From Melioribacter roseus P3M-2 (GTDB taxonomy: Bacteria; Bacteroidota; Ignavibacteria; Ignavibacteriales; Melioribacteraceae): DNA of 64,000 bases. Position numbers and translations under genes: made by a program. Position 1 is the first letter of the stretch. Every line of letters begins with the position of its first letter. The stretch covers positions 3,109,688-3,173,687 of the forward strand of contig NC_018178.1 in NCBI RefSeq assembly GCF_000279145.1, given 5' to 3'. The notes under the pieces were generated by a model. The model worked only from the letters and a program-made list of their open reading frames with translations, had not been told where the DNA came from and searched no databases. Positions 1 through 64,000 of this stretch are shown here, piece by piece.

Positions 1-546
1 TTCTACCTGCCTATGTAAAATATGCTACTTCATTAAAAGTAACATCAAAATAAGGCTCACCGAAAATTCCCAAGTTCCGATAATCATATTTCGTCCAGAT
101 CAATTTATTATCATATTTTGATTTTGGCGAGCTATGCATACAAATTGTTTTAATATCAAAATTTTTTCGCAACATCTCTAAATTCTTACAAAAACTTTCA
201 TAGGCCAAATCGACTAAGTCATCCAAGACTAGGGATGCGTAACGTGTAACGTGTAATGAGAAAAGCTTTTTAAACTCATCACGTGTCAGTTGTAATACTT
301 TACGAAAAGGTCCACATCCTCATAATTATACCCTATCTCATGCCCTAAAAGGGCAATCTTTTACATTATATTCATGTCATAACTTTCACGTACAATACAG
401 AAATAATAGGTTTCATATATTTGTAGTTTATTCACTAAGCTCATTAAATTTATATAAAAACTTTCATCCTTTACTCTATTAATCATAAATTTATTTTTAT
501 AAATTAACATTAAAATATTTATTATAAACCGTATCCGGTACAACAC
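1..546 (-). pseudogene. Decayed polysaccharide-deacetylase-like gene, cut by window edge
   Basis: Minus-strand pieces line up with a deacetylase-like family found in bacterial surface-polysaccharide clusters. They read ETYYFCIVRESYDMNIM, then KIALLGHEIGYNYEDVD, then TICMHSSPKSKYDN and GEPYFDVTFNEVAYFT. The reading is broken by in-frame stops TAA (361-363), TGA (286-288) and TAG (11-13), and the frame changes between 286 and 226. After the TAG the codons read A-G-R where I expect D-T-G-R, so homology runs on past the window edge. An inverted pair of 7-bp repeat arrays (227-301) sits exactly where the frame changes. The family assignment is from memory of conserved phrases such as HEIGYHYED; the N-terminal part is poorly preserved. 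Confidence 0.6.
227..301. repeat. Inverted pair of 7-bp arrays without cargo
   Basis: Heptamers AACGTGT (241-247) and AACGTGT (248-254), with AATGAGA (255-261) and GATGCGT before them, run on the plus strand. After a short spacer containing AAGCTTTTTAA, the array ACTCATC (274-280), ACGTGTC, AGTTGTA runs in the opposite sense. The reverse complement of the right part, ending ACGTGATGAG, resembles the left part ending ACGTGTAATGAG. The pair replaces coding sequence in the deacetylase-like pseudogene and causes its TGA stop and frame change. Confidence 0.6.
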
Positions 547-1660
547 CGATGGAATTTCCCCATTTTATTGGCTTCTGGAGGGCTTTTACAAGCGGATAAT
601 AGGTATTAAAATCAAGGAAAGTTTTGGGTGGAGTTGACATTATCCTTTCAAAATCTTCATAACTTAAATCGAGCTTTTTTAAACAATATTCCAGAAGTTC
701 TTCGCCACCTGTAAATGGATCTTGCTTAATAATTTCTAATGCTTCATCACGACTTATCTGACCGTTTCTGATTTTGGCTGAATAATGTAATTTCCTCTTA
801 TCTATGTTAAATTTTCTCGTCAAAATATAAGATTGAAAAAATGCAGTATATTTTGATTCATGATGCTTATCCCCATAATTTTTCCACCCTAACTCATTTT
901 CCAGTATTTTAAACACTTCTTTTTCGTTATAAGGGATATAATATAAGATGCGAATTTGTTTAATTCTCTTAATGAAAGAATAATGAAGGTATTTCGTTAA
1001 ATTCAAATTCGGGAAGCTTCTCAGATTTTTTGTACCAAACCTTTTCTGGATACCCTTGACATATCTGCCATCCATATAAGTCCAGAAAAGAGGTGCAGTT
1101 CCTTCAGTGCGAAATGAATGTCCATGGACAATGTATTTAACTTTATTTTTTGCAGCCTCATTATACAATACAGAAAATATAATCCAATCAGTTGGTACTT
1201 CCGCATCCGGAACAGAAGCAAAGAGAAAACTTCTTTGCAAATCTTTAAATTCTTCCCAATCCGCTACATGGGTATGCAGATCCACACCCAGTTTTCTGCA
1301 GGCATTTTCAATATTCTGAACTGCGATTTCAGTATCCCATCCATTATCAAAATGGATTGCAAGAGGCCTTAAGCCCAGCTTAGCCGCGTTGTACAAGGTA
1401 TATGTACTATCTCGCCCGCCACTCACCCCTACAATGCAATCGTACTTTTTCCCTTTACCATCTTTTTTGATTTTGTCAACTATTTGAAGCAGTTTTTTAT
1501 GTGATTCTTCATTTAAAGGATATTTTCTTTCTAGTTCATCGTGTATTTTGCAATAAGTACAAATACCGTTTTCATCAAATTTAATTCCTGGCACTGAATC
1601 GTCCATTACGCATCTAGTACAAACTTTACTAATTTCATATTTAAACGGTACTATTTTCAT
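497..1660 (-). CDS. wbpG: N-acetyl sugar amidotransferase (WbpG/WbuX/PseA type)
   Basis: The 387-residue protein has two CxxC pairs near the N terminus (C14/C17 and C34/C37), likely a metal site, and a PP-loop ATP motif SGGRDS at residues 80-85. This layout belongs to the ATP-dependent amidotransferases that turn an N-acetyl group of a nucleotide sugar into an acetamidino group, using ammonia delivered by a HisH/HisF-like pair. Such a pair is present nearby (5071-5688 and 3794-4546). I chose the ATG at 1660, which has GAGGG about 7 nt upstream; an in-frame start at 1690 would overlap the upstream gene. It is the last intact gene of the operon. A second homologue lies at 5695-6846. Confidence 0.88.
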   Translation of the reverse strand: MKIVPFKYEISKVCTRCVMDDSVPGIKFDENGICTYCKIHDELERKYPLNEESHKKLLQIVDKIKKDGKGKKYDCIVGVSGGRDSTYTLYNAAKLGLRPLAIHFDNGWDTEIAVQNIENACRKLGVDLHTHVADWEEFKDLQRSFLFASVPDAEVPTDWIIFSVLYNEAAKNKVKYIVHGHSFRTEGTAPLFWTYMDGRYVKGIQKRFGTKNLRSFPNLNLTKYLHYSFIKRIKQIRILYYIPYNEKEVFKILENELGWKNYGDKHHESKYTAFFQSYILTRKFNIDKRKLHYSAKIRNGQISRDEALEIIKQDPFTGGEELLEYCLKKLDLSYEDFERIMSTPPKTFLDFNTYYPLVKALQKPIKWGNSIGVVPDTVYNKYFNVNL

Positions 1661-1661
1661 T

Positions 1662-2720
1662 TTAACCCTCAATATTATTAATAATTTCAACCATTTTATT
1701 AGTTACATCGTCTCCAAATATCGGAGGATGATTAAAGGGTGGTAAAAATTTTTTGATCTTTTCATGATAATCCTCATTAGTATATGGATTAACTAATAGA
1801 TTCCAACCTGATTCAACTGTTTCGATCCATTCAGTCTCAGAACGTAATGTAATGCATATTTTTTCAAGTATATATGCTTCTTTCTGAACACCCCCGGAAT
1901 CTGTTATTATTTTTTTACAATTAGATAAAAGATTAATAAAATCGAAATAACCCACTGGTTTAACTAAGACAATATTTGGAGGAATACTGATACTATTATC
2001 TTCAATGACTTTCAAGGTTCTAGGGTGAACTGGAAAAAGTATTTTATCTCCTAATTTATTTAGTTCTGTTAATATTTTTATTAAATTTAAAGGATTATCA
2101 ACATTATATGGTCGATGAAGGGTCAAAAGATAATAATTATTTTTAGTTAAAGAGTATTTAGAATAGGTTTCAAGTCTTCTAACTTTCTTTATTACCATTT
2201 TAAGAGAATCTACCATTATATCACCGGTCAAATATGATTTTGAACTAAGATTTTCTTTTTTTAGATTATTCAAAGCAGTCTTAGTTGGTACAAATAAATA
2301 ATCTGAAATATGATCAGCAACAATCCTATTAATTTCCTCTGGCATTTTCTTATTAAAGCTTCGAAGTCCTGCTTCTATATGAATAACAGGTATATGTAAT
2401 TTTGAACCAACAAGGGCTCCAGCCAATGTCGTATTAGTATCTCCAAAAACTATAATAAAATCAGGTAATTCTTTAGTAATCATTGATTCTAATGCAATTA
2501 ACATTTTACCGGTTTGTTCACCATGGTTACCAGAATTTATTCCCAAATAGTAGTTTGGCTCAGGAATATTCAATTCATTAAAAAACAGATCAGACATTTC
2601 TTTGTCAAAATGCTGACCTGTATGAATAATAATAGTATTTCTTAATAATTCTTTTCTTTGACAAAATGGAGCTAATTTTATAAACTGAGGTCTTGCACCA
2701 ACTACAAAAGCTATCTTCAT
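1662..2720 (-). CDS. wbpI: UDP-N-acetyl-sugar 2-epimerase (WecB/WbpI family)
   Basis: The 352-residue protein carries the family signatures HTGQHFD, GDTNTTLAG, HIEAGLRS, LLTLHRPYNVD and TDSGGVQKEA. The family inverts C2 of UDP-GlcNAc (WecB) or of UDP-2,3-diacetamido-glucuronate (WbpI). The neighbouring wbpA, wbpB, wbpD and amidotransferase genes favour the WbpI role, but the sequence alone does not settle the substrate. Its ATG overlaps the stop of the upstream DUF354 gene by 4 nt, and the next gene starts 1 nt after its stop, so translation is probably coupled along the operon. Confidence 0.85.
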   Translation of the reverse strand: MKIAFVVGARPQFIKLAPFCQRKELLRNTIIIHTGQHFDKEMSDLFFNELNIPEPNYYLGINSGNHGEQTGKMLIALESMITKELPDFIIVFGDTNTTLAGALVGSKLHIPVIHIEAGLRSFNKKMPEEINRIVADHISDYLFVPTKTALNNLKKENLSSKSYLTGDIMVDSLKMVIKKVRRLETYSKYSLTKNNYYLLTLHRPYNVDNPLNLIKILTELNKLGDKILFPVHPRTLKVIEDNSISIPPNIVLVKPVGYFDFINLLSNCKKIITDSGGVQKEAYILEKICITLRSETEWIETVESGWNLLVNPYTNEDYHEKIKKFLPPFNHPPIFGDDVTNKMVEIINNIEG

Positions 2721-3790
2721 AAAATCGATTCATTTTTTAATAATTTGTACATAAAATCTGTTAAGTTAATTTTTTCAGAAAGCATTTTATCCCTTCTTGT
2801 CTTATATTCGTTTTTAAGATTAGGGTTTTTCAACAATTCATTAACAGCAAACAATAACCTATCTGGATATTCATTGTTTAGACCAATTGATAGACCATAG
2901 CGTTCTTCTATTTCATTTAGAACACTTATCTTACCAACAAAACTATTAAAACGTATTGATGGTACACCCAACATTGCGGCTTCCAAAGTCATACTCTGAC
3001 TATCCGATATAAATAAATCGGCAAAAGCCATAACGTGATGAATATCTTTAGGATTTATTTTGAGCCGATACTTTTCAAATTCAGGAATTAGCTTTCTTTC
3101 TGATGTAATATAAACATTTCCACTTTCACTGAGTGTATTTATCAGCTTGATAATTAAAGATTTAGATAGCCCGGAATGTTTTTTTTCGATATCGTGTCCT
3201 GCAGAAAAACTCACAAGTCTAATCAAATAGTATTTAGATAAAGAATTTAAATATTTTTTGGCTATTTCAATATTTGGTTTAAAGACTGAAGGATGAAGAT
3301 AGGCTAATTTCTGGTATCCATCGTACTCAATTTTTTTATGTTTATACTTCCCTACATCACAAACTTTAGGTGAGACAATATGTCTAGCAAAAGGATAAGT
3401 AAAAATACAGAATAACCTATTAACTATATAATCATCCTCATTAAAAATATAGGTTGGTATCTTGAATATTCTTCCAACATGAGCAATAGCAGTATCTGTA
3501 CCAACCATAACATCAGGTTTTTCATTCTTTACTATCTTAAAAAGTTTATAATCTTGCAAAATGATTTCAAAAACATTAGCTTTAATTATAGAAATAATAT
3601 TTCCTTCTTTTCTTGCTTTAGCTTGAATCAGAGATAAATAATTTTCATGCTCTTCATCTAATAAATCTTTGAGTATATCTTTATTCCTGATTACAACAAT
3701 TACTTCATCATCACTTTCCCTTAACTTCTTAATTAGGTTTTTATAAAGATGGTAGTGAGCTGGATGATTTAGTTTTACTAATATCTTCAT
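2717..3790 (-). CDS. DUF354 family protein, glycosyltransferase-like fold
   Basis: The 357-residue protein begins MKILVKLNHPAHYHLYKNL and continues with a Rossmann-like half containing KPDVMVGTDTAIAHVGR and a C-terminal half containing HHVMAFADLFISDSQSMTLEAAMLGVP. This matches DUF354 proteins, which resemble two-domain GT-B glycosyltransferases and the 2-epimerases and are common in O-antigen and archaeal sugar clusters. The exact reaction is unknown. It lies 3 nt after hisF and overlaps the epimerase gene by 4 nt, so it is probably part of the same sugar pathway or of repeat-unit assembly. Confidence 0.75.
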   Translation of the reverse strand: MKILVKLNHPAHYHLYKNLIKKLRESDDEVIVVIRNKDILKDLLDEEHENYLSLIQAKARKEGNIISIIKANVFEIILQDYKLFKIVKNEKPDVMVGTDTAIAHVGRIFKIPTYIFNEDDYIVNRLFCIFTYPFARHIVSPKVCDVGKYKHKKIEYDGYQKLAYLHPSVFKPNIEIAKKYLNSLSKYYLIRLVSFSAGHDIEKKHSGLSKSLIIKLINTLSESGNVYITSERKLIPEFEKYRLKINPKDIHHVMAFADLFISDSQSMTLEAAMLGVPSIRFNSFVGKISVLNEIEERYGLSIGLNNEYPDRLLFAVNELLKNPNLKNEYKTRRDKMLSEKINLTDFMYKLLKNESIL

Positions 3791-3793
3791 TAT

Positions 3794-4546
3794 TTACTTA
3801 GAAAATATGTAATTATGCTCATAATTTATAAGTACTGCGCGTCTCGGACCATGATAGACAAACAAACTTCCTGCCGCTACAGCTGAAGCAATAGCTTCAA
3901 AATGTGCTTTTCTAAAATCTTCATAATCATTCGCTCCGCCAAGGGCCACTACAGGAATGCTTACTGCCCGGGAAACCATTGTAATTAAATCCAAATCATA
4001 TCCCAGATAAGTGCCATCGCGATCTACAGATTGAATTACAATTTCTCCTGCTCCCTTTTCTTCCATAAGTTGAGCAAATTCAACCGGTGAATATTTCAAT
4101 TTTTTTTTACCATTCAGGAATACGGTTGTATACCTTCCGAATAAATTCTTTTTCACATCAATACAAACCACAATCGTAGAAGAGCCGAATTCTTCCGCTG
4201 CCTGACGGACAAAATCCGGATTTTCTGCAGCAATGGTGTTTAACACTACTTTTTCGGCTCCATGTTTCAAAATTTGCCGTATCTGATCCAGTGTCCTTAT
4301 TCCGCCCCCTACTCCAAATGGCATGTTGGCTTCATCGCCTACTTTATGAACAAAATCAAGAGGAATGCATCGCTTTTCCCGGCTGGCATTGATGTCCAGA
4401 AAAATCAATTCATCCGCTTTTTTGTCATTAAAAATTTTAACCGCATTAATCGGATCTCCAATGTAACGGAATTTCTTGAAACGGATGGACTTAACCAGTC
4501 CGAGATTCTTTAGAAGTAAGACAGGTATTATGCGTGGTCTGAACAT
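3794..4546 (-). CDS. wbuZ: HisF-like subunit for sugar amidation (WbuZ)
   Basis: The 250-residue TIM barrel begins FRPRIIPVLLLKNLGLV and includes GDPINAVKIFNDKKADELIFLDI and VCIDVKKNLFGRYTT. In histidine-pathway HisF the motif is CLDVK, with catalytic Asp11; here the matching stretch is VLLLK, so that Asp is Leu, while the second catalytic Asp (in VCIDV) remains. The loss is expected for WbuZ-type proteins that help pass ammonia to a sugar amidotransferase rather than form imidazole-glycerol phosphate. No ribosome binding site is visible: a 7-bp repeat array (4550-4598) begins 4 nt upstream of the ATG. It is normally adjacent to hisH; here a four-helix-bundle gene separates them. Confidence 0.88.
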   Translation of the reverse strand: MFRPRIIPVLLLKNLGLVKSIRFKKFRYIGDPINAVKIFNDKKADELIFLDINASREKRCIPLDFVHKVGDEANMPFGVGGGIRTLDQIRQILKHGAEKVVLNTIAAENPDFVRQAAEEFGSSTIVVCIDVKKNLFGRYTTVFLNGKKKLKYSPVEFAQLMEEKGAGEIVIQSVDRDGTYLGYDLDLITMVSRAVSIPVVALGGANDYEDFRKAHFEAIASAVAAGSLFVYHGPRRAVLINYEHNYIFSK

Positions 4547-4549
4547 GTT

Positions 4550-4598
4550 CTGGTAACTGGTGACTAGTTACTGGTTATTAGTAAATAGTAATTGGTTT
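4550..4598. repeat. Left heptamer array of S23 locus A
   Basis: Seven consecutive 7-bp units follow one another without gaps: CTGGTAA (4550-4556), CTGGTGA, then CTAGTTA, CTGGTTA, TTAGTAA, ATAGTAA and TTGGTTT (4592-4598). The consensus is about CTGGTNA. The array starts 4 nt from the hisF start codon and leads toward the S23 gene stop at 4633. The array on the other side of the S23 gene (5044-5085) is its reverse complement in consensus. Confidence 0.8.
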
Positions 4599-4632
4599 AG
4601 TTTTTTATTTGTTTTATGTCGTTATTTAATCA

Positions 4633-4992
4633 TTATTTAATGGATTTAATTAATCCTTGTAGAATTTTCAATATCTGTGTTATTTTATTAATTAGTTCAT
4701 TATAATTCTCATTGGACAGGTATTCTAAATTTCTTGCAATTTGAATTTGCGTTTCAGGTTCGACTGCTGAACCAAGCGAAACATAAAGAAATTGTCTGAA
4801 TTCCCGCGAATGCCTTCTCGCAGAACCTTCAGCAATATTGGATGGAATAGATATAGCAGCTTTTCTCATTTGAGAAACCATACCGTACATTTCTTCCTTA
4901 GGAAAAGCAGTGGTCAATTTATACACTTCTGTAACCAATTGCATTGCATATTGATAAACATCCAAATCCTTATGCGTCCTAACTTTACTCAT
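4633..4992 (-). CDS. Four-helix-bundle protein (S23 / 23S rRNA intervening-sequence family)
   Basis: The 119-residue protein has the hallmark phrases KDLDVYQYAMQLVTEVYK, MVSQMRKAAISIPSNIAEG and FLYVSLGSAVEPETQI of the S23 family. These small basic four-helix bundles were first seen in 23S rRNA intervening sequences and are related to the Avd protein of diversity-generating retroelements. Their role outside those settings is not established. The gene sits alone between hisH and hisF, which are normally adjacent, and is bounded by inverted heptamer arrays at 4550-4598 and 5044-5085. No ribosome binding site is evident. It is about 30-40% identical by eye to the second copy at 17013-17384. Confidence 0.85.
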   Translation of the reverse strand: MSKVRTHKDLDVYQYAMQLVTEVYKLTTAFPKEEMYGMVSQMRKAAISIPSNIAEGSARRHSREFRQFLYVSLGSAVEPETQIQIARNLEYLSNENYNELINKITQILKILQGLIKSIK

Positions 4993-5043
4993 TAAAAATT
5001 ATGAGTTTTTCAAATTTTTCATAGTGCTAAACAAGCTGTAAGT

Positions 5044-5085
5044 TATCATCCACCATTTACCAATTACCAGTCACAAGTCACAAAA
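5044..5085. repeat. Right heptamer array of S23 locus A
   Basis: Six 7-bp units run here: TATCATC (5044-5050), CACCATT, TACCAAT, TACCAGT, CACAAGT and CACAAAA (5079-5085). Read on the minus strand they become ACTGGTA-like units, the same heptamer as the left array at 4550-4598. The array overlaps the end of hisH: the hisH stop TGA (5071-5073) and its last codons lie inside the repeat, so the repeat appears to have supplied the C terminus of that protein. Confidence 0.8.
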
Positions 5086-5688
5086 ATTCTTCAACACCTC
5101 CATCCCCGCATCATGACTCTTTTCCGGATGAAATTGCGTGCCATAAATATTATCCCTATGAATAGCTGAGACAAATTCATAATCGTAAACGGTCGTCATC
5201 CAAATATCTTTGGGATCATTGCATTTAAGATGATAGCTATGAACAAAATAAAACTCATCTGTTTCCCTGATTCCACGGTCTAAAGAATTGAAATTCACAA
5301 CTTTGACCTGGTTCCAACCCATGTGGGGTACTTTATATTTTATTTTGTCGGAAACCCGGAAACGAATCGCTTCCGCATCGATCCAGCCCAGGCCTTCGGC
5401 ATTTCCTTCTTCGCTGAACCGGCAAAACAATTGCGTCCCTAAACAAATCCCCAGTATGGGAACTTTGTCTTTTAGTACTTTCCGATTGAGTATTGCCAGC
5501 AAATTCATCTGGCGGATTTTTTCCATGGCGGCTTTGAAATGACCAACTCCCGGTAAAATGAGCTTATCGGCCTTTTCAATTTCTGTTATATTGGAAGTTA
5601 TCAAACTGTTTACACCCAGTTTTTTTAGCCGCTTTTCAATGGAGCGGAGATTGCCCATACTGTAATCTATAATAATAATAAAACTCAT
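5071..5688 (-). CDS. hisH: HisH-like glutaminase for sugar amidation
   Basis: The 205-residue class I glutamine amidotransferase has nucleophile Cys82 in GICLGTQ and His187/Glu189 in QFHPEKS, with the N-terminal DYSMGNLRSIEKRL typical of HisH. It should release ammonia from glutamine for transfer through the HisF-like partner to an N-acetyl sugar amidotransferase. It lies 6 nt after one amidotransferase gene (5695-6846). The last residues, CDL and the stop, fall within a 7-bp repeat array, so the natural C terminus may have been altered slightly. A primary histidine-synthesis role is less likely, as no other his gene is nearby. Confidence 0.88.
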   Translation of the reverse strand: MSFIIIIDYSMGNLRSIEKRLKKLGVNSLITSNITEIEKADKLILPGVGHFKAAMEKIRQMNLLAILNRKVLKDKVPILGICLGTQLFCRFSEEGNAEGLGWIDAEAIRFRVSDKIKYKVPHMGWNQVKVVNFNSLDRGIRETDEFYFVHSYHLKCNDPKDIWMTTVYDYEFVSAIHRDNIYGTQFHPEKSHDAGMEVLKNFCDL

Positions 5689-5694
5689 AACAAG

Positions 5695-6846
5695 TCAGCT
5701 GCCTTGTTTCTTTCTTTCATCATATTCATAAAATATTTTTGGTTTTACGGGTAGAACATGGGATAAAACCGGCCATAGGTATCTGTAAAATTTTTCAAAA
5801 TAATGATAATAAGAAGGATATTCCCGAAAGGTTTTATTCGGAGCATTCCATATTTGCTGGAATTCATCGTGAGAAAAATTTAATTTGTTCAAAATATAGT
5901 CAAGATCTTTTTTTATTTCTTCTTCATTATAAGGTAGTTTAGCTACTCTGTTCAGAGCTTCATCCCGGCTGATTTCACCGCTCAAAACCTGGGACGAATA
6001 AGTGATTTTTCTTTTGTCGATACCAAACTTCTTATATTGCCAATAACCAATGGCAAATTTGGTAAATAGATTTTCATGATGATGCTCTCCATAATATTGC
6101 CAACCAAATCTTTCTATAAGAAATTTTTGAGCTTCTTTTTTCGTATAATCAAGATAATTGTAGATCGGTATCATTTTAATATTCCTAAAAAAGCCATAAT
6201 AAAAAAATTTTATCAATGACATAGTAGGATAAGTTTTTAGAGGGATTCTGCCATATTTTTTATGGATAAATTTTAGTTGTTTATAATCAGAATATGTCCA
6301 TTCCGTAGGCTGTTTTCCTTCAGACCTGAAATCATTTCCAATAAAAATATCGTTAACACCTTCCTTATGTGCTATCTGATATAAGATCGCCTGTATCGCC
6401 ATATCCGATGGTGAATCTATCCATGGTAAACATGCAATCATATAGCAACGAAAAAGTTCTTTTATTTCTTCGTAATCAATCACATATGTTTCCAGGTCAA
6501 TTTCCAAAGAGCGAGTTACTTTTTCAATATTTGCCACGGCAATTTCCGAGTTCCAACCGTTGTCCAGATTCACCGCCAATGGCCTTAATCCATATTGTTT
6601 CAATAAATAAAGCATATAAGAACTGTCCGTTCCGCCACTGATTCCGGCTACACAGTCGTATTTTTTATTCCTACCTTTCTTTTTTACCTGCTCTACAATC
6701 TTTTCCCACTGTTTTTTTCCTTGCTCTCTTCGCGGGAAATCTTCCATTAGTTTCAATTGAATTTTGGCATAATTGGAAATTCCGTTTTCATCAAATTTTA
6801 TTCCGGGGATTGTCTCGTCCCAAATTCCTAATTTACAAATTTTCAT
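5695..6846 (-). CDS. Second N-acetyl sugar amidotransferase, lacking the cysteine pairs
   Basis: The 383-residue homologue of the protein at 497-1660 has the PP-loop SGGTDS and shared phrases LRPLAVNLDNGWNSEIAV, DFRSEG and FGIDKRKITYSSQVLSGEISRDEAL. The N-terminal stretch MKICKLGIWDETIPGIKFD keeps only one of the four cysteines seen in the other copy; the others are L, N/Y and A. I recall a subgroup of the family with this form, so it is probably functional with a changed or absent metal site. It overlaps the upstream glycosyltransferase by 14 nt and lies 6 nt before hisH. AAGGG upstream supports the ATG at 6846. Confidence 0.82.
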   Translation of the reverse strand: MKICKLGIWDETIPGIKFDENGISNYAKIQLKLMEDFPRREQGKKQWEKIVEQVKKKGRNKKYDCVAGISGGTDSSYMLYLLKQYGLRPLAVNLDNGWNSEIAVANIEKVTRSLEIDLETYVIDYEEIKELFRCYMIACLPWIDSPSDMAIQAILYQIAHKEGVNDIFIGNDFRSEGKQPTEWTYSDYKQLKFIHKKYGRIPLKTYPTMSLIKFFYYGFFRNIKMIPIYNYLDYTKKEAQKFLIERFGWQYYGEHHHENLFTKFAIGYWQYKKFGIDKRKITYSSQVLSGEISRDEALNRVAKLPYNEEEIKKDLDYILNKLNFSHDEFQQIWNAPNKTFREYPSYYHYFEKFYRYLWPVLSHVLPVKPKIFYEYDERKKQGS

Positions 6847-7783
6847 CTAATACCCTTTGATATACTTCATAAATTTGTTTCGCAATTACATGATTGTCAT
6901 ATTTCCCAATTTTAGCCTTGCCATTCGTTCTTCCTTTAGTTCTGGCAAAATGGATTGCCAGTTTTATTTTTTCAGCAACATCTTTTGGGTCAAAAGAAGT
7001 TATATAACATCCTTCCGTATCTCCAATCATTTCTTTAATATCGCCTACATCAGTTGTGACAACTGGGCAATTGCACGCCATAGCTTCCTTGATAATTTGT
7101 GGAGAGCCTTCAGAAAAAGAGGTTAATAATAACAAATCTACTGCATTTAGCAGTAGGTTTACTTCTTCTCTGCTTCTGTTTTTTAATTCAACAATCTCTA
7201 TATTTAAGTTATCCAATAACTCTAATGATTTTTTTGCTAAATTAAAATTCTTTACTTCATTATCAAATCTTGAGGAAAAGAGAACATAAACTTTATCTTT
7301 CCCCCATCCTAATCGCTCCCGGCTTTCATTTTTCGCTATAGGATAGAATTTTTCCAGATCAACTCCGCAGGGAATAATGTAATCATTGTTTTTTTTCTTT
7401 ACATAGATAAGCATTTTTTCTGAAACAATTATTGTAGCTTTTGATAACAATTTAGCGATGACAGAGTATTTTCTGGCTTCATTAATATTCAAATCACTTC
7501 CATGTAAGGTTAGTATTACAGGAATGCTCCTCTGCATATTGGCCAAAAGACCACTTAAACCAAAATGTGCATGAACGATATCAGGCTTATAATTTTTTAT
7601 TTTATTTTTTAAAGACGGTAAATTCTTTAAATACCCCCTGATTCCCTTCCCTTTAATAAAAAATTTATCATAATCAATATGATAATATCTTTTCACAGTT
7701 TCAATTTGTTCGTAAATGAAAGCCTGATGAATTTGAAAATTAAAATCCGGTGCGTTCCCACTACAAACGATAAGAACTTTCAT
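6833..7783 (-). CDS. Glycosyltransferase family 4 protein
   Basis: The 316-residue GT-B protein has an N-terminal acceptor domain containing KPDIVHAHFGLSGLLA and a C-terminal donor domain with the E-x7-E motif in SEGSPQIIKEAMACNCPVV. It should add one sugar of the polysaccharide repeat unit at the cytoplasmic face of the membrane; donor and acceptor cannot be read from sequence. It is slightly short for the family (usually 350-400). It overlaps the following amidotransferase by 14 nt and sits 11 nt after the polymerase gene, consistent with one operon. Confidence 0.85.
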   Translation of the reverse strand: MKVLIVCSGNAPDFNFQIHQAFIYEQIETVKRYYHIDYDKFFIKGKGIRGYLKNLPSLKNKIKNYKPDIVHAHFGLSGLLANMQRSIPVILTLHGSDLNINEARKYSVIAKLLSKATIIVSEKMLIYVKKKNNDYIIPCGVDLEKFYPIAKNESRERLGWGKDKVYVLFSSRFDNEVKNFNLAKKSLELLDNLNIEIVELKNRSREEVNLLLNAVDLLLLTSFSEGSPQIIKEAMACNCPVVTTDVGDIKEMIGDTEGCYITSFDPKDVAEKIKLAIHFARTKGRTNGKAKIGKYDNHVIAKQIYEVYQRVLDENL

Positions 7784-7794
7784 AATGATTTAGT

Positions 7795-9015
7795 CTAGCA
7801 TAATTTATTTTTAGTTTCTATATCTAATATTTTAATTATTGCACCTAAATAAATAAATATCATGCTTCTAAAAGTTATTGAATAAAATTGCCCGCCTAAA
7901 GAAGAAAAAAATGATGTTATAATTAATGTCAATAATAATATTTTATAACTAAATAATTCATTATTCATCTTTATCTTATTGTAGAATGTATATTTTTTTA
8001 TTAACTCAATATAAATATGTAAATACAGAAGTAAACCGATTATTCCAGTAGTGTTTACTATTAGATTATAATCTATATGTAAATTTCTCTTCCCAAATCG
8101 ACCATTACCATAATTACCTATAGAATTAAATGCTTGTAATCCGAAAATAGATTTTATTGGATCATCAAAAGAAAATACCTCTTTCCACACAACTTCAGTT
8201 TCCACAAACCGTAATTCTTCATTTATTCTTTCGATATTAAAATTATTCTGCCTAGCAATCATTTTTTCTGATAAAATATTTTTTAATTTTTCACTATTAA
8301 GTATTAACACAAATGACAATACTAGTATCAAGCCAGATAATATCTTATAAGACTTAATTTTATTTTTCAAAATCAATATTAAAATTCCTAATATTACTAC
8401 AAATATTGCAATTCTTTTTAAAGATAATATTAATATTATTGATATTATTAATGTCATTATTAGAATTACAACTTTTTTTAAAATACTTTTTTCTATTTGG
8501 GAAAGATAAATAGCAATTATAATTGGAAAACTAAAATTTAAAAAATTATCTTTTAGATTACCAAAAGCAATATCATTATTTCCATATAATACTGTAATAT
8601 AACCAGTATAACCAATATGAAAAATATTTGCGATTAATGTTTGAGAGATCAAAATAAACATGTATATGTAAAGAGAATTATTTAATTTCCTTAAATCTTC
8701 TTTACTTTTGATTAAATTGTATGCTATATAAAAAAAAAGCATAGATATAATAACTTGACTTGAAATTCTTAGAGAATACAAAATATCATTTGAAAAAGGA
8801 ATCTGCGCAAACACATATATTGTAAAAATAATAATGGAAACTACATTGCTATTAATTTTATTTTTAGTATGCGAAATGATAAGGAAAAAGTATGAATATA
8901 ATATTAATCCTCTAAATAATGCTAATAGACTTCCGCTTTTATCAGTAAATACCAACAAAACATCAATAAGTAAATTAAACGGAATAATGAAATAAAATAT
9001 TTTTTTTAATATCAA
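7795..9015 (-). CDS. O-antigen polymerase/ligase-like membrane protein (Wzy type)
   Basis: The 406-residue protein is nearly all hydrophobic segments, roughly ten to twelve, with a larger polar loop around residues 250-320 (EKMIARQNNFNIERINEEL, then RFGKRNLHIDYN). That topology and the position between two glycosyltransferase genes and next to a flippase fit a Wzy polymerase or O-antigen ligase-like protein acting at the periplasmic face. Sequence identity in this class is low, so the call rests on topology and context. It overlaps the upstream glycosyltransferase by 4 nt (ATGA). The gene is strongly AT-rich. Confidence 0.75.
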   Translation of the reverse strand: MILKKIFYFIIPFNLLIDVLLVFTDKSGSLLALFRGLILYSYFFLIISHTKNKINSNVVSIIIFTIYVFAQIPFSNDILYSLRISSQVIISMLFFYIAYNLIKSKEDLRKLNNSLYIYMFILISQTLIANIFHIGYTGYITVLYGNNDIAFGNLKDNFLNFSFPIIIAIYLSQIEKSILKKVVILIMTLIISIILILSLKRIAIFVVILGILILILKNKIKSYKILSGLILVLSFVLILNSEKLKNILSEKMIARQNNFNIERINEELRFVETEVVWKEVFSFDDPIKSIFGLQAFNSIGNYGNGRFGKRNLHIDYNLIVNTTGIIGLLLYLHIYIELIKKYTFYNKIKMNNELFSYKILLLTLIITSFFSSLGGQFYSITFRSMIFIYLGAIIKILDIETKNKLC

Positions 9016-10183
9016 TTAATAATTCCTTTTATTGCATCAATCTCAATTTTTATTCTTTCATTCCAATCATAAAATTCAGTAATTATCCTATTCCTAGCAT
9101 TCTTACCTAAGGTCTTTCTTTTATTATCATCATTTAATAATTCAATAATTTTGTTCGAAATATTTATTTCATTGTACTCATTGAATAAAACACCCGAATT
9201 ATTATCTATAAACTTACTGGTATCCCCATTATTTAATGTGACTATACATTTAGAAAATAACATAGCTTCAAATAAAGGATTTCCAGCATTTGAATAATCA
9301 TAAAAAGAAAGAAATATATCTGCTAAATTATAATAATTAGCAATATATTCATGATCAATATTACCAACGAATAAAACATTGTTGGTTAAATTTAATTTAT
9401 TGACTTTTTTCATTAAATTATTTTTTTCTTCTCCTTCACCAACAATAATTAAGAATACGTTTGCTTTTTTTTTATAACATATTTTATTATACTTATAGCT
9501 CTATCTACTCTTTTCCATGATGCCAATCTACTTACAGTAAGCAAAAACATAGCATTCTTTGGTATTTTTTTTTCTTTGATAAATTCATCTTTAAAGTAAT
9601 TATTTATTATGAAATTTTTTTTAATTCCATTTCGTAAAAACAATATTTTATCATTTTCTATACCTAATTTTAGAAGATATTCCTTTCCTCTAGTTCCATC
9701 ATCTGTCATAATGACTAAATCTGTGGAACTCGTATATCCTTTATTCTTTAGATAATGCTTTAATTTCCCATAAATAGTATTAAAGTCTTTCTCAGCCCAA
9801 GCAATACCTAAATATCTACTTATTATAACTTTCTTATTTTTATTTATTTTTTTTGCAATCCAATTTGCCATTGGCCCGATAGAATAAATAAAATCATATT
9901 CAATTTTATTTTTACTAATTATTCGTTCGACTTGCAATAAGCTATGAATCCAGTGTATGAAATTATAAAAGTAGCCTATTATTTTTCTATGGTTTAGAAT
10001 TGAAAATAATCTGCAATTCATACTGTATAAATTACAATTCTTTAAATTCTCTATTTGTTTTTTATCAGGCGAAATTACAATAAGGAAATCAAATTCTTTT
10101 GAAAATATTTCAATAGTATTTCTCAAAATTTCTTTTCCACATTTTTCAAAAATAGGTATTTCAGAAATTATCAATACTCTCAT
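9012..10183 (-). CDS. Glycosyltransferase family 4, split by an A-tract frameshift
   Basis: As written, one reading frame runs from 10183 to a stop at 9449 and a second covers 9413-9012. Joined, they form one GT4 enzyme of about 390 residues. The N part ends LLTVSRLASWKRVDRAISI, and the C part contains NNVLFVGNIDHEYIANYYN and GNPLFEAMLFSKCIV. The break is a run of nine A on the coding strand (plus-strand T run 9465-9473). One extra A gives KKANVFLIIVGEGEEKNNL, restoring the expected VxLxIVGxG strand. The heptamer A-AAA-AAG lies in the zero frame, a known -1 slippery site. Sequencing error, phase variation and programmed frameshift are all possible. Overlaps wzx by 1 nt and the wzy-like gene by 4 nt. 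Confidence 0.75.
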
Positions 10184-11613
10184 TATATACTCCTTTTAAG
10201 ATAGGAAGAAATTAATCCATAATAATACGTTAATGTAATAATAGCTATTAGAATAATAGCTATTATTGTATTTTCATTTAATAAAAGACGTGAAGTTAAT
10301 AGTATGATGATTGGGATAGAAATACTTTTATTTATTAATACTATTCGCTTTATTAAGTCTTTAAAAGAAATACCTATATATTTTGTAGTATACAATGTCA
10401 TATAGCCGTATAATAATATACCTGACAAAGCAAATAAAAATAGTGATATATATATATCATTTAATAAACCTCCAATTGATAGAGATAGAATTCTAAATAA
10501 AATATTTAGTATCATTAGAAATAAAAATTTTTTTTGTAAATTATAAACATAATATAACGTACTTATGGGAGATGAAATTAACCATACTAAGCCCCATATA
10601 CTTAGAATCTGTGAATATACACCAGCATAATACCATTTGCTACCAAATACAAATGCAAATAATATATCCCCCCAAATTAATATTATTAGTGTTGGCATTA
10701 ATCCAAGTGTAAATAAATTTATTATAGTATCTTCCACTATAGTTTTTTGTTTAAAATGGTCATCAATATATTCTGCAGTAGATTGATAAAATACATTACT
10801 AACTGATTTACCAATAAGATTCATAGGCAATCTAATTATCGTAAATCCTAAAGCATAATAGCCCACTACTTTTACAGAGAAAAAATAACTGAGTAAAATC
10901 GCTGGCAACATCCATGATAAATTGTTAAGGAATGCTGCAATATTGTCATATTTCAGATAATTTATATATTTGCGTAATAATACAAAATAATCATTAAATG
11001 AATTTTTTAAAATTAATTTTATATTATATATTTTAATTAAATATATTGCCAAAAATACAATTGATAAAGTTACTCCTATAATATCGGAGAGTATTAAATA
11101 ATCAGCTTTTGGATTAAACAACAATCCCAATGTTAATTTCATAATAATTGTGATTAAATTGAGAATTAAAATTGAATATGAAATTATACTATATATTTTT
11201 AATTTATTTCCTAATGAATTAATTACATTGTTTATTCCAAAAAGAAGTAATGATAATGGCATTAAATAAAGTAAATAGTCATTAATGAAATGAAAATTTA
11301 AGTAAAAAATATTCTTTAATAAAATCAGGACAAAAAAGAAAAAAAACGAAGTAGCGCAAACAAATATTAAAGCTAAAGAAAAAAGTTTATTTTCCTCATC
11401 TTTTTCACTTATTATTATAGACTGTTCATATCTTAAAGCTGATATTACTAGCATAATCCCATAAACTGAATTATAAAAGCCAACTATACCAAAATGCTCT
11501 GGAGTATATATTCTTGCAAGAAAAGGACTAGAAAGCATATTTAATAATTGTGTAAATATTGTTGCAGAAGTTAACTTAAATACATTATTCCAATAATGTT
11601 TTATGCTATTCAT
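10183..11613 (-). CDS. wzx: Polysaccharide flippase (Wzx / MOP superfamily)
   Basis: The 476-residue membrane protein has about 12-14 hydrophobic segments and the family opening FKLTSATIFTQLLNMLSSPF, followed by YTPEHFGIVGFYNSVYGI. It should flip lipid-linked repeat units across the inner membrane. It overlaps the upstream acetyltransferase by 4 nt and the downstream glycosyltransferase by 1 nt, so the genes form one tightly packed operon. The gene is markedly AT-rich compared with the housekeeping genes further right, which suggests transfer of this part of the cluster. Confidence 0.87.
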   Translation of the reverse strand: MNSIKHYWNNVFKLTSATIFTQLLNMLSSPFLARIYTPEHFGIVGFYNSVYGIMLVISALRYEQSIIISEKDEENKLFSLALIFVCATSFFFFFVLILLKNIFYLNFHFINDYLLYLMPLSLLLFGINNVINSLGNKLKIYSIISYSILILNLITIIMKLTLGLLFNPKADYLILSDIIGVTLSIVFLAIYLIKIYNIKLILKNSFNDYFVLLRKYINYLKYDNIAAFLNNLSWMLPAILLSYFFSVKVVGYYALGFTIIRLPMNLIGKSVSNVFYQSTAEYIDDHFKQKTIVEDTIINLFTLGLMPTLIILIWGDILFAFVFGSKWYYAGVYSQILSIWGLVWLISSPISTLYYVYNLQKKFLFLMILNILFRILSLSIGGLLNDIYISLFLFALSGILLYGYMTLYTTKYIGISFKDLIKRIVLINKSISIPIIILLTSRLLLNENTIIAIILIAIITLTYYYGLISSYLKRSI

Positions 11614-12137
11614 AAAATTCTTTTAATTATCCTTGCTGGGACACCCCCAATAACAATATTTTTCTCATAAAATGATTTTGTTACCACTGCTCCCGCAGCT
11701 ACTACAATATTATCAGCCAACTCTACTCCTGGTAATATAATAGAGTTAGCACCTAACCAACAATTTTTACCAATCTTAATAGGTTCACAAAATTTATGTT
11801 CATTTAACTTTATTAAATTATGGTCAGCACTAATTATTTTAACACCAGGTGCAAAAATTGTATTATCCCCAATTTCGATACCATTTATACCCTGTATATA
11901 ACAATTACCGCTTAAAAGAAAGCTTTTCCAAACATTTTTTCCTAACTTTATTCTTTCAGGCATAATAACTATAGATGTAAAATTAACAGGAAATTTACAA
12001 TTTTTATTTAATCCAAAAAAAAATTTAAAAAAATAATAAAGTATTAATTGGGTTCTAATATTTGGGGAAAGGAATCCTTTTTCACTAATTTTTGTTACAA
12101 ACTTTAGACGAAATAATATCTTCTTTATATAAGCCAT
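11610..12137 (-). CDS. Left-handed beta-helix acyltransferase (serine/sugar O-acetyltransferase type)
   Basis: The 175-residue protein has hexapeptide-repeat coils (IEIGDNTIFAPGVKIISADH, IGKNCWLGANSIILPGVEL, IVVAAGAVVTKS) and ends with GGVPARIIKRI, the signature of WbbJ/NodL/CysE-like acetyltransferases. It probably O-acetylates a sugar of the repeat unit, although the acceptor is unknown. It is the first intact gene after the dead IS element in the direction of transcription. About 100 bp separate it from the element and hold no clear promoter. Confidence 0.83.
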   Translation of the reverse strand: MAYIKKILFRLKFVTKISEKGFLSPNIRTQLILYYFFKFFFGLNKNCKFPVNFTSIVIMPERIKLGKNVWKSFLLSGNCYIQGINGIEIGDNTIFAPGVKIISADHNLIKLNEHKFCEPIKIGKNCWLGANSIILPGVELADNIVVAAGAVVTKSFYEKNIVIGGVPARIIKRIL

Positions 12138-12200
12138 AATTCATTTTTTTATATGTGTATATCTTAATAACTCTTCTACTTTCTCGGGCAAAAAGTCAAA

Positions 12201-13554
12201 CTTAGTTGAAATTATTTTCGAGAGACTCCGCATAAATTAAGCTACCTTTGTTTGATTTAATCCTAATTTTGTTTTTAATGCATCTCTAAGTAAGTATAAT
12301 TTTTTATAATTGTGTATCCTCCTCAATCGTGATTCTACTTCTATCAAACCCATTGCAATCCATCTTGCCAACATATCCGGCGATTTCCAGCTTTTTATTT
12401 TTCTTAAATACCGCGCCAGTTTTGAATTGACATTTTCTATCGCATTGGTCGTTGATAACGATCTACCTAATTCAACTGCTAATCCTAATCTATGTAACGT
12501 TAAGGTCTCTTCTAACCCTTCTCTTAATGAGTTTGCCGCCGAACGGTTCTTTTTTTCCAATTAATTCAATATTTCCATAAGTTTGTTTTTCGCATCTTCA
12601 TATGTCGGTTCTCTATAGGCTGATTGCATTCTATAGCGGTAATATTCCTGGCCTTTTTCGTAAAGTTAGCTGACAACATTTTCCCTTTTATGCCAATTAC
12701 ATCTCTGAATTAAACAGTATTTGCCAAATGTCTCTTTTACTGCTTTGCTTAAGCCTTTAGAACCATCTAAGACGCATAAAAGTCCTTCCTCAAACTTAAA
12801 ATTTCTATCAAGTAAATCTTTCAGCAACCCTTTAACTGCTCTTGAGTTCTCTGTAGTCGATTGTATAAATCCCAATAATAGCTTATCTCCGGCTATAGTT
12901 ATGCCCATTGCTATTACTATTTGTTCTCTTGATAAATACTTCCCGTCTATGAGCAATGCCGTAAAATCGTAATTAGATAAATCTCTTTTTTCATAAGCTT
13001 CTAATTCCTTGGAACTCTCCTCTATAAATTTTCTGCTTATTGATGATTGACTTAGTCCAAAACTTTCAGCTATGGTTTTGCTTAATTTCCCGTAGTCCTT
13101 CTGGCTTAGTCCCAACAAGATGCTTTTTATCATCTCTTCTCTCGGACTCTCTTGTTCTTTTAATTGGCTGTAAATGTCATTGTTTTCGACTCTTTGGCTA
13201 TAATTATCTTTATATCTTGGTACTTCTATTGGGATTTTCTCATCTCCTATTTTTATGCTTCCCGGATTATAACCCCAGCGGTTATATCTGCCTGACTCCG
13301 GCTTTTGTCGACTATATCTTTCTCCGCATTTTTTTCTATGTCTTCTTGCATTAAATTTGTCGCTACGATTCTTAACATTTCTGCATAATCTTGGAATATG
13401 TTAAGTTGTTCTTCTATTCCTAAATTTTGGAACCATTCCAGATTTTTGTTCCTATTATTTGTATTTTTCATGTGAGACTCCTTTTAGTTTTTTTAGTTGC
13501 CTAAACCAAAAATTACTAATTTTTTAGGAGTCTCTCTTTTTATTTTCAACTAAG
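12201..13554. mobile_element. Degenerate IS256-family insertion sequence
   Basis: The element is bounded by imperfect inverted repeats. The left end begins CTTAGTTGAA (12201) and contains GAGAGACTCC (12220-12229). The right end, read on the minus strand, begins CTTAGTTGAA (13554) and contains GAGAGACTCC (13536-13527). Inside lies a broken IS256-type transposase. No clear 8-9 bp target duplication flanks the ends, which fits an old insertion with rearranged flanks. The right flank falls in a truncated duplicate of wbpD. Confidence 0.75.
12237..13471 (-). pseudogene. IS256 (mutator) family transposase, inactivated
   Basis: The reconstructed protein of about 410 residues matches IS256-type DDE transposases: LLIDGKYLS (first Asp), CVLDGSKGLSKAV (second Asp), the zinc-like QRCNWHKREN, and TTNAIENVNSKLARYLRKIK (Glu). 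It is broken three times. There is a frame change at an A7 run (plus-strand T run 13329-13335), where the next frame gives GERYSRQKPESGRYNRWG. TAA stops follow at 12666-12668, where the family has VVSYL, and just before 12560. The two nonsense codons are in one frame with clear homology on both sides, so the copy cannot act on its own. Confidence 0.85.
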
Positions 13555-13712
13555 AATGAATTTACACCCTTTCTCGTTTTCCAATTTATATTTTTTACCG
13601 CTTTTCGGGCAGACGGTAATTCCGTCGGAATCGAATTTCAGTTTTATTACCGCTTCGGACATTCATCCGATTAATCTGGCGGGGTTTCCGACTACCAGTC
13701 CGTAATCCGTAA
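13555..13712 (-). pseudogene. Truncated duplicate of the wbpD C terminus
   Basis: About 50 codons read DYGLVVGNPARLIG, then a TGA where wbpD has Trp, then MSEAVIKLKFDSDGITV and CPKSGKKYKLEN. This matches the last quarter of the intact acetyltransferase at 14395-14973 almost residue for residue. The copy starts abruptly near 13712 and runs into the IS end at 13554. It is a scar of a second wbpD-containing gene set whose remaining part has been deleted, or of a failed duplication. Confidence 0.82.
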
Positions 13713-13741
13713 CGTTAGATGCAATAAAGTGTCTCTCTGGT

Positions 13742-13847
13742 GAGATCTGACTGAGACGGGACGAAGAATCTGAGTGACTATTTGATTTACTCAACTGACA
13801 AGTGACAAGGAGATACTTCGCCCGCTAAAGCGGGACTCAGTATGACA
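13742..13847. repeat. Two-hairpin composite repeat, copy a
   Basis: The first half ends ACGAAGAATCTGAGTGAC and the second half has GGAGATACTTC, a hairpin GCCCGCTAAAGCGGG, and the end TCAGTATGACA. Compared with other copies it carries seven extra bases (AAGTGAC) between CTGAC and AAGGAG near 13800, an isolated heptamer insertion. The left hairpin is eroded. Confidence 0.65.
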
Positions 13848-13871
13848 GATCACTAATCCCTGTTCCCTAAT

Positions 13872-13911
13872 CCCTAAACAACACAGCTCCGCCACGTGAG
13901 TCACATGGCTC
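13872..13911 (-). promoter_or_regulatory. Hairpin plus ops-like leader element, copy 1
   Basis: On the minus strand a hairpin GCCATGTGACTCACGTGGC (8-bp stem with one G-T pair, 3-nt loop) runs directly into GGCGGAGCTGTG. That resembles the ops/JUMPstart core GGCGGTAGCGTG, which recruits the NusG paralogue RfaH in enteric polysaccharide operons. The 40 bp are identical to a second copy at 19369-19408, also in front of polysaccharide genes. A role in transcription antitermination is inferred from similarity and position only. Confidence 0.5.
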
Positions 13912-14066
13912 CTTTTTAATAGAAAAGCCGCTAAATCCGTACGGAGACTAAAATAATAAGTACAGACCTAACGGATAATAATTAGATTTTTCGTTCGAAT
14001 TTCAATGTGGAATTAATTGCCCGTAATCTGCCCTTTCCAAAAAATACTCGCCCCAAGAAATTGTAT

Positions 14067-14098
14067 GCAAATATATAAATTTTTATTAATTGAGCAAA
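14067..14098 (-). promoter_or_regulatory. Bacteroidota-type promoter upstream of leader copy 1
   Basis: On the minus strand TTTG (14098-14095) is followed after 19 nt by TATATTTG (14075-14068), matching the TTTG-N19-TAnnTTTG promoter of Bacteroidota. The surrounding 18 bp recur in front of leader copy 2 (19561-19578). Transcription would run through the ops-like element toward the glycosyltransferase genes. Confidence 0.55.
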
Positions 14099-14267
14099 GA
14101 GGACTTTCAGTTTTTTAATGATGGAAGTGCGGTCTTTTTTAACAACTCCATAAAATTTATTATTCGTTCATAGTTCTCAGCGCCGGCGTGCGGGCGTTCT
14201 TGTAATGGGTTTTTCGTTGTGCCGCTTTGAACATTGAACTTCTCCGTGAAATCTAAAGAATACGCAA

Positions 14268-14347
14268 CGACGAAGAATCTGAGTGACTATTTGATTTACT
14301 CAAATGATTAGGAGATACTCCCCCGCCGCTGGCGGGGTCAGTATGAC
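14268..14347. repeat. Two-hairpin composite repeat, copy b (partial)
   Basis: This copy contains ACGAAGAATCTGAGTGAC, the linker, AGGAGATACTC, the hairpin CCCCGCCGCTGGCGGGG and the end TCAGTATGACA. The left hairpin is missing. Confidence 0.65.
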
Positions 14348-14350
14348 AGT

Positions 14351-14406
14351 CACTAATCCCTAATCCCTAACCACTAGTCCCTAACCCCTGATCCCTATTC
14401 CCTCTC
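14351..14406. repeat. Heptamer array overlapping the 3' end of wbpD
   Basis: Eight 7-bp units run without gaps: CACTAAT (14351-14357), CCCTAAT, CCCTAAC, CACTAGT, CCCTAAC, CCCTGAT, CCCTATT and CCCTCTC (14400-14406). The wbpD stop TAG (14395-14397) lies inside the CCCTATT unit, and the codons for the last residues come from the array. No inverted partner was found nearby; the array at 13851-13878 has the same orientation. Confidence 0.75.
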
Positions 14407-14973
14407 CACCACTCTCCCGTTTTCCAATTTATACTTTTTACCGCTTTTCGGGCAGACGGCAAAACCGTCGGAATTAAATTTCAGTTTTATTCCCGCTTCG
14501 GACACCCATCCGATTAATCTGGCGGGGTTTCCGACTACCAATCCGTAATCCGGAACGTCTTTGGTTACAACCGCTCCCGCACCCACAAACGCATATTTCC
14601 CGATTGTAATTCCGCATACAATCGTACAATTTGCGCCGAGACTTGCCCCTTCTTTAACTAAAGTTTTAATATAATATTCGCTTCCGGCCTGCGGATATTT
14701 ACTGCGCGGATCTTTAATATTTGTAAAGACCATCGAAGGTCCGCAGAAAACATAGTCTTCAAGCGTAACTCCTTCGTAAACAGACACGTTGTTTTGTATT
14801 TTGACGTAATTGCCGATAATCACATTGTTACCGACATTTACATTCTGTCCCAACACACAATATTTGCCTATCTTAGCGCCCGACTGAACATGACTGAAAT
14901 GCCATATTTTAGTTCCTTCTCCTATTTCGACATTATCGTCGACAACCGCGTATTCATTGATGTAGTAATTCAT
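14395..14973 (-). CDS. wbpD: UDP-2-acetamido-3-amino-glucuronate N-acetyltransferase (WbpD/WlbB)
   Basis: The 192-residue left-handed beta-helix protein begins NYYINEYAVVDDNVEIGEG and has IWHFSHVQSGAKIG, NVNVGNNVIIGNYVKIQNNV, FTNIKDPRS and VGAGAVVTKDVPDYGLVVGN, all typical of WlbB/WbpD. These enzymes acetylate the 3-amino group of the UDP sugar uronate. A C-terminal tail with CPKSGKKYKL resembles a small metal-ribbon remnant. The final residues and stop lie inside a heptamer array. wbpA and wbpB, which act earlier in the route, lie upstream in the same direction, separated by repeats and the GIY-YIG gene. Confidence 0.87.
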   Translation of the reverse strand: MNYYINEYAVVDDNVEIGEGTKIWHFSHVQSGAKIGKYCVLGQNVNVGNNVIIGNYVKIQNNVSVYEGVTLEDYVFCGPSMVFTNIKDPRSKYPQAGSEYYIKTLVKEGASLGANCTIVCGITIGKYAFVGAGAVVTKDVPDYGLVVGNPARLIGWVSEAGIKLKFNSDGFAVCPKSGKKYKLENGRVVERE

Positions 14974-15349
14974 AAGCTTTTAGTTTTATTGTTTTCAACT
15001 AGTGTTTTATTAAATATCGGATTAATTCAGATCGATTTCAGAGATTCTTTGTCAGATTCTTGAGATTCTTCATAATGACACTATGATTATAATTTTATTT
15101 TCACCGTTGTATTAAGAACTAGAAATGCCGTAACATGTCATTCTGAGGAGTCCCGCTGCAAGCGGGATGACGAAGAATCTGACGGTGTATTTTTTTAATA
15201 CGAATTTTGTTTTCAGAGATACTTCCCCCGCCGTTGGCGGGGTCAGTATGACACTGCTCTAATAATTTACTTTCACTATTGTATTAAGAACTAAAAAAAC
15301 GTGACATGTCATTCTGAGAAGTCCCGCTGCAAGCGGGACGACGAAGAAT
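14974..15349. other. Repeat-filled gap between wbpD and the GIY-YIG gene
   Basis: No gene is supported. It contains a linker segment found again at 15642-15715 (ATTATAATTTTATTTTCACC, then GTTGTATTAAGAA), a full two-hairpin repeat at 15136-15253, a second linker, and the half element at 15307-15351 that runs into the GIY-YIG stop codon. Confidence 0.6.
15136..15253. repeat. Two-hairpin composite repeat, copy c (complete)
   Basis: The element starts TGTCATTCTGAGGAG, has hairpin TCCCGCTGCAAGCGGGA, then ACGAAGAATCT, an AT-rich linker, AGAGATACTTC, hairpin CCCCGCCGTTGGCGGGG and the end TCAGTATGACA. The two ends are inverted copies of each other (TGTCATTCTGA and, reversed, TGTCATACTGA), so the element resembles a small non-autonomous palindromic element. 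Confidence 0.7.
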
Positions 15350-15351
15350 CT
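15307..15351. repeat. Half composite repeat at the 3' end of the GIY-YIG gene
   Basis: TGTCATTCTGAGAAG, hairpin GTCCCGCTGCAAGCGGGAC and ACGAAGAATCT. The last two bases form part of the GIY-YIG stop codon (TAG on the minus strand, 15350-15352). The opposite end of the gene carries AGATTCTTCAGAATGACA (15643-15660), the inverted counterpart. Confidence 0.7.
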
Positions 15352-15634
15352 AATACCATTCTTTACTTAGGTCCTTCCATTCAGGATTTTCTTTTTCAAT
15401 TAATTCTATTTTCTTTTTTCTTAGCCATCCTTTAATTTGTTTTTCTCTTTCAATGGCTTTTTTGACATCATTAAATTCTTCGTAATAAATTAACTTTGTA
15501 ATGTTGTATTTACTTGTGAATCCAGGCATTAATTTATTTTTATGTTCATAGACTCTTCTTATCAAATTATTTGTAATGCCTGTATAGAGAGTTTTACTTT
15601 TGTTTGTCATTATGTAAACATAATAACTTTTCAT
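15350..15634 (-). CDS. Small GIY-YIG nuclease-family protein
   Basis: The 94-residue protein has YYVYIMTNKSKTLYTGITNN (GIY-YIG variant YVY-YTG), then the R and H of LIRRVYEHKN and the Glu region YYEEFNDVKKAIEREKQIKG. This is the UPF0213/YhbQ-like single-domain group. Members are predicted structure-specific endonucleases, but many have no known role. The gene lies between inverted ends of the local two-hairpin repeat (15307-15351 and 15643-15660), with its stop codon inside one end and its start 9 nt from the other. That makes it look like cargo of the repeat. Confidence 0.85.
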   Translation of the reverse strand: MKSYYVYIMTNKSKTLYTGITNNLIRRVYEHKNKLMPGFTSKYNITKLIYYEEFNDVKKAIEREKQIKGWLRKKKIELIEKENPEWKDLSKEWY

Positions 15635-15715
15635 TATTTCAGAGATTCTTCAGAATGACACAATGATTATAATTTTATTTTCACCGTTGTATTAAGAATA
15701 AGAAATACTGTACCA

Positions 15716-15827
15716 TGTCATTCTGAAGAGTCCGACACAGACGGATTGACGAAGAATCTGAGTGATATTCGATTTACTCAACTGACCAGGAGATACTTCC
15801 CCCGCCGTTGGCGGGGTCAGTATGACA
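15716..15827. repeat. Two-hairpin composite repeat, copy e
   Basis: TGTCATTCTGAAGAG, hairpin TCCGACACAGACGGA, ACGAAGAATCTGAGTG, a linker, AGGAGATACTTC, hairpin CCCCGCCGTTGGCGGGG and TCAGTATGACA. The left stem differs in sequence from copy c (TCCCGC/GCGGGA) but is still largely able to pair. Confidence 0.68.
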
Positions 15828-15944
15828 CTATGCTACAACTTAGAGTTCTCCTCGCCCTTAGCGGTTAATAATATTTAAGAGTTTGCTTCATCGCTTGTAC
15901 CGGCTCGCTCCTCGCAAAGACGGATACATAACAATAAGTTTTTT

Positions 15945-16035
15945 TATTACAAAAAATTACCAAGATTACAAAATTGCGAATTGACAAGATTGGCAAATTA
16001 CCAAGAACTTCTAAACTCCCAAACCCCAAAACCAA
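15945..16035. repeat. Degraded ATTACCAAG-type array downstream of wbpB
   Basis: Units ATTACCAAG, ATTACAAAATT and ATTGACAAG are followed by TACCAAGAACTT and CTCCCAAACCCCAAAACC. The same order and orientation recurs upstream of wbpA (18910-19063), so the wbpA-S23-wbpB block is bracketed by direct copies. Confidence 0.6.
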
Positions 16036-16051
16036 TTCATAAATACATTCT

Positions 16052-16966
16052 CTAAAACTCGATCCCATTCCTGATCTTATATGCCAGTTCAATGGAAGGG
16101 CGGGCGTCGTAAATGCCGTATCCTTTACCGTCCAATATATCGCGATAAACGACTGTGTGCAGATCGGTAAATCCTTCGGTAAATTCGAGTTCTTCCCCGT
16201 CAATTTTTATAGAACGGTAAGTTCTTTTTCCGGCGGATTTAACGCTTTCCGGCAGGTCATCGTAATTAATCGAAAGATTCCATTTGACAAAAGCATTTCT
16301 CAGTTCCAATTCACCCTGCATAGCACGTCTGTTGTTTTCGATAAGCCGGGAATGTATCGGATGACCGAAAATCCAGATCAACATATCGAAAAAGTGAATA
16401 CCAATATTAGTCGCTACGCCGCCCGATTTTTCAAGGCTTCCTTTCCACGAAAAGTCGTACCACAGTCCGCGCGATGTGATATAATCGAGACTGATATCGA
16501 ATTTTTTATCCGGTTGAGACTTAATCGCAGTATCAACTTTCCGTTTCAGTTCAATAATTGACGGATGCGTTCTCAGTTGCAATACGGTATAAACTTTTCT
16601 TCCCGTTTCCTTTTCGACAGTTTCAAGCGCGTCGAGATTCCACGGATTTAATACAAGCGGTTTTTCGCAAATTGCATCCGCTCCTATTCTTAAAGCAAGA
16701 CGTATATGAGAATCGTGTAAAAAATTCGGCGAGCAAATCGACAGAAAGTGGACGCGCTCCGACTCGGATTTTCTGTGCAGTAAATCGAGGTGACGTTCGA
16801 ACCGTTCGAATTCAACAAAAAAACTTGCGTCGGGGAAATAGCTATCCAACAGTCCCACAGAATCGTGAGGATCCAATGCGGCTACGAGATTATGTCCGGT
16901 TTCTTTTATGGCTTTCAAATGTCTTGGGGCTATATAGCCCGCTACTCCTGTAATTGCAAAGTTCAT
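16052..16966 (-). CDS. wbpB: UDP-N-acetylglucosaminuronate 3-dehydrogenase (WbpB/WlbA, Gfo/Idh/MocA family)
   Basis: The 304-residue oxidoreductase begins MNFAITGVAGYIAPRHLKAI (Rossmann NAD site) and has CSPNFLHDSHIRLALRIGAD, ICEKPLVLNPWNL (the EKP motif) and GVATNIGIHFFDMLIWIFG. WbpB/WlbA oxidises C3 of UDP-GlcNAcA, giving the keto sugar for the aminotransferase WbpE; no WbpE gene is in this window. The ATG at 16966 lies 4 nt from a heptamer array (16971-17012) that fills the gap to the S23 gene, and no ribosome binding site is visible. Confidence 0.88.
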   Translation of the reverse strand: MNFAITGVAGYIAPRHLKAIKETGHNLVAALDPHDSVGLLDSYFPDASFFVEFERFERHLDLLHRKSESERVHFLSICSPNFLHDSHIRLALRIGADAICEKPLVLNPWNLDALETVEKETGRKVYTVLQLRTHPSIIELKRKVDTAIKSQPDKKFDISLDYITSRGLWYDFSWKGSLEKSGGVATNIGIHFFDMLIWIFGHPIHSRLIENNRRAMQGELELRNAFVKWNLSINYDDLPESVKSAGKRTYRSIKIDGEELEFTEGFTDLHTVVYRDILDGKGYGIYDARPSIELAYKIRNGIEF

Positions 16967-16970
16967 GGCG

Positions 16971-17012
16971 TTTAGGGGTTAGGGGTTAGGGATTAGTTGT
17001 TAGGGGTTAGTG
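16971..17012. repeat. Left heptamer array of S23 locus B
   Basis: Six gapless 7-bp units: TTTAGGG (16971-16977), GTTAGGG, GTTAGGG, ATTAGTT, GTTAGGG and GTTAGTG (17006-17012). The array ends exactly at the S23 stop codon (17013-17015) and begins 4 nt from the wbpB ATG. Its inverted partner lies at 17426-17460. The unit differs from that of locus A (CTGGTNA). Confidence 0.82.
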
Positions 17013-17384
17013 TCATGATTTGTCGGATTTTGTTTTTAATGAATTTATTAGTCCGTTTATCATTTTTCCTATTTCTTCTAATTCTTGTAAATAATTTTCA
17101 TAGTCAGTTTTTGATATATAATTCAAATCTTTTGTTAATAATAACAAATACACTACTTCCGAAACTGAGCCGCGTGCAATAGTCAGAAATTTAATATAAT
17201 CTTTGGTTGTGTATCTTCCAAAACCTTCCGCAATATTGGTTGGTATTGATATAACAGCTCTTAATAACTGTTCTGTAATTCTGAATTTCTCATCTTTTGG
17301 GAAGGATTTTGTTAACTCATAAATATTCAGAACTAATTGATGAGCCTTCTGCCATACATGTAAATCCTGGAATTTACTTACCAT
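17013..17384 (-). CDS. Four-helix-bundle protein (S23 family), second copy
   Basis: The 123-residue protein has FQDLHVWQKAHQLVLNIYEL, EQLLRAVISIPTNIAEGFGR and FLTIARGSVSEVVYLLLL, the S23 signature. It lies between wbpA and wbpB, which are usually adjacent. Both gaps are filled by 7-bp arrays in inverted orientation (16971-17012 and 17426-17460), the same arrangement as the copy at 4633-4992. Function is unknown; a nucleic-acid-binding role is plausible from basic residues and from the related Avd protein, but this is inference. Confidence 0.86.
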   Translation of the reverse strand: MVSKFQDLHVWQKAHQLVLNIYELTKSFPKDEKFRITEQLLRAVISIPTNIAEGFGRYTTKDYIKFLTIARGSVSEVVYLLLLTKDLNYISKTDYENYLQELEEIGKMINGLINSLKTKSDKS

Positions 17385-17425
17385 AATTTTATAATTATTA
17401 TCTCATAACCATCAAATGATAATTC

Positions 17426-17460
17426 CCCACAAATCCCCAGTCCCTGATCCCTAGTCCCTA
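17426..17460. repeat. Right heptamer array of S23 locus B
   Basis: Five 7-bp units: CCCACAA (17426-17432), ATCCCCA, GTCCCTG, ATCCCTA and GTCCCTA (17454-17460). On the minus strand these are TAGGGAC-like units, the same family as the left array. The array begins 1 nt after the wbpA stop TGA (17462-17464). Confidence 0.8.
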
Positions 17461-17461
17461 A

Positions 17462-18835
17462 TCAAGCCTTAAACACATTCCCCTCGTGCAGTCCTTTAAT
17501 TTTAAATGCATTGCGGGTATCGAGAATCAATCGGGCATGTTTGCGAATAAATGTGTAATCGTAGTCGTCATGGTCTGTTGCAAGCAGAACCAAATCATAA
17601 AGTTTTATAGTGTCTTTTCTCAGTTCAACAGAATGCATGTCGAATTTATATTTTCTTGTGGGCGGCAGCTTTGGTACATAGGGATCGTTGTAATCGATTT
17701 CCGCGCCGCGTTCCCGCAACAGTTCGATTAATTTTAATGAAGGCGATTCTCTCATATCATCAACATTCTTTTTGTATGCAACGCCCAGTATTAAAATTTT
17801 ACTTCCTTTGATCGCCTTGTAATTTTCGTTTAATACTTCTATAGCTCTTTCAACTACGTAATAAGGTTGAAACGTATTTACTTCGCCCGCCAGTTCGATG
17901 AATTTGGTATTGATTTCATATTCGCGAGCTTTCCATGTCAGATAAAACGGATCGATCGGAATGCAATGCCCGCCGAGACCCGGACCCGGATAAAACGCCT
18001 GAAAGCCGAACGGTTTTGTTTTAGCGGCGTCTATCACTTCCCATATATCGATATTCATCTTTTCGAATACAACCTTCAACTCGTTTACAAGCGCGATATT
18101 GACGGAACGATAAATATTTTCAAGGAGTTTCGCCGCTTCAGCCACGCGCGGAGACGATACGGGCACCGTAGTTTTTACAATCTTGTTATACAACGCTACC
18201 GTTATCTCTCTGCAGCTTTCGGTCACTCCTCCCACAATTTTTGGTATTGTGCTCGTAGTAAAATCTTTATTGCCGGGGTCTTCTCTTTCCGGACTGAACG
18301 CCAGAAAGAAGTCCTTGCCGACGGTGTAAGAATCAGGTACCGGGGATTTGGGATTAGGGGTTAGTGTATTTTGAACATGCGGCGCCGATTCGAATAACGG
18401 CAATAAAATTTCTTCGGTCGTACCGGGATACGTTGTGCTTTCGAGCGTTATCAACTGTCCTTTCCGTAAGTGTTTTTGTATTGTTTCAGCCGTCGCTTTA
18501 ACGTATTTCATATCCGGTTCGCGATGCTCATCCAGAGGAGTGGGAACGCAAATAATAACTGCGTCGCATTCTTTCAATTTTGAAAAATCCGAGGTAGCTT
18601 TGAATTTCTTTTTCTTGATAATATCTTTAATCAATTTAGAATCGATATGTTTGATATAACTTTTTCCTTCGTTCAATAAAGGTATCTTGTTTTCATCGAC
18701 GTCGAAACCGATAACTTCGAATCCGTTATTTGCAAATGCAAGAGTAAGAGGCAAACCGACATATCCCATACCGATAATGCCGATTACCGCTTTTCCGTTT
18801 TCAATTTTTTCAAGAAGTTCTTTTTTGAAATGCAT
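17462..18835 (-). CDS. wbpA: UDP-N-acetyl-D-glucosamine 6-dehydrogenase (WbpA) with repeat-derived insertion
   Basis: The 457-residue UDP-sugar dehydrogenase has NAD site GIIGMGYVGLPLTLAFANNG, CVPTPLDEHREPD, AFSPEREDPGN, catalytic Cys291 in GPGLGGHCIPIDPFYL, and AYKKNVDDMRESPSLKL. It oxidises UDP-GlcNAc to UDP-GlcNAcA, the first step of the route. Residues about 152-169 (HVQNTLTPNPKSPVPDSY) are extra compared with the usual ES-xGLKVGKDFF spacing. They are encoded by a short heptamer array (18343-18370) of the same type as in the intergenic regions, inserted without breaking the frame. The start at 18835 is supported by family length; the leader and promoter lie far upstream. Confidence 0.9.
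   Translation of the reverse strand: MHFKKELLEKIENGKAVIGIIGMGYVGLPLTLAFANNGFEVIGFDVDENKIPLLNEGKSYIKHIDSKLIKDIIKKKKFKATSDFSKLKECDAVIICVPTPLDEHREPDMKYVKATAETIQKHLRKGQLITLESTTYPGTTEEILLPLFESAPHVQNTLTPNPKSPVPDSYTVGKDFFLAFSPEREDPGNKDFTTSTIPKIVGGVTESCREITVALYNKIVKTTVPVSSPRVAEAAKLLENIYRSVNIALVNELKVVFEKMNIDIWEVIDAAKTKPFGFQAFYPGPGLGGHCIPIDPFYLTWKAREYEINTKFIELAGEVNTFQPYYVVERAIEVLNENYKAIKGSKILILGVAYKKNVDDMRESPSLKLIELLRERGAEIDYNDPYVPKLPPTRKYKFDMHSVELRKDTIKLYDLVLLATDHDDYDYTFIRKHARLILDTRNAFKIKGLHEGNVFKA
18343..18370. repeat. Heptamer array inside wbpA, in frame
   Basis: Units GGGATTT (18343-18349), GGGATTA, GGGGTTA and GTGTATT (18364-18370). They match the intergenic TTAGGGA family and encode the peptide NTLTPNPKSP on the minus strand. 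Confidence 0.72.
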
Positions 18836-18909
18836 TTATCCCTCTTTAGTTAATAGTTAATTGTTATTAATTTATCGTCTATTGTTTAGGCGCGCGGAAT
18901 AATTTTTTT

Positions 18910-19063
18910 ATTACCAAGATTACAAGATTACCAAGATTACAAGATTACCAAGATTACCAAGATTACAAGATTACCAAGATTACCAAGATTACCAAGATTC
19001 CAAGATTACAAGATTGCAAATTACCAGGAACTAAGAACCCCAAAACTCCCAAACCCCAAAACC
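18910..19063. repeat. Tandem ATTACCAAG / ATTACAAG array upstream of wbpA
   Basis: About a dozen near-perfect units alternate between 9 bp (ATTACCAAG) and 8 bp (ATTACAAG), followed by ATTGCAA, TTACCAGGAACTAAGAAC and CTCCCAAACCCCAAAACC. A degraded copy in the same orientation is downstream of wbpB (15945-16035). The period is too short, and spacers are lacking, so it is not a CRISPR array. Confidence 0.8.
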
Positions 19064-19146
19064 ACGAATGCACGAATTCACTAAAAGATAACCGACGAAT
19101 AATTTGCATATGACTTTTAATTAATATTTACGAATGATTAATGATT

Positions 19147-19183
19147 GAGATACTTCCCCCGCCGTTGGCGGGGTCGTATGACA
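19147..19183. repeat. Partial composite repeat (right hairpin half)
   Basis: GAGATACTTCCCCCGCCGTT, the paired GGCGGGG and GTCGTATGACA: only the second hairpin and right end of the two-hairpin element. Confidence 0.6.
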
Positions 19184-19237
19184 CTACTGTAATAATTTTA
19201 CTTTCAGTATTGTATTCAGACTAAAAAAACTGTAACA

Positions 19238-19351
19238 TGTCATTCTGAGGAATCCCGCTACAAGCGGGATGACGAAGAATCTGAGTGACTATTTAATTTA
19301 CTTAACTGACTTGGAGATACTTCGCCCGCTAAAGCGGGACTCAGTATGACA
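19238..19351. repeat. Two-hairpin composite repeat, copy g (complete)
   Basis: TGTCATTCTGAGGAA, hairpin TCCCGCTACAAGCGGGA, ACGAAGAATCTGAGTGAC, a linker, GGAGATACTTC, hairpin GCCCGCTAAAGCGGG and TCAGTATGACA. With the adjoining heptamers and the ops-like element it forms a stretch of about 150 bp repeated at 13765-13911. Confidence 0.7.
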
Positions 19352-19368
19352 GTTCACTAATCCCTAAT

Positions 19369-19408
19369 CCCTAAACAACACAGCTCCGCCACGTGAGTCA
19401 CATGGCTC
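19369..19408 (-). promoter_or_regulatory. Hairpin plus ops-like leader element, copy 2
   Basis: Identical over 40 bp to 13872-13911. On the minus strand the hairpin GCCATGTGACTCACGTGGC continues into GGCGGAGCTGTG, similar to the ops core GGCGGTAGCGTG. It lies between the promoter at 19567-19575 and wbpA, as expected for a polysaccharide-operon leader read by a NusG paralogue. No NusG-like gene is in the window. Confidence 0.52.
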
Positions 19409-19566
19409 TGTAAGATTAGACAAGAAAGCCGTTAAACCGAAGTAGAATTAATCGAATTGTTCCGATTCAACGGTCAGTATAACTTTATAAATTAAGGTAT
19501 CGAATTCTTGCGGTATATATGTGTAACTTTCGCCCTTTCTGTATTCAGCCCTAACCAAACTTGTAT

Positions 19567-19575
19567 GCAAATATA
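19567..19575 (-). promoter_or_regulatory. Bacteroidota-type promoter for the wbpA operon
   Basis: On the minus strand TATATTTGC matches the TAnnTTTG -7 box. The -33 box is poor (TTTC at the right distance). The 18 bp around it (19561-19578) are identical to the promoter of leader copy 1. Confidence 0.45.
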
Positions 19576-19662
19576 TAACATTTATTTATCAAACGAAAAG
19601 GATCTGGCATTAATATTAAATTCACAATCAAAGTAAATGCCGTGTTAAAATTTATTCAGTAA

Positions 19663-20415
19663 TCAATCGCCGAGTTTCAATATTATATTTTCTTTTTTCC
19701 TCTTTTCGAGCGCTTCGGATTTTAACGTAGATTTGAACAAGTCAAAAACGCTCAGATTATCTTTTACTATTTTAAAAGTTTCTTTTTCATCTGTGCGTTC
19801 CGATTTAAAGTCGATCTTATTTTTGTCTACAGACGGTTTATTCAAAACATCGGCTGTTCGACTTTCTTCTCTTAGATTACCAAGTTCGTTTTCGGTATCA
19901 TGAGCGGCGGATTCCTCGTCTTTAAAAGCGGGATCGAGAGCAAAAACCGCCAGCGCAAAGATTTTATCGTTTTGATTTTTCGCTTCGGAGGCGCGCATAT
20001 CGAAACTGTAAATTTCGGTATAATTGCTTCCTCTGCCGATATTGGTAAGTCCAACCTGTTGAATCTTAAATCTGAATTGATCGACCGGCTTGCTGAATTT
20101 AAGATGCGGCAAATCTTTTATTGCATATATCGGATCGAAGTAAATCAATTCGACAGCTCCGTCTATCTCGAGGAAAAAACCGTACTTAGTCGAATAAGCG
20201 TCGAGTTGAGGGTCGTTGGACAAGAGCCTGTAGACAATAAGATTCTTGGCTACAGGCTCTTTAACAATATTGCATACTTCGGTATAGCCTATCGGTTTGG
20301 GTTGTTTAACCGGCTCCCTTTTATATATAATCCTGAAATTATCGTCCCTGTCGAAACGGTTCTGCGAATAAATCAGTATGTCTTTTCCTCGAACGTCGAG
20401 CGTTTCCAAATACAT
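19663..20415 (-). CDS. Uncharacterised 250-residue protein linked to glycogen phosphorylase
   Basis: I do not recognise the family. The N-terminal half (MYLETLDVRGKDILIYSQNR, then VYRLLSNDPQLDAY and LKFSKPVDQFRFKIQQVGLT) looks like a folded beta-rich domain. After about residue 165 the sequence becomes charged and low in complexity (ESAAHDTENELGNLREESR and further), suggesting a flexible tail. There is no signal peptide or membrane segment, so it is probably cytoplasmic. It begins 6 nt after the glgP stop and should be co-transcribed. A regulatory or carbohydrate-binding role is possible but not shown. Confidence 0.7.
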   Translation of the reverse strand: MYLETLDVRGKDILIYSQNRFDRDDNFRIIYKREPVKQPKPIGYTEVCNIVKEPVAKNLIVYRLLSNDPQLDAYSTKYGFFLEIDGAVELIYFDPIYAIKDLPHLKFSKPVDQFRFKIQQVGLTNIGRGSNYTEIYSFDMRASEAKNQNDKIFALAVFALDPAFKDEESAAHDTENELGNLREESRTADVLNKPSVDKNKIDFKSERTDEKETFKIVKDNLSVFDLFKSTLKSEALEKRKKENIILKLGD

Positions 20416-20421
20416 AATTTT

Positions 20422-22983
20422 CTAAGCCCATCTGATTAAACCAAGTTCGAACTGGTTGATCAGCAATTCGTGTTTCGGAAGAATACGCAACGTAAAACCG
20501 AACTGTCCGGTATTGACGCATTCAATTTCTCCGCGATATGTATATCTGTTGTCTTTCGATTTTTTCGGAACGTAAGTCATCGTCACGAAATTTTTATCTT
20601 TTTCTCCGTTATCTATTTTACCGTAATAAATCTGAACGTCGATATCTTTAGGCGTAAGGTCTCCGAGTTCCACTTCCGCCGTTATCGGGTATTTATTGCC
20701 TACTTTCAATTCAACGCCTTTAAGTTCTTCTGCAATGCTTATGAATTTAACATTGCTCCAGTTTTGATATACTTTTTGTTTCCAGGCGGAAAATTCTTTT
20801 GCTTTTTTCCATTTATTATTCATCAGCAATAGGCGTTTTTCGTAGGCTTTGAAATAGAAGCGTTCGGAATATTCGCGAACCATGCGATGCGTATTGAAAA
20901 ACGGTCCGAGAGCGCGCATTGAATTTTTCATCATTGCAATCCAGCCGCGGGGGAGTTTGTCTTCGCCTCTGTTATAGAAAAGAGGAATAATTTCCTTTTC
21001 GATCATTTCATAGATTAGTCGCGATTCCACTTCGTCCTGGTAGTCGAGATTTTCATATTCTTCGCCGTTGCCTATTTTCCATCCGACTTCGTGATTATAA
21101 GCTTCGTCCCACCAGCCGTCGAGCACGCTCAGATTCAATCCGCCGTTTGCAATTACTTTCATGCCGGAAGTGCCGCTGGCTTCGAGAGGTCTGCGCGGAT
21201 TATTCAGCCAGACGTCGCATCCTTCAACCATATAACGCGCGACATTCATATCGTAGTTTTCGATGAAAACTATCTTCTTGCGCAATGACGGTTCTTTTGT
21301 CATTGCTATCACTTCCTGAATCAGTTTTTTACCTTCCTCGTCTTTAGGGTGAGCTTTGCCTGCAAAGATCAACTGAACGGGATAATCGGGATTGCATAAA
21401 ATACTTTCGAGGCGTTCTATATCCCTGAAAATCAAATTGGCTCTTTTATATGTGGCAAACCTGCGGGCAAATCCGATAGTCAATGCCTGAGCGTCGAGCA
21501 CTTCCTTTGCGGCGTTTATTTCCGAAGCCGAGCCGCCGCGTTGCATAATCTGTTTTTTCAAACGGTTGCGCGCAAATGCGACGAGTCTTTCGCGCCGTCT
21601 TTCGTGCGTACGCCACAATTCTTCGTCAGGAATTTCGTCGATTCTTTTCCATACTTCTTCATCGGAAGGGTCGCGGTTGAATTTTTCTCCCAGATAACGG
21701 TAGAGCAATTCGTACATATCGTTCGACAGATGCGAATGAATATGAACTCCGTTTGTAACGTGTTCAATCGGAATTTCGTCGAACGGAATATCCGGGAATC
21801 CGCTCTGCCACATTTTTTTGGATACCTGTCCGTGTAATTTACTTACGCCGTTTACGAATCCCGCCATATTCATTGCCAGATGCGCCATATTGAAATTTGT
21901 CGGCGGTTTGTCTTTAACAATCGTTCCGAGTTTGTAAAAGGTTTTATCGTCGATCTGTAGTTCGTTTCTGTAATAAGCGCCGAAATATTTTTCCATCAAA
22001 TCATTCGGGAAAATGTCGATTCCGGCGGGCACCGGAGTATGCGTGGTAAAAATATTGGAATGGAAATTTATGTCTTTAGCTTCGTTGAACGATAGTCCGT
22101 ATAATTTTATTAAAAGTCGAATTCTTTCGAGCGACAGAAAAGCCGAATGTCCTTCGTTCATATGGCAAACCAGCGGGCGCAGTTCCATGGCATGTAGAGC
22201 GCGGATGCCTCCGATACCCAATACGATTTCCTGCTGTATACGCGTTTCGATATTTCCGCCGTAGAGAGTGCGCGTAATCTTTCTGTCTTCCTCCCTGTTC
22301 TCGGGCACATTCGTATCGAGAAGATATAGCGGTATTCTTCCGATTTCGATTTTCCAGATCTGGAAATAAACTTTTCTGCCGGGGAAGTCGAGTTCTATTT
22401 TGAGCGGCGTATTATCCTTATTAGTAATAAGCGTCATCGGTTGATTGTAGAAATCGGTAATCTCGTACCTCTCCTGCTGCCAGCCGTCGTTCGTAAGGTA
22501 CTGCTGGAAATATCCTTCCTTGTAGCAAAGTCCTACTGCTACAAGCGGAATTCCGAGGTCGCTGGAAGACTTGAGATGGTCTCCGGAGAGCACGCCGAGG
22601 CCGCCCGAATAAATTTGCAAAGATTCTGTTAATCCGTACTCGGCGGAAAAATATGCAATTACATTTTCATTACCGTAATTATAATTTTTTTGATACCAAG
22701 TCTTTTCTTCTTTATAAACTTTGAGTTGAGTATAGACTCTGTCCATATGCGCCAGAAAGCTGTCGTCGGCCGCAACGTCGTTCAATCTTTTTTGACTTAT
22801 TTTTCCGAGCATCAATACAGGATTATGATACGTCTCTTCCCACAATTGCGGGTCGAGTCTTCTCAACAAATCGATTGCGTCGTAATTCCATGTCCAGAAA
22901 AGATTGTAAACAATTTCCCTGAGCGGTTCGAGTTTCTTCGGCAACGAAGGTATTACATTAAATCTGCCAATATAGTTGACCAT
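20422..22983 (-). CDS. glgP: Alpha-glucan (glycogen) phosphorylase
   Basis: The 853-residue enzyme is of the type with an N-terminal DUF3417 region (LEPLREIVYNLFWTWNYDAI) followed by the GT35 catalytic domain. Visible motifs are FSAEYGLTESLQIYSGGLGV, GDHLKSSSDLG, CHMNEGHSAFLSLER and the PLP/phosphate region EASGTSGMKVIANGGLNLSV. It releases glucose-1-phosphate from glycogen or maltodextrin. The length fits the family (about 850). It is followed after 6 nt by an unknown gene; upstream lies a repeat-rich gap with no clear promoter. Confidence 0.93.
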   Translation of the reverse strand: MVNYIGRFNVIPSLPKKLEPLREIVYNLFWTWNYDAIDLLRRLDPQLWEETYHNPVLMLGKISQKRLNDVAADDSFLAHMDRVYTQLKVYKEEKTWYQKNYNYGNENVIAYFSAEYGLTESLQIYSGGLGVLSGDHLKSSSDLGIPLVAVGLCYKEGYFQQYLTNDGWQQERYEITDFYNQPMTLITNKDNTPLKIELDFPGRKVYFQIWKIEIGRIPLYLLDTNVPENREEDRKITRTLYGGNIETRIQQEIVLGIGGIRALHAMELRPLVCHMNEGHSAFLSLERIRLLIKLYGLSFNEAKDINFHSNIFTTHTPVPAGIDIFPNDLMEKYFGAYYRNELQIDDKTFYKLGTIVKDKPPTNFNMAHLAMNMAGFVNGVSKLHGQVSKKMWQSGFPDIPFDEIPIEHVTNGVHIHSHLSNDMYELLYRYLGEKFNRDPSDEEVWKRIDEIPDEELWRTHERRRERLVAFARNRLKKQIMQRGGSASEINAAKEVLDAQALTIGFARRFATYKRANLIFRDIERLESILCNPDYPVQLIFAGKAHPKDEEGKKLIQEVIAMTKEPSLRKKIVFIENYDMNVARYMVEGCDVWLNNPRRPLEASGTSGMKVIANGGLNLSVLDGWWDEAYNHEVGWKIGNGEEYENLDYQDEVESRLIYEMIEKEIIPLFYNRGEDKLPRGWIAMMKNSMRALGPFFNTHRMVREYSERFYFKAYEKRLLLMNNKWKKAKEFSAWKQKVYQNWSNVKFISIAEELKGVELKVGNKYPITAEVELGDLTPKDIDVQIYYGKIDNGEKDKNFVTMTYVPKKSKDNRYTYRGEIECVNTGQFGFTLRILPKHELLINQFELGLIRWA

Positions 22984-23189
22984 TTATTTTTCCCTTTAAC
23001 TTGCTTTTATAAATAACGGTATTCAATTTAATAAATTTTTTTTAACAATGACAAGACAAAATATGGTTATTTGTCGATATTGTTCTGTTGAAATTTTATC
23101 CTAATGCGCTTTTGCGCGGATAACAAAGCAAACTCTTAATACATATTAATCGCTAAGAACACGGAGAGCGCCAAGGTATTGTAGCATAG

Positions 23190-23304
23190 TGTCATACTGA
23201 GCCCCGCTTTAGCGGGCAAAGTATCTCTCAGTCAGTTAAGCAAATCAAATAGTCACCGTCAGATTCTTCGTCAATCCGTCTGTGTCGGACTCCTCAGAAT
23301 GACA
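23190..23304. repeat. Two-hairpin composite repeat, inverted copy h
   Basis: TGTCATACTGAGCC, hairpin CCCGCTTTAGCGGG, AAAGTATCTC, a linker, GTCAGATTCTTCGTC, hairpin TCCGTCTGTGTCGGA and CTCAGAATGACA: the mirror arrangement of copies c, e and g. Confidence 0.66.
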
Positions 23305-23518
23305 CGTTACAGCATTTTTCCTTCTAAATATGAGGATTAAGTAAAATTAATACTATTTTGTCATTCTGAATCCCGTCGCAGACGGGTGAAGAATCTCAAT
23401 GGTATTTGTTTGAGTTTGCTTCGTCGTTCGCATTGCTCACTCCTCGCAAAGACAAAGTTTTGTTTAGATATTGCTTCCCCATACCACTCGTTCGCAAAGA
23501 CCTATACAATCCGCCATT

Positions 23519-23619
23519 TGTCATACTGACGCCGCCAACAGCGGGGGGGAAGTATCTCACCGGTATTTGTTTGAGTTTGCTTCGTCGTCCCGTCTACGTC
23601 GGGACTCCTCAGAATGACT
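23519..23619. repeat. Two-hairpin composite repeat, copy j
   Basis: TGTCATACTGACGCCGCC, AAGTATCTC, an insert shared with the CTCGCAAAGAC-type repeat (GTTTGCTTCGTCG), hairpin TCCCGTCTACGTCGGGA and CTCAGAATGAC. It appears to be a hybrid of two repeat types. Confidence 0.55.
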
Positions 23620-23662
23620 TTTTAATGTATTATAGTTTCGGATTTATAAGCGCGGGACAAAA

Positions 23663-23688
23663 AAAGTCCCGCATAAGAGCGGGACTTT
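23663..23688 (-). terminator. Rho-independent terminator of groESL
   Basis: On the minus strand AAAGTCCCGC, a 6-nt loop, and GCGGGACTTT are followed by a T run, 25 nt after the groEL stop. The stem is 10 bp. Confidence 0.85.
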
Positions 23689-23712
23689 GAATTACAGGAA
23701 GTAAGTAAATTA

Positions 23713-25356
<1,644 letters not shown>

Positions 25357-25366
25357 TTATCAAACT

Positions 25367-25666
25367 TTATTTTTGAACAATTCCGTAGATATCGCTTTCG
25401 CGCATAATCAAATATTCTTCGCCGTCAATTTTAACTTCGGTGCCGGAATATTTTCCGTATAATACCGTATCGCCGACTTTAACGTGCATATTAATTAATT
25501 TTCCGTCTTCGGTAATTCTGCCCTCTCCTACTGCCACAACAGTGCCTTCAATCGGTTTTTCTTTGGCGGTGTCGGGCAAAATAATTCCGCCTTTGGTGGT
25601 TTCTTCGGCTTCTTTCGGTTTTACAATTACTCTGTCAGCCAAAGGTTTAATCTTGAAATCTGCCAT
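25367..25666 (-). CDS. groES: Co-chaperonin GroES
   Basis: The 99-residue protein has [40 protein letters not shown] and [12 protein letters not shown], typical GroES including the mobile loop region. It caps the GroEL ring. An AGGAGG ribosome binding site precedes its ATG, stronger than most in this window. Promoter and CIRCE operator lie directly upstream. Confidence 0.97.
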
Positions 25667-25695
25667 ACTTCAACCTCCTTTTAATTTTAATTGTA

Positions 25696-25722
25696 TTAGC
25701 ACTCTTTTTAAGCGAGTGCTAA
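25696..25722. promoter_or_regulatory. CIRCE operator (HrcA binding site)
   Basis: A perfect TTAGCACTC, nine spacer bases, GAGTGCTAA, located between the groESL promoter and groES. HrcA repressor binds this inverted repeat; no hrcA gene is in the window. Confidence 0.95.
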
Positions 25723-25749
25723 TATAAATTTATTCTATTACTTTGTCAA
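25721..25749 (-). promoter_or_regulatory. Sigma-70-type promoter of groESL
   Basis: On the minus strand TTGACA (25749-25744), 17 nt, TATATT (25726-25721). The -10 box overlaps the edge of CIRCE, so repressor binding would block it. This differs from the TAnnTTTG type seen elsewhere. Confidence 0.75.
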
Positions 25750-25806
25750 GTATTTTCTTTGATTTTAGCTGGAAATCGTCGTTTTTAGATAAGACTTGTC
25801 GTCTTT

Positions 25807-27108
25807 TTAATCCTTCTCCACGCTCCGGGCAAAGATATAATCGAGATTTTCGAGCATTTTATCCGGATTAAAGACTTCTTCGACTTCATCTTTCGACAGA
25901 TATTTTAAAGTCTCTCCGGATTTCAATAGTTCGTCTTTCAGGTTTGTCGATTTATCCTGCCATACCTTCATGGAACAGTCCTGCACAATTTTATACGCTT
26001 CTTCGCGGGCAATCCCCTTTTCAACCAGTTTGAGCAATATTTTTTGAGAAAAAATGAGCCCGCGCGTCTTATTGAGATTGTCGAGCATATTGTCGGGATA
26101 GATTATCAGGTTATCGATTAATTTTACGGCAAGATTGAGCATATAATCTAAAGCAATACAACTGTCGGGCAGAATAACGCGTTCGGCTGACGAATGTGAA
26201 ATATCTCGTTCGTGCCATAGCGGAACATTTTCTAAAGCGGCAATCGAATTTGCCCTCAAAATACGGGCAAGACCGCTAAGACGTTCGCTTATAATCGGAT
26301 TTCTTTTGTGGGGCATTGCCGAAGAGCCCTTTTGTCCTTTTGAAAAATACTCTTCGGCTTCGAGGACTTCCGTGCGCTGCAAATGTCTTATTTCAATTGC
26401 AATTTTATCGAGCGTTGCGCCGATTATGGCAAGCGTCGAAAGAAATTCCGCATGCCTGTCGCGCTGAACCACCTGAGTCGCCACCGGTTCGGGTTTCAAT
26501 CCGAGTTTTTGGCAAACGTATTCTTCAACTTGCGGAGTCAAATGGTCAAACGTGCCGACTGCGCCGGAAATTTTACCCACGCTTACATTTTCAACGGCGC
26601 GTTCGAGGCGGGCTATATTTCTTTTTGTTTCTTCGTGCCAGAGCGCAAATTTCAGTCCCATGGAATACGGTTCGGCATGAATGCCGTGACTTCGTCCCAC
26701 GCAAATTGTTCGTTTATGTTCGATAGCTCTTTTCTTTAAAACTTTTTTTAATTCGTACAAATCTTTTAATAACAGTTCCCCCGCTGTTTTTAATTGATAA
26801 GCGAGAGACGTATCGAGAACGTCCGACGAAGTCATGCCGTAGTGAATGTGGCGCGAAGCGGGTCCCACATATTCGGCAACATTCGTTAGAAAAGCAATAA
26901 CGTCGTGTTTTGTGGTTTCTTCAATTTCAAGGATTCTATTCAGATCGAAATTTGCTTTTTCTTTTATTTGTTTAATGTCCTCGTCCGGAATTTCTCCCAT
27001 TTTATGACGCGCTTCGCAAGCAAGTATTTCCACTTTCAGCCATGTTTCGAATTTGAATTGGTCGCTCCAGATATGCCCCATCTCGGGACGCGTATAACGA
27101 GGTATCAT
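25807..27108 (-). CDS. purB: Adenylosuccinate lyase
   Basis: The 433-residue protein has IPRYTRPEMGHIWSDQFKFE, GMTSSDVLDTSLAYQL and the fumarase/aspartase signature GSSAMPHKRNPI with the catalytic Ser loop. It acts twice in purine synthesis, on SAICAR and on adenylosuccinate. The length is typical of the short class. Its ATG overlaps the TAA of the upstream protease gene (TAATG), so translation is probably coupled. Confidence 0.95.
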   Translation of the reverse strand: MIPRYTRPEMGHIWSDQFKFETWLKVEILACEARHKMGEIPDEDIKQIKEKANFDLNRILEIEETTKHDVIAFLTNVAEYVGPASRHIHYGMTSSDVLDTSLAYQLKTAGELLLKDLYELKKVLKKRAIEHKRTICVGRSHGIHAEPYSMGLKFALWHEETKRNIARLERAVENVSVGKISGAVGTFDHLTPQVEEYVCQKLGLKPEPVATQVVQRDRHAEFLSTLAIIGATLDKIAIEIRHLQRTEVLEAEEYFSKGQKGSSAMPHKRNPIISERLSGLARILRANSIAALENVPLWHERDISHSSAERVILPDSCIALDYMLNLAVKLIDNLIIYPDNMLDNLNKTRGLIFSQKILLKLVEKGIAREEAYKIVQDCSMKVWQDKSTNLKDELLKSGETLKYLSKDEVEEVFNPDKMLENLDYIFARSVEKD

Positions 27109-28283
27109 TATTTTCTCTCCAATTTCATTTTTTTAATAAGCGTTTTGTTGTCTCTAAGTATTTTGACGTCGATTACGTCGCCGGGCCTGAATTCCTGCAA
27201 TATGCCGATCAATGTATTTTCGTTGTTTACCTTGAAATGATTAATACCGAGTATGATGTCGTAAACTTTCAAACCGGCTTTATCGGCCGGCGAGTTTTTA
27301 GCTACATTGGTAATTATAACGCCGTGGGAACTCTTTAAATCGTATGCTTTTGCGATCGAAGGGTCGATAGTTTGAATGCTGAGTCCCGTCCAAAATTCCC
27401 GGTCGATTTTGCCGTTCTCCTTCAATTCTTTTATTACCTTTTTAATTTTATTCGAAGGAATAGCAAAACCTACGCCTACATTGCCGGAAGAACCCTGCGC
27501 CGTGTAGATCAAAGTATTCATTCCGATCAACTGACCGAAGGCATTAACAAGAGGACCCCCGCTGTTGCCCGAATTGATTGCCGCGTCGGTTTGAAGCATA
27601 TCCACATAATAACGGTTGTTTGCAGCGCCCAGGTTCATACCTTTAGCGCTTATTACTCCTACGGTTACTGTCGGCTGGTCGTTTATGTCGAAAAGTCCGA
27701 ACGGATTGCCGAGAGCGATTACCCATTCGCCGATTAAAATACTGTCCGAGTCTCCGAATTCGATATATGGTAAATTTTTTGCGTCAATTTTGAGCAAACA
27801 GATATCCGAGACCGGGTCGGAACCTACGATCTCGGCTTCGTATTGCGAGCCGTCCGTCAATGTAACGATTGCTTCGACTGCATTGCCAGCCACATGATCG
27901 TTGGTTAAGATATAACCGTCGGGAGATATTATAGTGCCCGAACCGAGGCTTCGCACCTGCTGGTTGTAAACCCGGTCGCCGAAAAACTGCCTGAAAAACG
28001 GATCGAGCGAAAAGATATCTCTGTACTGCCTGATTTCCGTAACGTTAATTCCCACAACTGCTGAATTCACTTTCTTGACTGTCTCGGTAATTATCGTACT
28101 TCGAGAATTTGAGATACTGTTATTAACCTGAACAGTATTGACGGGTTTTATATGCGCGTCCGAAGTATCTATAATATTATCGAAATTGTCGACATCCGGT
28201 TTTGCCAGAACAAACGCATAGAATAAAACCAGTACGGATGTAGTAACTGCGGAAGAAAGGAGAGCTAATTTCAAATTTTTCAT
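27108..28283 (-). CDS. HtrA/DegP-like serine protease with one PDZ domain
   Basis: The 391-residue protein has an N-terminal signal anchor (residues 4-27), a trypsin-like domain with His130 (TNDHVAG), Asp160 (DPVSDICLL) and Ser241 (NSGNSGGPL), and a single C-terminal PDZ domain around residues 290-385. With one PDZ it is closer to DegS/HhoA than to DegP, which has two. It should act in the periplasm in envelope protein quality control. It sits between plsY and purB with 1-nt spacing or overlap, an unusual but tight arrangement. Confidence 0.93.
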   Translation of the reverse strand: MKNLKLALLSSAVTTSVLVLFYAFVLAKPDVDNFDNIIDTSDAHIKPVNTVQVNNSISNSRSTIITETVKKVNSAVVGINVTEIRQYRDIFSLDPFFRQFFGDRVYNQQVRSLGSGTIISPDGYILTNDHVAGNAVEAIVTLTDGSQYEAEIVGSDPVSDICLLKIDAKNLPYIEFGDSDSILIGEWVIALGNPFGLFDINDQPTVTVGVISAKGMNLGAANNRYYVDMLQTDAAINSGNSGGPLVNAFGQLIGMNTLIYTAQGSSGNVGVGFAIPSNKIKKVIKELKENGKIDREFWTGLSIQTIDPSIAKAYDLKSSHGVIITNVAKNSPADKAGLKVYDIILGINHFKVNNENTLIGILQEFRPGDVIDVKILRDNKTLIKKMKLERK

Positions 28284-28284
28284 G

Positions 28285-28911
28285 TCAATCGCCCTTTTTA
28301 TTTTTTGCGAGCCCCGTAAAATATTCTTTGATCGGTACGATATGTTTGGACAAAATAATCAGCAGCATCAAAGAAACCAGTATGCTGAAATTCATCGTGT
28401 CTGCCGCGGAGGGTGAAGCGTATTTATTTAGAATGTCGCCGGAAGTAAACGAAAGCAATCCGGTCAGAAGTGTGGCTGTAAAATTTGCAAAATGGATGTG
28501 GCGCCTGAAAAGATACGCAACAAGCCATAGAGCCACCCAGATACCGAGGACGGGAATCGAGATTAGCAGCGCTCCGCCTGCAGCCGTCGCCAATCCCCTG
28601 CCTCCTTTGAAGTTAATCCAGAATGAATAACAATGCCCCAAAACCGCTCCGATTAATGCAATCATCATAAATTCGAATTTATGTCCGAAAAGAGATTCTG
28701 CGATCCAAACGCTCAGTAATCCTTTCAACGAGTCGATTGCAAAAACAATCAGACCGATTAATTTCGAATTGGTCACTTCGTAAGAATTCATTGCGCCGAC
28801 ATTTCCTGAGCCAGCTTTTGTAACGTCGATATTCTTCTTTCTGAGCAGCAGATATGCCGTGGGAATCGACCCTAACATAACGCCGATTAATAAACTTAAG
28901 AGATAATTCAT
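28285..28911 (-). CDS. plsY: Acyl-phosphate:glycerol-3-phosphate acyltransferase
   Basis: The 208-residue membrane protein has GSIPTAYLL, GSGNVGAMNSYEV (GSGN[AV]GAxN motif) and WINFKGGRGLATAAGG (motif with KGG[KR]G[LV]AT), in the PlsY order. It makes lysophosphatidate from acyl-phosphate. Five to six hydrophobic segments are visible. The stop is 1 nt from the downstream protease start. Confidence 0.95.
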   Translation of the reverse strand: MNYLLSLLIGVMLGSIPTAYLLLRKKNIDVTKAGSGNVGAMNSYEVTNSKLIGLIVFAIDSLKGLLSVWIAESLFGHKFEFMMIALIGAVLGHCYSFWINFKGGRGLATAAGGALLISIPVLGIWVALWLVAYLFRRHIHFANFTATLLTGLLSFTSGDILNKYASPSAADTMNFSILVSLMLLIILSKHIVPIKEYFTGLAKNKKGD

Positions 28912-29027
28912 ATAACTACCGTTTTTATCTTTACAAATGTACTAAAATTAGGTTTGCGCAGAAAACCTGTCGTTCAACAAGCGAAATAATTAGTAAGTTT
29001 CGACAGAAATGTAACGCGGCAGCGGGC

Positions 29028-29981
29028 TTAATTCTTCCGGTTTAACGCTTCTTTAAAATATTCGAGAGTACGTTTCAAACCTTCGCGTCTCGATATTTTG
29101 GGTTCCCATCCGAGAATTTCTCTTGCCTTGGTGATATCCGGTCTTCTCACTTTAGGGTCGTCCTGCGGCAATTCTTTATAGACAATCTTGCTCTCCGAAT
29201 TACATAATTCAATAACTTCTTCGGCAAATTTTTTCAACGATACTTCGTCCGGATTCCCGATATTGACCGGATAAACTTCGTTCGACATCAACAATTTAAA
29301 GATACCGTTCACTAGATCGTCCACGTAGCAGAAACTTCTGGTTTGCGAGCCGTCCCCGAATACCGTTAAATCTTCGCCTTTGAGAGCCTGCATAAAAAAC
29401 GTGGGAAGAGCTCTGCCGTCGTCGACTCTCATTCTGGGGCCATAAGTATTAAAAATTCTCACGATTCTCGTACTCAGTCCGTGATATCGATGATAAGCCA
29501 TGGTCATAGCTTCGGCAAATCGTTTGGCTTCGTCGTAAACGCCTCGCGGGCCGACGGGATTAACGTTTCCCCAGTAATCTTCGTTTTGAGGATGAACCAG
29601 AGGATCTCCGTATACTTCCGAAGTGGAAGCCAATAAAAAGACCGCATTCTTTTCTTTTGCCAGTCCCAGCGCTTTATGCGTCCCGAGCGAACCGACTTTG
29701 AGCGTTTGAATAGGGAGTTTCAGATAATCAATAGGACTTGCGGGCGAGGCAAAGTGGAGAACATAATCGACGTCGTGAGGCACATGAATGTAATTTGTAA
29801 CGTCGAGTTTAATGAATTGAAAATTTTCATTCCCGAAAAGGTGTTCTATATTTTCGATTCTACCGGTGAGAAGATTATCGAGACAAATGACTTTCATGCC
29901 TTCGGAAATCAACCGGTCGCATAAATGCGAGCCGAGAAATCCCGCGCCGCCAGTAATAACCGCAGTTTTTTTTGCCGTCAA
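29028..29981 (-). CDS. UDP-glucuronate decarboxylase (UDP-xylose synthase type SDR)
   Basis: The 317-residue extended SDR protein has [48 protein letters not shown] and the catalytic [11 protein letters not shown]. The phrases ASPASP and NTYGPRM are typical of UDP-xylose synthases, which decarboxylate UDP-glucuronate. It overlaps the Wzc-like kinase gene by 4 nt and should supply a pentose donor for an exported polysaccharide. Confidence 0.9.
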
Positions 29982-32209
29982 TTTGCTTTTACCCTGTTTT
30001 TCTTGGAACCGTTTGTAGGACTGGAATAATAGTAATAGTATTTATAATAAGAACTGTATCCGCTCCTGTAGTTGAAATTATTCAATACGGTTCCGATAAA
30101 CGTGGAATTATCGCGGCGCAGTATTTCGACCGATTTTTCGAGCAGGTCAGTCTCCGTAAAGTTTGCGGAAACCACCAAGATGGTTGCATCAACCAACTGA
30201 GCCAGTATTTCCGAATCGGTAACCGCAATCAAAGGCGGGGAATCGATTACGACATAATCGTATTCACCCTTCAGCTTCTTAATGAAATTAATCATCTGAT
30301 CGGAGCCCAGAATTTCAGAAGGATTCGGAGGTATAGTGCCGGCGCTTATATAACTCAAATTATTTACGTCAGTCGTTCTGATAATCTCTTCATAACCGAC
30401 CTGTCCGAAGAAATAGTCGGTAAACCCCGGATAACGTTTATGACCGAACACATTATGCAGTCTGGGTTTTCTCAGGTCGGCGTCGATGATAATAGTTTTA
30501 TTATTTGCATAAGCCAGGCTTCCCGCAAGGTTGACTGCGGTTGTGGTTTTGCCTTCCTGGGAGCGCGGCGACGTGACCAGTATTGTCCTTAAAGAATCTT
30601 TGTCGATCTTCGAAAACTTAATTCGAGTTCTCAAAGCCCGGTAAGCTTCGCTCGCGCTGGCATCCGGTTTTTTCGAAACAATAAATTCAAGTTCGGGATT
30701 CGTTTCAATTCCTTCGATATGAGGTATCCAGGCCAGTATGTTTATATTCCTGTTTTGTATATCTTCCGGAGTTTTAATCGTATTGTCAAAATTATGACGC
30801 AGGAATGCGAAGCCCAATCCTAGTCCCACTCCAATAACTAGTCCCGCAAATACAATCAGCAGTCTGTTCGGTTTCGAAGGAATAGTGGGCACAATAGCCG
30901 GGTCAATTATCATTACATTGCCGGGAACGGATTGTTCGTTTATAATAGCTTCCTGGTATTTCTCTTCCACCTGCAGATATAATTTTTCGTATGCCTGCTT
31001 TTCTCTTGTAAGTCTCGCAAGGTCAATTGAACTCGTAGGAAGTTTATTCAGTCTTTTGTCGTAATCGGCTACAATCTCGCTCAGTTTTTCGTACGAAGCC
31101 TTCAGGGATTGGTATTTTACTTCCTCTTCCAGCACTTTTCTGGTAAGTTCTTTAATTTCTTCGGGACTCGAAGCAAGAATGCCGGCACGATAAACCGTCA
31201 ACTGATTATTAAGTTTTTCCTTCAAATCATTAATCTTAGCGTCGAACTCTCGAATAATTTCCGAGCGTCTGGGCGAATCCTTATAAGACGACAACGCTCT
31301 GTCTTTCTGAGTCTGCAGGTCGGCAATTTGCAATTGAAGATTTTTAATGTATGGTTCCGTGGCAAAGCTTTCGATATAATCGTTAATATTCGGGTCTTGT
31401 TTAGCGAGTTCGGCTTTATATTGCTTGAGATTATTCTCGGCTATTGTCAGGTCGATTTTGGTCGCGTTCATTTTCGATTCGAAATCGGTCGTTTGTTCGA
31501 TAAGGGCTCTTGCCTGTTCCGGCAATTCAACGATTCCTTTTTGTTCCTGATAAGTTCTCAACGCTTCTTCTACAGCCGACAATTCAGCCAACTTTTCCTC
31601 GCGTTGCTGAGCCAGAAATTCTTTGATAGCCGTCAACTGCTGCCGGTTGTACGTCAAATTGAGTTTTTTATACGCTTCTGCATAACAATTTGCAATCAAA
31701 GAAGCTTCGTACGGAGAACGCGATTCCACCGTAATTTCAACTATATCAAGCCCTCGTTTTTGAGAAATATCCACCTCCGATTCCAAAAGTTCAACGATAT
31801 CCTCAATTGGCATTAATGTGGGCTTGGTGTTTCTGTCTTCTCTATCAACTATCAATTCAAATTTATCCTTGTCCCGGGAAAGCTTAAATGTATCGCTCAG
31901 AGTTTCCGCCACCTGGTTTCGCAGTGAATAGCTTTTGAGTATTTCGATTTCGTTTGCAATGAAACGGTCGCTGCCAAAATCCTGAAACTCGGGTATTAAA
32001 GGCGCGTCGAGAATACTGCCCTGCGGTTTTGTTATTTTTAGTGTCGTTGTCGATTTATAAATATCCGGGGCATTTAATGCATATACCACCGCCACAATAA
32101 GCGCGGTAAGACTTATGACAACTATACTCCCTATATTCAAACGAATCAGGTTTATATAGTCTTTCAGAGAATTATTTTCCTGATAGAAATTATTATCGTT
32201 GTTATTCAA
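29978..32209 (-). CDS. wzc: Polysaccharide co-polymerase / tyrosine autokinase (Wzc type)
   Basis: The 743-residue protein has an N-terminal Wzz domain with transmembrane segments near residues 25-45 and 450-470 around a long periplasmic coiled coil. A C-terminal BY-kinase domain follows, with Walker [11 protein letters not shown] (547-556), Walker A' [10 protein letters not shown] (573-582) and Walker B VVIDSPPL (653-660). The tail has a tyrosine cluster (YYKYYYYY, about 721-728) for autophosphorylation. It controls chain length and export of capsule or exopolysaccharide. It forms an operon with the SLBB protein upstream and UDP-xylose synthase downstream. Confidence 0.94.
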
Positions 32210-32219
32210 TTTACCCTCT

Positions 32220-32738
32220 CTAATTGCGTGTAATATTTAATATGAGAATAGTCAACGATATCAAAGCGCTAAGTATCGAGACAATAATGCTTACGGTTTC
32301 CCGAGTATATAATCTGGGCGCGCCGGGCACGACCAATACATCGCCGGCTTCCAGATGCGGCAATCTGATTTCCTTGGATTCAAGTTCCGATTCGTACATT
32401 ATATCGTTGTAATTAACTTTTATTAAACTTTGACTCGAATCGGGATTAATCCTGTAAATTCTCAAATCGTCCAGATGAGCCGCGTCGGTAGGTCCTCCGG
32501 CATACGAAAGAAGATCAAGCACCGATGTGTAAATCGGCACAATATATTTGCCGGGATATTTAACAAAGCCCCATACGGCCACTTTAATATTCACCGACTC
32601 GGGATCGGATAAATCGAAATAGCCGGATTGCTGGTTGTATCTCTGCAAAAGAGACGAACCCAATTCGTAATCTTTAACTTGACCGGATACATTAGTTACA
32701 ATAAATAGCGCTGCAAAAAGAGCTAATAATTTTTTCAT
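32220..32738 (-). CDS. Short SLBB-domain export protein
   Basis: The 172-residue protein has a signal peptide (residues 1-19, ending VSGQ), one SLBB domain (VAVWGFVKYPGKYIVPIYTS, then LDLLSYAGGPTDAAHLDDLR), a linker (AGDVLVVPGAPRLYT) and a C-terminal membrane segment (IIVSILSALISLTILILNI). Wza-type exporters are twice as long and carry a PES domain, absent here, so this is a reduced form anchored in a membrane. Position next to wzc supports a role in polysaccharide export. Confidence 0.82.
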   Translation of the reverse strand: MKKLLALFAALFIVTNVSGQVKDYELGSSLLQRYNQQSGYFDLSDPESVNIKVAVWGFVKYPGKYIVPIYTSVLDLLSYAGGPTDAAHLDDLRIYRINPDSSQSLIKVNYNDIMYESELESKEIRLPHLEAGDVLVVPGAPRLYTRETVSIIVSILSALISLTILILNITRN

Positions 32739-32755
32739 GACCCTCGCTTTCCTTT

Positions 32756-33619
32756 CTAATCAGTTTGAAGGGACAACCTTCTGGATGAAATAAAGCCGCC
32801 CATAAGTCCCAGAGAAATTCCAAGCAGTAATATAAACAAATAAATTACATTAATAAACTTAACAAAGTTAATATTATTTAAAATTTCAGTCAACAACAAT
32901 TCTAACAAGTAAACGATTGCCAGAGCCGCTAATGAAGAGAAGATCCCGACCAGAACGCCATAGAGAATAATTGGAATTTTCAATGTAATTAATTTTGCGC
33001 CTACAAGTTTCATTGTTCGGTATAATTGAGAATTGGCTTCAATTTGGAGCCTGCTATTGGTATATACCAGATAGACCGATAATATGACAAGAGCCGCGGA
33101 AAAAAGATAGATCAAGAATTGCAGCGAACCGAGATAATTAAATAATTTTATCACAAAATCATAATCGTATATTACATCCGTAACGCCGGATATTTTTCTG
33201 ATTCTCTCAACTTCCTTTTCGAAATTTCGGGGATTAATTCTATCCGGGTTGAATTTAACGACAAACGAGCGCGGCAGCGGATTCTCGCTCAAAATTTCTC
33301 TGAAATCTTCTCCGGTTTCCCTTATAAACTCCTCGGCGGCTTCGTCTTTATCGATAAAACGTACATTGGAAATCGACGATATTCCAGTCAAAAGCGTTTC
33401 GATTTCCTTTACCTGATTGTCGTTCAAATAATCGTCGACGAAAACCGACACTTCAATATTCCGTTTGATTTTATCGGCTAACTTTGAGGAAAAATAGATC
33501 ATGCCCGCCGAAAAGCCGCACATCAGAACGGCTATTGTCGTTATGGAAACTATAACTATTGCGGCAAACGGAGAACGTTTGAAAATCTTAAAAGCTTCCT
33601 TAAAATAAAATGATATCAT
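32756..33619 (-). CDS. ftsX: FtsX-like cell-division permease
   Basis: The 287-residue protein has a first membrane segment (AAIVIVSITTIAVLMCGFSA), an extracytoplasmic domain with FVDDYLNDNQVKEIETLL and FVVKFNPDRINPRNFEKEVE, then three C-terminal membrane segments. This is the FtsX layout. It acts with the ATPase FtsE, which is not in the window, to control peptidoglycan hydrolases at the septum. The following lipoprotein genes have no shown link. Confidence 0.9.
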   Translation of the reverse strand: MISFYFKEAFKIFKRSPFAAIVIVSITTIAVLMCGFSAGMIYFSSKLADKIKRNIEVSVFVDDYLNDNQVKEIETLLTGISSISNVRFIDKDEAAEEFIRETGEDFREILSENPLPRSFVVKFNPDRINPRNFEKEVERIRKISGVTDVIYDYDFVIKLFNYLGSLQFLIYLFSAALVILSVYLVYTNSRLQIEANSQLYRTMKLVGAKLITLKIPIILYGVLVGIFSSLAALAIVYLLELLLTEILNNINFVKFINVIYLFILLLGISLGLMGGFISSRRLSLQTD

Positions 33620-33628
33620 TATTTTTCC

Positions 33629-34120
33629 CTAATAATTCGATTCGTCGATCCAGCGGTAAATCTGCCATTTGTTGTTGGTTTTTATAAGTTCGAGATTTAC
33701 CTTGCCGTCGATATACTCGATATCGACCGGCGAAAAAGACACGGTTAAATTAAAACTCCTTATAATATGCGTCGAATCGCCGCTCATTATTATTATGTTG
33801 TTCCATATCAAATCGAGACGTTGTGTGTTTTGAAAAAGTCCGTATGTGGTTTTCATCTCCTCGTCCCTGCCCCAGCTTACGTCGTATCCTTTATCGTAAT
33901 CGCGGTATGTAAATATAAAATCCGGGTGAAGCAGTTGGCTGTATATCAAAGTATCCTTAAACGTATATGCATATTGAAAATTCTTGAAGACGCCTTCGAT
34001 GTCGCTCTGGTTGCTTATCAGTCGATCGCTGCCGCCAATCGAATCGTCCAGTTTGGGCGCAAAGGGATTGACGCACCCGGACATAATAAACAACAATATG
34101 TAGGCTATCGGTCTGTTAAT
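33629..34120 (-). CDS. Lipoprotein of unknown function, possible ATT start
   Basis: The mature part begins CVNPFAPKLDDSIGG after the lipobox IMSGC. It contains FKNFQYAYTFKDTLIYSQLL and NNKWQIYRWIDESNY, resembling the SnoaL/NTF2-like fold, which is inference. A TTG at 34096 would leave only MLFIMSG before the Cys, too short for a signal peptide. The same frame extends upstream to an ATT at 34118-34120, giving (I/M)NRPIAYILLFIMSGC, a proper lipoprotein signal. GGGAG lies 8-9 nt before this ATT, which overlaps the TAA of the upstream gene. An ATT start coupled to termination is the best reading. Confidence 0.68.
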   Translation of the reverse strand: MNRPIAYILLFIMSGCVNPFAPKLDDSIGGSDRLISNQSDIEGVFKNFQYAYTFKDTLIYSQLLHPDFIFTYRDYDKGYDVSWGRDEEMKTTYGLFQNTQRLDLIWNNIIIMSGDSTHIIRSFNLTVSFSPVDIEYIDGKVNLELIKTNNKWQIYRWIDESNY

Positions 34121-34694
34121 TTGAAATTCTCCCTTTTAGATCGCTCCAGCATTGGGAAGATTCGCTTTTATAATCCCTCCATTCCACAATGACCCACTGT
34201 TCCCGCGAATCTTTATATACGCTCATTTGAGAAGAGCCTTTATATTCTCCGCCGAGAGCTTTATTTGTGGAATTGACGACGAGCGAATAATCGAAAACAT
34301 AAATTACGCTGTCGCTAAATCTGCTTTCGTTCAAATTTTCCAACGATAAATTTATGTTTTTACCTTCGGGTAAATTAGCTTTCAAATTTTCAAGAAACAG
34401 ACGCTCGGAGTTCAAATCCCAATTGTTCAAAGCCGGATTCGTTGCAAGGGCTTCGCCCGCAGGAATAAATTTATATTCTTTATCGAGAAAATTTTTGTCA
34501 ACGAAACAAGCCAGATAATTTTCCGTAATTTTTTCCTCAATCGAAAATTCGAAATTCCTGAGCAAAATTTCCGGCGAAGTTGCGGCTATAAAATTAGAGC
34601 TCGGTTTAACCGGTTCTTCCGCCTCGCGCGTGGTAACCAAATCGCAAGCCGCTAGTAAAATTATTAATATCGATATGTATCCGGCGCATTTCAT
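34116..34694 (-). CDS. Lipoprotein of unknown function
   Basis: The 192-residue protein has a signal with lipobox LLAAC (Cys17) and a mature domain including LLRNFEFSIEEKITENYLAC, DSVIYVFDYSLVV and WVIVEWRDYKSESSQCWSDL. It resembles its downstream neighbour in size and ending, so the two may be distant paralogues with an NTF2-like fold. Function is unknown; probably periplasmic or outer-membrane-anchored. It overlaps the upstream methyltransferase by 4 nt. Confidence 0.75.
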   Translation of the reverse strand: MKCAGYISILIILLAACDLVTTREAEEPVKPSSNFIAATSPEILLRNFEFSIEEKITENYLACFVDKNFLDKEYKFIPAGEALATNPALNNWDLNSERLFLENLKANLPEGKNINLSLENLNESRFSDSVIYVFDYSLVVNSTNKALGGEYKGSSQMSVYKDSREQWVIVEWRDYKSESSQCWSDLKGRISN

Positions 34695-35425
34695 TTTTTT
34701 AAAAACATAATTAATCGGGGAGTATCTTCCGCGTACGAATTTCCGTTATAATCGCCGTATAAATTAACCAATTTGTATCCAATTTGCTCAAATTTCTTTT
34801 GAAGCGTTTTCGAGTCGTATAGCTTTACGGATTCATAAAATGTTTTTCTGTTCCCGCCGTAATCAATTATTATTTCTTTAATTACGCGATCTTTTCCGAT
34901 CCTGCGTTTTTCAGTAATAATTACCCCGTTTATTTTTCTTACAGTTTCTTCTTCGAGGTTATTTTCCAGATACGTTTTATTCAGATAATCGAAAACATAC
35001 CAGCCGCCCGTTTTAAGGAAATTGTAAGACCTTTCCAAAAAAGAAAAATTTTCATCGTCGCTTTTAAAATAACCGAAGCTGGTAAACAAATTCAGGATAA
35101 TATCGAAACGGGCTTTGAAACAAATCCGTCTTATATCGGCTCGAATCAATTTGATATTCAAATTCGATTCGGCGGCTTTTTTGCGGGCTCTGTCGAGGAA
35201 TAATTTACTGAGGTCGAATCCCACGACGTCGTATCCCTTCGAGGCAAAAAAGAGAGCGTGTCTGCCGAATCCGCATGCTGCGTCGAGTATCAATGCATTT
35301 TTTTTCAGGCGGGTTTCTCTTAAAATTAATTCGCCGAGCAGGCGCGCATCGCTTAGATCGCGGTGGTTGTAAACGTTAAAATATTCTTCCGAAGAAAACC
35401 AGTCTTTATACCAATTCTCCATCAC
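34691..35425 (-). CDS. Class I SAM-dependent methyltransferase
   Basis: The 244-residue protein has motif I LDAACGFGRHALFFASKGYD followed by VVGFDLS, then the post-motif LIRADIRRICFKARFDIILN. The acceptor is not evident. It overlaps recR by 4 nt (ATGA) and the following lipoprotein by 4 nt, so the genes are co-translated. The ending ...ARLIMFLKK is like COG2226/COG2227 proteins. Confidence 0.85.
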   Translation of the reverse strand: MMENWYKDWFSSEEYFNVYNHRDLSDARLLGELILRETRLKKNALILDAACGFGRHALFFASKGYDVVGFDLSKLFLDRARKKAAESNLNIKLIRADIRRICFKARFDIILNLFTSFGYFKSDDENFSFLERSYNFLKTGGWYVFDYLNKTYLENNLEEETVRKINGVIITEKRRIGKDRVIKEIIIDYGGNRKTFYESVKLYDSKTLQKKFEQIGYKLVNLYGDYNGNSYAEDTPRLIMFLKK

Positions 35426-36018
35426 AATTGAATTCTTCCGCTAAAAGCGCGTCCGATTGTTGCCGGGTCGGCAAATTCGAGGTCGCCCCCTATCGGCAAT
35501 CCTCTAGCAATTCGACTTACTTTGACGGGATACTCTTTTAATATCTTCGTTAAGTAGAGCGAAGTGGCGTCTCCCTCGGCGTCGGGATTTAACGCCAGTA
35601 TTATTTCGTTTATTCCGCCCGACTCAATTCTTTTAATAAGTTCTCCGATGTGGAGTTTGTCGGGCGTAATATCCGAAAGCGGATTCAATACGCCGCCGAG
35701 TACGTGATACGCCCCGTTGTATTCGTTGGTCTTTTCGATTGCAATAACGTCGCTAATTTCTTCCACCACGCAAACTACAGAATGGTCGCGTTTAGGACTT
35801 TTGCAAATGTCGCATTTTTCTTCGACCGACAGATTGAAGCAGACTTCGCAAAAACAGAGATCGTTTTTTAAAGCGCTGATTGCATCGACGAGCGACTCTA
35901 CAGCGTCTTTGTCGCTTTTTAACAGATGCAGCGCCAATCGTTGAGCGGTCTTCTTTCCTATCGAAGGAAGTTTGCTCAACTCGTCAATCGCTCTTTGTAA
36001 AGGTTCGGCAATTAGCAA
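35422..36018 (-). CDS. recR: Recombination protein RecR
   Basis: The 198-residue protein has the helix-hairpin-helix KLPSIGKKTAQRLALHLL, the zinc site CEVCFNLSVEEKCDIC, and a Toprim domain (VVCVVEEISDVIAIEKTNEY, EIILALNPDAEGDATSLYL). It loads RecA with RecF and RecO at gapped DNA. The stop of ybaB is 1 nt upstream, the usual ybaB-recR pairing. Confidence 0.97.
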   Translation of the reverse strand: MLIAEPLQRAIDELSKLPSIGKKTAQRLALHLLKSDKDAVESLVDAISALKNDLCFCEVCFNLSVEEKCDICKSPKRDHSVVCVVEEISDVIAIEKTNEYNGAYHVLGGVLNPLSDITPDKLHIGELIKRIESGGINEIILALNPDAEGDATSLYLTKILKEYPVKVSRIARGLPIGGDLEFADPATIGRAFSGRIQL

Positions 36019-36019
36019 T

Positions 36020-36346
36020 TTAGAATCCCGGTATGTTCATTCCAGGCGGAATCATGCCTTTTGTAACGGAAGCCAATTCTTCTTCAGCCATTTTGGAGGC
36101 GGATTCCAACGCTTTGTTGACCGCCGCAATGATAAGGTCTTCGATCATTTCCTTATCGTTGCTTTTGATAATTTCGTCGTCTATATCGATCGAAACAATC
36201 TCTTTTTTTCCGTTGGCGGTCACCTTCACCATACCTCCGCCGCTTTCTTCGGTAACTGTTTTACTGCCCAATTCTTCCTGGACTTTAGCCATTTCAGCCT
36301 GCATCTTCTGAATTTGCTTGAGCATATTTTGCATATTGAAATTCAT
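36020..36346 (-). CDS. ybaB: Nucleoid-associated protein YbaB/EbfC
   Basis: The 108-residue protein has MNFNMQNMLKQIQKMQAEMA, ESGGGMVKVTANGKKEIVSI and DLIIAAVNKALESASKMAEE, the complete YbaB/EbfC pattern. It binds DNA as a dimer with tweezer-like helices. It forms the standard pair with recR. Confidence 0.95.
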   Translation of the reverse strand: MNFNMQNMLKQIQKMQAEMAKVQEELGSKTVTEESGGGMVKVTANGKKEIVSIDIDDEIIKSNDKEMIEDLIIAAVNKALESASKMAEEELASVTKGMIPPGMNIPGF

Positions 36347-36460
36347 CCTTCCTCCGATTTATAATATATTCGTACCGTAAAATTATCAAAAAAAATTAAC
36401 ACAAGAAATTAAGTAAATAAAATATTAGATTAGTATGGTTTATAAAAATCTTCTGATGAT

Positions 36461-37114
36461 ATGATAACAAAATACGGTTTAAATACTTTTATTTTAATGG
36501 CGGCATTTTCGGCGCTGCTCATACTCGCGGGAATTTTCTTCAACAACGGATGGATTAAATACGGACTGATAATTATCGGTCTTCTTTTTTTGATATTTAA
36601 TTTGAATTTTTTCCGAGACCCGGACAGAATCCCGCCAAACAGAGACGATATAATAGTATCTCCCGCCGACGGAGAGGTATTATTTATTAAAGAAGTTTAC
36701 GAAAAAAGATATATTGACGAAGACGCCATCCAGATATCCGTATTCATGTCTCCGCTGAATGTTCACGTTAACCGCATTCCTATTGACGGAAAGGTAGAAT
36801 ATCTGAACTATGTAGAAGGAGAATATCTGATGGCATTTTACGATAAATCCGATTTGAGAAATGAAAGAAGCGAAATAGGCATCCGTTCCAAATACGGCAA
36901 AGTGCTTTTTACACAGGTAGCGGGTTTTATAGCCAGAAGAATTGTCTATGAAATAAAGCAAGGCGACACGGTAAAAATGGGCGACCGTTTCGGTATGATT
37001 AAATTCGGCAGCCGTTCGGATATTATCGTACCGAAGAAATGGGCTCCCGCAGTTAAACCGGGAGACAAAGTTAAAGCCGGCGAATCAATTTTATTCGAGT
37101 ACAAAAATGACTAA
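36461..37114 (+). CDS. psd: Phosphatidylserine decarboxylase (short archaetidylserine/PSD type)
   Basis: The 217-residue protein has two N-terminal membrane segments, VSPADGEVLFI, FMSPLNVHVNRIPIDGKV and the processing site IKFGSRSD, where cleavage before Ser makes the pyruvoyl group. It makes phosphatidylethanolamine. It overlaps pssA by 8 nt. It starts a plus-strand run divergent from ybaB across about 115 bp. Confidence 0.95.
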   Translation: MITKYGLNTFILMAAFSALLILAGIFFNNGWIKYGLIIIGLLFLIFNLNFFRDPDRIPPNRDDIIVSPADGEVLFIKEVYEKRYIDEDAIQISVFMSPLNVHVNRIPIDGKVEYLNYVEGEYLMAFYDKSDLRNERSEIGIRSKYGKVLFTQVAGFIARRIVYEIKQGDTVKMGDRFGMIKFGSRSDIIVPKKWAPAVKPGDKVKAGESILFEYKND

Positions 37115-37823
37115 TTCAAAATCGTTTGTTGCAAATTTTGTCACTTCGCTCAATTTATTTTGCGGATTCCTGGCGATTGTTTACACTTCGCACGGGAATT
37201 ACAAACTGGCTGCAATTTTTATTATAATGGCTGCAATATTCGACACGCTCGACGGAATTATAGCGCGACTGTTGAGCGCTTCGAGCCGCTTCGGAGTCGA
37301 ACTCGATTCGCTTTCGGACGTAGTAAGTTTCGGCGCCGCGCCTTCGTTTCTGATTTATAAAGCTTACACTTACCAATTCGGACTGCCGGGTATAATCATC
37401 GGCTCGCTCATACTCATTTTCGGAGCGTTCCGGCTTGCGCGCTTCAATATTATGGTGGAAGACTTGAACACAAAAGGAGATTTTACGGGACTTCCGATTC
37501 CGCTATCGGCGCTTACTATTTCCACTCTCGTATTTTCTTATTCGACCAGCAGCGGATTGAACGAACCGTTTGACATTTTTATTATTCCATTGATATTGCT
37601 CCTGTCTTTTCTCATGGTAAGTAAAGTTCGATATAACGCATTGCCGAAATTGAAGAACAAAAAAATAAAAGAAAAAATTATTTTATTTGTAACGCTGATT
37701 ATTGCTTTGTTTCTTGCATTTGCCACAAACGGAAGAATTTTGTTTTTCATTTTTCTATCAATAGTGCTCTTTGGTATATTTAGACATCTTTATTTTTCTT
37801 TTTTTCAAAAAATCAGATTATAG
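37107..37823 (+). CDS. pssA: CDP-diacylglycerol-serine O-phosphatidyltransferase
   Basis: The 238-residue membrane protein carries the full CDP-alcohol motif: DG at DTLDGIIAR, AR, eight residues, G, three, D, three, D. Seven or eight hydrophobic segments follow. It makes phosphatidylserine, the substrate of the upstream psd product. Confidence 0.95.
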   Translation: MTNSKSFVANFVTSLNLFCGFLAIVYTSHGNYKLAAIFIIMAAIFDTLDGIIARLLSASSRFGVELDSLSDVVSFGAAPSFLIYKAYTYQFGLPGIIIGSLILIFGAFRLARFNIMVEDLNTKGDFTGLPIPLSALTISTLVFSYSTSSGLNEPFDIFIIPLILLLSFLMVSKVRYNALPKLKNKKIKEKIILFVTLIIALFLAFATNGRILFFIFLSIVLFGIFRHLYFSFFQKIRL

Positions 37824-37844
37824 AAACGACGCAGGAGAAGTAAA

Positions 37845-38105
37845 GTGTTCAAAGCAACAGTAATCGTTAAAAGAAGACCGACAATTTTAGACCCTCAGGG
37901 CAAAGCCGTAGAACAGGGCGCCAAATTACTCGGATTTAACAACGTAAAAAACACGCGTATCGGAAAATATATCGAGTTCTTTATCGATACGGACGACAGA
38001 GAAGCCGCTGAAAAAGAGCTCAAAGAATACAGCGAAAAGCTCCTCTCCAATCCTATTATGGAAGATTTTGAATATCATTTGGAACAAGTAAAACAGAAAA
38101 ATTAA
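37845..38105 (+). CDS. purS: Phosphoribosylformylglycinamidine synthase subunit PurS
   Basis: The 86-residue protein has [20 protein letters not shown] and a C-terminal [12 protein letters not shown]. It starts with GTG at 37845 behind GGAGAAG. It pairs with PurQ (1 nt downstream) and PurL to form FGAM; purL is not in the window. Confidence 0.95.
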
Positions 38106-38106
38106 A

Positions 38107-38802
38107 ATGAAGATAAAATTCGGTGTTGTAGTTTTTCCCGGCGCTAATTGCGACCACGACGCTTATTATGCCCTCAAGAAAATACTCGGTTTCGATACCG
38201 AATTCTTGTGGCACAAAGATTCCGACCTGAAAGGCTCCAACGTAATATTGTTACCGGGGGGGTTTTCATACGGCGACTATCTCAGAACAGGCGCCATTGC
38301 CCGCTTCTCTCCAATAATGGATGAAGTAATTAAATTTGCCGACGGCGGCGGCATCGTTATCGGTATTTGCAACGGATTTCAAATATTGCTTGAAACCGGA
38401 CTTCTTCCCGGCGTAATGCAAAAGAACATAAATCTGAAATTCATTTGCAAAGACGTTTACCTCAGAGTGGAAAATAAAAATACTCTTTTTACTAAACTCG
38501 TTGATAAAGACGTTATAAAAATACCGATTGCTCACGGCGAAGGGAATTATTATGCGGACGAAAAAACATTAAACGAGCTCGAAAAAAACAAACAGGTCGT
38601 TTTCCGTTATTCCGACGTTAACGGCAATGTAACGCCGGAAACAAATCCGAACGGCTCGCTCAATAACATAGCCGGAATTATAAACAAAGATGGCAACGTG
38701 CTCGGAATGATGCCCCACCCCGAAAGAGCATGCGATACGGCGTTGTCCAGAACCGACGGAGCTTTAATTTTCAAGTCGATTGCCGAAAGTTTTTATAAAT
38801 AA
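38107..38802 (+). CDS. purQ: Phosphoribosylformylglycinamidine synthase subunit PurQ (glutaminase)
   Basis: The 231-residue class I glutaminase has [30 protein letters not shown], the nucleophile Cys in [12 protein letters not shown] and the C-terminal MPHPERACD. It supplies ammonia to PurL. Start ATG lies 1 nt after the purS stop. Confidence 0.97.
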
Positions 38803-38811
38803 GGAGGAAAT

Positions 38812-39030
38812 ATGTTTGGGAATTTAGGCGCCTCTGAAATTATTCTGATTGTGCTTGCAATTTTGATTCTTTTCGGAGCAAAAAAAATTCCGGAAGTAGC
38901 CCAAGGCATTGGTAAAGGCATGAAAGAATTCAAGAAGGCTATCCGGGAAGTTGAAGAAGACATCAAATCGATCGATAAAATCGATTCGAAAAAAGAAACC
39001 GAAAAGGATAAATCCGAAACTTCTAATTAA
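38812..39030 (+). CDS. tatA: Twin-arginine translocase TatA/TatE
   Basis: The 72-residue protein has the short membrane helix IILIVLAILILFGAKKIPEV, the FGxKKxPE hinge and amphipathic GIGKGMKEFKKAIREVE, ending in a charged tail. It forms the Tat pore; tatC is not in the window. An AAGGAGG site precedes the ATG. Confidence 0.95.
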   Translation: MFGNLGASEIILIVLAILILFGAKKIPEVAQGIGKGMKEFKKAIREVEEDIKSIDKIDSKKETEKDKSETSN

Positions 39031-39045
39031 TAACGGTGCGTTAAA

Positions 39046-40476
39046 TTGGCTCAATACAGTAATCATGCGGAAAAAACGGAATTAATTAAATCGGGAAAAC
39101 TTTCATTAAGAAAAAACGTTGAAGAATTCCTGCGTAAGATCGAAGACAATAAAGAACTCAACGCTTTTAATTTTGTTTTTGACGACGCATTATTGGAAGC
39201 CGATAAGATTGAAGAGAAAATTAAAAACGGCAAAGCCGGCAAATTGGCGGGAATGGTAATCTCCATCAAGGACGTCCTCTCCATCAAAAACCGTCCTATG
39301 ACCTGCTCGTCGAATATTTTGAAAAACTACGAAGCCGTTTATACGGCTACGGCAGTTCAAAAATTGATTGACGAAGACGCTATTATAATCGGCAAGACTA
39401 ACTGCGACGAATTTGCGATGGGTTCTTCCAACGAGAATTCCGCATTCGGCATTGTTCGGAATCCGCACGATAAGGAACGAGTGCCGGGAGGCTCCAGCGG
39501 CGGTTCGGCAGTTTCGGTGGCAGCCGGCTTATGCGACGCTTCGCTCGGCACGGATACGGGCGGCTCGATACGTCAACCGGCGGCTTTTTGCGGAGTCTAC
39601 GGTCTCAAACCCACTTACGGCAGGGTTTCAAGATACGGTTTGACAGCCTTTGCGTCGTCTTTCGACACTATCGGTCCCTTTGCCAATTCCCTCGACGACA
39701 TTGCCCTGATCCTGAGCGTCCTTTCGGGTAAAGACCCGAAAGATTCCACGAGTCAGGATATTGAAACGCCCTCTTTCGATTTAATTAACGACGCGCGGGA
39801 AAAAATTACGGTCGGAATACCGAAAGAGTATTTGAATCCTTCAAGCGAAGGAGGACTCGATCCGGAAATCAAAGAAGCCGTCGAAAATCAAATTAATCTC
39901 TTAAAGAAAGACGGATACGAAGTTAAGGAAATATCGCTCCCACACACCGAATACGCTATTGCAACATATTATATACTTACGACAGCCGAAGCATCTTCAA
40001 ATTTATCTCGTTATGACGGAGCGCATTACGGTTACCGGTCCGACAAAGCCAATAATTTATTCGACATGTACACCGAATCGAGAACCGAAGGATTCGGCGA
40101 AGAAGTAAAGCGGAGAATTATGCTGGGAACTTATGTGCTCTCGGCCGGATATTACGACGCCTACTACAGAAAAGCTCAAAAAGTAAGACGACTTCTCAAA
40201 GAAGATTTCGATAAAGCATTCGATCAGGTAGATATAATTTTGACGCCTACTACGCCTACGGTCGCTTTTAAGATCGGCGAAAAATCAGCCGACCCGCTTC
40301 AAATGTATTTGAGCGATATTTTCACCACGCCGGCCAATCTGGCGGGTATACCCGGAATTAACGTTCCTATCGGAAAGAACTCGGATGGAATGCCGATCGG
40401 GCTTCAGTTGATGGCTAATCATTTTGAAGAACGGAAATTGCTCCGTTTTGCCAAACGTTTGGAGACCATCAAATAA
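39046..40476 (+). CDS. gatA: Glutamyl/aspartyl-tRNA amidotransferase subunit A
   Basis: The 476-residue amidase has the Ser-cisSer-Lys triad: Lys in SIKDVLS, cis-Ser in GGSSGGSAVSVAAG, Ser in GTDTGGSIRQPA. It also has MGSSNENSAFG, typical of GatA. It starts with TTG at 39046. It converts misacylated Glu-tRNA(Gln)/Asp-tRNA(Asn) with GatB and GatC, not seen here. Confidence 0.95.
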   Translation: MAQYSNHAEKTELIKSGKLSLRKNVEEFLRKIEDNKELNAFNFVFDDALLEADKIEEKIKNGKAGKLAGMVISIKDVLSIKNRPMTCSSNILKNYEAVYTATAVQKLIDEDAIIIGKTNCDEFAMGSSNENSAFGIVRNPHDKERVPGGSSGGSAVSVAAGLCDASLGTDTGGSIRQPAAFCGVYGLKPTYGRVSRYGLTAFASSFDTIGPFANSLDDIALILSVLSGKDPKDSTSQDIETPSFDLINDAREKITVGIPKEYLNPSSEGGLDPEIKEAVENQINLLKKDGYEVKEISLPHTEYAIATYYILTTAEASSNLSRYDGAHYGYRSDKANNLFDMYTESRTEGFGEEVKRRIMLGTYVLSAGYYDAYYRKAQKVRRLLKEDFDKAFDQVDIILTPTTPTVAFKIGEKSADPLQMYLSDIFTTPANLAGIPGINVPIGKNSDGMPIGLQLMANHFEERKLLRFAKRLETIK

Positions 40477-40517
40477 ATTAATTCGAGAAATTTCGGGTAT
40501 ATTTCAAATTCCTTTCT

Positions 40518-40525
40518 TAATTTTG
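40518..40525 (+). promoter_or_regulatory. Possible TAnnTTTG promoter of sucD
   Basis: TAATTTTG matches the -7 box of Bacteroidota promoters 32 nt before the sucD ATG, in an 80-bp gap; no matching -33 box is seen at the usual distance. Confidence 0.35.
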
Positions 40526-40556
40526 TAAGAAATATAAACAAACTACGGGAAAAATT

Positions 40557-41450
40557 ATGAGTATCCTTCTCGACAAAAGAACGCGCGTTTTGGTACAGGG
40601 AATAACCGGAGGCGAAGGCTCATTCCATACGCGACAAATGCTCGAATACGGAACCAAAGTAGTCGCCGGCGTAACTCCGGGCAAAGGCGGTCAGGAATTC
40701 GAAGATACCGGCATACCGATATTCAATACCGTCAAAGAAGCTGTAAAAGAAACCAAAGCCACAGCGTCGGCTATTTTCGTGCCGCCGGCTTTTGCCGCCG
40801 ACGCAATACTGGAAGCTGCCGACGCAGGCATCAAATTAATCGTCTGTATTACGGAAGGCATTCCCGCCAGGGATATGGTTCATGTCTATAATTCTTTAAA
40901 AGGAAAAGACGTGCGTTTGATCGGTCCTAACTGTCCGGGCATAATATCGCCGGGAAAAGCCAAAATCGGAATTATGCCGGGCTTTATCCATAAAAAAGGA
41001 AAGGTCGGCATCGTTTCGAGAAGCGGAACTTTAACTTACGAAGCGGTCAAACAATTGTCCGACTTAGGAATCGGGCAATCCACGTGCGTCGGAATCGGAG
41101 GCGACCCCGTAATCGGATCACGCTTTATCGATATTATTAAATTGATGAACGAAGACGAAGGCACCGAAGGAATTGTTATGATTGGAGAAATCGGCGGAAC
41201 AGCCGAAGAAGAAGCGGCCGAATATATTAAAAAACACGTCAAAAAACCGGTCGTGGGTTTCATTGCCGGACGAACCGCTCCTCCGGGAAGACGAATGGGT
41301 CATGCCGGAGCAATTATTTCTGGAGGCAAAGGAACGGCAGCTGAAAAAATGGCCGCGCTCAAAAAAGCGGGTATTCATGTCGTAGAAAGCCCTGCCGAAA
41401 TCGGCGTTACTATGAAAAAAGCTTTGGAAAAAAATTCAAAAAAGAAATAA
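40557..41450 (+). CDS. sucD: Succinyl-CoA synthetase alpha subunit
   Basis: The 297-residue protein has [20 protein letters not shown], a CoA-binding Rossmann domain, the phosphate site [20 protein letters not shown] and the active-site His in [19 protein letters not shown]. It makes ATP or GTP from succinyl-CoA with SucC, which is not adjacent. ndk follows after 16 nt. Confidence 0.94.
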
Positions 41451-41466
41451 ACTAAGGAGAAATAAA

Positions 41467-41898
41467 TTGAGCAGAACTTTAGCTATTCTTAAACCCGACT
41501 GCGTTCGCAAAGAATTAATCGGAAAAGTAATCGGTCATATTCAGAGCGCCGGATTTAAAATTGCGGCGATGAAAATGGTCAAACTTACTCCGGACGCCGC
41601 AAAAGGATTTTATGAAGTACACAAGGAAAGACCGTTTTTTCACGAACTGATTTCATATATGACTTCAGGACCGTGCGTGCCGATTGTGCTCGAAAAAGAT
41701 AACGCCGTAGAAGATTTTCGCAAATTGATTGGCGCCACCGACCCTGCTAAAGCCGAAGAAGGCACTATCAGAAAAATGTACGCTGAAAACATTCAGGAAA
41801 ATATTATCCACGGCTCCGACTCGGACGAAAATGCGGCAAAAGAAATTGCCCACTTCTTTTCAAGAAAAGAATTATTAGAAATCAACGGATGGGAATAA
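41467..41898 (+). CDS. ndk: Nucleoside diphosphate kinase
   Basis: The 143-residue protein has [19 protein letters not shown] and the catalytic His in [12 protein letters not shown]. It starts with TTG at 41467 behind AAGGAG. It balances nucleoside triphosphates and may use the GTP formed by SucCD, as in the common sucD-ndk pairing. Confidence 0.97.
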
Positions 41899-41902
41899 TA
41901 AT

Positions 41903-42913
41903 ATGAAAAAGTCTATAATTGCCCTGCTTCTCTTTGCATTTATTGTCGGATGCTCTGGCGAAAAGGAAAATAAACAGGACTCCGCCGAACTCAAAGAGAT
42001 CGATTTGAAAGGTCAAACCGTATCAATCGATTATAAATTCGCCAAAGGCGATAATATAAAGTATAAACTGACTACCATAACCACAGCTAACGAAACTATA
42101 CAAGCCGATTCGCTCATCGAATCCAAATCGAACGAAAACACGATTTATCAATTCGACATTAACGTCATCGAAGTTGAACCGGACAATACTGCAGAGCTGG
42201 GAATTACGATTTCGTCTTTGAAAATAGACGCCGACATTAACGGACAAAAATTCGTTTACGATGCAAACGCTGAAAACGACCGGGAACAGAATCAAAAATT
42301 CATCCAGTATTACGCAATTCACAACGTGCCCTACCGAGCCAGAGTCAGCAATAAAGGCGAAGTCCTCGAAGTTTCGCGGCTCGACAAAATGGTCGACAAG
42401 ATGAACTCGTTACAGCCTGACAATCAGAAACTTACAACGGAACAAAAAGTACAAATCTCAAAAAGTATCGGAGACGCAATCATAAGACCGCTTACTCAAT
42501 TAATTTTCAGAGAACTTCCCGATAAACAACTGGCGCTCGATTCTACATGGGTAAAGAGCTATCCTTCCCAGCTGAGCGTATTCAACATCAACAACAAAGT
42601 AACCTACAAAGTGGACGGTTTTGTTGAATACGACGGCAACCGAGCAGTTAACGTAAGCGCGGATTTAAATACAACTTGGTCGGGGAATAAAAGCGGCGAA
42701 GAAAACGGCATCAAATACAGTTTCGAAGATCCGAAAATCGAAGGCGAAGGAAAAATCCTTTTCGATATCGACAGAGGTCTTCTTATAAAATCGGAAACGG
42801 GAACTACCGTAGAATTGAAAGCCAATCTCGAAATGATGAATTCGCTGCAGCAGAAAATCAAAACCGTTCGAAAAGATATTACGACAAACAAAAATATTAT
42901 TGAACTGCTATAA
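41903..42913 (+). CDS. Secreted lipoprotein of the DUF6263-like type
   Basis: The 336-residue protein has a signal with lipobox FIVGCSG and a beta-rich mature region (DYKFAKGDNIKYKLTTITTA, LQPDNQKLTTEQKVQISKSI, YKVDGFVEYDGNRAVNVSAD). The pattern resembles DUF6263 lipoproteins; function unknown. It lies 4 nt after ndk and ends before a strong terminator. Confidence 0.75.
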   Translation: MKKSIIALLLFAFIVGCSGEKENKQDSAELKEIDLKGQTVSIDYKFAKGDNIKYKLTTITTANETIQADSLIESKSNENTIYQFDINVIEVEPDNTAELGITISSLKIDADINGQKFVYDANAENDREQNQKFIQYYAIHNVPYRARVSNKGEVLEVSRLDKMVDKMNSLQPDNQKLTTEQKVQISKSIGDAIIRPLTQLIFRELPDKQLALDSTWVKSYPSQLSVFNINNKVTYKVDGFVEYDGNRAVNVSADLNTTWSGNKSGEENGIKYSFEDPKIEGEGKILFDIDRGLLIKSETGTTVELKANLEMMNSLQQKIKTVRKDITTNKNIIELL

Positions 42914-42919
42914 AAACTG

Positions 42920-42949
42920 CCTGCCCGTTCGCCAACGGGCAGGTTTTTT
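42920..42949. terminator. Bidirectional terminator between convergent genes
   Basis: CCTGCCCGTT, loop CGCC, AACGGGCAGG followed by six T; on the other strand AAAAA precedes the stem, so it serves both the plus-strand lipoprotein gene and the minus-strand NfeD gene, whose stop lies at its edge. Confidence 0.88.
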
Positions 42950-44255
42950 ACTTTTTTCTTTCCACTATAACTTTCAGACCTTCAACGGCTTTTACAATAA
43001 TTGGACTGTCCCTCTGAATATAATCGCCTTCTGAAATAACGTCCACCCTTTTTCCGTCAATCAAGGCGGTGCCGGAAGGCCTCAAATCGGTATATGCAAT
43101 TCCTTCCCTGCCAACCAGGTCTTTCAATGAAGGGAGAGTCCCGTATCCGGATTTCTGTTCCACTTTTTTATCCAGTACCAATTTTGTAACGACGCTCGTC
43201 TTCGGCAGATATTTCAGCATCAGAGCCATAATTACAAGCGTAGAAAAGAGTGTCAGCGCCAGCTGAATAATGGCAACCGAAATAATATCCCAATCGATAA
43301 GCGGAAAATCCGAAATAAGTCCGAGGAAAAGACTCACAATCATTAACGCTATGCCGCTTACTCCGAATACTCCAAATCCCGGAACCACAAATATTTCAAT
43401 AAGAAGTAGTATAAGTCCCACGATAAAGAGGATTATTTCGAGAGCCGAAGCAAGTTCAAGAATATAACCGCTGCCGAAGAAGAGCGCCAAACTGATTACG
43501 CCGATAGTACCAGGCATGCCCCAGCCCGGAGTTTTAATTTCCGTATAAAGTCCTATCAATCCGATCATTATCAAAAGCGACGAGATAATCGGATGGCTGA
43601 GAAATCTGATAAAATCTTCAGCCCAGTTCGATTCGACTCTAATCAAACTCGCATTTTTGTACCCGAAAGCTTCTTTAACTTCCTCGACAGACGATAGGAT
43701 TGTATCAGCCATACCGAATTTAAGTGCTTCTTCCGCAGTCAGTGTAATCAGCTTTGTGCTGTCGTCCTGCAGATCGGGAACAACGATGGTTTCGTCGACC
43801 ATTCCCTGAGCTATATCAGTCCGTCTGCCGTTTTTTTCCGCTGTGGCTCTCATTTCCGAACGCATGTAGGATTGATATTTTTCGGATTGCTTTTGTCCGG
43901 ATTGATCGACAACAGTTGTAGCTCCCATTGAAGCGCCCGGAGTCATAACAATTTTTTCGCATGAAAGGGCTATTAGTGCGCCGGCTGAAATTGCTCGCTT
44001 ATCGATGAACGCGATGGTTCTCACTTTGCTGTTGAGAATCGCATCTTTAATTTGAGTGGCCGCATCAACCCTTCCGCCGAAAGTATTAATGCGAAAAATG
44101 ATTGCATCGGCCGTATTTTGCTCGGCTTCTTCAACAATTCTTTTTACGTAAGGGGCCAATCCCAGATCGATATCGCCTTCGATATCTCCGTAATAAACCT
44201 TTTGCGCGGAGATACTCGAAATAAGGATTAAAACCAGCAGTAGTATTTTCTTCAA
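42948..44255 (-). CDS. Membrane-bound ClpP-class serine protease, NfeD family
   Basis: The 435-residue protein has a signal peptide, a ClpP-like domain with the catalytic Ser in KRAISAGALIALSCEKI, four to five membrane segments (residues 235-350) and a C-terminal OB-fold NfeD domain (LVGREGIAYTDLRPSGTALI). This long form pairs with stomatin-like proteins in other genomes; none is adjacent here. It should cleave membrane-protein segments. Confidence 0.9.
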   Translation of the reverse strand: MKKILLLVLILISSISAQKVYYGDIEGDIDLGLAPYVKRIVEEAEQNTADAIIFRINTFGGRVDAATQIKDAILNSKVRTIAFIDKRAISAGALIALSCEKIVMTPGASMGATTVVDQSGQKQSEKYQSYMRSEMRATAEKNGRRTDIAQGMVDETIVVPDLQDDSTKLITLTAEEALKFGMADTILSSVEEVKEAFGYKNASLIRVESNWAEDFIRFLSHPIISSLLIMIGLIGLYTEIKTPGWGMPGTIGVISLALFFGSGYILELASALEIILFIVGLILLLIEIFVVPGFGVFGVSGIALMIVSLFLGLISDFPLIDWDIISVAIIQLALTLFSTLVIMALMLKYLPKTSVVTKLVLDKKVEQKSGYGTLPSLKDLVGREGIAYTDLRPSGTALIDGKRVDVISEGDYIQRDSPIIVKAVEGLKVIVERKK

Positions 44256-44318
44256 TTTACCCTCTCGTTCAAATTTATGTTACTCTTAAATAACCAAATT
44301 GAACGACTAATTCAACAC

Positions 44319-45209
44319 CTATCTCCCGGTAAAAGCATAATTGAGCATTTTATAAACGAGTTTGGCAGCCACAAAATTCGACGAAGGATGATATTTCGAA
44401 GGCGCCAGTTCGACGACGTCGAAGCCTACGATATTCTTTTCCGCCCCGACAATTTTCAATAAATTCATAGTTTCGTCCCAAAAAAGTCCGCCCGGTTCCG
44501 GAGTGCCGGTAGCAGGCAACAACGACGGGTCAAATCCGTCTACGTCGAATGTAATATAGACGTTTTCCGTTAAATTCTTTACTACTAATTCCTGCCAGTT
44601 TTCTCCGTACATACCCGACTTAATTTCTCTGGCATAGAAAGTTTTGATATTGAATTTTTTTCTCAGTTCCGCTTCATCCTTGCACTGAGCGCGAATTCCC
44701 ACCTGAACAATATTTTTATTGAATTCGGCAATGCGAGCCATTACGGAAGCATGTGAAAATTTACTGCCGTTATAACTGTCGCGCAGGTCGGAATGAGCGT
44801 CGATTTGAAGGATAGAAAGATTTGGAAATCGTTCCGAAAAAGCCATTGCAGGCGCAGAAGAAATCGAATGTTCGCCCCCCAACAAAACGACGAATTTACC
44901 GTTGTCGATTTGCCGGGCGGTCTCTTTGTAAATTTTTTTGAGAGATTTATCGATCGACAAATTCTTAAAATCCAGCGGTTCGAGAGTGGCTATTCCTTTT
45001 TCAAAGCAAAGTTCACGGTTCATCTCCTCGTCGTAAAATTCGACGTAGTGAGATGCCTTGAGAATCTCGTCCGGTCCCGTTGCAGTTCCTTTTCCGTAAC
45101 TAACTGTTCTTTCGAAGGGAGCCGAAAGAATAACAATTTCGGATTCTTCGTAATTTGAATACTCTTTTTCAATAGCAAGAAAATTTTTTTTGATTCCCAA
45201 AACTTTCAT
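44319..45209 (-). CDS. speB: Agmatinase / ureohydrolase
   Basis: The protein has manganese-ligand motifs GGEHSIS, IDAHSDLRD and FDVDGFDPSLLPATGTPEPG, typical of agmatinase. I chose the ATG at 45209 with GGAGGAAG upstream; the open frame extends to 45263 but would run over the yajC terminator hairpin. Product is 296 residues. Agmatinase releases urea from agmatine to give putrescine; other ureohydrolase substrates are possible. Confidence 0.88.
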   Translation of the reverse strand: MKVLGIKKNFLAIEKEYSNYEESEIVILSAPFERTVSYGKGTATGPDEILKASHYVEFYDEEMNRELCFEKGIATLEPLDFKNLSIDKSLKKIYKETARQIDNGKFVVLLGGEHSISSAPAMAFSERFPNLSILQIDAHSDLRDSYNGSKFSHASVMARIAEFNKNIVQVGIRAQCKDEAELRKKFNIKTFYAREIKSGMYGENWQELVVKNLTENVYITFDVDGFDPSLLPATGTPEPGGLFWDETMNLLKIVGAEKNIVGFDVVELAPSKYHPSSNFVAAKLVYKMLNYAFTGR

Positions 45210-45239
45210 TCTTCCTCCGGATAGAAAATAATAATAAAA

Positions 45240-45261
45240 GCCCCGTTTCTTTGAACGGGGC
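45240..45261 (-). terminator. Terminator after yajC
   Basis: On the minus strand GCCCCGTT, loop CAAAGA, AACGGGGC is followed by TTTTATTATT. It lies 17 nt after the yajC stop, before the agmatinase ribosome binding site. Confidence 0.85.
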
Positions 45262-45277
45262 ATAAGAGATTAGAGAA

Positions 45278-45595
45278 TTATTTGTCGTCTCGCAAAATTG
45301 TGGCGATAGCCGATCGTTCGAATTTCATTTTAACATTATTGCCTACGTCGATCAGAACAGTTTTTTCGTCCAGTCCGGCAACCGTACCGTAGAGCCCGCT
45401 GCTGAGAATCACTTTGTCGCCTTTTTGAACAGAAGAGAGTAATTTTTCGCGTTCTTTAGCTCTTTTTTGTTGCGGACGAATAATCATGAAATAGAAGATG
45501 GCAAAAATTGCGCCGAACATAATCAAAGTGCTGATCAATCCGCCTGAACCGCCCTGTCCGTTCGGAGGCGGAGCCATTGCTAATAATAAATCCAT
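45278..45595 (-). CDS. yajC: Preprotein translocase subunit YajC
   Basis: The 105-residue protein has the membrane segment LISTLIMFGAIFAIFYFMII followed by RPQQKRAKEREKLL and GDKVILSSGLYGTVAGL, as in all YajC proteins. It is an accessory of SecDF. The neighbour tgt is the usual partner; there is no spacer between them. Confidence 0.95.
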   Translation of the reverse strand: MDLLLAMAPPPNGQGGSGGLISTLIMFGAIFAIFYFMIIRPQQKRAKEREKLLSSVQKGDKVILSSGLYGTVAGLDEKTVLIDVGNNVKMKFERSAIATILRDDK

Positions 45596-47825
<2,230 letters not shown>

Positions 47826-47849
47826 AGCGTCTATTTCTTTATTATTGAA

Positions 47850-49076
47850 TCAGTTAACTTCTTTAACATAAAGTTTCACCAAGTCAACTTTTTTCTTGTC
47901 AGATTTAAGTATCTGTACAGAAAAATTATCGATATTAAAAGATTCTCCTTTTCGTGGAATACGACCGAGTTTTGTGGTAATATAACCTGCCAGGGTTTCG
48001 TAGTCGCCCTCTTCGATATTCAAATTGAATTCTTCGTTGAGGTAATCGATTTCCACTTTACCGCTGAGTATATAAGTATGCTCCCCTATTTTTCTGGCAA
48101 TAATTTCATCGACGTCGTATTCGTCTCTTATTTCCCCGAACAATTCTTCGATTAAATCCTCGACTGTAATAATTCCCGCCGTGCCACCGAATTCGTCTAC
48201 TACCACTGCCAGCGAAAATTGTCTGCTCAAGAATTCATTCAACATTTCGAGGCTTCTTTTCGATTCCGGCACGAAAACCACATCGCGCAGCACCGATTTC
48301 AATTCTTTCGGCATTTTCAAAAAGTCCTTTACAAGCACCATCCCTTTTATATTGTCGAGATTTTCTTCATAGACAATCAATTTAGAATAACCCGACTCGA
48401 TAAATTTTTCAAGCACTTCGTCCGGCGCGGAATTGATATCGACTCCCACGATATCCGTTCGGGGCGTCATGGCTTCGTAAACTTTTTGATCGCGGATTTC
48501 GATTATCTTGTTTATAATGTCGGATTGCTCTTCGTCAATCTTACGAGCCTGACTACTTTCTTCAATCAGATTCTGAATATCGTCCCGGTCGATTTCATTT
48601 ACTACGCCTTCTTCTTCTCTTTCGTCAATTCTTTCAACGATAGAAGAAATTTTGGAGGTGGCGACAACAAAAGGATAAAACAATACCGATAAAACTCTGA
48701 CAGGCAGAGAGGAAATAAGCACCAGGAAATCCGCCACTTCCCTGCCGATATACTTGGGAATCAATTCTCCGAAGAGCAGCAGAAGCAATGTGGATACAAC
48801 CAAAATTTCGAATTCGTTATAACCGAAATAGTGCAGCAAGAAATAAGAAGAAATCGACGCAAAGGAAATATTTATGATATTGTTGGAAATTAAGATCGTG
48901 GAGAAAAACGCTTCGGGTTTCTGAACGAAATAAAATGCCGTTTTTGCGTAGAAGTTCCCTTTCCTTGCCCTTAATTCGAGTTTGATTTTATTGGCGACGA
49001 CGTATGCAATTTCGGAAGACGAGAAAAAAGCGCTCGCTATTAATAATAAAACTAAAATCAGAAAATCATTGACCAT
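47850..49076 (-). CDS. CNNM/CorC-type transporter with CBS pair (hemolysin family)
   Basis: The 408-residue protein has a DUF21 membrane domain of about four helices (FFSSSEIAYVVANKIKLELR), two CBS domains with EAMTPRTDIVGVD and AGIITVEDLIEELFGEIRDE, and a C-terminal CorC/HlyC domain (GDYETLAGYITTKLGRIPRK). It is probably a magnesium or cation exporter of the CNNM/MpfA kind. Some Bacteroidota members (GldE) act in gliding; the context does not support that. Confidence 0.88.
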   Translation of the reverse strand: MVNDFLILVLLLIASAFFSSSEIAYVVANKIKLELRARKGNFYAKTAFYFVQKPEAFFSTILISNNIINISFASISSYFLLHYFGYNEFEILVVSTLLLLLFGELIPKYIGREVADFLVLISSLPVRVLSVLFYPFVVATSKISSIVERIDEREEEGVVNEIDRDDIQNLIEESSQARKIDEEQSDIINKIIEIRDQKVYEAMTPRTDIVGVDINSAPDEVLEKFIESGYSKLIVYEENLDNIKGMVLVKDFLKMPKELKSVLRDVVFVPESKRSLEMLNEFLSRQFSLAVVVDEFGGTAGIITVEDLIEELFGEIRDEYDVDEIIARKIGEHTYILSGKVEIDYLNEEFNLNIEEGDYETLAGYITTKLGRIPRKGESFNIDNFSVQILKSDKKKVDLVKLYVKEVN

Positions 49077-49079
49077 ATT

Positions 49080-49952
49080 TTAACCGTAAATTATCAATAA
49101 TACACATAAAATATACAAAATTGCGTTCAAAATAGTGGGAATATCGGACAATACTAGTTCTGCCGGATCCTCTCCCCGATTTTGCTTAATCGCCAGGTAG
49201 AGATATCTGAAAACTCCGTAGATAACAAATAATACAGTGTAAACCAGATATTCCGTGTCGAATTCGCGCATTGTATGTTCCGAAATCGAATAGAGGGCGT
49301 ATGAAATAATTATCCCTCCGCCGCTTACGGCAGTCAGCAGATTCAAAAGTTCTATCGAATAATCGAACAGAACTTTTCTTTTTTGTGAATTATTTTCAAA
49401 AGCGGCGTATTCCACTCTCCGCTTAATAACCGCCATAAAAAGAGCGATGAAAATTGTAGCAAGCATCAACCAACCGGATAATTCCACATTAATGACCACA
49501 GCTCCGCCGGCTACTCTCAATAAAAATCCAAAGGCGATAATCATTACGTCGAGTATTACCAGATTTTTCAGGTAAAGCGTATAAAGGAAATTTATTACAA
49601 TGTAAGCGGCGATGATGTATTTGAACCGAGCGCTTACTTCGTTTAAGATCACAATCGAAAGGATTATCAACGCCGCTGCAATTATTACGGCTTCTCTTCC
49701 AGTTACCTTCCCGTATGCAATCGGTCTGTACTTTTTTACTGGATGCAAACGGTCGTACTCGGCATCGAAGTAGTCATTTATAACATATACAAATCCCGAA
49801 GCCAATGAGAAAGCCAGAAACGCCATAATCGAATGCGAGACGCTTACCGGATCGAATAAGTTCTTCGAAAAGATCAACGGGACAAACACAAAAAGATTTT
49901 TAATCCAGCTTTTGACCCGGATTAACCTTAAATATTGTCCTAATTTATCCAT
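49080..49952 (-). CDS. UbiA-family prenyltransferase (decaprenyl-phosphate phosphoribosyltransferase-like)
   Basis: The 290-residue membrane protein has RVKSWIKNLFVFVPLIFS, the aspartate motif VINDYFDAEYDRLHPVKKYR and FLLRVAGGA. This subgroup, related to mycobacterial DPPR synthase, transfers phosphoribose to polyprenyl phosphate. About eight or nine membrane helices are visible. It lies 2 nt after the mutase gene, but no functional link is obvious. Confidence 0.85.
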   Translation of the reverse strand: MDKLGQYLRLIRVKSWIKNLFVFVPLIFSKNLFDPVSVSHSIMAFLAFSLASGFVYVINDYFDAEYDRLHPVKKYRPIAYGKVTGREAVIIAAALIILSIVILNEVSARFKYIIAAYIVINFLYTLYLKNLVILDVMIIAFGFLLRVAGGAVVINVELSGWLMLATIFIALFMAVIKRRVEYAAFENNSQKRKVLFDYSIELLNLLTAVSGGGIIISYALYSISEHTMREFDTEYLVYTVLFVIYGVFRYLYLAIKQNRGEDPAELVLSDIPTILNAILYILCVLLIIYG

Positions 49953-49954
49953 AA

Positions 49955-51606
49955 TTAAAATACGGGCACATCAGTATAAGTGCCGAAATATTTTTTGAGT
50001 TCGGCGACCATTTCGCCGAGAGTAACATATTTTTCAGCGGCATCGATCAAAGGCGGCATCAGGTTTTTTCCGTCTTTAACCGCATTGGCGATATTTTCGA
50101 GCGCGTTTTCTACTTCTTTTTGATTTCTGCCGTTCCTGAGCTCAGCCAGCCGTTTTTTTGTTCTATTTCCACTTCGGGAGAAATTCTGAGTATCGGGATA
50201 TCTACATTTTCGTCCGGATCGACGTATTCGTTTACGCCGACAATTATTTTTTCTTTGCTTTCGAGTTGAAGCTGGTATCGATATGCTGAATTGGCGATTT
50301 CCTTTTGGAAATATCCGGCTTCGATTGCCGGAATAACTCCGCCCAAAGCGTCAATTTCCGAGAAGATTTTTTCGGCTCCCTCTTCCATTTCGTCGGTAAG
50401 TTTTTCGATAAAATAACTGCCGCCCAGCGGGTCGACGGTATTTATAACTCCTGTTTCGAAGGCTAACATCTGCTGAGTCCTCAGGGCAATCTTTACGGCT
50501 TTTTCGGAAGGAAGCGCTAAGGTTTCGTCCATAGAATTTGTATGGAGCGACTGCGTTCCGCCTAATACCGCCGCAAGAGCCTGATACGCCGTTCTTACAA
50601 TATTATTTTCGGGTTGTTGCGCCGTAAGAGTACAACCCGCTGTTTGGGAATGGAATCGCAGCCACCACGATCGCGGATTTTTGGCTTTGTATACTTCTTT
50701 CATGCGACGCGCATAGATTCGTCTCGCCGCTCTGAATTTCGCTATCTCTTCGAAAAAATCGAGGTGCGAATTAAAGAAAAACGAAAGGCGCGGCGCAAAG
50801 GAATCGATATCCATACCGCGTTCCAAACACGCTTCGATATAGGCAAAACCGTCAGCCAGAGTAAATGCGAGCTCCTGAACCGCCGTTGAACCCGCTTCCC
50901 TGATGTGGTATCCGCTTATCGAAATCGGATTCCATTTCGGAGTTTCGTTTTTGCAAAATTCTATCATATCGACAATTATTCTCATCGATGGACGAGGCGG
51001 AAAGATAAATTCCTTTTGAGCTATATATTCTTTCAATATATCGTTTTGAAGCGTGCCGCTTAGCAAATCGAGTTTCAAGCCCTGTTTCTTCGCCACTGCG
51101 AGATAAAAAGCAAAGATCATCGCAGCCGGAGAATTAATCGTCATCGATGTCGAAACTTTGTCGAGCGGAATATCCTTGAAAAGGATTTCCATATCGAGCA
51201 ACGAGGAGACCGAAACGCCGCAAATCCCGACTTCTCCCCTGCTCATTTCAGCGTCGGCGTCCCAGCCCATCAAAGTAGGCAGGTCGAATGCCACCGACAA
51301 TCCGGTCTGCCCTTTAGAAAGCAGATATTTAAAACGTCGATTGGTGTCTTCCGGCGTGCCGAAACCGGCAAACTGCCGCATAGTCCAGATTTTACCCCTG
51401 TAGCCGGTAGTATGAATTCCGCGGGTAAACGGATACTCCCCCGGAAAACCGATATCCGACAAATAATCTTTCCCTTCGATATCGTCGGGAAAGTAACATT
51501 CCTTTATGGGAAGGTCGGACACGGTCGAATATCTTCGAGGCGCGGTTACCGATTCGGATAACCGGTCAAGATATCTTTCTTTTGCTTTTTTGTATTCGGA
51601 TTCCAT
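49955..51606 (-). CDS. Acyl-CoA mutase large subunit, isobutyryl-CoA-mutase-like, with frameshift
   Basis: As written the frame stops at 50110 after [12 protein letters not shown]. Adding one A to an A7 run (plus-strand T run 50153-50159) continues with [20 protein letters not shown] and [20 protein letters not shown], the normal C terminus, giving about 550 residues and a stop at 49955. There is no cobalamin-binding domain, so it needs a separate small subunit. Active-site positions read F ([11 protein letters not shown]) and Q ([11 protein letters not shown]), the pair known from isobutyryl-CoA mutase; methylmalonyl-CoA mutase has Tyr and Arg. Specificity is inferred, and databases often call these simply methylmalonyl-CoA mutase. 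Confidence 0.78.
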
Positions 51607-51628
51607 CGAAATCCTTTCTTTTTATTTA

Positions 51629-53472
51629 TTAGGTTCTGCCAAAACGTTTGTCGAATTCTTCGATTGGTATTTTGATTATTATCGGTCTGCCGTGCGGACA
51701 GACATACGGCATCGAAGTGGCAAATAGTTTGTCGACCAGAATACGCATCTCTTTTTCATCAAGTTTATCGCCGGCTTTAATTGCCGCTTTGCAGGAATAC
51801 GACTTGGCAAGATTGTCTTTGACGTCTAGTATTTTTTCCTGCTGATTCTTTCTGTATTCGTGAATTATGTCGAGGAGCGTATCGACTTCGTGTTCTGTTT
51901 TCAGGTCGGAAGGAATACCGATTATTTCCACACGGTATTTTGGTTTGAATTTTAGCGTAAACCCGAGATTGGTCAGATACGGCTCCAATTCTTTTGTAAG
52001 TTCGTAATCAGCCGGGTCCATATCGACCACTTGAGGAAACAGAAGGTGCTGCGAGAAAGGAATATTGGCATTAAACGAATTCAAAGCCTGTTCGTAAAGA
52101 ATTCTTTCGTGCGCCACATGAGCGTCGATAATCATAAGTCCGCTTTTTATCTGGGAAAGAATATATTTATTGTGAAGCAATACGATAAACGGAGTCTCGC
52201 TTTCTTTCTCCTGCGTCGATTCGAATCTGTGGGTTACTTCTTTTTGCAGAGGACGGCTTTCGAACGGGTGAGGAGCCGATTGCGGGGCGGAAGCTGCGTT
52301 TATTTCATCGTCCAGATGAAAGAGTCTTCTCAAATCTTCTTCGTTATATTTTTTCGTTTCGCGTTCTACGGCAGGTCGATCTGAAAAGTCGTATTTATCG
52401 ATATTTCTGAAATTCTGAGGCCTTAATTTCTGTTCCGTAGTTCCGTTGTCGTCGAGCGTAACTTGTGGGACCAGGTCGTAACTGCCGATGGTTTTTCTGA
52501 CTACGGCATGAACAAACGCGTAGATTTCTCTCTCGTCGTCGAATTTGACTTCCAGTTTGGACGGGTGAACGTTGACGTCGACTTTTTTCGGATCGACTTC
52601 CATAAAGAGCACGAAGAAAGGATAGTCGCCCTTTTCGAGTATGTTTTCGAATGCCGAAAAGACGGCGTGGTTAATTGTCTTATTTATCACGTAGCGTTTG
52701 TTGAGGAAAAAGTACTGGTCGCCTTTGCTCTTTCTGAGATAATTCGGCTTCGTTACATATCCCGTAAGGGTGATATAATCTGTAACTTCTTCTACTTCGA
52801 GCAATGCTTCGTCGATATTATCCGCAAATACGGATTTCATCCTGTCGAGCAAGGAGCCCGCTGCAAAATCGAACAGCAGATCGTCGTCGTTATAAAACTT
52901 AAAAGATATTTCCGGATGACTCAGGGAAACGCGCTTGAATGTTTCAATTATATGTTTCAGTTCCGTAGTATTCGATTTCAAAAAATTTCTGCGCGCAGGC
53001 ACGTTATAAAAAAGATTTTTAACCGTAACCGAGGTTCCTTTTTGAAAAGCCACTTTTTCAACGAGCAATTCGTTGGAATCCGAAAACCTGATATAAGTCG
53101 CCAGTTGGTCTTCTTCTCTTCTGGTTTTAATTTCGAGCTGGCTGACTGCGGCAATAGAAGCCAGCGCTTCGCCTCTGAAACCGTATGTAATTATTTTTTC
53201 GAGGTCGTCGACGGAACTGATTTTGCTGGTTGCATGGCGTTGAACGCAGAGGAGAGCGTCGTCCTGGCTCATGCCTTCGCCGTTGTCGACAACCTGAATG
53301 AGAGATTTGCCGGCGTTTTTAATTATAACTTCGATTTCGGTAGCGCCCGCGTCGATCGAATTTTCGAGCAGTTCTTTTACTACGGATTCCGGTCTGTTAA
53401 CAACTTCGCCGGCGGCAATTTTATTGGCAATATTTTCCGGCAGTATTTTTATTTTTTTGATTTATTTTCCAT
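51629..53472 (-). CDS. mutL: DNA mismatch repair protein MutL, with N-terminal frameshift
   Basis: The long open frame begins only at MSQDDALLCVQRHATSKI (53272), without the ATPase N terminus. The missing part is present upstream in the same frame: KILPENIANKIAAGEVVNRP, ESVVKELLENSIDAGATEIE and VDNGEG. Joining it to ATG 53472 (MENKSKK) needs one extra A in an A7 run (plus-strand T run 53452-53458). The C-terminal domain carries the endonuclease motif IDAHVAHERILYE, with ACKAAIKAGD and CPHGRP, so it is the nicking type of MutL. The gap to folA is 11 nt. Confidence 0.88.
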
Positions 53473-53483
53473 CTTATTTCACT

Positions 53484-53954
53484 TTAAGTAATTCTAATAT
53501 AATGATAAAGAACGAAATCGTTAAATTCTTTTTTCGTCGCCGTCCAATCTTCCCGGTTGAAATCCGGGAAATAAGTATCTCCCTCGGCGTCGAATTTCAT
53601 CTCGGAAATAATCATTTCGTCGGCTAAATCGATAAAAGCTTCGTAAACCTGTTTGCCGCCAATAATAAAAATTTTTTCGTAATCTTTACAATGCTCCAAA
53701 ACTTCGTCTACGCCGGATAATACGACTGAGTCGGCGGCGTTGGTTTTATAATTCTTATTCCGGGTTAAAATAATATTGAGCCTGTTTTCGAGCGGTCTTT
53801 TTAGCGACTCGCGGGTTTTGCGTCCCATTACAACCGGGCAACCGTCAGTCGTCGATTTAAAATGACTTAACTCCTCGGAAGAATGCCAGGGCAATAAACC
53901 TTTATTACCGATCACATTATTTTTCGATTTAGCGGCGATGATAATGATTTTCAT
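53484..53954 (-). CDS. folA: Dihydrofolate reductase
   Basis: The 156-residue protein has IIIAAKSKNNVIGNKGLLPW, VVMGRKTRESLKRPLENRLN and KIFIIGGKQVYEAFIDLADE. It regenerates tetrahydrofolate. It follows thyX by 12 nt; organisms with ThyX need less DHFR because ThyX does not oxidise folate, so this pairing is mildly notable but not unique. Confidence 0.95.
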   Translation of the reverse strand: MKIIIIAAKSKNNVIGNKGLLPWHSSEELSHFKSTTDGCPVVMGRKTRESLKRPLENRLNIILTRNKNYKTNAADSVVLSGVDEVLEHCKDYEKIFIIGGKQVYEAFIDLADEMIISEMKFDAEGDTYFPDFNREDWTATKKEFNDFVLYHYIRIT

Positions 53955-53966
53955 GAAAATTTAAAT

Positions 53967-54890
53967 TCATGCCCACGGTATTTGAATACCAAGCAGATTC
54001 AGTTTTTCTTCGAATTCGATTCTTTCCCTGTTCTTCGCAAGTCGGTCATCTATTTTTCTCAACCAGCCGTACTCGTCAGCCAGCCTCAGGACTTCTTCCT
54101 TATCACCCGAATTAATCGCTTTCAAAACATTCAGTTCGAGCGCGGAGAATTTAACTCCGTTATAAATATAATCCATAAAAGCTTCCCATGTAATCGGGCA
54201 CCATCTGGCGACAATTTCCTTGCCGATAACCTCGGCGTATTGACGGATCTCGTATTGAGCGTGCGAGTCCATTCTTAAAGAAATAAATCGCAATAGGTTG
54301 TGAAGGTCGATTTTCCAGTAGGCTTCGGTGTAAGTCGAAAGCGGCAAATCTTTCCGGGCTTGTTCCCTTGCCACTCCGGCTTCGATTCTTTCTTTATAAA
54401 TTTCACGCGCATAATTCTGAAACTTGATCTCTTTTTCCGATAGAATTTTGCCGACTTCGGCGCTCAGAAAGCCTTCGCTCCCCTGTTTATTGTCTTTTGC
54501 CTGGAGGCGCCATTTATCCGGGTCGGTTTTTTGAGTAGCGTCGATGGCAATCGAATAACGCGTTGAATACTCGTTGACGTTCGCGGTTCTGTGACGAATC
54601 CACTGACGCCATGTATCCATCGGAACGCGCAAGTGAAATTTAATTTCGCACATTTCAAACGGCGTAGTGTGCTGGTTTCTCAATAGATAGCGAATAAGTC
54701 CGCGGTCTTCGCTTACTTTTTTTGTTCCCTTTCCGTAAGAAACGCGCGCGGCTTGTACTATCGATTCGTCCGACCCCATATAATCGACAACGCGAATAAA
54801 ACCGTCGTCGAGCACGGGAAATTTCTTTCCTAAAATTGAATCGAGTTCTTTGACCGAAACTCGCTCCAGAATTTCGACTTTATTTTCCAT
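53967..54890 (-). CDS. thyX: Flavin-dependent thymidylate synthase
   Basis: The 307-residue protein has the ThyX motif variant RHRTANVNEYSTRY and the substrate region GVAREQARKDLPLSTYTEAY. It methylates dUMP with FADH2 and methylene-THF. It is longer than the usual 220-260, with a C-terminal extension (residues about 260-307). Next to folA. Confidence 0.93.
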   Translation of the reverse strand: MENKVEILERVSVKELDSILGKKFPVLDDGFIRVVDYMGSDESIVQAARVSYGKGTKKVSEDRGLIRYLLRNQHTTPFEMCEIKFHLRVPMDTWRQWIRHRTANVNEYSTRYSIAIDATQKTDPDKWRLQAKDNKQGSEGFLSAEVGKILSEKEIKFQNYAREIYKERIEAGVAREQARKDLPLSTYTEAYWKIDLHNLLRFISLRMDSHAQYEIRQYAEVIGKEIVARWCPITWEAFMDYIYNGVKFSALELNVLKAINSGDKEEVLRLADEYGWLRKIDDRLAKNRERIEFEEKLNLLGIQIPWA

Positions 54891-54903
54891 TTAAATTCCG
54901 GTA

Positions 54904-56058
54904 TTAATTTTTAATTGTAAACTGATGCAAAATATCTCTGGCAATAATTTTGGCGGCGGTTAGAATTCCTTCGTCAATCTTTTCGATCGATTCTTCGAGC
55001 GATTCGAAATACTCCGCCAATTCGATAATATGAATGTTTTCCTCTTCGGGTAAATCGCCTTCGGCTTCGCCGCATACCACATAAACCGGAATTCCTTCCG
55101 GCGCGTATTTTTTAATGATCAGGTAAGAGCCTTTTTCGTATCTGCTTTGGAAATCGAATTTGCCTTCTCCAGTTAAAACGAAATCATATACATTTTCGGC
55201 AATGCCAAGATCTTCGAAAATAAATTTCTCTGCAGATTTTAATTTAGCGTCGAAGAATAATTGAAACGCCGCGGCCAAGCCGCCTCCCGCTCCGTTGAGT
55301 TTCATTTTAGTTTCTTCGTCGCAACCAATCAGATCTGATATGTTTTCCAAACCCTTCTCAAGAATACCGAGGTCTTTTTCACCCGCGCCTTTTTGAAGGG
55401 CATATACCATCGTAGCGCCTTCCTTGCCGAGCAGCGGATTGTTAACGTCGTGAACGATCGTAATGTCGAAAGGCAATTTCTTCTTATCGTATTTAACTTT
55501 ATCCGCTTTAATAAAATTTGCAGGCAGAACATCGAGTTTGCTTTTGTCTTTGTCGAACAATTCAAATCCGAAGCGACTCATCATGCCAAGCCCCATGTCA
55601 TTCGTTGCAGTGCCTCCGATACCGATTACCAGTTCTTTTATATCAAGGAAACCGTTTTCGGCGCTCTCGATTAACTGTTCGATTAATTCGCCCATGCCTT
55701 TCGACGTTAGAAGCAAAGGATTCCTGTTATCTTCAGGGACCAGATTAAGCCCCAGAACCAGCGCGGATTCGATATAAACTTTATTTTCCTGCATCGAATA
55801 ACCGACAGGACAAAGAAATTTTTCGTCCGAGTGAGGATATGAAATTTCGAAGTGAAGCAATTCCAAACTGAAATAATTATTGGCTATTTCCAAAAAACCG
55901 TCGCCGCCGTCGCTAATCGGTTTATAATGGAACTCTAAAATTTTTTTAAGATTCTCGGGGAGCAGTTTATCGAAAGCAGTTTGAAAGAGCGAAGCAATTT
56001 CAACGGAGTTAGCGCACTCTTTGAATGAATTGGGCGCAACTAAAATATTTTTTTTCAT
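54904..56058 (-). CDS. Glycerate kinase (GK-II/GlxK type)
   Basis: The 384-residue protein begins MKKNILVAPNSFKECANSVE and contains PISDGGDGFLEIA, ELVIGIGGTATNDMGLGMMS and FVLTGEGKFDFQSRYEKGS, the GlxK family pattern. It phosphorylates glycerate, giving 2-phosphoglycerate. It lies 13 nt after thyX and 7 nt from the HIT gene; the shared operon suggests constitutive expression. Confidence 0.92.
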   Translation of the reverse strand: MKKNILVAPNSFKECANSVEIASLFQTAFDKLLPENLKKILEFHYKPISDGGDGFLEIANNYFSLELLHFEISYPHSDEKFLCPVGYSMQENKVYIESALVLGLNLVPEDNRNPLLLTSKGMGELIEQLIESAENGFLDIKELVIGIGGTATNDMGLGMMSRFGFELFDKDKSKLDVLPANFIKADKVKYDKKKLPFDITIVHDVNNPLLGKEGATMVYALQKGAGEKDLGILEKGLENISDLIGCDEETKMKLNGAGGGLAAAFQLFFDAKLKSAEKFIFEDLGIAENVYDFVLTGEGKFDFQSRYEKGSYLIIKKYAPEGIPVYVVCGEAEGDLPEEENIHIIELAEYFESLEESIEKIDEGILTAAKIIARDILHQFTIKN

Positions 56059-56065
56059 TTTATTT

Positions 56066-56578
56066 TTATTTAGAGTTTGTTGTAAGTTTTGAATAAGCTT
56101 CGATTAAATTCGATTTTGTTTGCAGCAAGTCCTGGGAAATTACTTTTACATCGCCGAGCACCGGGAAAAAATTAGTATCTCCATTCCATCTCGGCACAAT
56201 ATGAAAATGAATATGCTCGTCGATTCCCGCGCCCGCAGCTTTACCGAGATTTGCGCCGAAATTAAATCCGTGCGGTTTCATTACCAGGTCGAGCGCTTTC
56301 ATGCTCAATTGTGTTACCTGCATAATGCGGTTCATTTCCTCTTCAGTCAAATTGTCGAAAGATGACAAATGCCTATTAGGAATGACCATTAAATGCCCGC
56401 TGTTGTAAGGATAAAGATTCAGCATCACAAAACATACGTCGGCGTTGTAGACCTTTAGAGATCTTTCATCTTCGATTTTTTCATTTACCGCATCGCAAAA
56501 GATGCAGGTTTCGTCTTGCTTTTTATCCTTAAACGACTCGATATATTGCGAACGCCAAGGCGACCACAATCGTTCCAT
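56066..56578 (-). CDS. HIT family nucleotide hydrolase
   Basis: The protein has ERLWSPWRSQYIESF, the zinc-like CIFCDAVNE and the histidine triad DEHIHFHIVPRW. This group resembles AP4A phosphorylases/hydrolases of the Fhit type. I chose ATG 56578 with AGGAG upstream over an in-frame start at 56626 that falls in the terminator of the next gene. Product is 170 residues. Confidence 0.9.
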   Translation of the reverse strand: MERLWSPWRSQYIESFKDKKQDETCIFCDAVNEKIEDERSLKVYNADVCFVMLNLYPYNSGHLMVIPNRHLSSFDNLTEEEMNRIMQVTQLSMKALDLVMKPHGFNFGANLGKAAGAGIDEHIHFHIVPRWNGDTNFFPVLGDVKVISQDLLQTKSNLIEAYSKLTTNSK

Positions 56579-56614
56579 AATACTCCTGTAAATTAAATAT
56601 AGAGGGAAAAATAA

Positions 56615-56649
56615 TTGACCCGTCAACCGTTAACCGAATTGACGGGTCA
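56615..56649 (-). terminator. Terminator after the EF-G-like gene
   Basis: On the minus strand TGACCCGTCAA, a 12-nt loop, and TTGACGGGTCA are followed by ATTATTTTT. It separates the EF-G-like gene from HIT. Confidence 0.75.
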
Positions 56650-56673
56650 TATATAATCAATACAGCGCAATTT

Positions 56674-58769
56674 TTATTCTGCGGCTTCTTGTTTTTGTTT
56701 CTGATATTCTTCTATAATTTTGGTTTCCACTTCTTTCGGCACTTCTTCGTAGTGAGAGAAGCTCATTTTGAACATGCCTCTGCCCGATGTCAAACTGCGC
56801 AATTGAGTCGAATATTTATGCAGCTCGGCGAGAGGAACTTTTGCTTTGATGATCTGGAAGGGAGATTCCGATTCCATGCCAAGGATTTTACCTCTCCGGC
56901 TCGAGATATCGCCCATTACGTCGCCCATATACTCTTCGGGAATTTTTACTTCCACGTCGTAGATCGGTTCGAGAATAACGGGTTTAGCTTCCATAAATCC
57001 TTTTTTGAACGCCTGCGACGCGGCTATCTTGAAGGAAACTTCGTCGGAGTCGACCGAGTGGTAAGTGCCGTCGAACAAAGTAACTTTGACGTCGACCACC
57101 TGGCTGCCGGTAAGAATTCCTTTCGACATGATTTCCTTCAAGCCTTTTTCGACTGCAGGCACAAATCTGCCGGGAACCACGCCGCCTACAATAGCGTCTA
57201 CGAATTCGAATCCGCCTCCTCTCGGAAGAGGTTCCAATTTCAAATGAACGTGACCGTACTGTCCCCTGCCGCCGGATTGTTTTTTGTGTTTATATTCGGC
57301 GTCGTTGCAAACGCCTTTTATCGTCTCGCGATAAGGAATTCTCGGTTCGACCAGATCGACGTCGACTCCGTATCTGTCTTTCAGGAGTTTGATGGCAAGG
57401 TTCAATTGAAGCTCTCCCTGACCTGCAATTATTGTCTGAGAAATTTCAGGGTCGTATTTCGAAATCAATGTAGGCTCTTCTTCGTGCGCCGTATGCAAAG
57501 CGGCGGATATTTTATCTTCGTCGCCCTTTGCCTTCGGCTGAACCGCCATTCTGATTACCGGGTCGGGATATTCGATTTCCGGCAATACAACCAAAAAGTT
57601 CTTTGAACAGAGAGTATCGCCCGTATGACTGTCTTTCAGTTTTACCACAGCGCCGATATCGCCGGCTTTCAGGCTGCTGACTTCAGTTCTGTTATGACCG
57701 TTTAGAATAAAGAGCTGCCCGATTCTTTCTGTTTTATCTTTGTGAGTGTTTACAAGGTCGATGCCTTGAGTAACTGTTCCCGAATAGACTTTAAATATTG
57801 AAAGTTCCCCGACGTGCTGTTCGGAAAGAGACTTGAATATAAATAGAACGGTTTCGCCGCTCGGGTCGCATTTGATTTCGACTGGAGCGCCGTCGTCTTT
57901 CATTTTGGCTTCGATCGGTTTTCTGTCCGCCGGCGAAGGGAAATACTTTTCTACGAAATCGAGGAACGTGTTGGCTCCTACGCCTTTTGTTGCCGCCATC
58001 GGGAAAGCAGGCACAAGCGTTCCCTCGACAATAGCTTTTTTGATGCCCTTGACCAAGTCGTCTTCGGATAAAGTGCCTTCTTCAAAAAATTTATTCATCA
58101 ATTCTTCGTCGGACTCGGCTACTTTTTCTATCAATTCTTCCCGCAGTTTATCGGCTTGTTCTTTGAGATCAGCCGGTATATCGTCCAAAGCAACCTTTTT
58201 CGAACCTGCGTCGCCGTAAGTAACGAGTTTCATTTTAATCAAATCCACAACGCCGTTGAAATTGAGACCTTCGCTTGCCGGGAAAGCGACTACGCTTACA
58301 TCGGGCGAAAGTCTGTTTTTTGCAATTTCAATAGTTTCAAAGAATTTGGAGTGTTCATTATCGACTTTATTTACAATTACAGCAGAAGGAATATTATATT
58401 TTCTAGCATATTCCCACGTCAGTTCAGTGCCCACTTCAATGCCTTCGGCGCTTTTAATTACCGTGACGGCGACGTCGGACACATATAGACTTGAAATTAC
58501 CTGTCCGATAAAGTCGGGAAAGCCAGGAGTGTCGAGCAAGTTAATTTTTTATTGTTCCACTCCATATGAAGAGGAGTGGCGTAGATAGAAATTTGTTTTT
58601 CGATTTCATTCTGGTTAAAGTCGGATATAGTATTGCCTTCTTCAATTTTACCTATTCTGTTAGTAGCGCCGGATGTAAAAAGGAGTAATTCGGAGATGGA
58701 AGTTTTACCGCTTCCGCCGTGTCCAATTAATGAAATATTTCGGATTGCGTCTGGATTATACTCTTTCAA
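56674..58769 (-). CDS. Elongation factor G-like GTPase (second EF-G class), with frameshift
   Basis: Two frames join into about 698 residues. The first, 58769-58497, has NISLIGHGGSGKTSISELLL (G1) and TPLHMEWNNKK. The second has LLDTPGFPDFIGQVISSL (G3) and VNKVD, domain III-V signatures and RGMFKMSFSHYEEVPKEVE. The join needs one extra A in an A6 run (plus-strand T run 58545-58550), restoring KKINLLDTPG. The G1 loop GHGGSGKTS differs from the AHIDAGKT of main EF-G, so this is the paralogue group often called EF-G2, whose role in translation is less clear. Confidence 0.85.
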
Positions 58770-58807
58770 GATGTAGTCTCCTTATAATATTTATCGATCG
58801 AGAAAAT

Positions 58808-59185
58808 TTATTTTCGCGCCAGTGTAGACCAAAAAGCCCGAAAACCTTTAATGACGGCTCTTAAATTCGATACAAAATTAGCGGCTTTCTCTTCCTCCTT
58901 CAATAGATTTCCCGTCTTGAACGAATTCACTTTTTCTTTGAATCTTTTAATGGACGAGTCGATTTCCGCCCAGTAATCTTCAATGTCGGAAACAATCCTC
59001 TTGGCTTTCTCGACGGTTTCGTTCAGATTGTCGACAGCGGGGATTGTCTTGTCGATTAGCATATCAATATCTTTACGAAGGGCTTGAATATCGTCCGTAA
59101 TTTTCTTCAGATAGACGATTAAAAATACGCACAAAGATATTGCCGCTAGAATTAATACAGTCAGTAAAATATCTATTAAAGTCAT
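58808..59185 (-). CDS. DUF948 domain protein, membrane-anchored
   Basis: The 125-residue protein has an N-terminal membrane helix (IDILLTVLILAAISLCVFLI) and an extended helical region (DDIQALRKDIDMLIDKTIPA) as in DUF948 general-stress-like proteins. It pairs with the YtxH protein 9 nt upstream, as in many Bacteroidota and Firmicutes. Function unknown; probably envelope stress. Confidence 0.8.
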   Translation of the reverse strand: MTLIDILLTVLILAAISLCVFLIVYLKKITDDIQALRKDIDMLIDKTIPAVDNLNETVEKAKRIVSDIEDYWAEIDSSIKRFKEKVNSFKTGNLLKEEEKAANFVSNLRAVIKGFRAFWSTLARK

Positions 59186-59194
59186 AATAATTTA

Positions 59195-59617
59195 TTACGA
59201 TTCTTTTTCGGAACGATAAGCGTCGACGCCTGCTTTAACGGCGGTTTTCAACTTATCGCTTTCTTTTTCTACTTTTTCCTTGCCGGTTTTAACGGCTTCG
59301 GAAGCTTTGACTTTAGCCTCGGACAATACTTTTTCGGCTTCGTCCAGAAGCGCGTCGACTTTTTCTTTTGTTTCGGCTACAAGTTTTTCGGATTTCTTTT
59401 TGCCTTCGTTTATCAATTGATTCGCCTTGTCTTTTGCTACAGCCAGATACGATTCGGCGTCGTCCATTACGTCTTTCGATTTAACGCGAATATCTTCTCT
59501 CAATTCTTTCCCGCTTTTGGGCGCAAATAAAAGTCCCAATAACGAACCGACAGCTGCGCCGGCAAAAAATCCGATCAAAATTCCTTTTCCTACGCCTCTT
59601 GTTTCGTCGTTATGCAT
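59195..59617 (-). CDS. YtxH domain protein
   Basis: The 140-residue protein has the YtxH glycine-rich helix GILIGFFAGAAVGSLLGLLF followed by APKSGKELREDIRVK, then a long charged coiled-coil helix (AEKVLSEAKVKASEAVKTGK). This belongs to the stress-induced YtxH group. An AGGAGG site precedes the ATG. Next to the DUF948 gene. Confidence 0.87.
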   Translation of the reverse strand: MHNDETRGVGKGILIGFFAGAAVGSLLGLLFAPKSGKELREDIRVKSKDVMDDAESYLAVAKDKANQLINEGKKKSEKLVAETKEKVDALLDEAEKVLSEAKVKASEAVKTGKEKVEKESDKLKTAVKAGVDAYRSEKES

Positions 59618-59745
59618 ATAATCCTCCTTTGTCTGTTTTTAAGTGTTGTAAAATAATAACCGCCTTTTCTAAAATCAAGGTTTGAACGAAAATCGGACTG
59701 AATAATCGACAAAATAATTCTACTATTGCGAAGTTCGATTAAAAT

Positions 59746-60327
59746 TTATCGTATAATATCCAGAATGGCTTTATTAACTTTTGCAATGGGCAAACCGACC
59801 ACGTTATAGTAGCAGCCGTTAATTTTGGAAATGAAAAGAGCTCCATAGTCGTCCTGGATTCCGTATGAGCCGGCTTTATCCATCGGACTGCCGCTATCGA
59901 TATAATTCAGAATTTCTTTGCGCTCTAATTTTCTGAATGTAACTTTGGTTTTTTCGTAATCGATGATTTTTTTGCCGCTCGATAAATTTGCAACTACAAA
60001 TCCTGTATAAACCGTGTGAGTGTTCCCGCTCAATTTCGAGAGCGTTTCAAAAGCTTCTTTTTTAGATCGGGGTTTACCCAGAATTTCTTTATTTAAGACC
60101 ACAATCGTGTCTGCCGTAATTACTATTCCCTCTTTCACTTTTTTTGAAGCGGCATTGAATTTATCCATAGCCAGGCGTTTAACGGTTCTAACCGGATGTT
60201 CGCCGTCCTGTAATTCTTCTCTTACGTCTACGGAAAATGACTTGAAGCGGATATTGAGCAGTTTAAGAAGTTTTCGTCTTCGGGGAGATTTCGATGCGAG
60301 ATAAATTGGAATTTTTTTGTCGATCAT
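59746..60327 (-). CDS. maf: Maf-family nucleotide pyrophosphatase
   Basis: The 193-residue protein has PIYLASKSPRRRKLLKLLNI, ITADTIVVLNKEILGKPRSK and DKAGSYGIQDDYGALFISKI. Maf proteins hydrolyse dTTP/UTP or modified nucleotides, avoiding their incorporation. It starts 8 nt after the FN3-like gene. Confidence 0.95.
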   Translation of the reverse strand: MIDKKIPIYLASKSPRRRKLLKLLNIRFKSFSVDVREELQDGEHPVRTVKRLAMDKFNAASKKVKEGIVITADTIVVLNKEILGKPRSKKEAFETLSKLSGNTHTVYTGFVVANLSSGKKIIDYEKTKVTFRKLERKEILNYIDSGSPMDKAGSYGIQDDYGALFISKINGCYYNVVGLPIAKVNKAILDIIR

Positions 60328-60335
60328 AAGGGAAA

Positions 60336-60728
60336 TTATCGAAACAAAGCTTTAATACTACCCCAGGTGCGTTTAACGCTCGAAACTCTGTGCACCACGT
60401 TTTGCGGCGCGCTGTAGGCTGTTTGACCGTCTTTGTCGACAATCTTAAGGCGATAAGCGTAAACAGCGTCGGTCGATTTAAATGCCGTCTGATCGACGTA
60501 TTCGTAGCTTTTGTCGGGTTCGGGCTCGACTCTGGCGAGAAACATAAACTGACCGTTTACTGTTCTGCGTTCTATTTCGAAATGGCTCAGATTAACTTCG
60601 CTCGACGTTTTCCAGGTTATCAGAACGTTGTTATCCTGGCTTTCCACTCTAAATTCAAGAATTGTAGTCGGCGCGTAGAGAAGCGTAGCGGAAATCAAAA
60701 TGGTCAATATGGTCAGTTTTGTTTTCAT
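60336..60728 (-). CDS. Small secreted fibronectin-III-like protein
   Basis: The 130-residue protein has a signal peptide (MKTKLTILTILISATLLYA) and one FN3-like beta domain with the pattern VLITWKTSSEVNLSHFEIER and YAYRLKIVDKDGQTAYSAP. Similar domains appear in large secreted proteins of the group just before the T9SS domain, which is absent here. It is probably periplasmic. Confidence 0.7.
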   Translation of the reverse strand: MKTKLTILTILISATLLYAPTTILEFRVESQDNNVLITWKTSSEVNLSHFEIERRTVNGQFMFLARVEPEPDKSYEYVDQTAFKSTDAVYAYRLKIVDKDGQTAYSAPQNVVHRVSSVKRTWGSIKALFR

Positions 60729-60780
60729 ATTTCCATGTCAAATATATCGGAAGATATTAAGATTGTCAAGTATTTATTTA

Positions 60781-62133
60781 CTATACTTTTTTATACGTCT
60801 GCCAGTTGCCGTACTTGAATTTGATATAAATGATACCCGCATAAAGAATGACATAGAAAGGCAAAGCCAGCCACGCGCCAATCAAACCGAGCTTGAAAAC
60901 TACTCCGAGTAAATATGCGATGGGCACAAAAACAAGCCAGTTCGAAATTACCTCCGCTACCATCACAAAAAACGTTTTGCCCGCGGCTTGAAGACCGTTA
61001 GCAAGCACTACTCCGAAGGAATAGAAAATCTGACCGAATCCGGCTATCCTCAATGCGGGGGCGGCAGTTTCAATAACATTACCGTCATTTGTAGTTAATA
61101 TGAGCACTATTCTGGGAGCCGCCAGGAAAACGATGCCGACTATCAGAGTATATAAAGCTGCCAGTTTACTGGTTTCGAATCCGTAATGCCGGGCGCGTTC
61201 GGTATCGCCTCTTCCGAGATTATTTCCCACCAGCGTTTGAACGGCTATCCCGAATCCGAAACACGGCATCAGCGAAATTAAGAGAGCGGTAAACACTACG
61301 TTGCTTGCAGCCTGTTCCAGAGTGCCGATTAATCCTGTAATCGAAATAAAACTCAAAAAGCCGATCAGAATAAAAACATTCTGGATAGACACCGGCAGCG
61401 AAATTTGAATTATCGACTTTGCGATTTCAGGCACAAAACGGAGATTTTTAAAATATTTATACGATTTTCGGTATGAAGGCAAAATGGTAACGCCAAAATA
61501 AAATAACGCGTCGCACACAGTAGCCAAAGTGGAACCCAAACCGGCGCCTGCGAGTCCCATCCCTTCAATGCCGAACATACCGTAAATAAAGATATAATTG
61601 AAAATTATATTCAAAAAATTAGCTATGATTCCGGAGAACATAAAAATTTTCGTCTTACCGATACCAAAATAAAAACCTCTGTACGATACGGTCATCAGGA
61701 AGAATGGAATTCCGAGGAACCGGTAATGGAGATATTCGCCGGCATAAAATGCAACTTTGTCGTCGACAGCCAGAAAGTTAGCAATCGTATCGGCAAAAAC
61801 GACCACAAGAGAACTGATAACAATTCCAATCATAGTCGAAAGCGCGAGCGAAGTATTTAGAACTTTACCGCAGCCTTCATAATTTTTTTCGCCGTAACGC
61901 CGAGCAATCACAACATGCGTACCGGTTGCAAGACTCGAAAAAAAACTTACCACAGCCCACGTTGCAAAAACTCCGATACCCATTGCAGCCAGATAATATT
62001 TGGCATCCGGAAGACGCCCTACCATCGCAGTGTCGACCATCGAAACGACCATCTGAGTGGAGAGTCCCGCAATAGCCGGAAGAGCTATCTTGAGTATATA
62101 TTTATGATCTTCTGTAAAAGAAAATAATTTCAT
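60781..62133 (-). CDS. MATE family efflux transporter
   Basis: The 450-residue protein has about 12 membrane segments and MATE phrases LKIALPAIAGLSTQMVVSMV, SFFSSLATGTHVVIARRYGE and NNLGRGDTERARHYGFETSK. It should export cationic drugs or metabolites with Na+ or H+. Divergent from the HTH regulator at 62255 across about 120 bp, which might control it, though nothing in the sequence proves that. Confidence 0.9.
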   Translation of the reverse strand: MKLFSFTEDHKYILKIALPAIAGLSTQMVVSMVDTAMVGRLPDAKYYLAAMGIGVFATWAVVSFFSSLATGTHVVIARRYGEKNYEGCGKVLNTSLALSTMIGIVISSLVVVFADTIANFLAVDDKVAFYAGEYLHYRFLGIPFFLMTVSYRGFYFGIGKTKIFMFSGIIANFLNIIFNYIFIYGMFGIEGMGLAGAGLGSTLATVCDALFYFGVTILPSYRKSYKYFKNLRFVPEIAKSIIQISLPVSIQNVFILIGFLSFISITGLIGTLEQAASNVVFTALLISLMPCFGFGIAVQTLVGNNLGRGDTERARHYGFETSKLAALYTLIVGIVFLAAPRIVLILTTNDGNVIETAAPALRIAGFGQIFYSFGVVLANGLQAAGKTFFVMVAEVISNWLVFVPIAYLLGVVFKLGLIGAWLALPFYVILYAGIIYIKFKYGNWQTYKKV

Positions 62134-62254
62134 GGTTTCTAAAATATCGATTTAAGAATTACATCAAAAATAATTTATCTTTCCAATGCAATTAATTTAA
62201 CATTAACTATTTGTGGAAAATTTTACTATTTTGCGGACAAAACAATCCGTCTGA

Positions 62255-62806
62255 ATGGACAGAAGACAGGAAATATTGACTCTTATCAAAACTCTGGGGA
62301 TTAGCATCAATCACCTGGCAGGGCAATTAGGACTTAAAACGCATACACTCAACTATCTGCTTCACGACTCATCAGCGCTCGACGACGAATTGTACGCTCA
62401 AATAAAAGAAGCGTTGGATAATTATCAGTATGAGCTGAGATTATTCGACAACGACGAGAAAGATACGCTCGATTTATTCGACGAAGACGAACAGCATCAA
62501 TTCATGGGCGAACGGATACGTCTGTTTGCCAGAAGAAAATTCGGCACGTTAAAGAAACTCGCAGACGCAATGGAAATTTCCCCTCAGCAATTGCAGCAGT
62601 ATATCAGCGGCAAAAGAGAACCCGGCTCCAGAATATTGATGAAATTCCTGAAGCTCGGGTGCGATTTAAACTGGCTGCTCGGAGGCAGAGAATCCAACGA
62701 GTCCTACAGGATTCAAAAACTCGAAGCTCGCATAAAAGAATTGACAAAAGGACTCGAAGAGACGTCTGAAAAAATCAATAAACTTCTGGGAAATCAAAAC
62801 AGATAG
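62255..62806 (+). CDS. Helix-turn-helix regulator with C-terminal coiled coil
   Basis: The 183-residue protein has an N-terminal HTH-like region (GISINHLAGQLGLKTHTLNY), a very acidic linker (RLFDNDEKDTLDLFDEDEQ), a second XRE-type HTH (GTLKKLADAMEISPQQLQQY, then ISGKREPG and GCDLNWLLGG, a phrase common in CI-like repressors) and a C-terminal coiled coil (IKELTKGLEETSEKINKLLG). It could bind DNA at two sites as a dimer. It overlaps the convergent barrel gene by 13 nt. Confidence 0.8.
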   Translation: MDRRQEILTLIKTLGISINHLAGQLGLKTHTLNYLLHDSSALDDELYAQIKEALDNYQYELRLFDNDEKDTLDLFDEDEQHQFMGERIRLFARRKFGTLKKLADAMEISPQQLQQYISGKREPGSRILMKFLKLGCDLNWLLGGRESNESYRIQKLEARIKELTKGLEETSEKINKLLGNQNR

Positions 62807-63408
62807 ATGAATCTGAATGCAATCTCCCCGCCGCTGTAATTTTTTCTTCCTCCGATAGTATCTTTAAAATCCGTTATAAGATTGTAGCCGGCTTCGGCTC
62901 CCATAATAAAATGTCTGCCTAAAACAAAATCGATCCCTGCAAGCGGTTTAATTCCGAAGACGGATTCGGATTTTGCGGAAACTTGAAGTATGGAATTTTT
63001 TGCCTCGCTGCCGATATAAACTCCGGCGGTAATACCTGCAAAAGGTCTTACTTTGCCCGGTTCTTCGTCAATAAAATAGTAATTAATTCCCATCAATAAC
63101 GGCACTACGCTGCTGGCGCTCTGTCCGGTATTCCAGCCGTCTACTTTTACTTCAGCAGAGCCGTTCAAAAAACCCAGACTCAACCGTAAAGCCAAATTTT
63201 CCTCAAGCCAGTTGCTATAGAATAAATTTCCCGTAAATCCAGTTGCAGAAGCCGTTACATTGTAAGCGGCTGTAGCGCTGCTTCTTTCAGAGTTGAGAAA
63301 CGTACCGATACTTAAACCTATAGCAGATCTTCCTTCCAGGGCAATCGATTGAGCATTCGCGCTTCCAAGCATGAGTACGATAATCATAATCAAATATAAC
63401 TTTTTCAT
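62794..63408 (-). CDS. Outer-membrane beta-barrel protein
   Basis: The protein has a signal peptide (MKKLYLIMIIVLMLGSANAQ) and alternating beta strands ending in an aromatic strand GGEIAFRFIYLF with C-terminal Phe, as in small outer-membrane barrels. I prefer the ATG at 63408, behind GAGGGG, to an in-frame ATG at 63462. Product is 204 residues. It converges on the HTH gene with a 13-nt overlap. Confidence 0.8.
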   Translation of the reverse strand: MKKLYLIMIIVLMLGSANAQSIALEGRSAIGLSIGTFLNSERSSATAAYNVTASATGFTGNLFYSNWLEENLALRLSLGFLNGSAEVKVDGWNTGQSASSVVPLLMGINYYFIDEEPGKVRPFAGITAGVYIGSEAKNSILQVSAKSESVFGIKPLAGIDFVLGRHFIMGAEAGYNLITDFKDTIGGRKNYSGGEIAFRFIYLF

Positions 63409-63513
63409 TATCCCCTCTTTTGAATGATATTGTAAACTAAAAATAGCATAATGTAAATGCAACTAAAATATCCTTTTTATTATATTTGTTCCTTAAAAAA
63501 TGAGAGAATTGCC

Positions 63514-64000
63514 ATGAAAATGCTTGAAAACAAATGGGCGCTAGTAACAGGAGCCAGCCGGGGTATAGGACGACAAATTGCCAAGGGATTATCCGAAAGG
63601 AAATGCAACCTGATTTTACACGCAAGGAAAAAAGAAAATTTGACGAAAATTAAGGAAGATCTGTCGGAAAGCGGAATTCAAATCCATTGCGTCGAAGCCG
63701 AATTATCCGACAGCAAAGCGCTCGATAAAATGGTTAAAGAAATTATGGAGAATATCGGCGCAATCGACATTCTTTATAACAACGCCGCAATAATGAGCAA
63801 ATACAAAGAAGATTTTTTTAGCATCAGCATAGAACATTATAAAGAAATATTCGAAGTAAATGTTTGGGCTGTTATCAAATTGTGTTCGGAATTTGCTCCG
63901 CAGATGAGAGAAAAAAAATGGGGCAGAATCATTAATGTAACTTCGGGAATTGAAAATCAGCCGCAACTTGCGCCTTATTCGATTTCGAAAGCTGCAATCG
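63514..64000 (+). CDS. Short-chain dehydrogenase/reductase, cut by the window edge
   Basis: The partial protein starts MKMLENKWALVTGASRGIGR (NAD(P) site) and continues with ILYNNAAIM and APYSISKAA, containing the catalytic Tyr and Lys. The classic SDR layout is seen up to the window end at about residue 162. GAGAG lies 7-11 nt upstream of the ATG. Substrate unknown. Confidence 0.85.
   Translation, partial: MKMLENKWALVTGASRGIGRQIAKGLSERKCNLILHARKKENLTKIKEDLSESGIQIHCVEAELSDSKALDKMVKEIMENIGAIDILYNNAAIMSKYKEDFFSISIEHYKEIFEVNVWAVIKLCSEFAPQMREKKWGRIINVTSGIENQPQLAPYSISKAAI

Follow-up and report, generated by a model that had tools for sequence, protein, structure and literature searches.

An S23 gene between inverted heptamer arrays at a hisH-hisF junction of Melioribacter roseus: probably one copy of a widespread family of small mobile elements

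Introduction

How does a gene for a small four-helix-bundle protein come to lie, framed by tandem heptamers, in the junction between hisH and hisF? The question is raised by a locus of Melioribacter roseus P3M-2 that is part of the window, as we call the whole stretch of 64,000 nucleotides that was analysed. S23/IVP proteins were discovered in rRNA intervening sequences and are still without an assigned function (PMC4990558); for heptamer repeats, the published descriptions offer no mechanism by which they spread (PMC4679880, PMC4692102). The sequence comparisons presented here suggest that the gene and its arrays are probably one copy of a widespread family of mobile elements of 0.4-0.6 kb, which consist of an S23 ORF and inverted array ends. 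If the link between protein and repeats holds, one element family would explain both, and it may account for the heptamer repeats that are scattered over many bacterial genomes. Since each S23 clade has its own repeat unit, the family would also constitute a natural experiment in protein-repeat co-evolution.

The insert between hisH and hisF

The insert and the two cistrons next to it comprise the following features.

3794..4546, minus strand: hisF paralogue, cistron downstream of the insertion site
4550..4598, minus strand: inverted array 3' of the S23 gene, seven CTGGTNA-type heptamers, ending 3 nt short of the hisF ATG
4633..4992, minus strand: gene for an S23 / 23S_rRNA_IVP four-helix-bundle protein of 119 aa (profile matches; relatives 2GSC and 2RLD)
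about 5042..5083, minus strand: array 5' of the S23 gene (gene sense), six heptamers, taking in the hisH stop; lag-7 score 15 in the 160-nt flank (L002)
5071..5688, minus strand: hisH paralogue, cistron upstream of the insertion site; orthologous empty junctions in L110 and L111

All three genes are on the minus strand, and the gaps between hisH and S23 and between S23 and hisF consist of heptamers throughout. The units of the left array are CTGGTAA CTGGTGA CTAGTTA CTGGTTA TTAGTAA ATAGTAA TTGGTTT and those of the right array, which are of the reverse complement type, TTATCAT CCACCAT TTACCAA TTACCAG TCACAAG TCACAAA. The first-pass annotation of this DNA had described seven CTGGTNA units to the left and six reverse-complement units to the right of the S23 gene, and these are seen in the sequence. 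It had also stated that an array supplies the hisH stop codon, which is borne out by the TGA at 5071-5073 within the first array unit, and that the arrays fill both junctions, which holds as well, except that the array on the hisF side ends 3 nt and not 4 nt from the start codon. The sole ORF between the arrays is S23; unlike an insertion sequence, the insert encodes no transposase or recombinase of its own. The two cistrons belong to a second paralogue set located in a surface-polysaccharide cluster and are not the canonical his operon copy; another HisF is encoded elsewhere in the genome.

A scan of the whole 64 kb at lag 7 (28 positions) revealed four strong places, each with S23-type heptamers, namely the two hisH-hisF arrays, a TTAGGGG array at a second S23 gene and a solo CTAATCC array at 14348. 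The same scan at lags 4-6 and 10-12 found no strong places in the window.

Other S23 elements and solo arrays in the same genome

The genome (3.30 Mb, one contig) contains three full S23 genes and one weak match (36 bits), the flanks of which are without arrays. The second S23 gene, which the first-pass annotation had missed, lies 12 kb from the first and has the same anatomy.

16971..17011, minus strand: inverted downstream array of the second element, TTAGGGG, 4 nt ahead of the next ATG
17013..17384, minus strand: S23 gene of the second element, 123 aa (PF05635, E 1.6e-42)
17432..17463, minus strand: upstream array of the second element, AGGGAYT type, overlapping the ugd stop codon
14348..14403, plus strand: solo CTAATCC array, the unit of the second element, without S23 gene and reaching into the 3' end of an acyltransferase ORF
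18340..18367, plus strand: solo TTAGGGR array within the ugd coding sequence

The third S23 gene (L003) is flanked by inverted ATTACCAAG-type arrays made of 9-mers. Arrays also occur away from S23 genes: TTAGGGR, the unit of the second element, is found at about 20 further places in the genome, a count for which the reversed-pattern control gives no baseline, as it matches the same arrays in another phase, and ATTACCAAG arrays at about four. The TTAGGGR solo arrays that were examined are single and not inverted. CTGGTNA arrays are confined to the hisH-hisF S23 gene.

Several other repeats were observed in this part of the window. Solo ATTACCAAG-type arrays at 18910-19026 and about 15948-16010 are each followed by a similar AAACTCCCAAACCCCAAAACCA tail, and between 13700 and 19400 interspersed repeats of the forms CATTCTGAGGAGTCCCGC...GGGATGACGAAGAATCTG and GAGATACTTCCCCCGCC...GGCGGGGTCAGTATGACA lie around a GIY-YIG gene (15350-15634) and next to several solo heptamer arrays. 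At 12237-13133, remnants of a transposase of the Mutator/IS256 type, broken up over two frames, were recognised by eye.

How general the arrays are

Do other S23 genes carry such arrays? S23 loci were drawn from 58 Ignavibacteria-level relatives and from other phyla, the genes being called with a profile of our own, and an array was called at a lag-7 score of at least 9 in a 160-nt flank. Among 118 S23 genes, picked among the better-scoring matches, 56% have a strong period-7 array in a flank, as compared to 2% for shuffled sequences and 11% for control genes. Counted by side, arrays were found upstream in 41% and downstream in 41% of these genes (shuffled about 1%; 44 control genes 7% and 5%, respectively), and on both sides in 25% versus 0%. 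Lags of 4-6 and 10-13 remain at background in the S23 flanks, with a small excess at 8 and 9. The lag-7 signal was found again in an independent sample of 27 loci from elsewhere in the Bacteroidota, with an array on either side in 48% and a match between the arms in 59%. S23 genes are present in 116 of 148 sampled Bacteroidota genomes, and S23 heptamer arrays also occur in Cyanobacteriota, Planctomycetota, Chloroflexota, Pseudomonadota and others; a search for S23 in phages found none.

S23 genes have a strong preference in orientation. For 90 genes with both neighbours close, 80 are situated between two co-directional genes and a single one is antisense to both neighbours; 88 of the 90 share the direction of their upstream gene, and the median gaps are 60 nt. 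The insertions are often located at the stop codon of the upstream cistron. An exception to the sense orientation is found on a Nostoc edaphicum plasmid.

At the hisH-hisF junction itself, two relatives (G052, G056) have the hisF start within a few nucleotides of the hisH stop, so that the cistrons abut without an insert, as the first-pass annotation had expected of hisH and hisF. Neither a lack of the lag-7 signal at other S23 genes nor relatives that share the S23 gene at this site with unrelated flanks were seen. The proposal that gene and arrays form a unit inserted between two cistrons is supported by the empty junctions and by the generality of the lag-7 signal. In a further genome (L113, G020) the hisH-hisF junction contains a decayed S23 unit together with other repeats, resulting either from recurrent insertion or from an old shared one.

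Arrays follow the S23 lineage

For pairs of S23 genes at non-homologous sites, the median array similarity is 11, which is background, as long as the proteins are less than 50% identical, and reaches 22 at 70-80% identity. The nearest array match of the window's S23 is found in a Sphingobacteriaceae-labelled MAG (L034), where an S23 protein of 62% identity is flanked by the same TRGTNA units in another gene cluster. The arrays are thus locus-specific, as the first-pass annotation had anticipated, but they are carried along with the S23 lineage and not derived from the target site. Formation of the arrays from target-site sequence had been suggested by the hisH end and was rejected, since arrays at unrelated sites are the more alike the more closely their S23 proteins are related.

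A unit of 7 bp is not universal, and its length depends on the S23 clade: one clade has 9, that of the third S23 gene of the M. roseus genome 8-9, another 10-12 or 6, and the rest have 7. Over 79 arrays the general 7-mer reads A-G-W-N-N-T-Y, and the first three positions are the most conserved within arrays.

Empty sites and copies at unrelated sites

Does the unit move? One case is an insertion with TCAGAAT arrays on a plasmid of Trichormus variabilis (L161), also found in Scytonema, which is missing from plasmids of Microchaete, Aulosira, Nostoc linckia and N. carneum at 97.5-97.9% identity. The empty site reads AAAAAGTAATTAACAAATAAATATG and the filled site AAAAAGTAATAAATCAG...S23...TTCTTTGTAATTAACAAATAAATATG; empty plasmid sites at 97-98% identity carry no array. 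Further filled and empty pairs are found in Calothrix (L159) and in Nostoc (L196, L200 and L204 versus L198 and L199). In Aulosira (L195), another such pair, the element sits in the 3' end of the preceding coding sequence and supplies it with a new stop. Moreover, the elements of L161, L195 and L196 occupy unrelated sites and are 82-83% identical (for example L161:1448-1863 with L195:1451-1866), and the homology stops at the outer edges of the arrays. The unit shows both marks of a mobile element, being present or absent at an otherwise conserved site and having homologous copies elsewhere, in unrelated positions. Inserts bounded by arrays can also have unrelated cores (L196:846-984, L200:1687-1820 and L196:1686-1855, the latter inside an S23 coding sequence).

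Target-site duplication is inconsistent: one site has GTAAT, another an ambiguous TTCTA, and three others have none. A 12-bp target duplication at the nested insert in L196, suggested by a BLAST overlap, was not upheld when the letters were read.

Two related observations were made at other cyanobacterial loci. In Picosynechococcus PCC 7003 (L194, 1440-1895) a type III-B CRISPR operon has an S23 element between cmr2 and cmr3, a site that is empty in the PCC 7002 plasmid. On a Brasilonema plasmid (L189, near 1300-1349) inverted heptamer arms surround GGAAACCCGCCCACGGCGCTGCCTCC, an unrelated short cyanobacterial repeat, at the L161 insertion site.

It could be imagined that the arrays are independent, ordinary heptamer repeats of the STRR type that arise by slippage, and that S23 genes insert or survive in them. 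Heptamers without S23 are common (PMC4692102, PMC4679880), and unit numbers vary among close relatives. This explanation is nevertheless strongly disfavoured and we give it very little probability, since 1) the nearly identical empty sites lack an array; 2) copies at unrelated sites are homologous up to and including the arrays, and no further; 3) array identity tracks S23 identity at unrelated sites; and 4) the arrangement is inverted and not direct.

Empty, filled and decayed sites are also found at the nuoC-nuoD junction. In 30 relatives many of these junctions are empty, including that of the M. roseus genome, eight are filled and four contain relics, which consist of the S23 3' end and the downstream array. 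The filled copies form one S23 clade (support 98/93), suggesting a single old insertion with later losses; the site being largely of such an origin, its empty junctions are in part deletions. Vertical inheritance with losses at this junction, together with purifying selection on the S23 protein, could also be taken to mean that S23 belongs to the host operons and regulates itself through the repeats, being inherited vertically and often lost, with mobility of minor importance. We regard this as quite improbable. Copies within one genome occupy operons unrelated to each other, sites are empty in near relatives, conjugative plasmids have acquired the element, and element and heptamer are common to the MAG L034 and the window, across phyla. 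Mobility of the array-bounded unit across many bacteria is well supported by the comparison of sequences.

Inverted arms: co-change and folding

In 70% of 121 loci the upstream flank matches the reverse complement of its own downstream flank above the cross-locus 95th percentile, compared to 16% for a match in direct orientation. A clear arm match is absent in about 30% of the loci, some of which are decayed and some of which have other periods. The two arms change together. For nine orthologous nuoC-nuoD insertions the units have diverged from genome to genome, but each upstream arm still fits its own downstream arm better than other arms (18.4 versus 12.6, permutation p 0.0006), and at one locus (L011) both arms now consist of alternating AGATTTG and AGACACG units. 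At 97% identity, Trichormus and Scytonema differ in their upstream arrays by precisely two units.

Are the arms kept complementary to fold in RNA? Under such an explanation the unit would be an RNA-processing insert, the arrays being stems and not ends for mobility, and cleavage by RNase III would separate the cistrons without harm. There is a precedent in the Coxiella IVS, in which the S23 ORF is located in the loop of a 28-bp stem with upstream heptamers and RNase III cleavage (PMC4990558). In the window, the predicted RNA fold of 4545-5085 (minus strand) has the arrays as closing stem and the S23 ORF in the loop (-121 kcal/mol, z -4.0), and the sense orientation in operons and the co-change of the arms are also what would be expected. 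However, the mismatches between arms show no excess of G-U pairs (143 versus 131), solo arrays and array pairs without S23 exist, and RNA processing accounts for persistence of the insert, not for its arrival at new sites. Selection for a sense-RNA stem via G-U pairs was rejected on the first of these grounds, and the coupling of the arms looks like DNA-level template switching or selection by S23 on both arms. As the whole explanation, an RNA-processing insert seems rather unlikely to us; it is compatible with the mobile-element reading as a second layer.

The S23 protein and candidate movers

The S23 protein of the window matches PF05635 (E 2.7e-39, 134 bits versus a cut-off of 33.8) and TIGR02436 (E 1.6e-37, 128 bits versus a cut-off of 24), and its relatives with solved structures are 2GSC, which is XCC0516 of Xanthomonas campestris (E 4e-25), and 2RLD. 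A pentameric structure has been reported for the former (PMC4990558). Comparison of element copies from unrelated sites gives a dN/dS of about 0.1 for S23, suggesting that the protein is functional for the element or the host.

Which enzyme could move the element? Avd of diversity-generating retroelements belongs to the same four-helix-bundle superfamily, and the window's S23 scores below the cut-offs of the Avd profiles (DivGenRetAVD 23.8 versus 80; bAvd, PF22296, E 8e-7, 29.9 versus 40 bits). RVT_1 is absent from the M. roseus genome. Of 58 genomes searched, 35 lack it, among them a complete one that has 19 S23 genes. A resident reverse transcriptase was rejected as mover, as RVT_1 is missing from most S23-rich genomes and shows no correlation with S23 number (rho 0.13). 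The number of Y1 transposases correlates with the number of S23 genes over the 58 Ignavibacteria-level genomes (rho 0.53, and 0.45 after genome size; DDE_Tnp_1 control 0.09), a correlation that is exploratory, the genomes not being phylogenetically independent. As 19 of 20 Y1 loci have no arrays, the Y1 transposase was rejected as mover and stays a lead only.

Proposed mode of action

How might an element act that consists of one small protein and its arrays? In the mobile-element reading, which we prefer, the comparisons show that the whole unit is gained at junctions that are empty in relatives and that arrays also move or spread without the gene. Pentameric S23 may bind the array repeats, probably in a hairpin or foldback form of one strand, and could bring the two array ends together. 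As the element encodes no enzyme for cutting and joining, these steps would fall to an enzyme of the host, or a resident one, that acts in trans. Slippage, and template switching from one arm to the other, would then alter the length of the arrays and the identity of their units. The sense bias could be explained most simply by a need for read-through transcription and by the harmlessness of inserts between cistrons; alternatively, capture into RNA or transcribed single strands may be responsible. We infer that S23 acts as specificity factor that recognises the arrays, the chemistry being left to host enzymes; it is the co-inheritance of protein and arrays that suggests binding.

A wider proposal, for which the chances appear evenly balanced, is that S23 represents a new class of mobile elements without catalytic enzyme of their own, in which the protein recognises, and perhaps helps to generate, clade-specific arrays. 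The heptamers of cyanobacteria, Xanthomonas and Bacteroidota would then be ends, relics and non-autonomous copies, and rRNA IVSs would be members residing in 23S rRNA.

Comparison with known systems

S23 elements closely resemble the rRNA IVS of Coxiella burnetii, in which an S23 ORF in sense orientation is looped within terminal inverted repeats over about 430 nt, preceded by two or three tandem heptamers, GACAGAT, the number of which varies between strains (PMC4990558). The first-pass annotation had known of no description that joins S23 proteins and heptamers; this is nearly correct, the exception being the same paper, which does not generalise its finding (PMC4990558). A general link was not found in the open-access literature searched, most subscription papers and preprints lying outside. 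IVSs are located in helices of 23S rRNA and are excised by RNase III, whereas the units described here lie between protein cistrons, in the window between hisH and hisF paralogues. These S23 units end in complete inverted repeat arrays, and non-autonomous derivatives of them exist.

The arrays also resemble the STRR, GGGNATC and TAACTGA heptamers of cyanobacteria, Xanthomonas and Beggiatoaceae, whose 7-bp units likewise combine a conserved core with variable positions and for which inverted pairs have been reported in Xanthomonas (PMC4692102, PMC4679880). These repeats were described without gene or mechanism, and S23 is unmentioned in either paper (PMC4692102, PMC4679880). Gapless heptamers with a conserved core, as they characterise STRRs, are equally found in the S23 arrays, and GGGTGTA and GGGAGTA arrays flank the S23 genes of Calothrix and Nostoc plasmids. 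Tiny dispersed repeats of Nostoc, the subject of work by Elhai et al. in 2008, are reportedly often embedded in tandem heptamers, and it would fit if they were cargo of S23 elements.

REPIN/RAYT and other MITEs are similar in that short inverted units are spread in trans by a protein encoded elsewhere (PMC3116915). RAYT is a Y1 transposase, whereas S23 has no nuclease fold, and the ends of the S23 elements are evolving tandem arrays, not fixed palindromes. Among eukaryotes, foldback transposons such as FB and Galileo have terminal inverted repeats that are internally tandem and vary in length between copies; they are of kilobase scale and use a P-type transposase. S23 elements are alike in their tandem-repetitive inverted ends and differ from them in host, scale and transposase.
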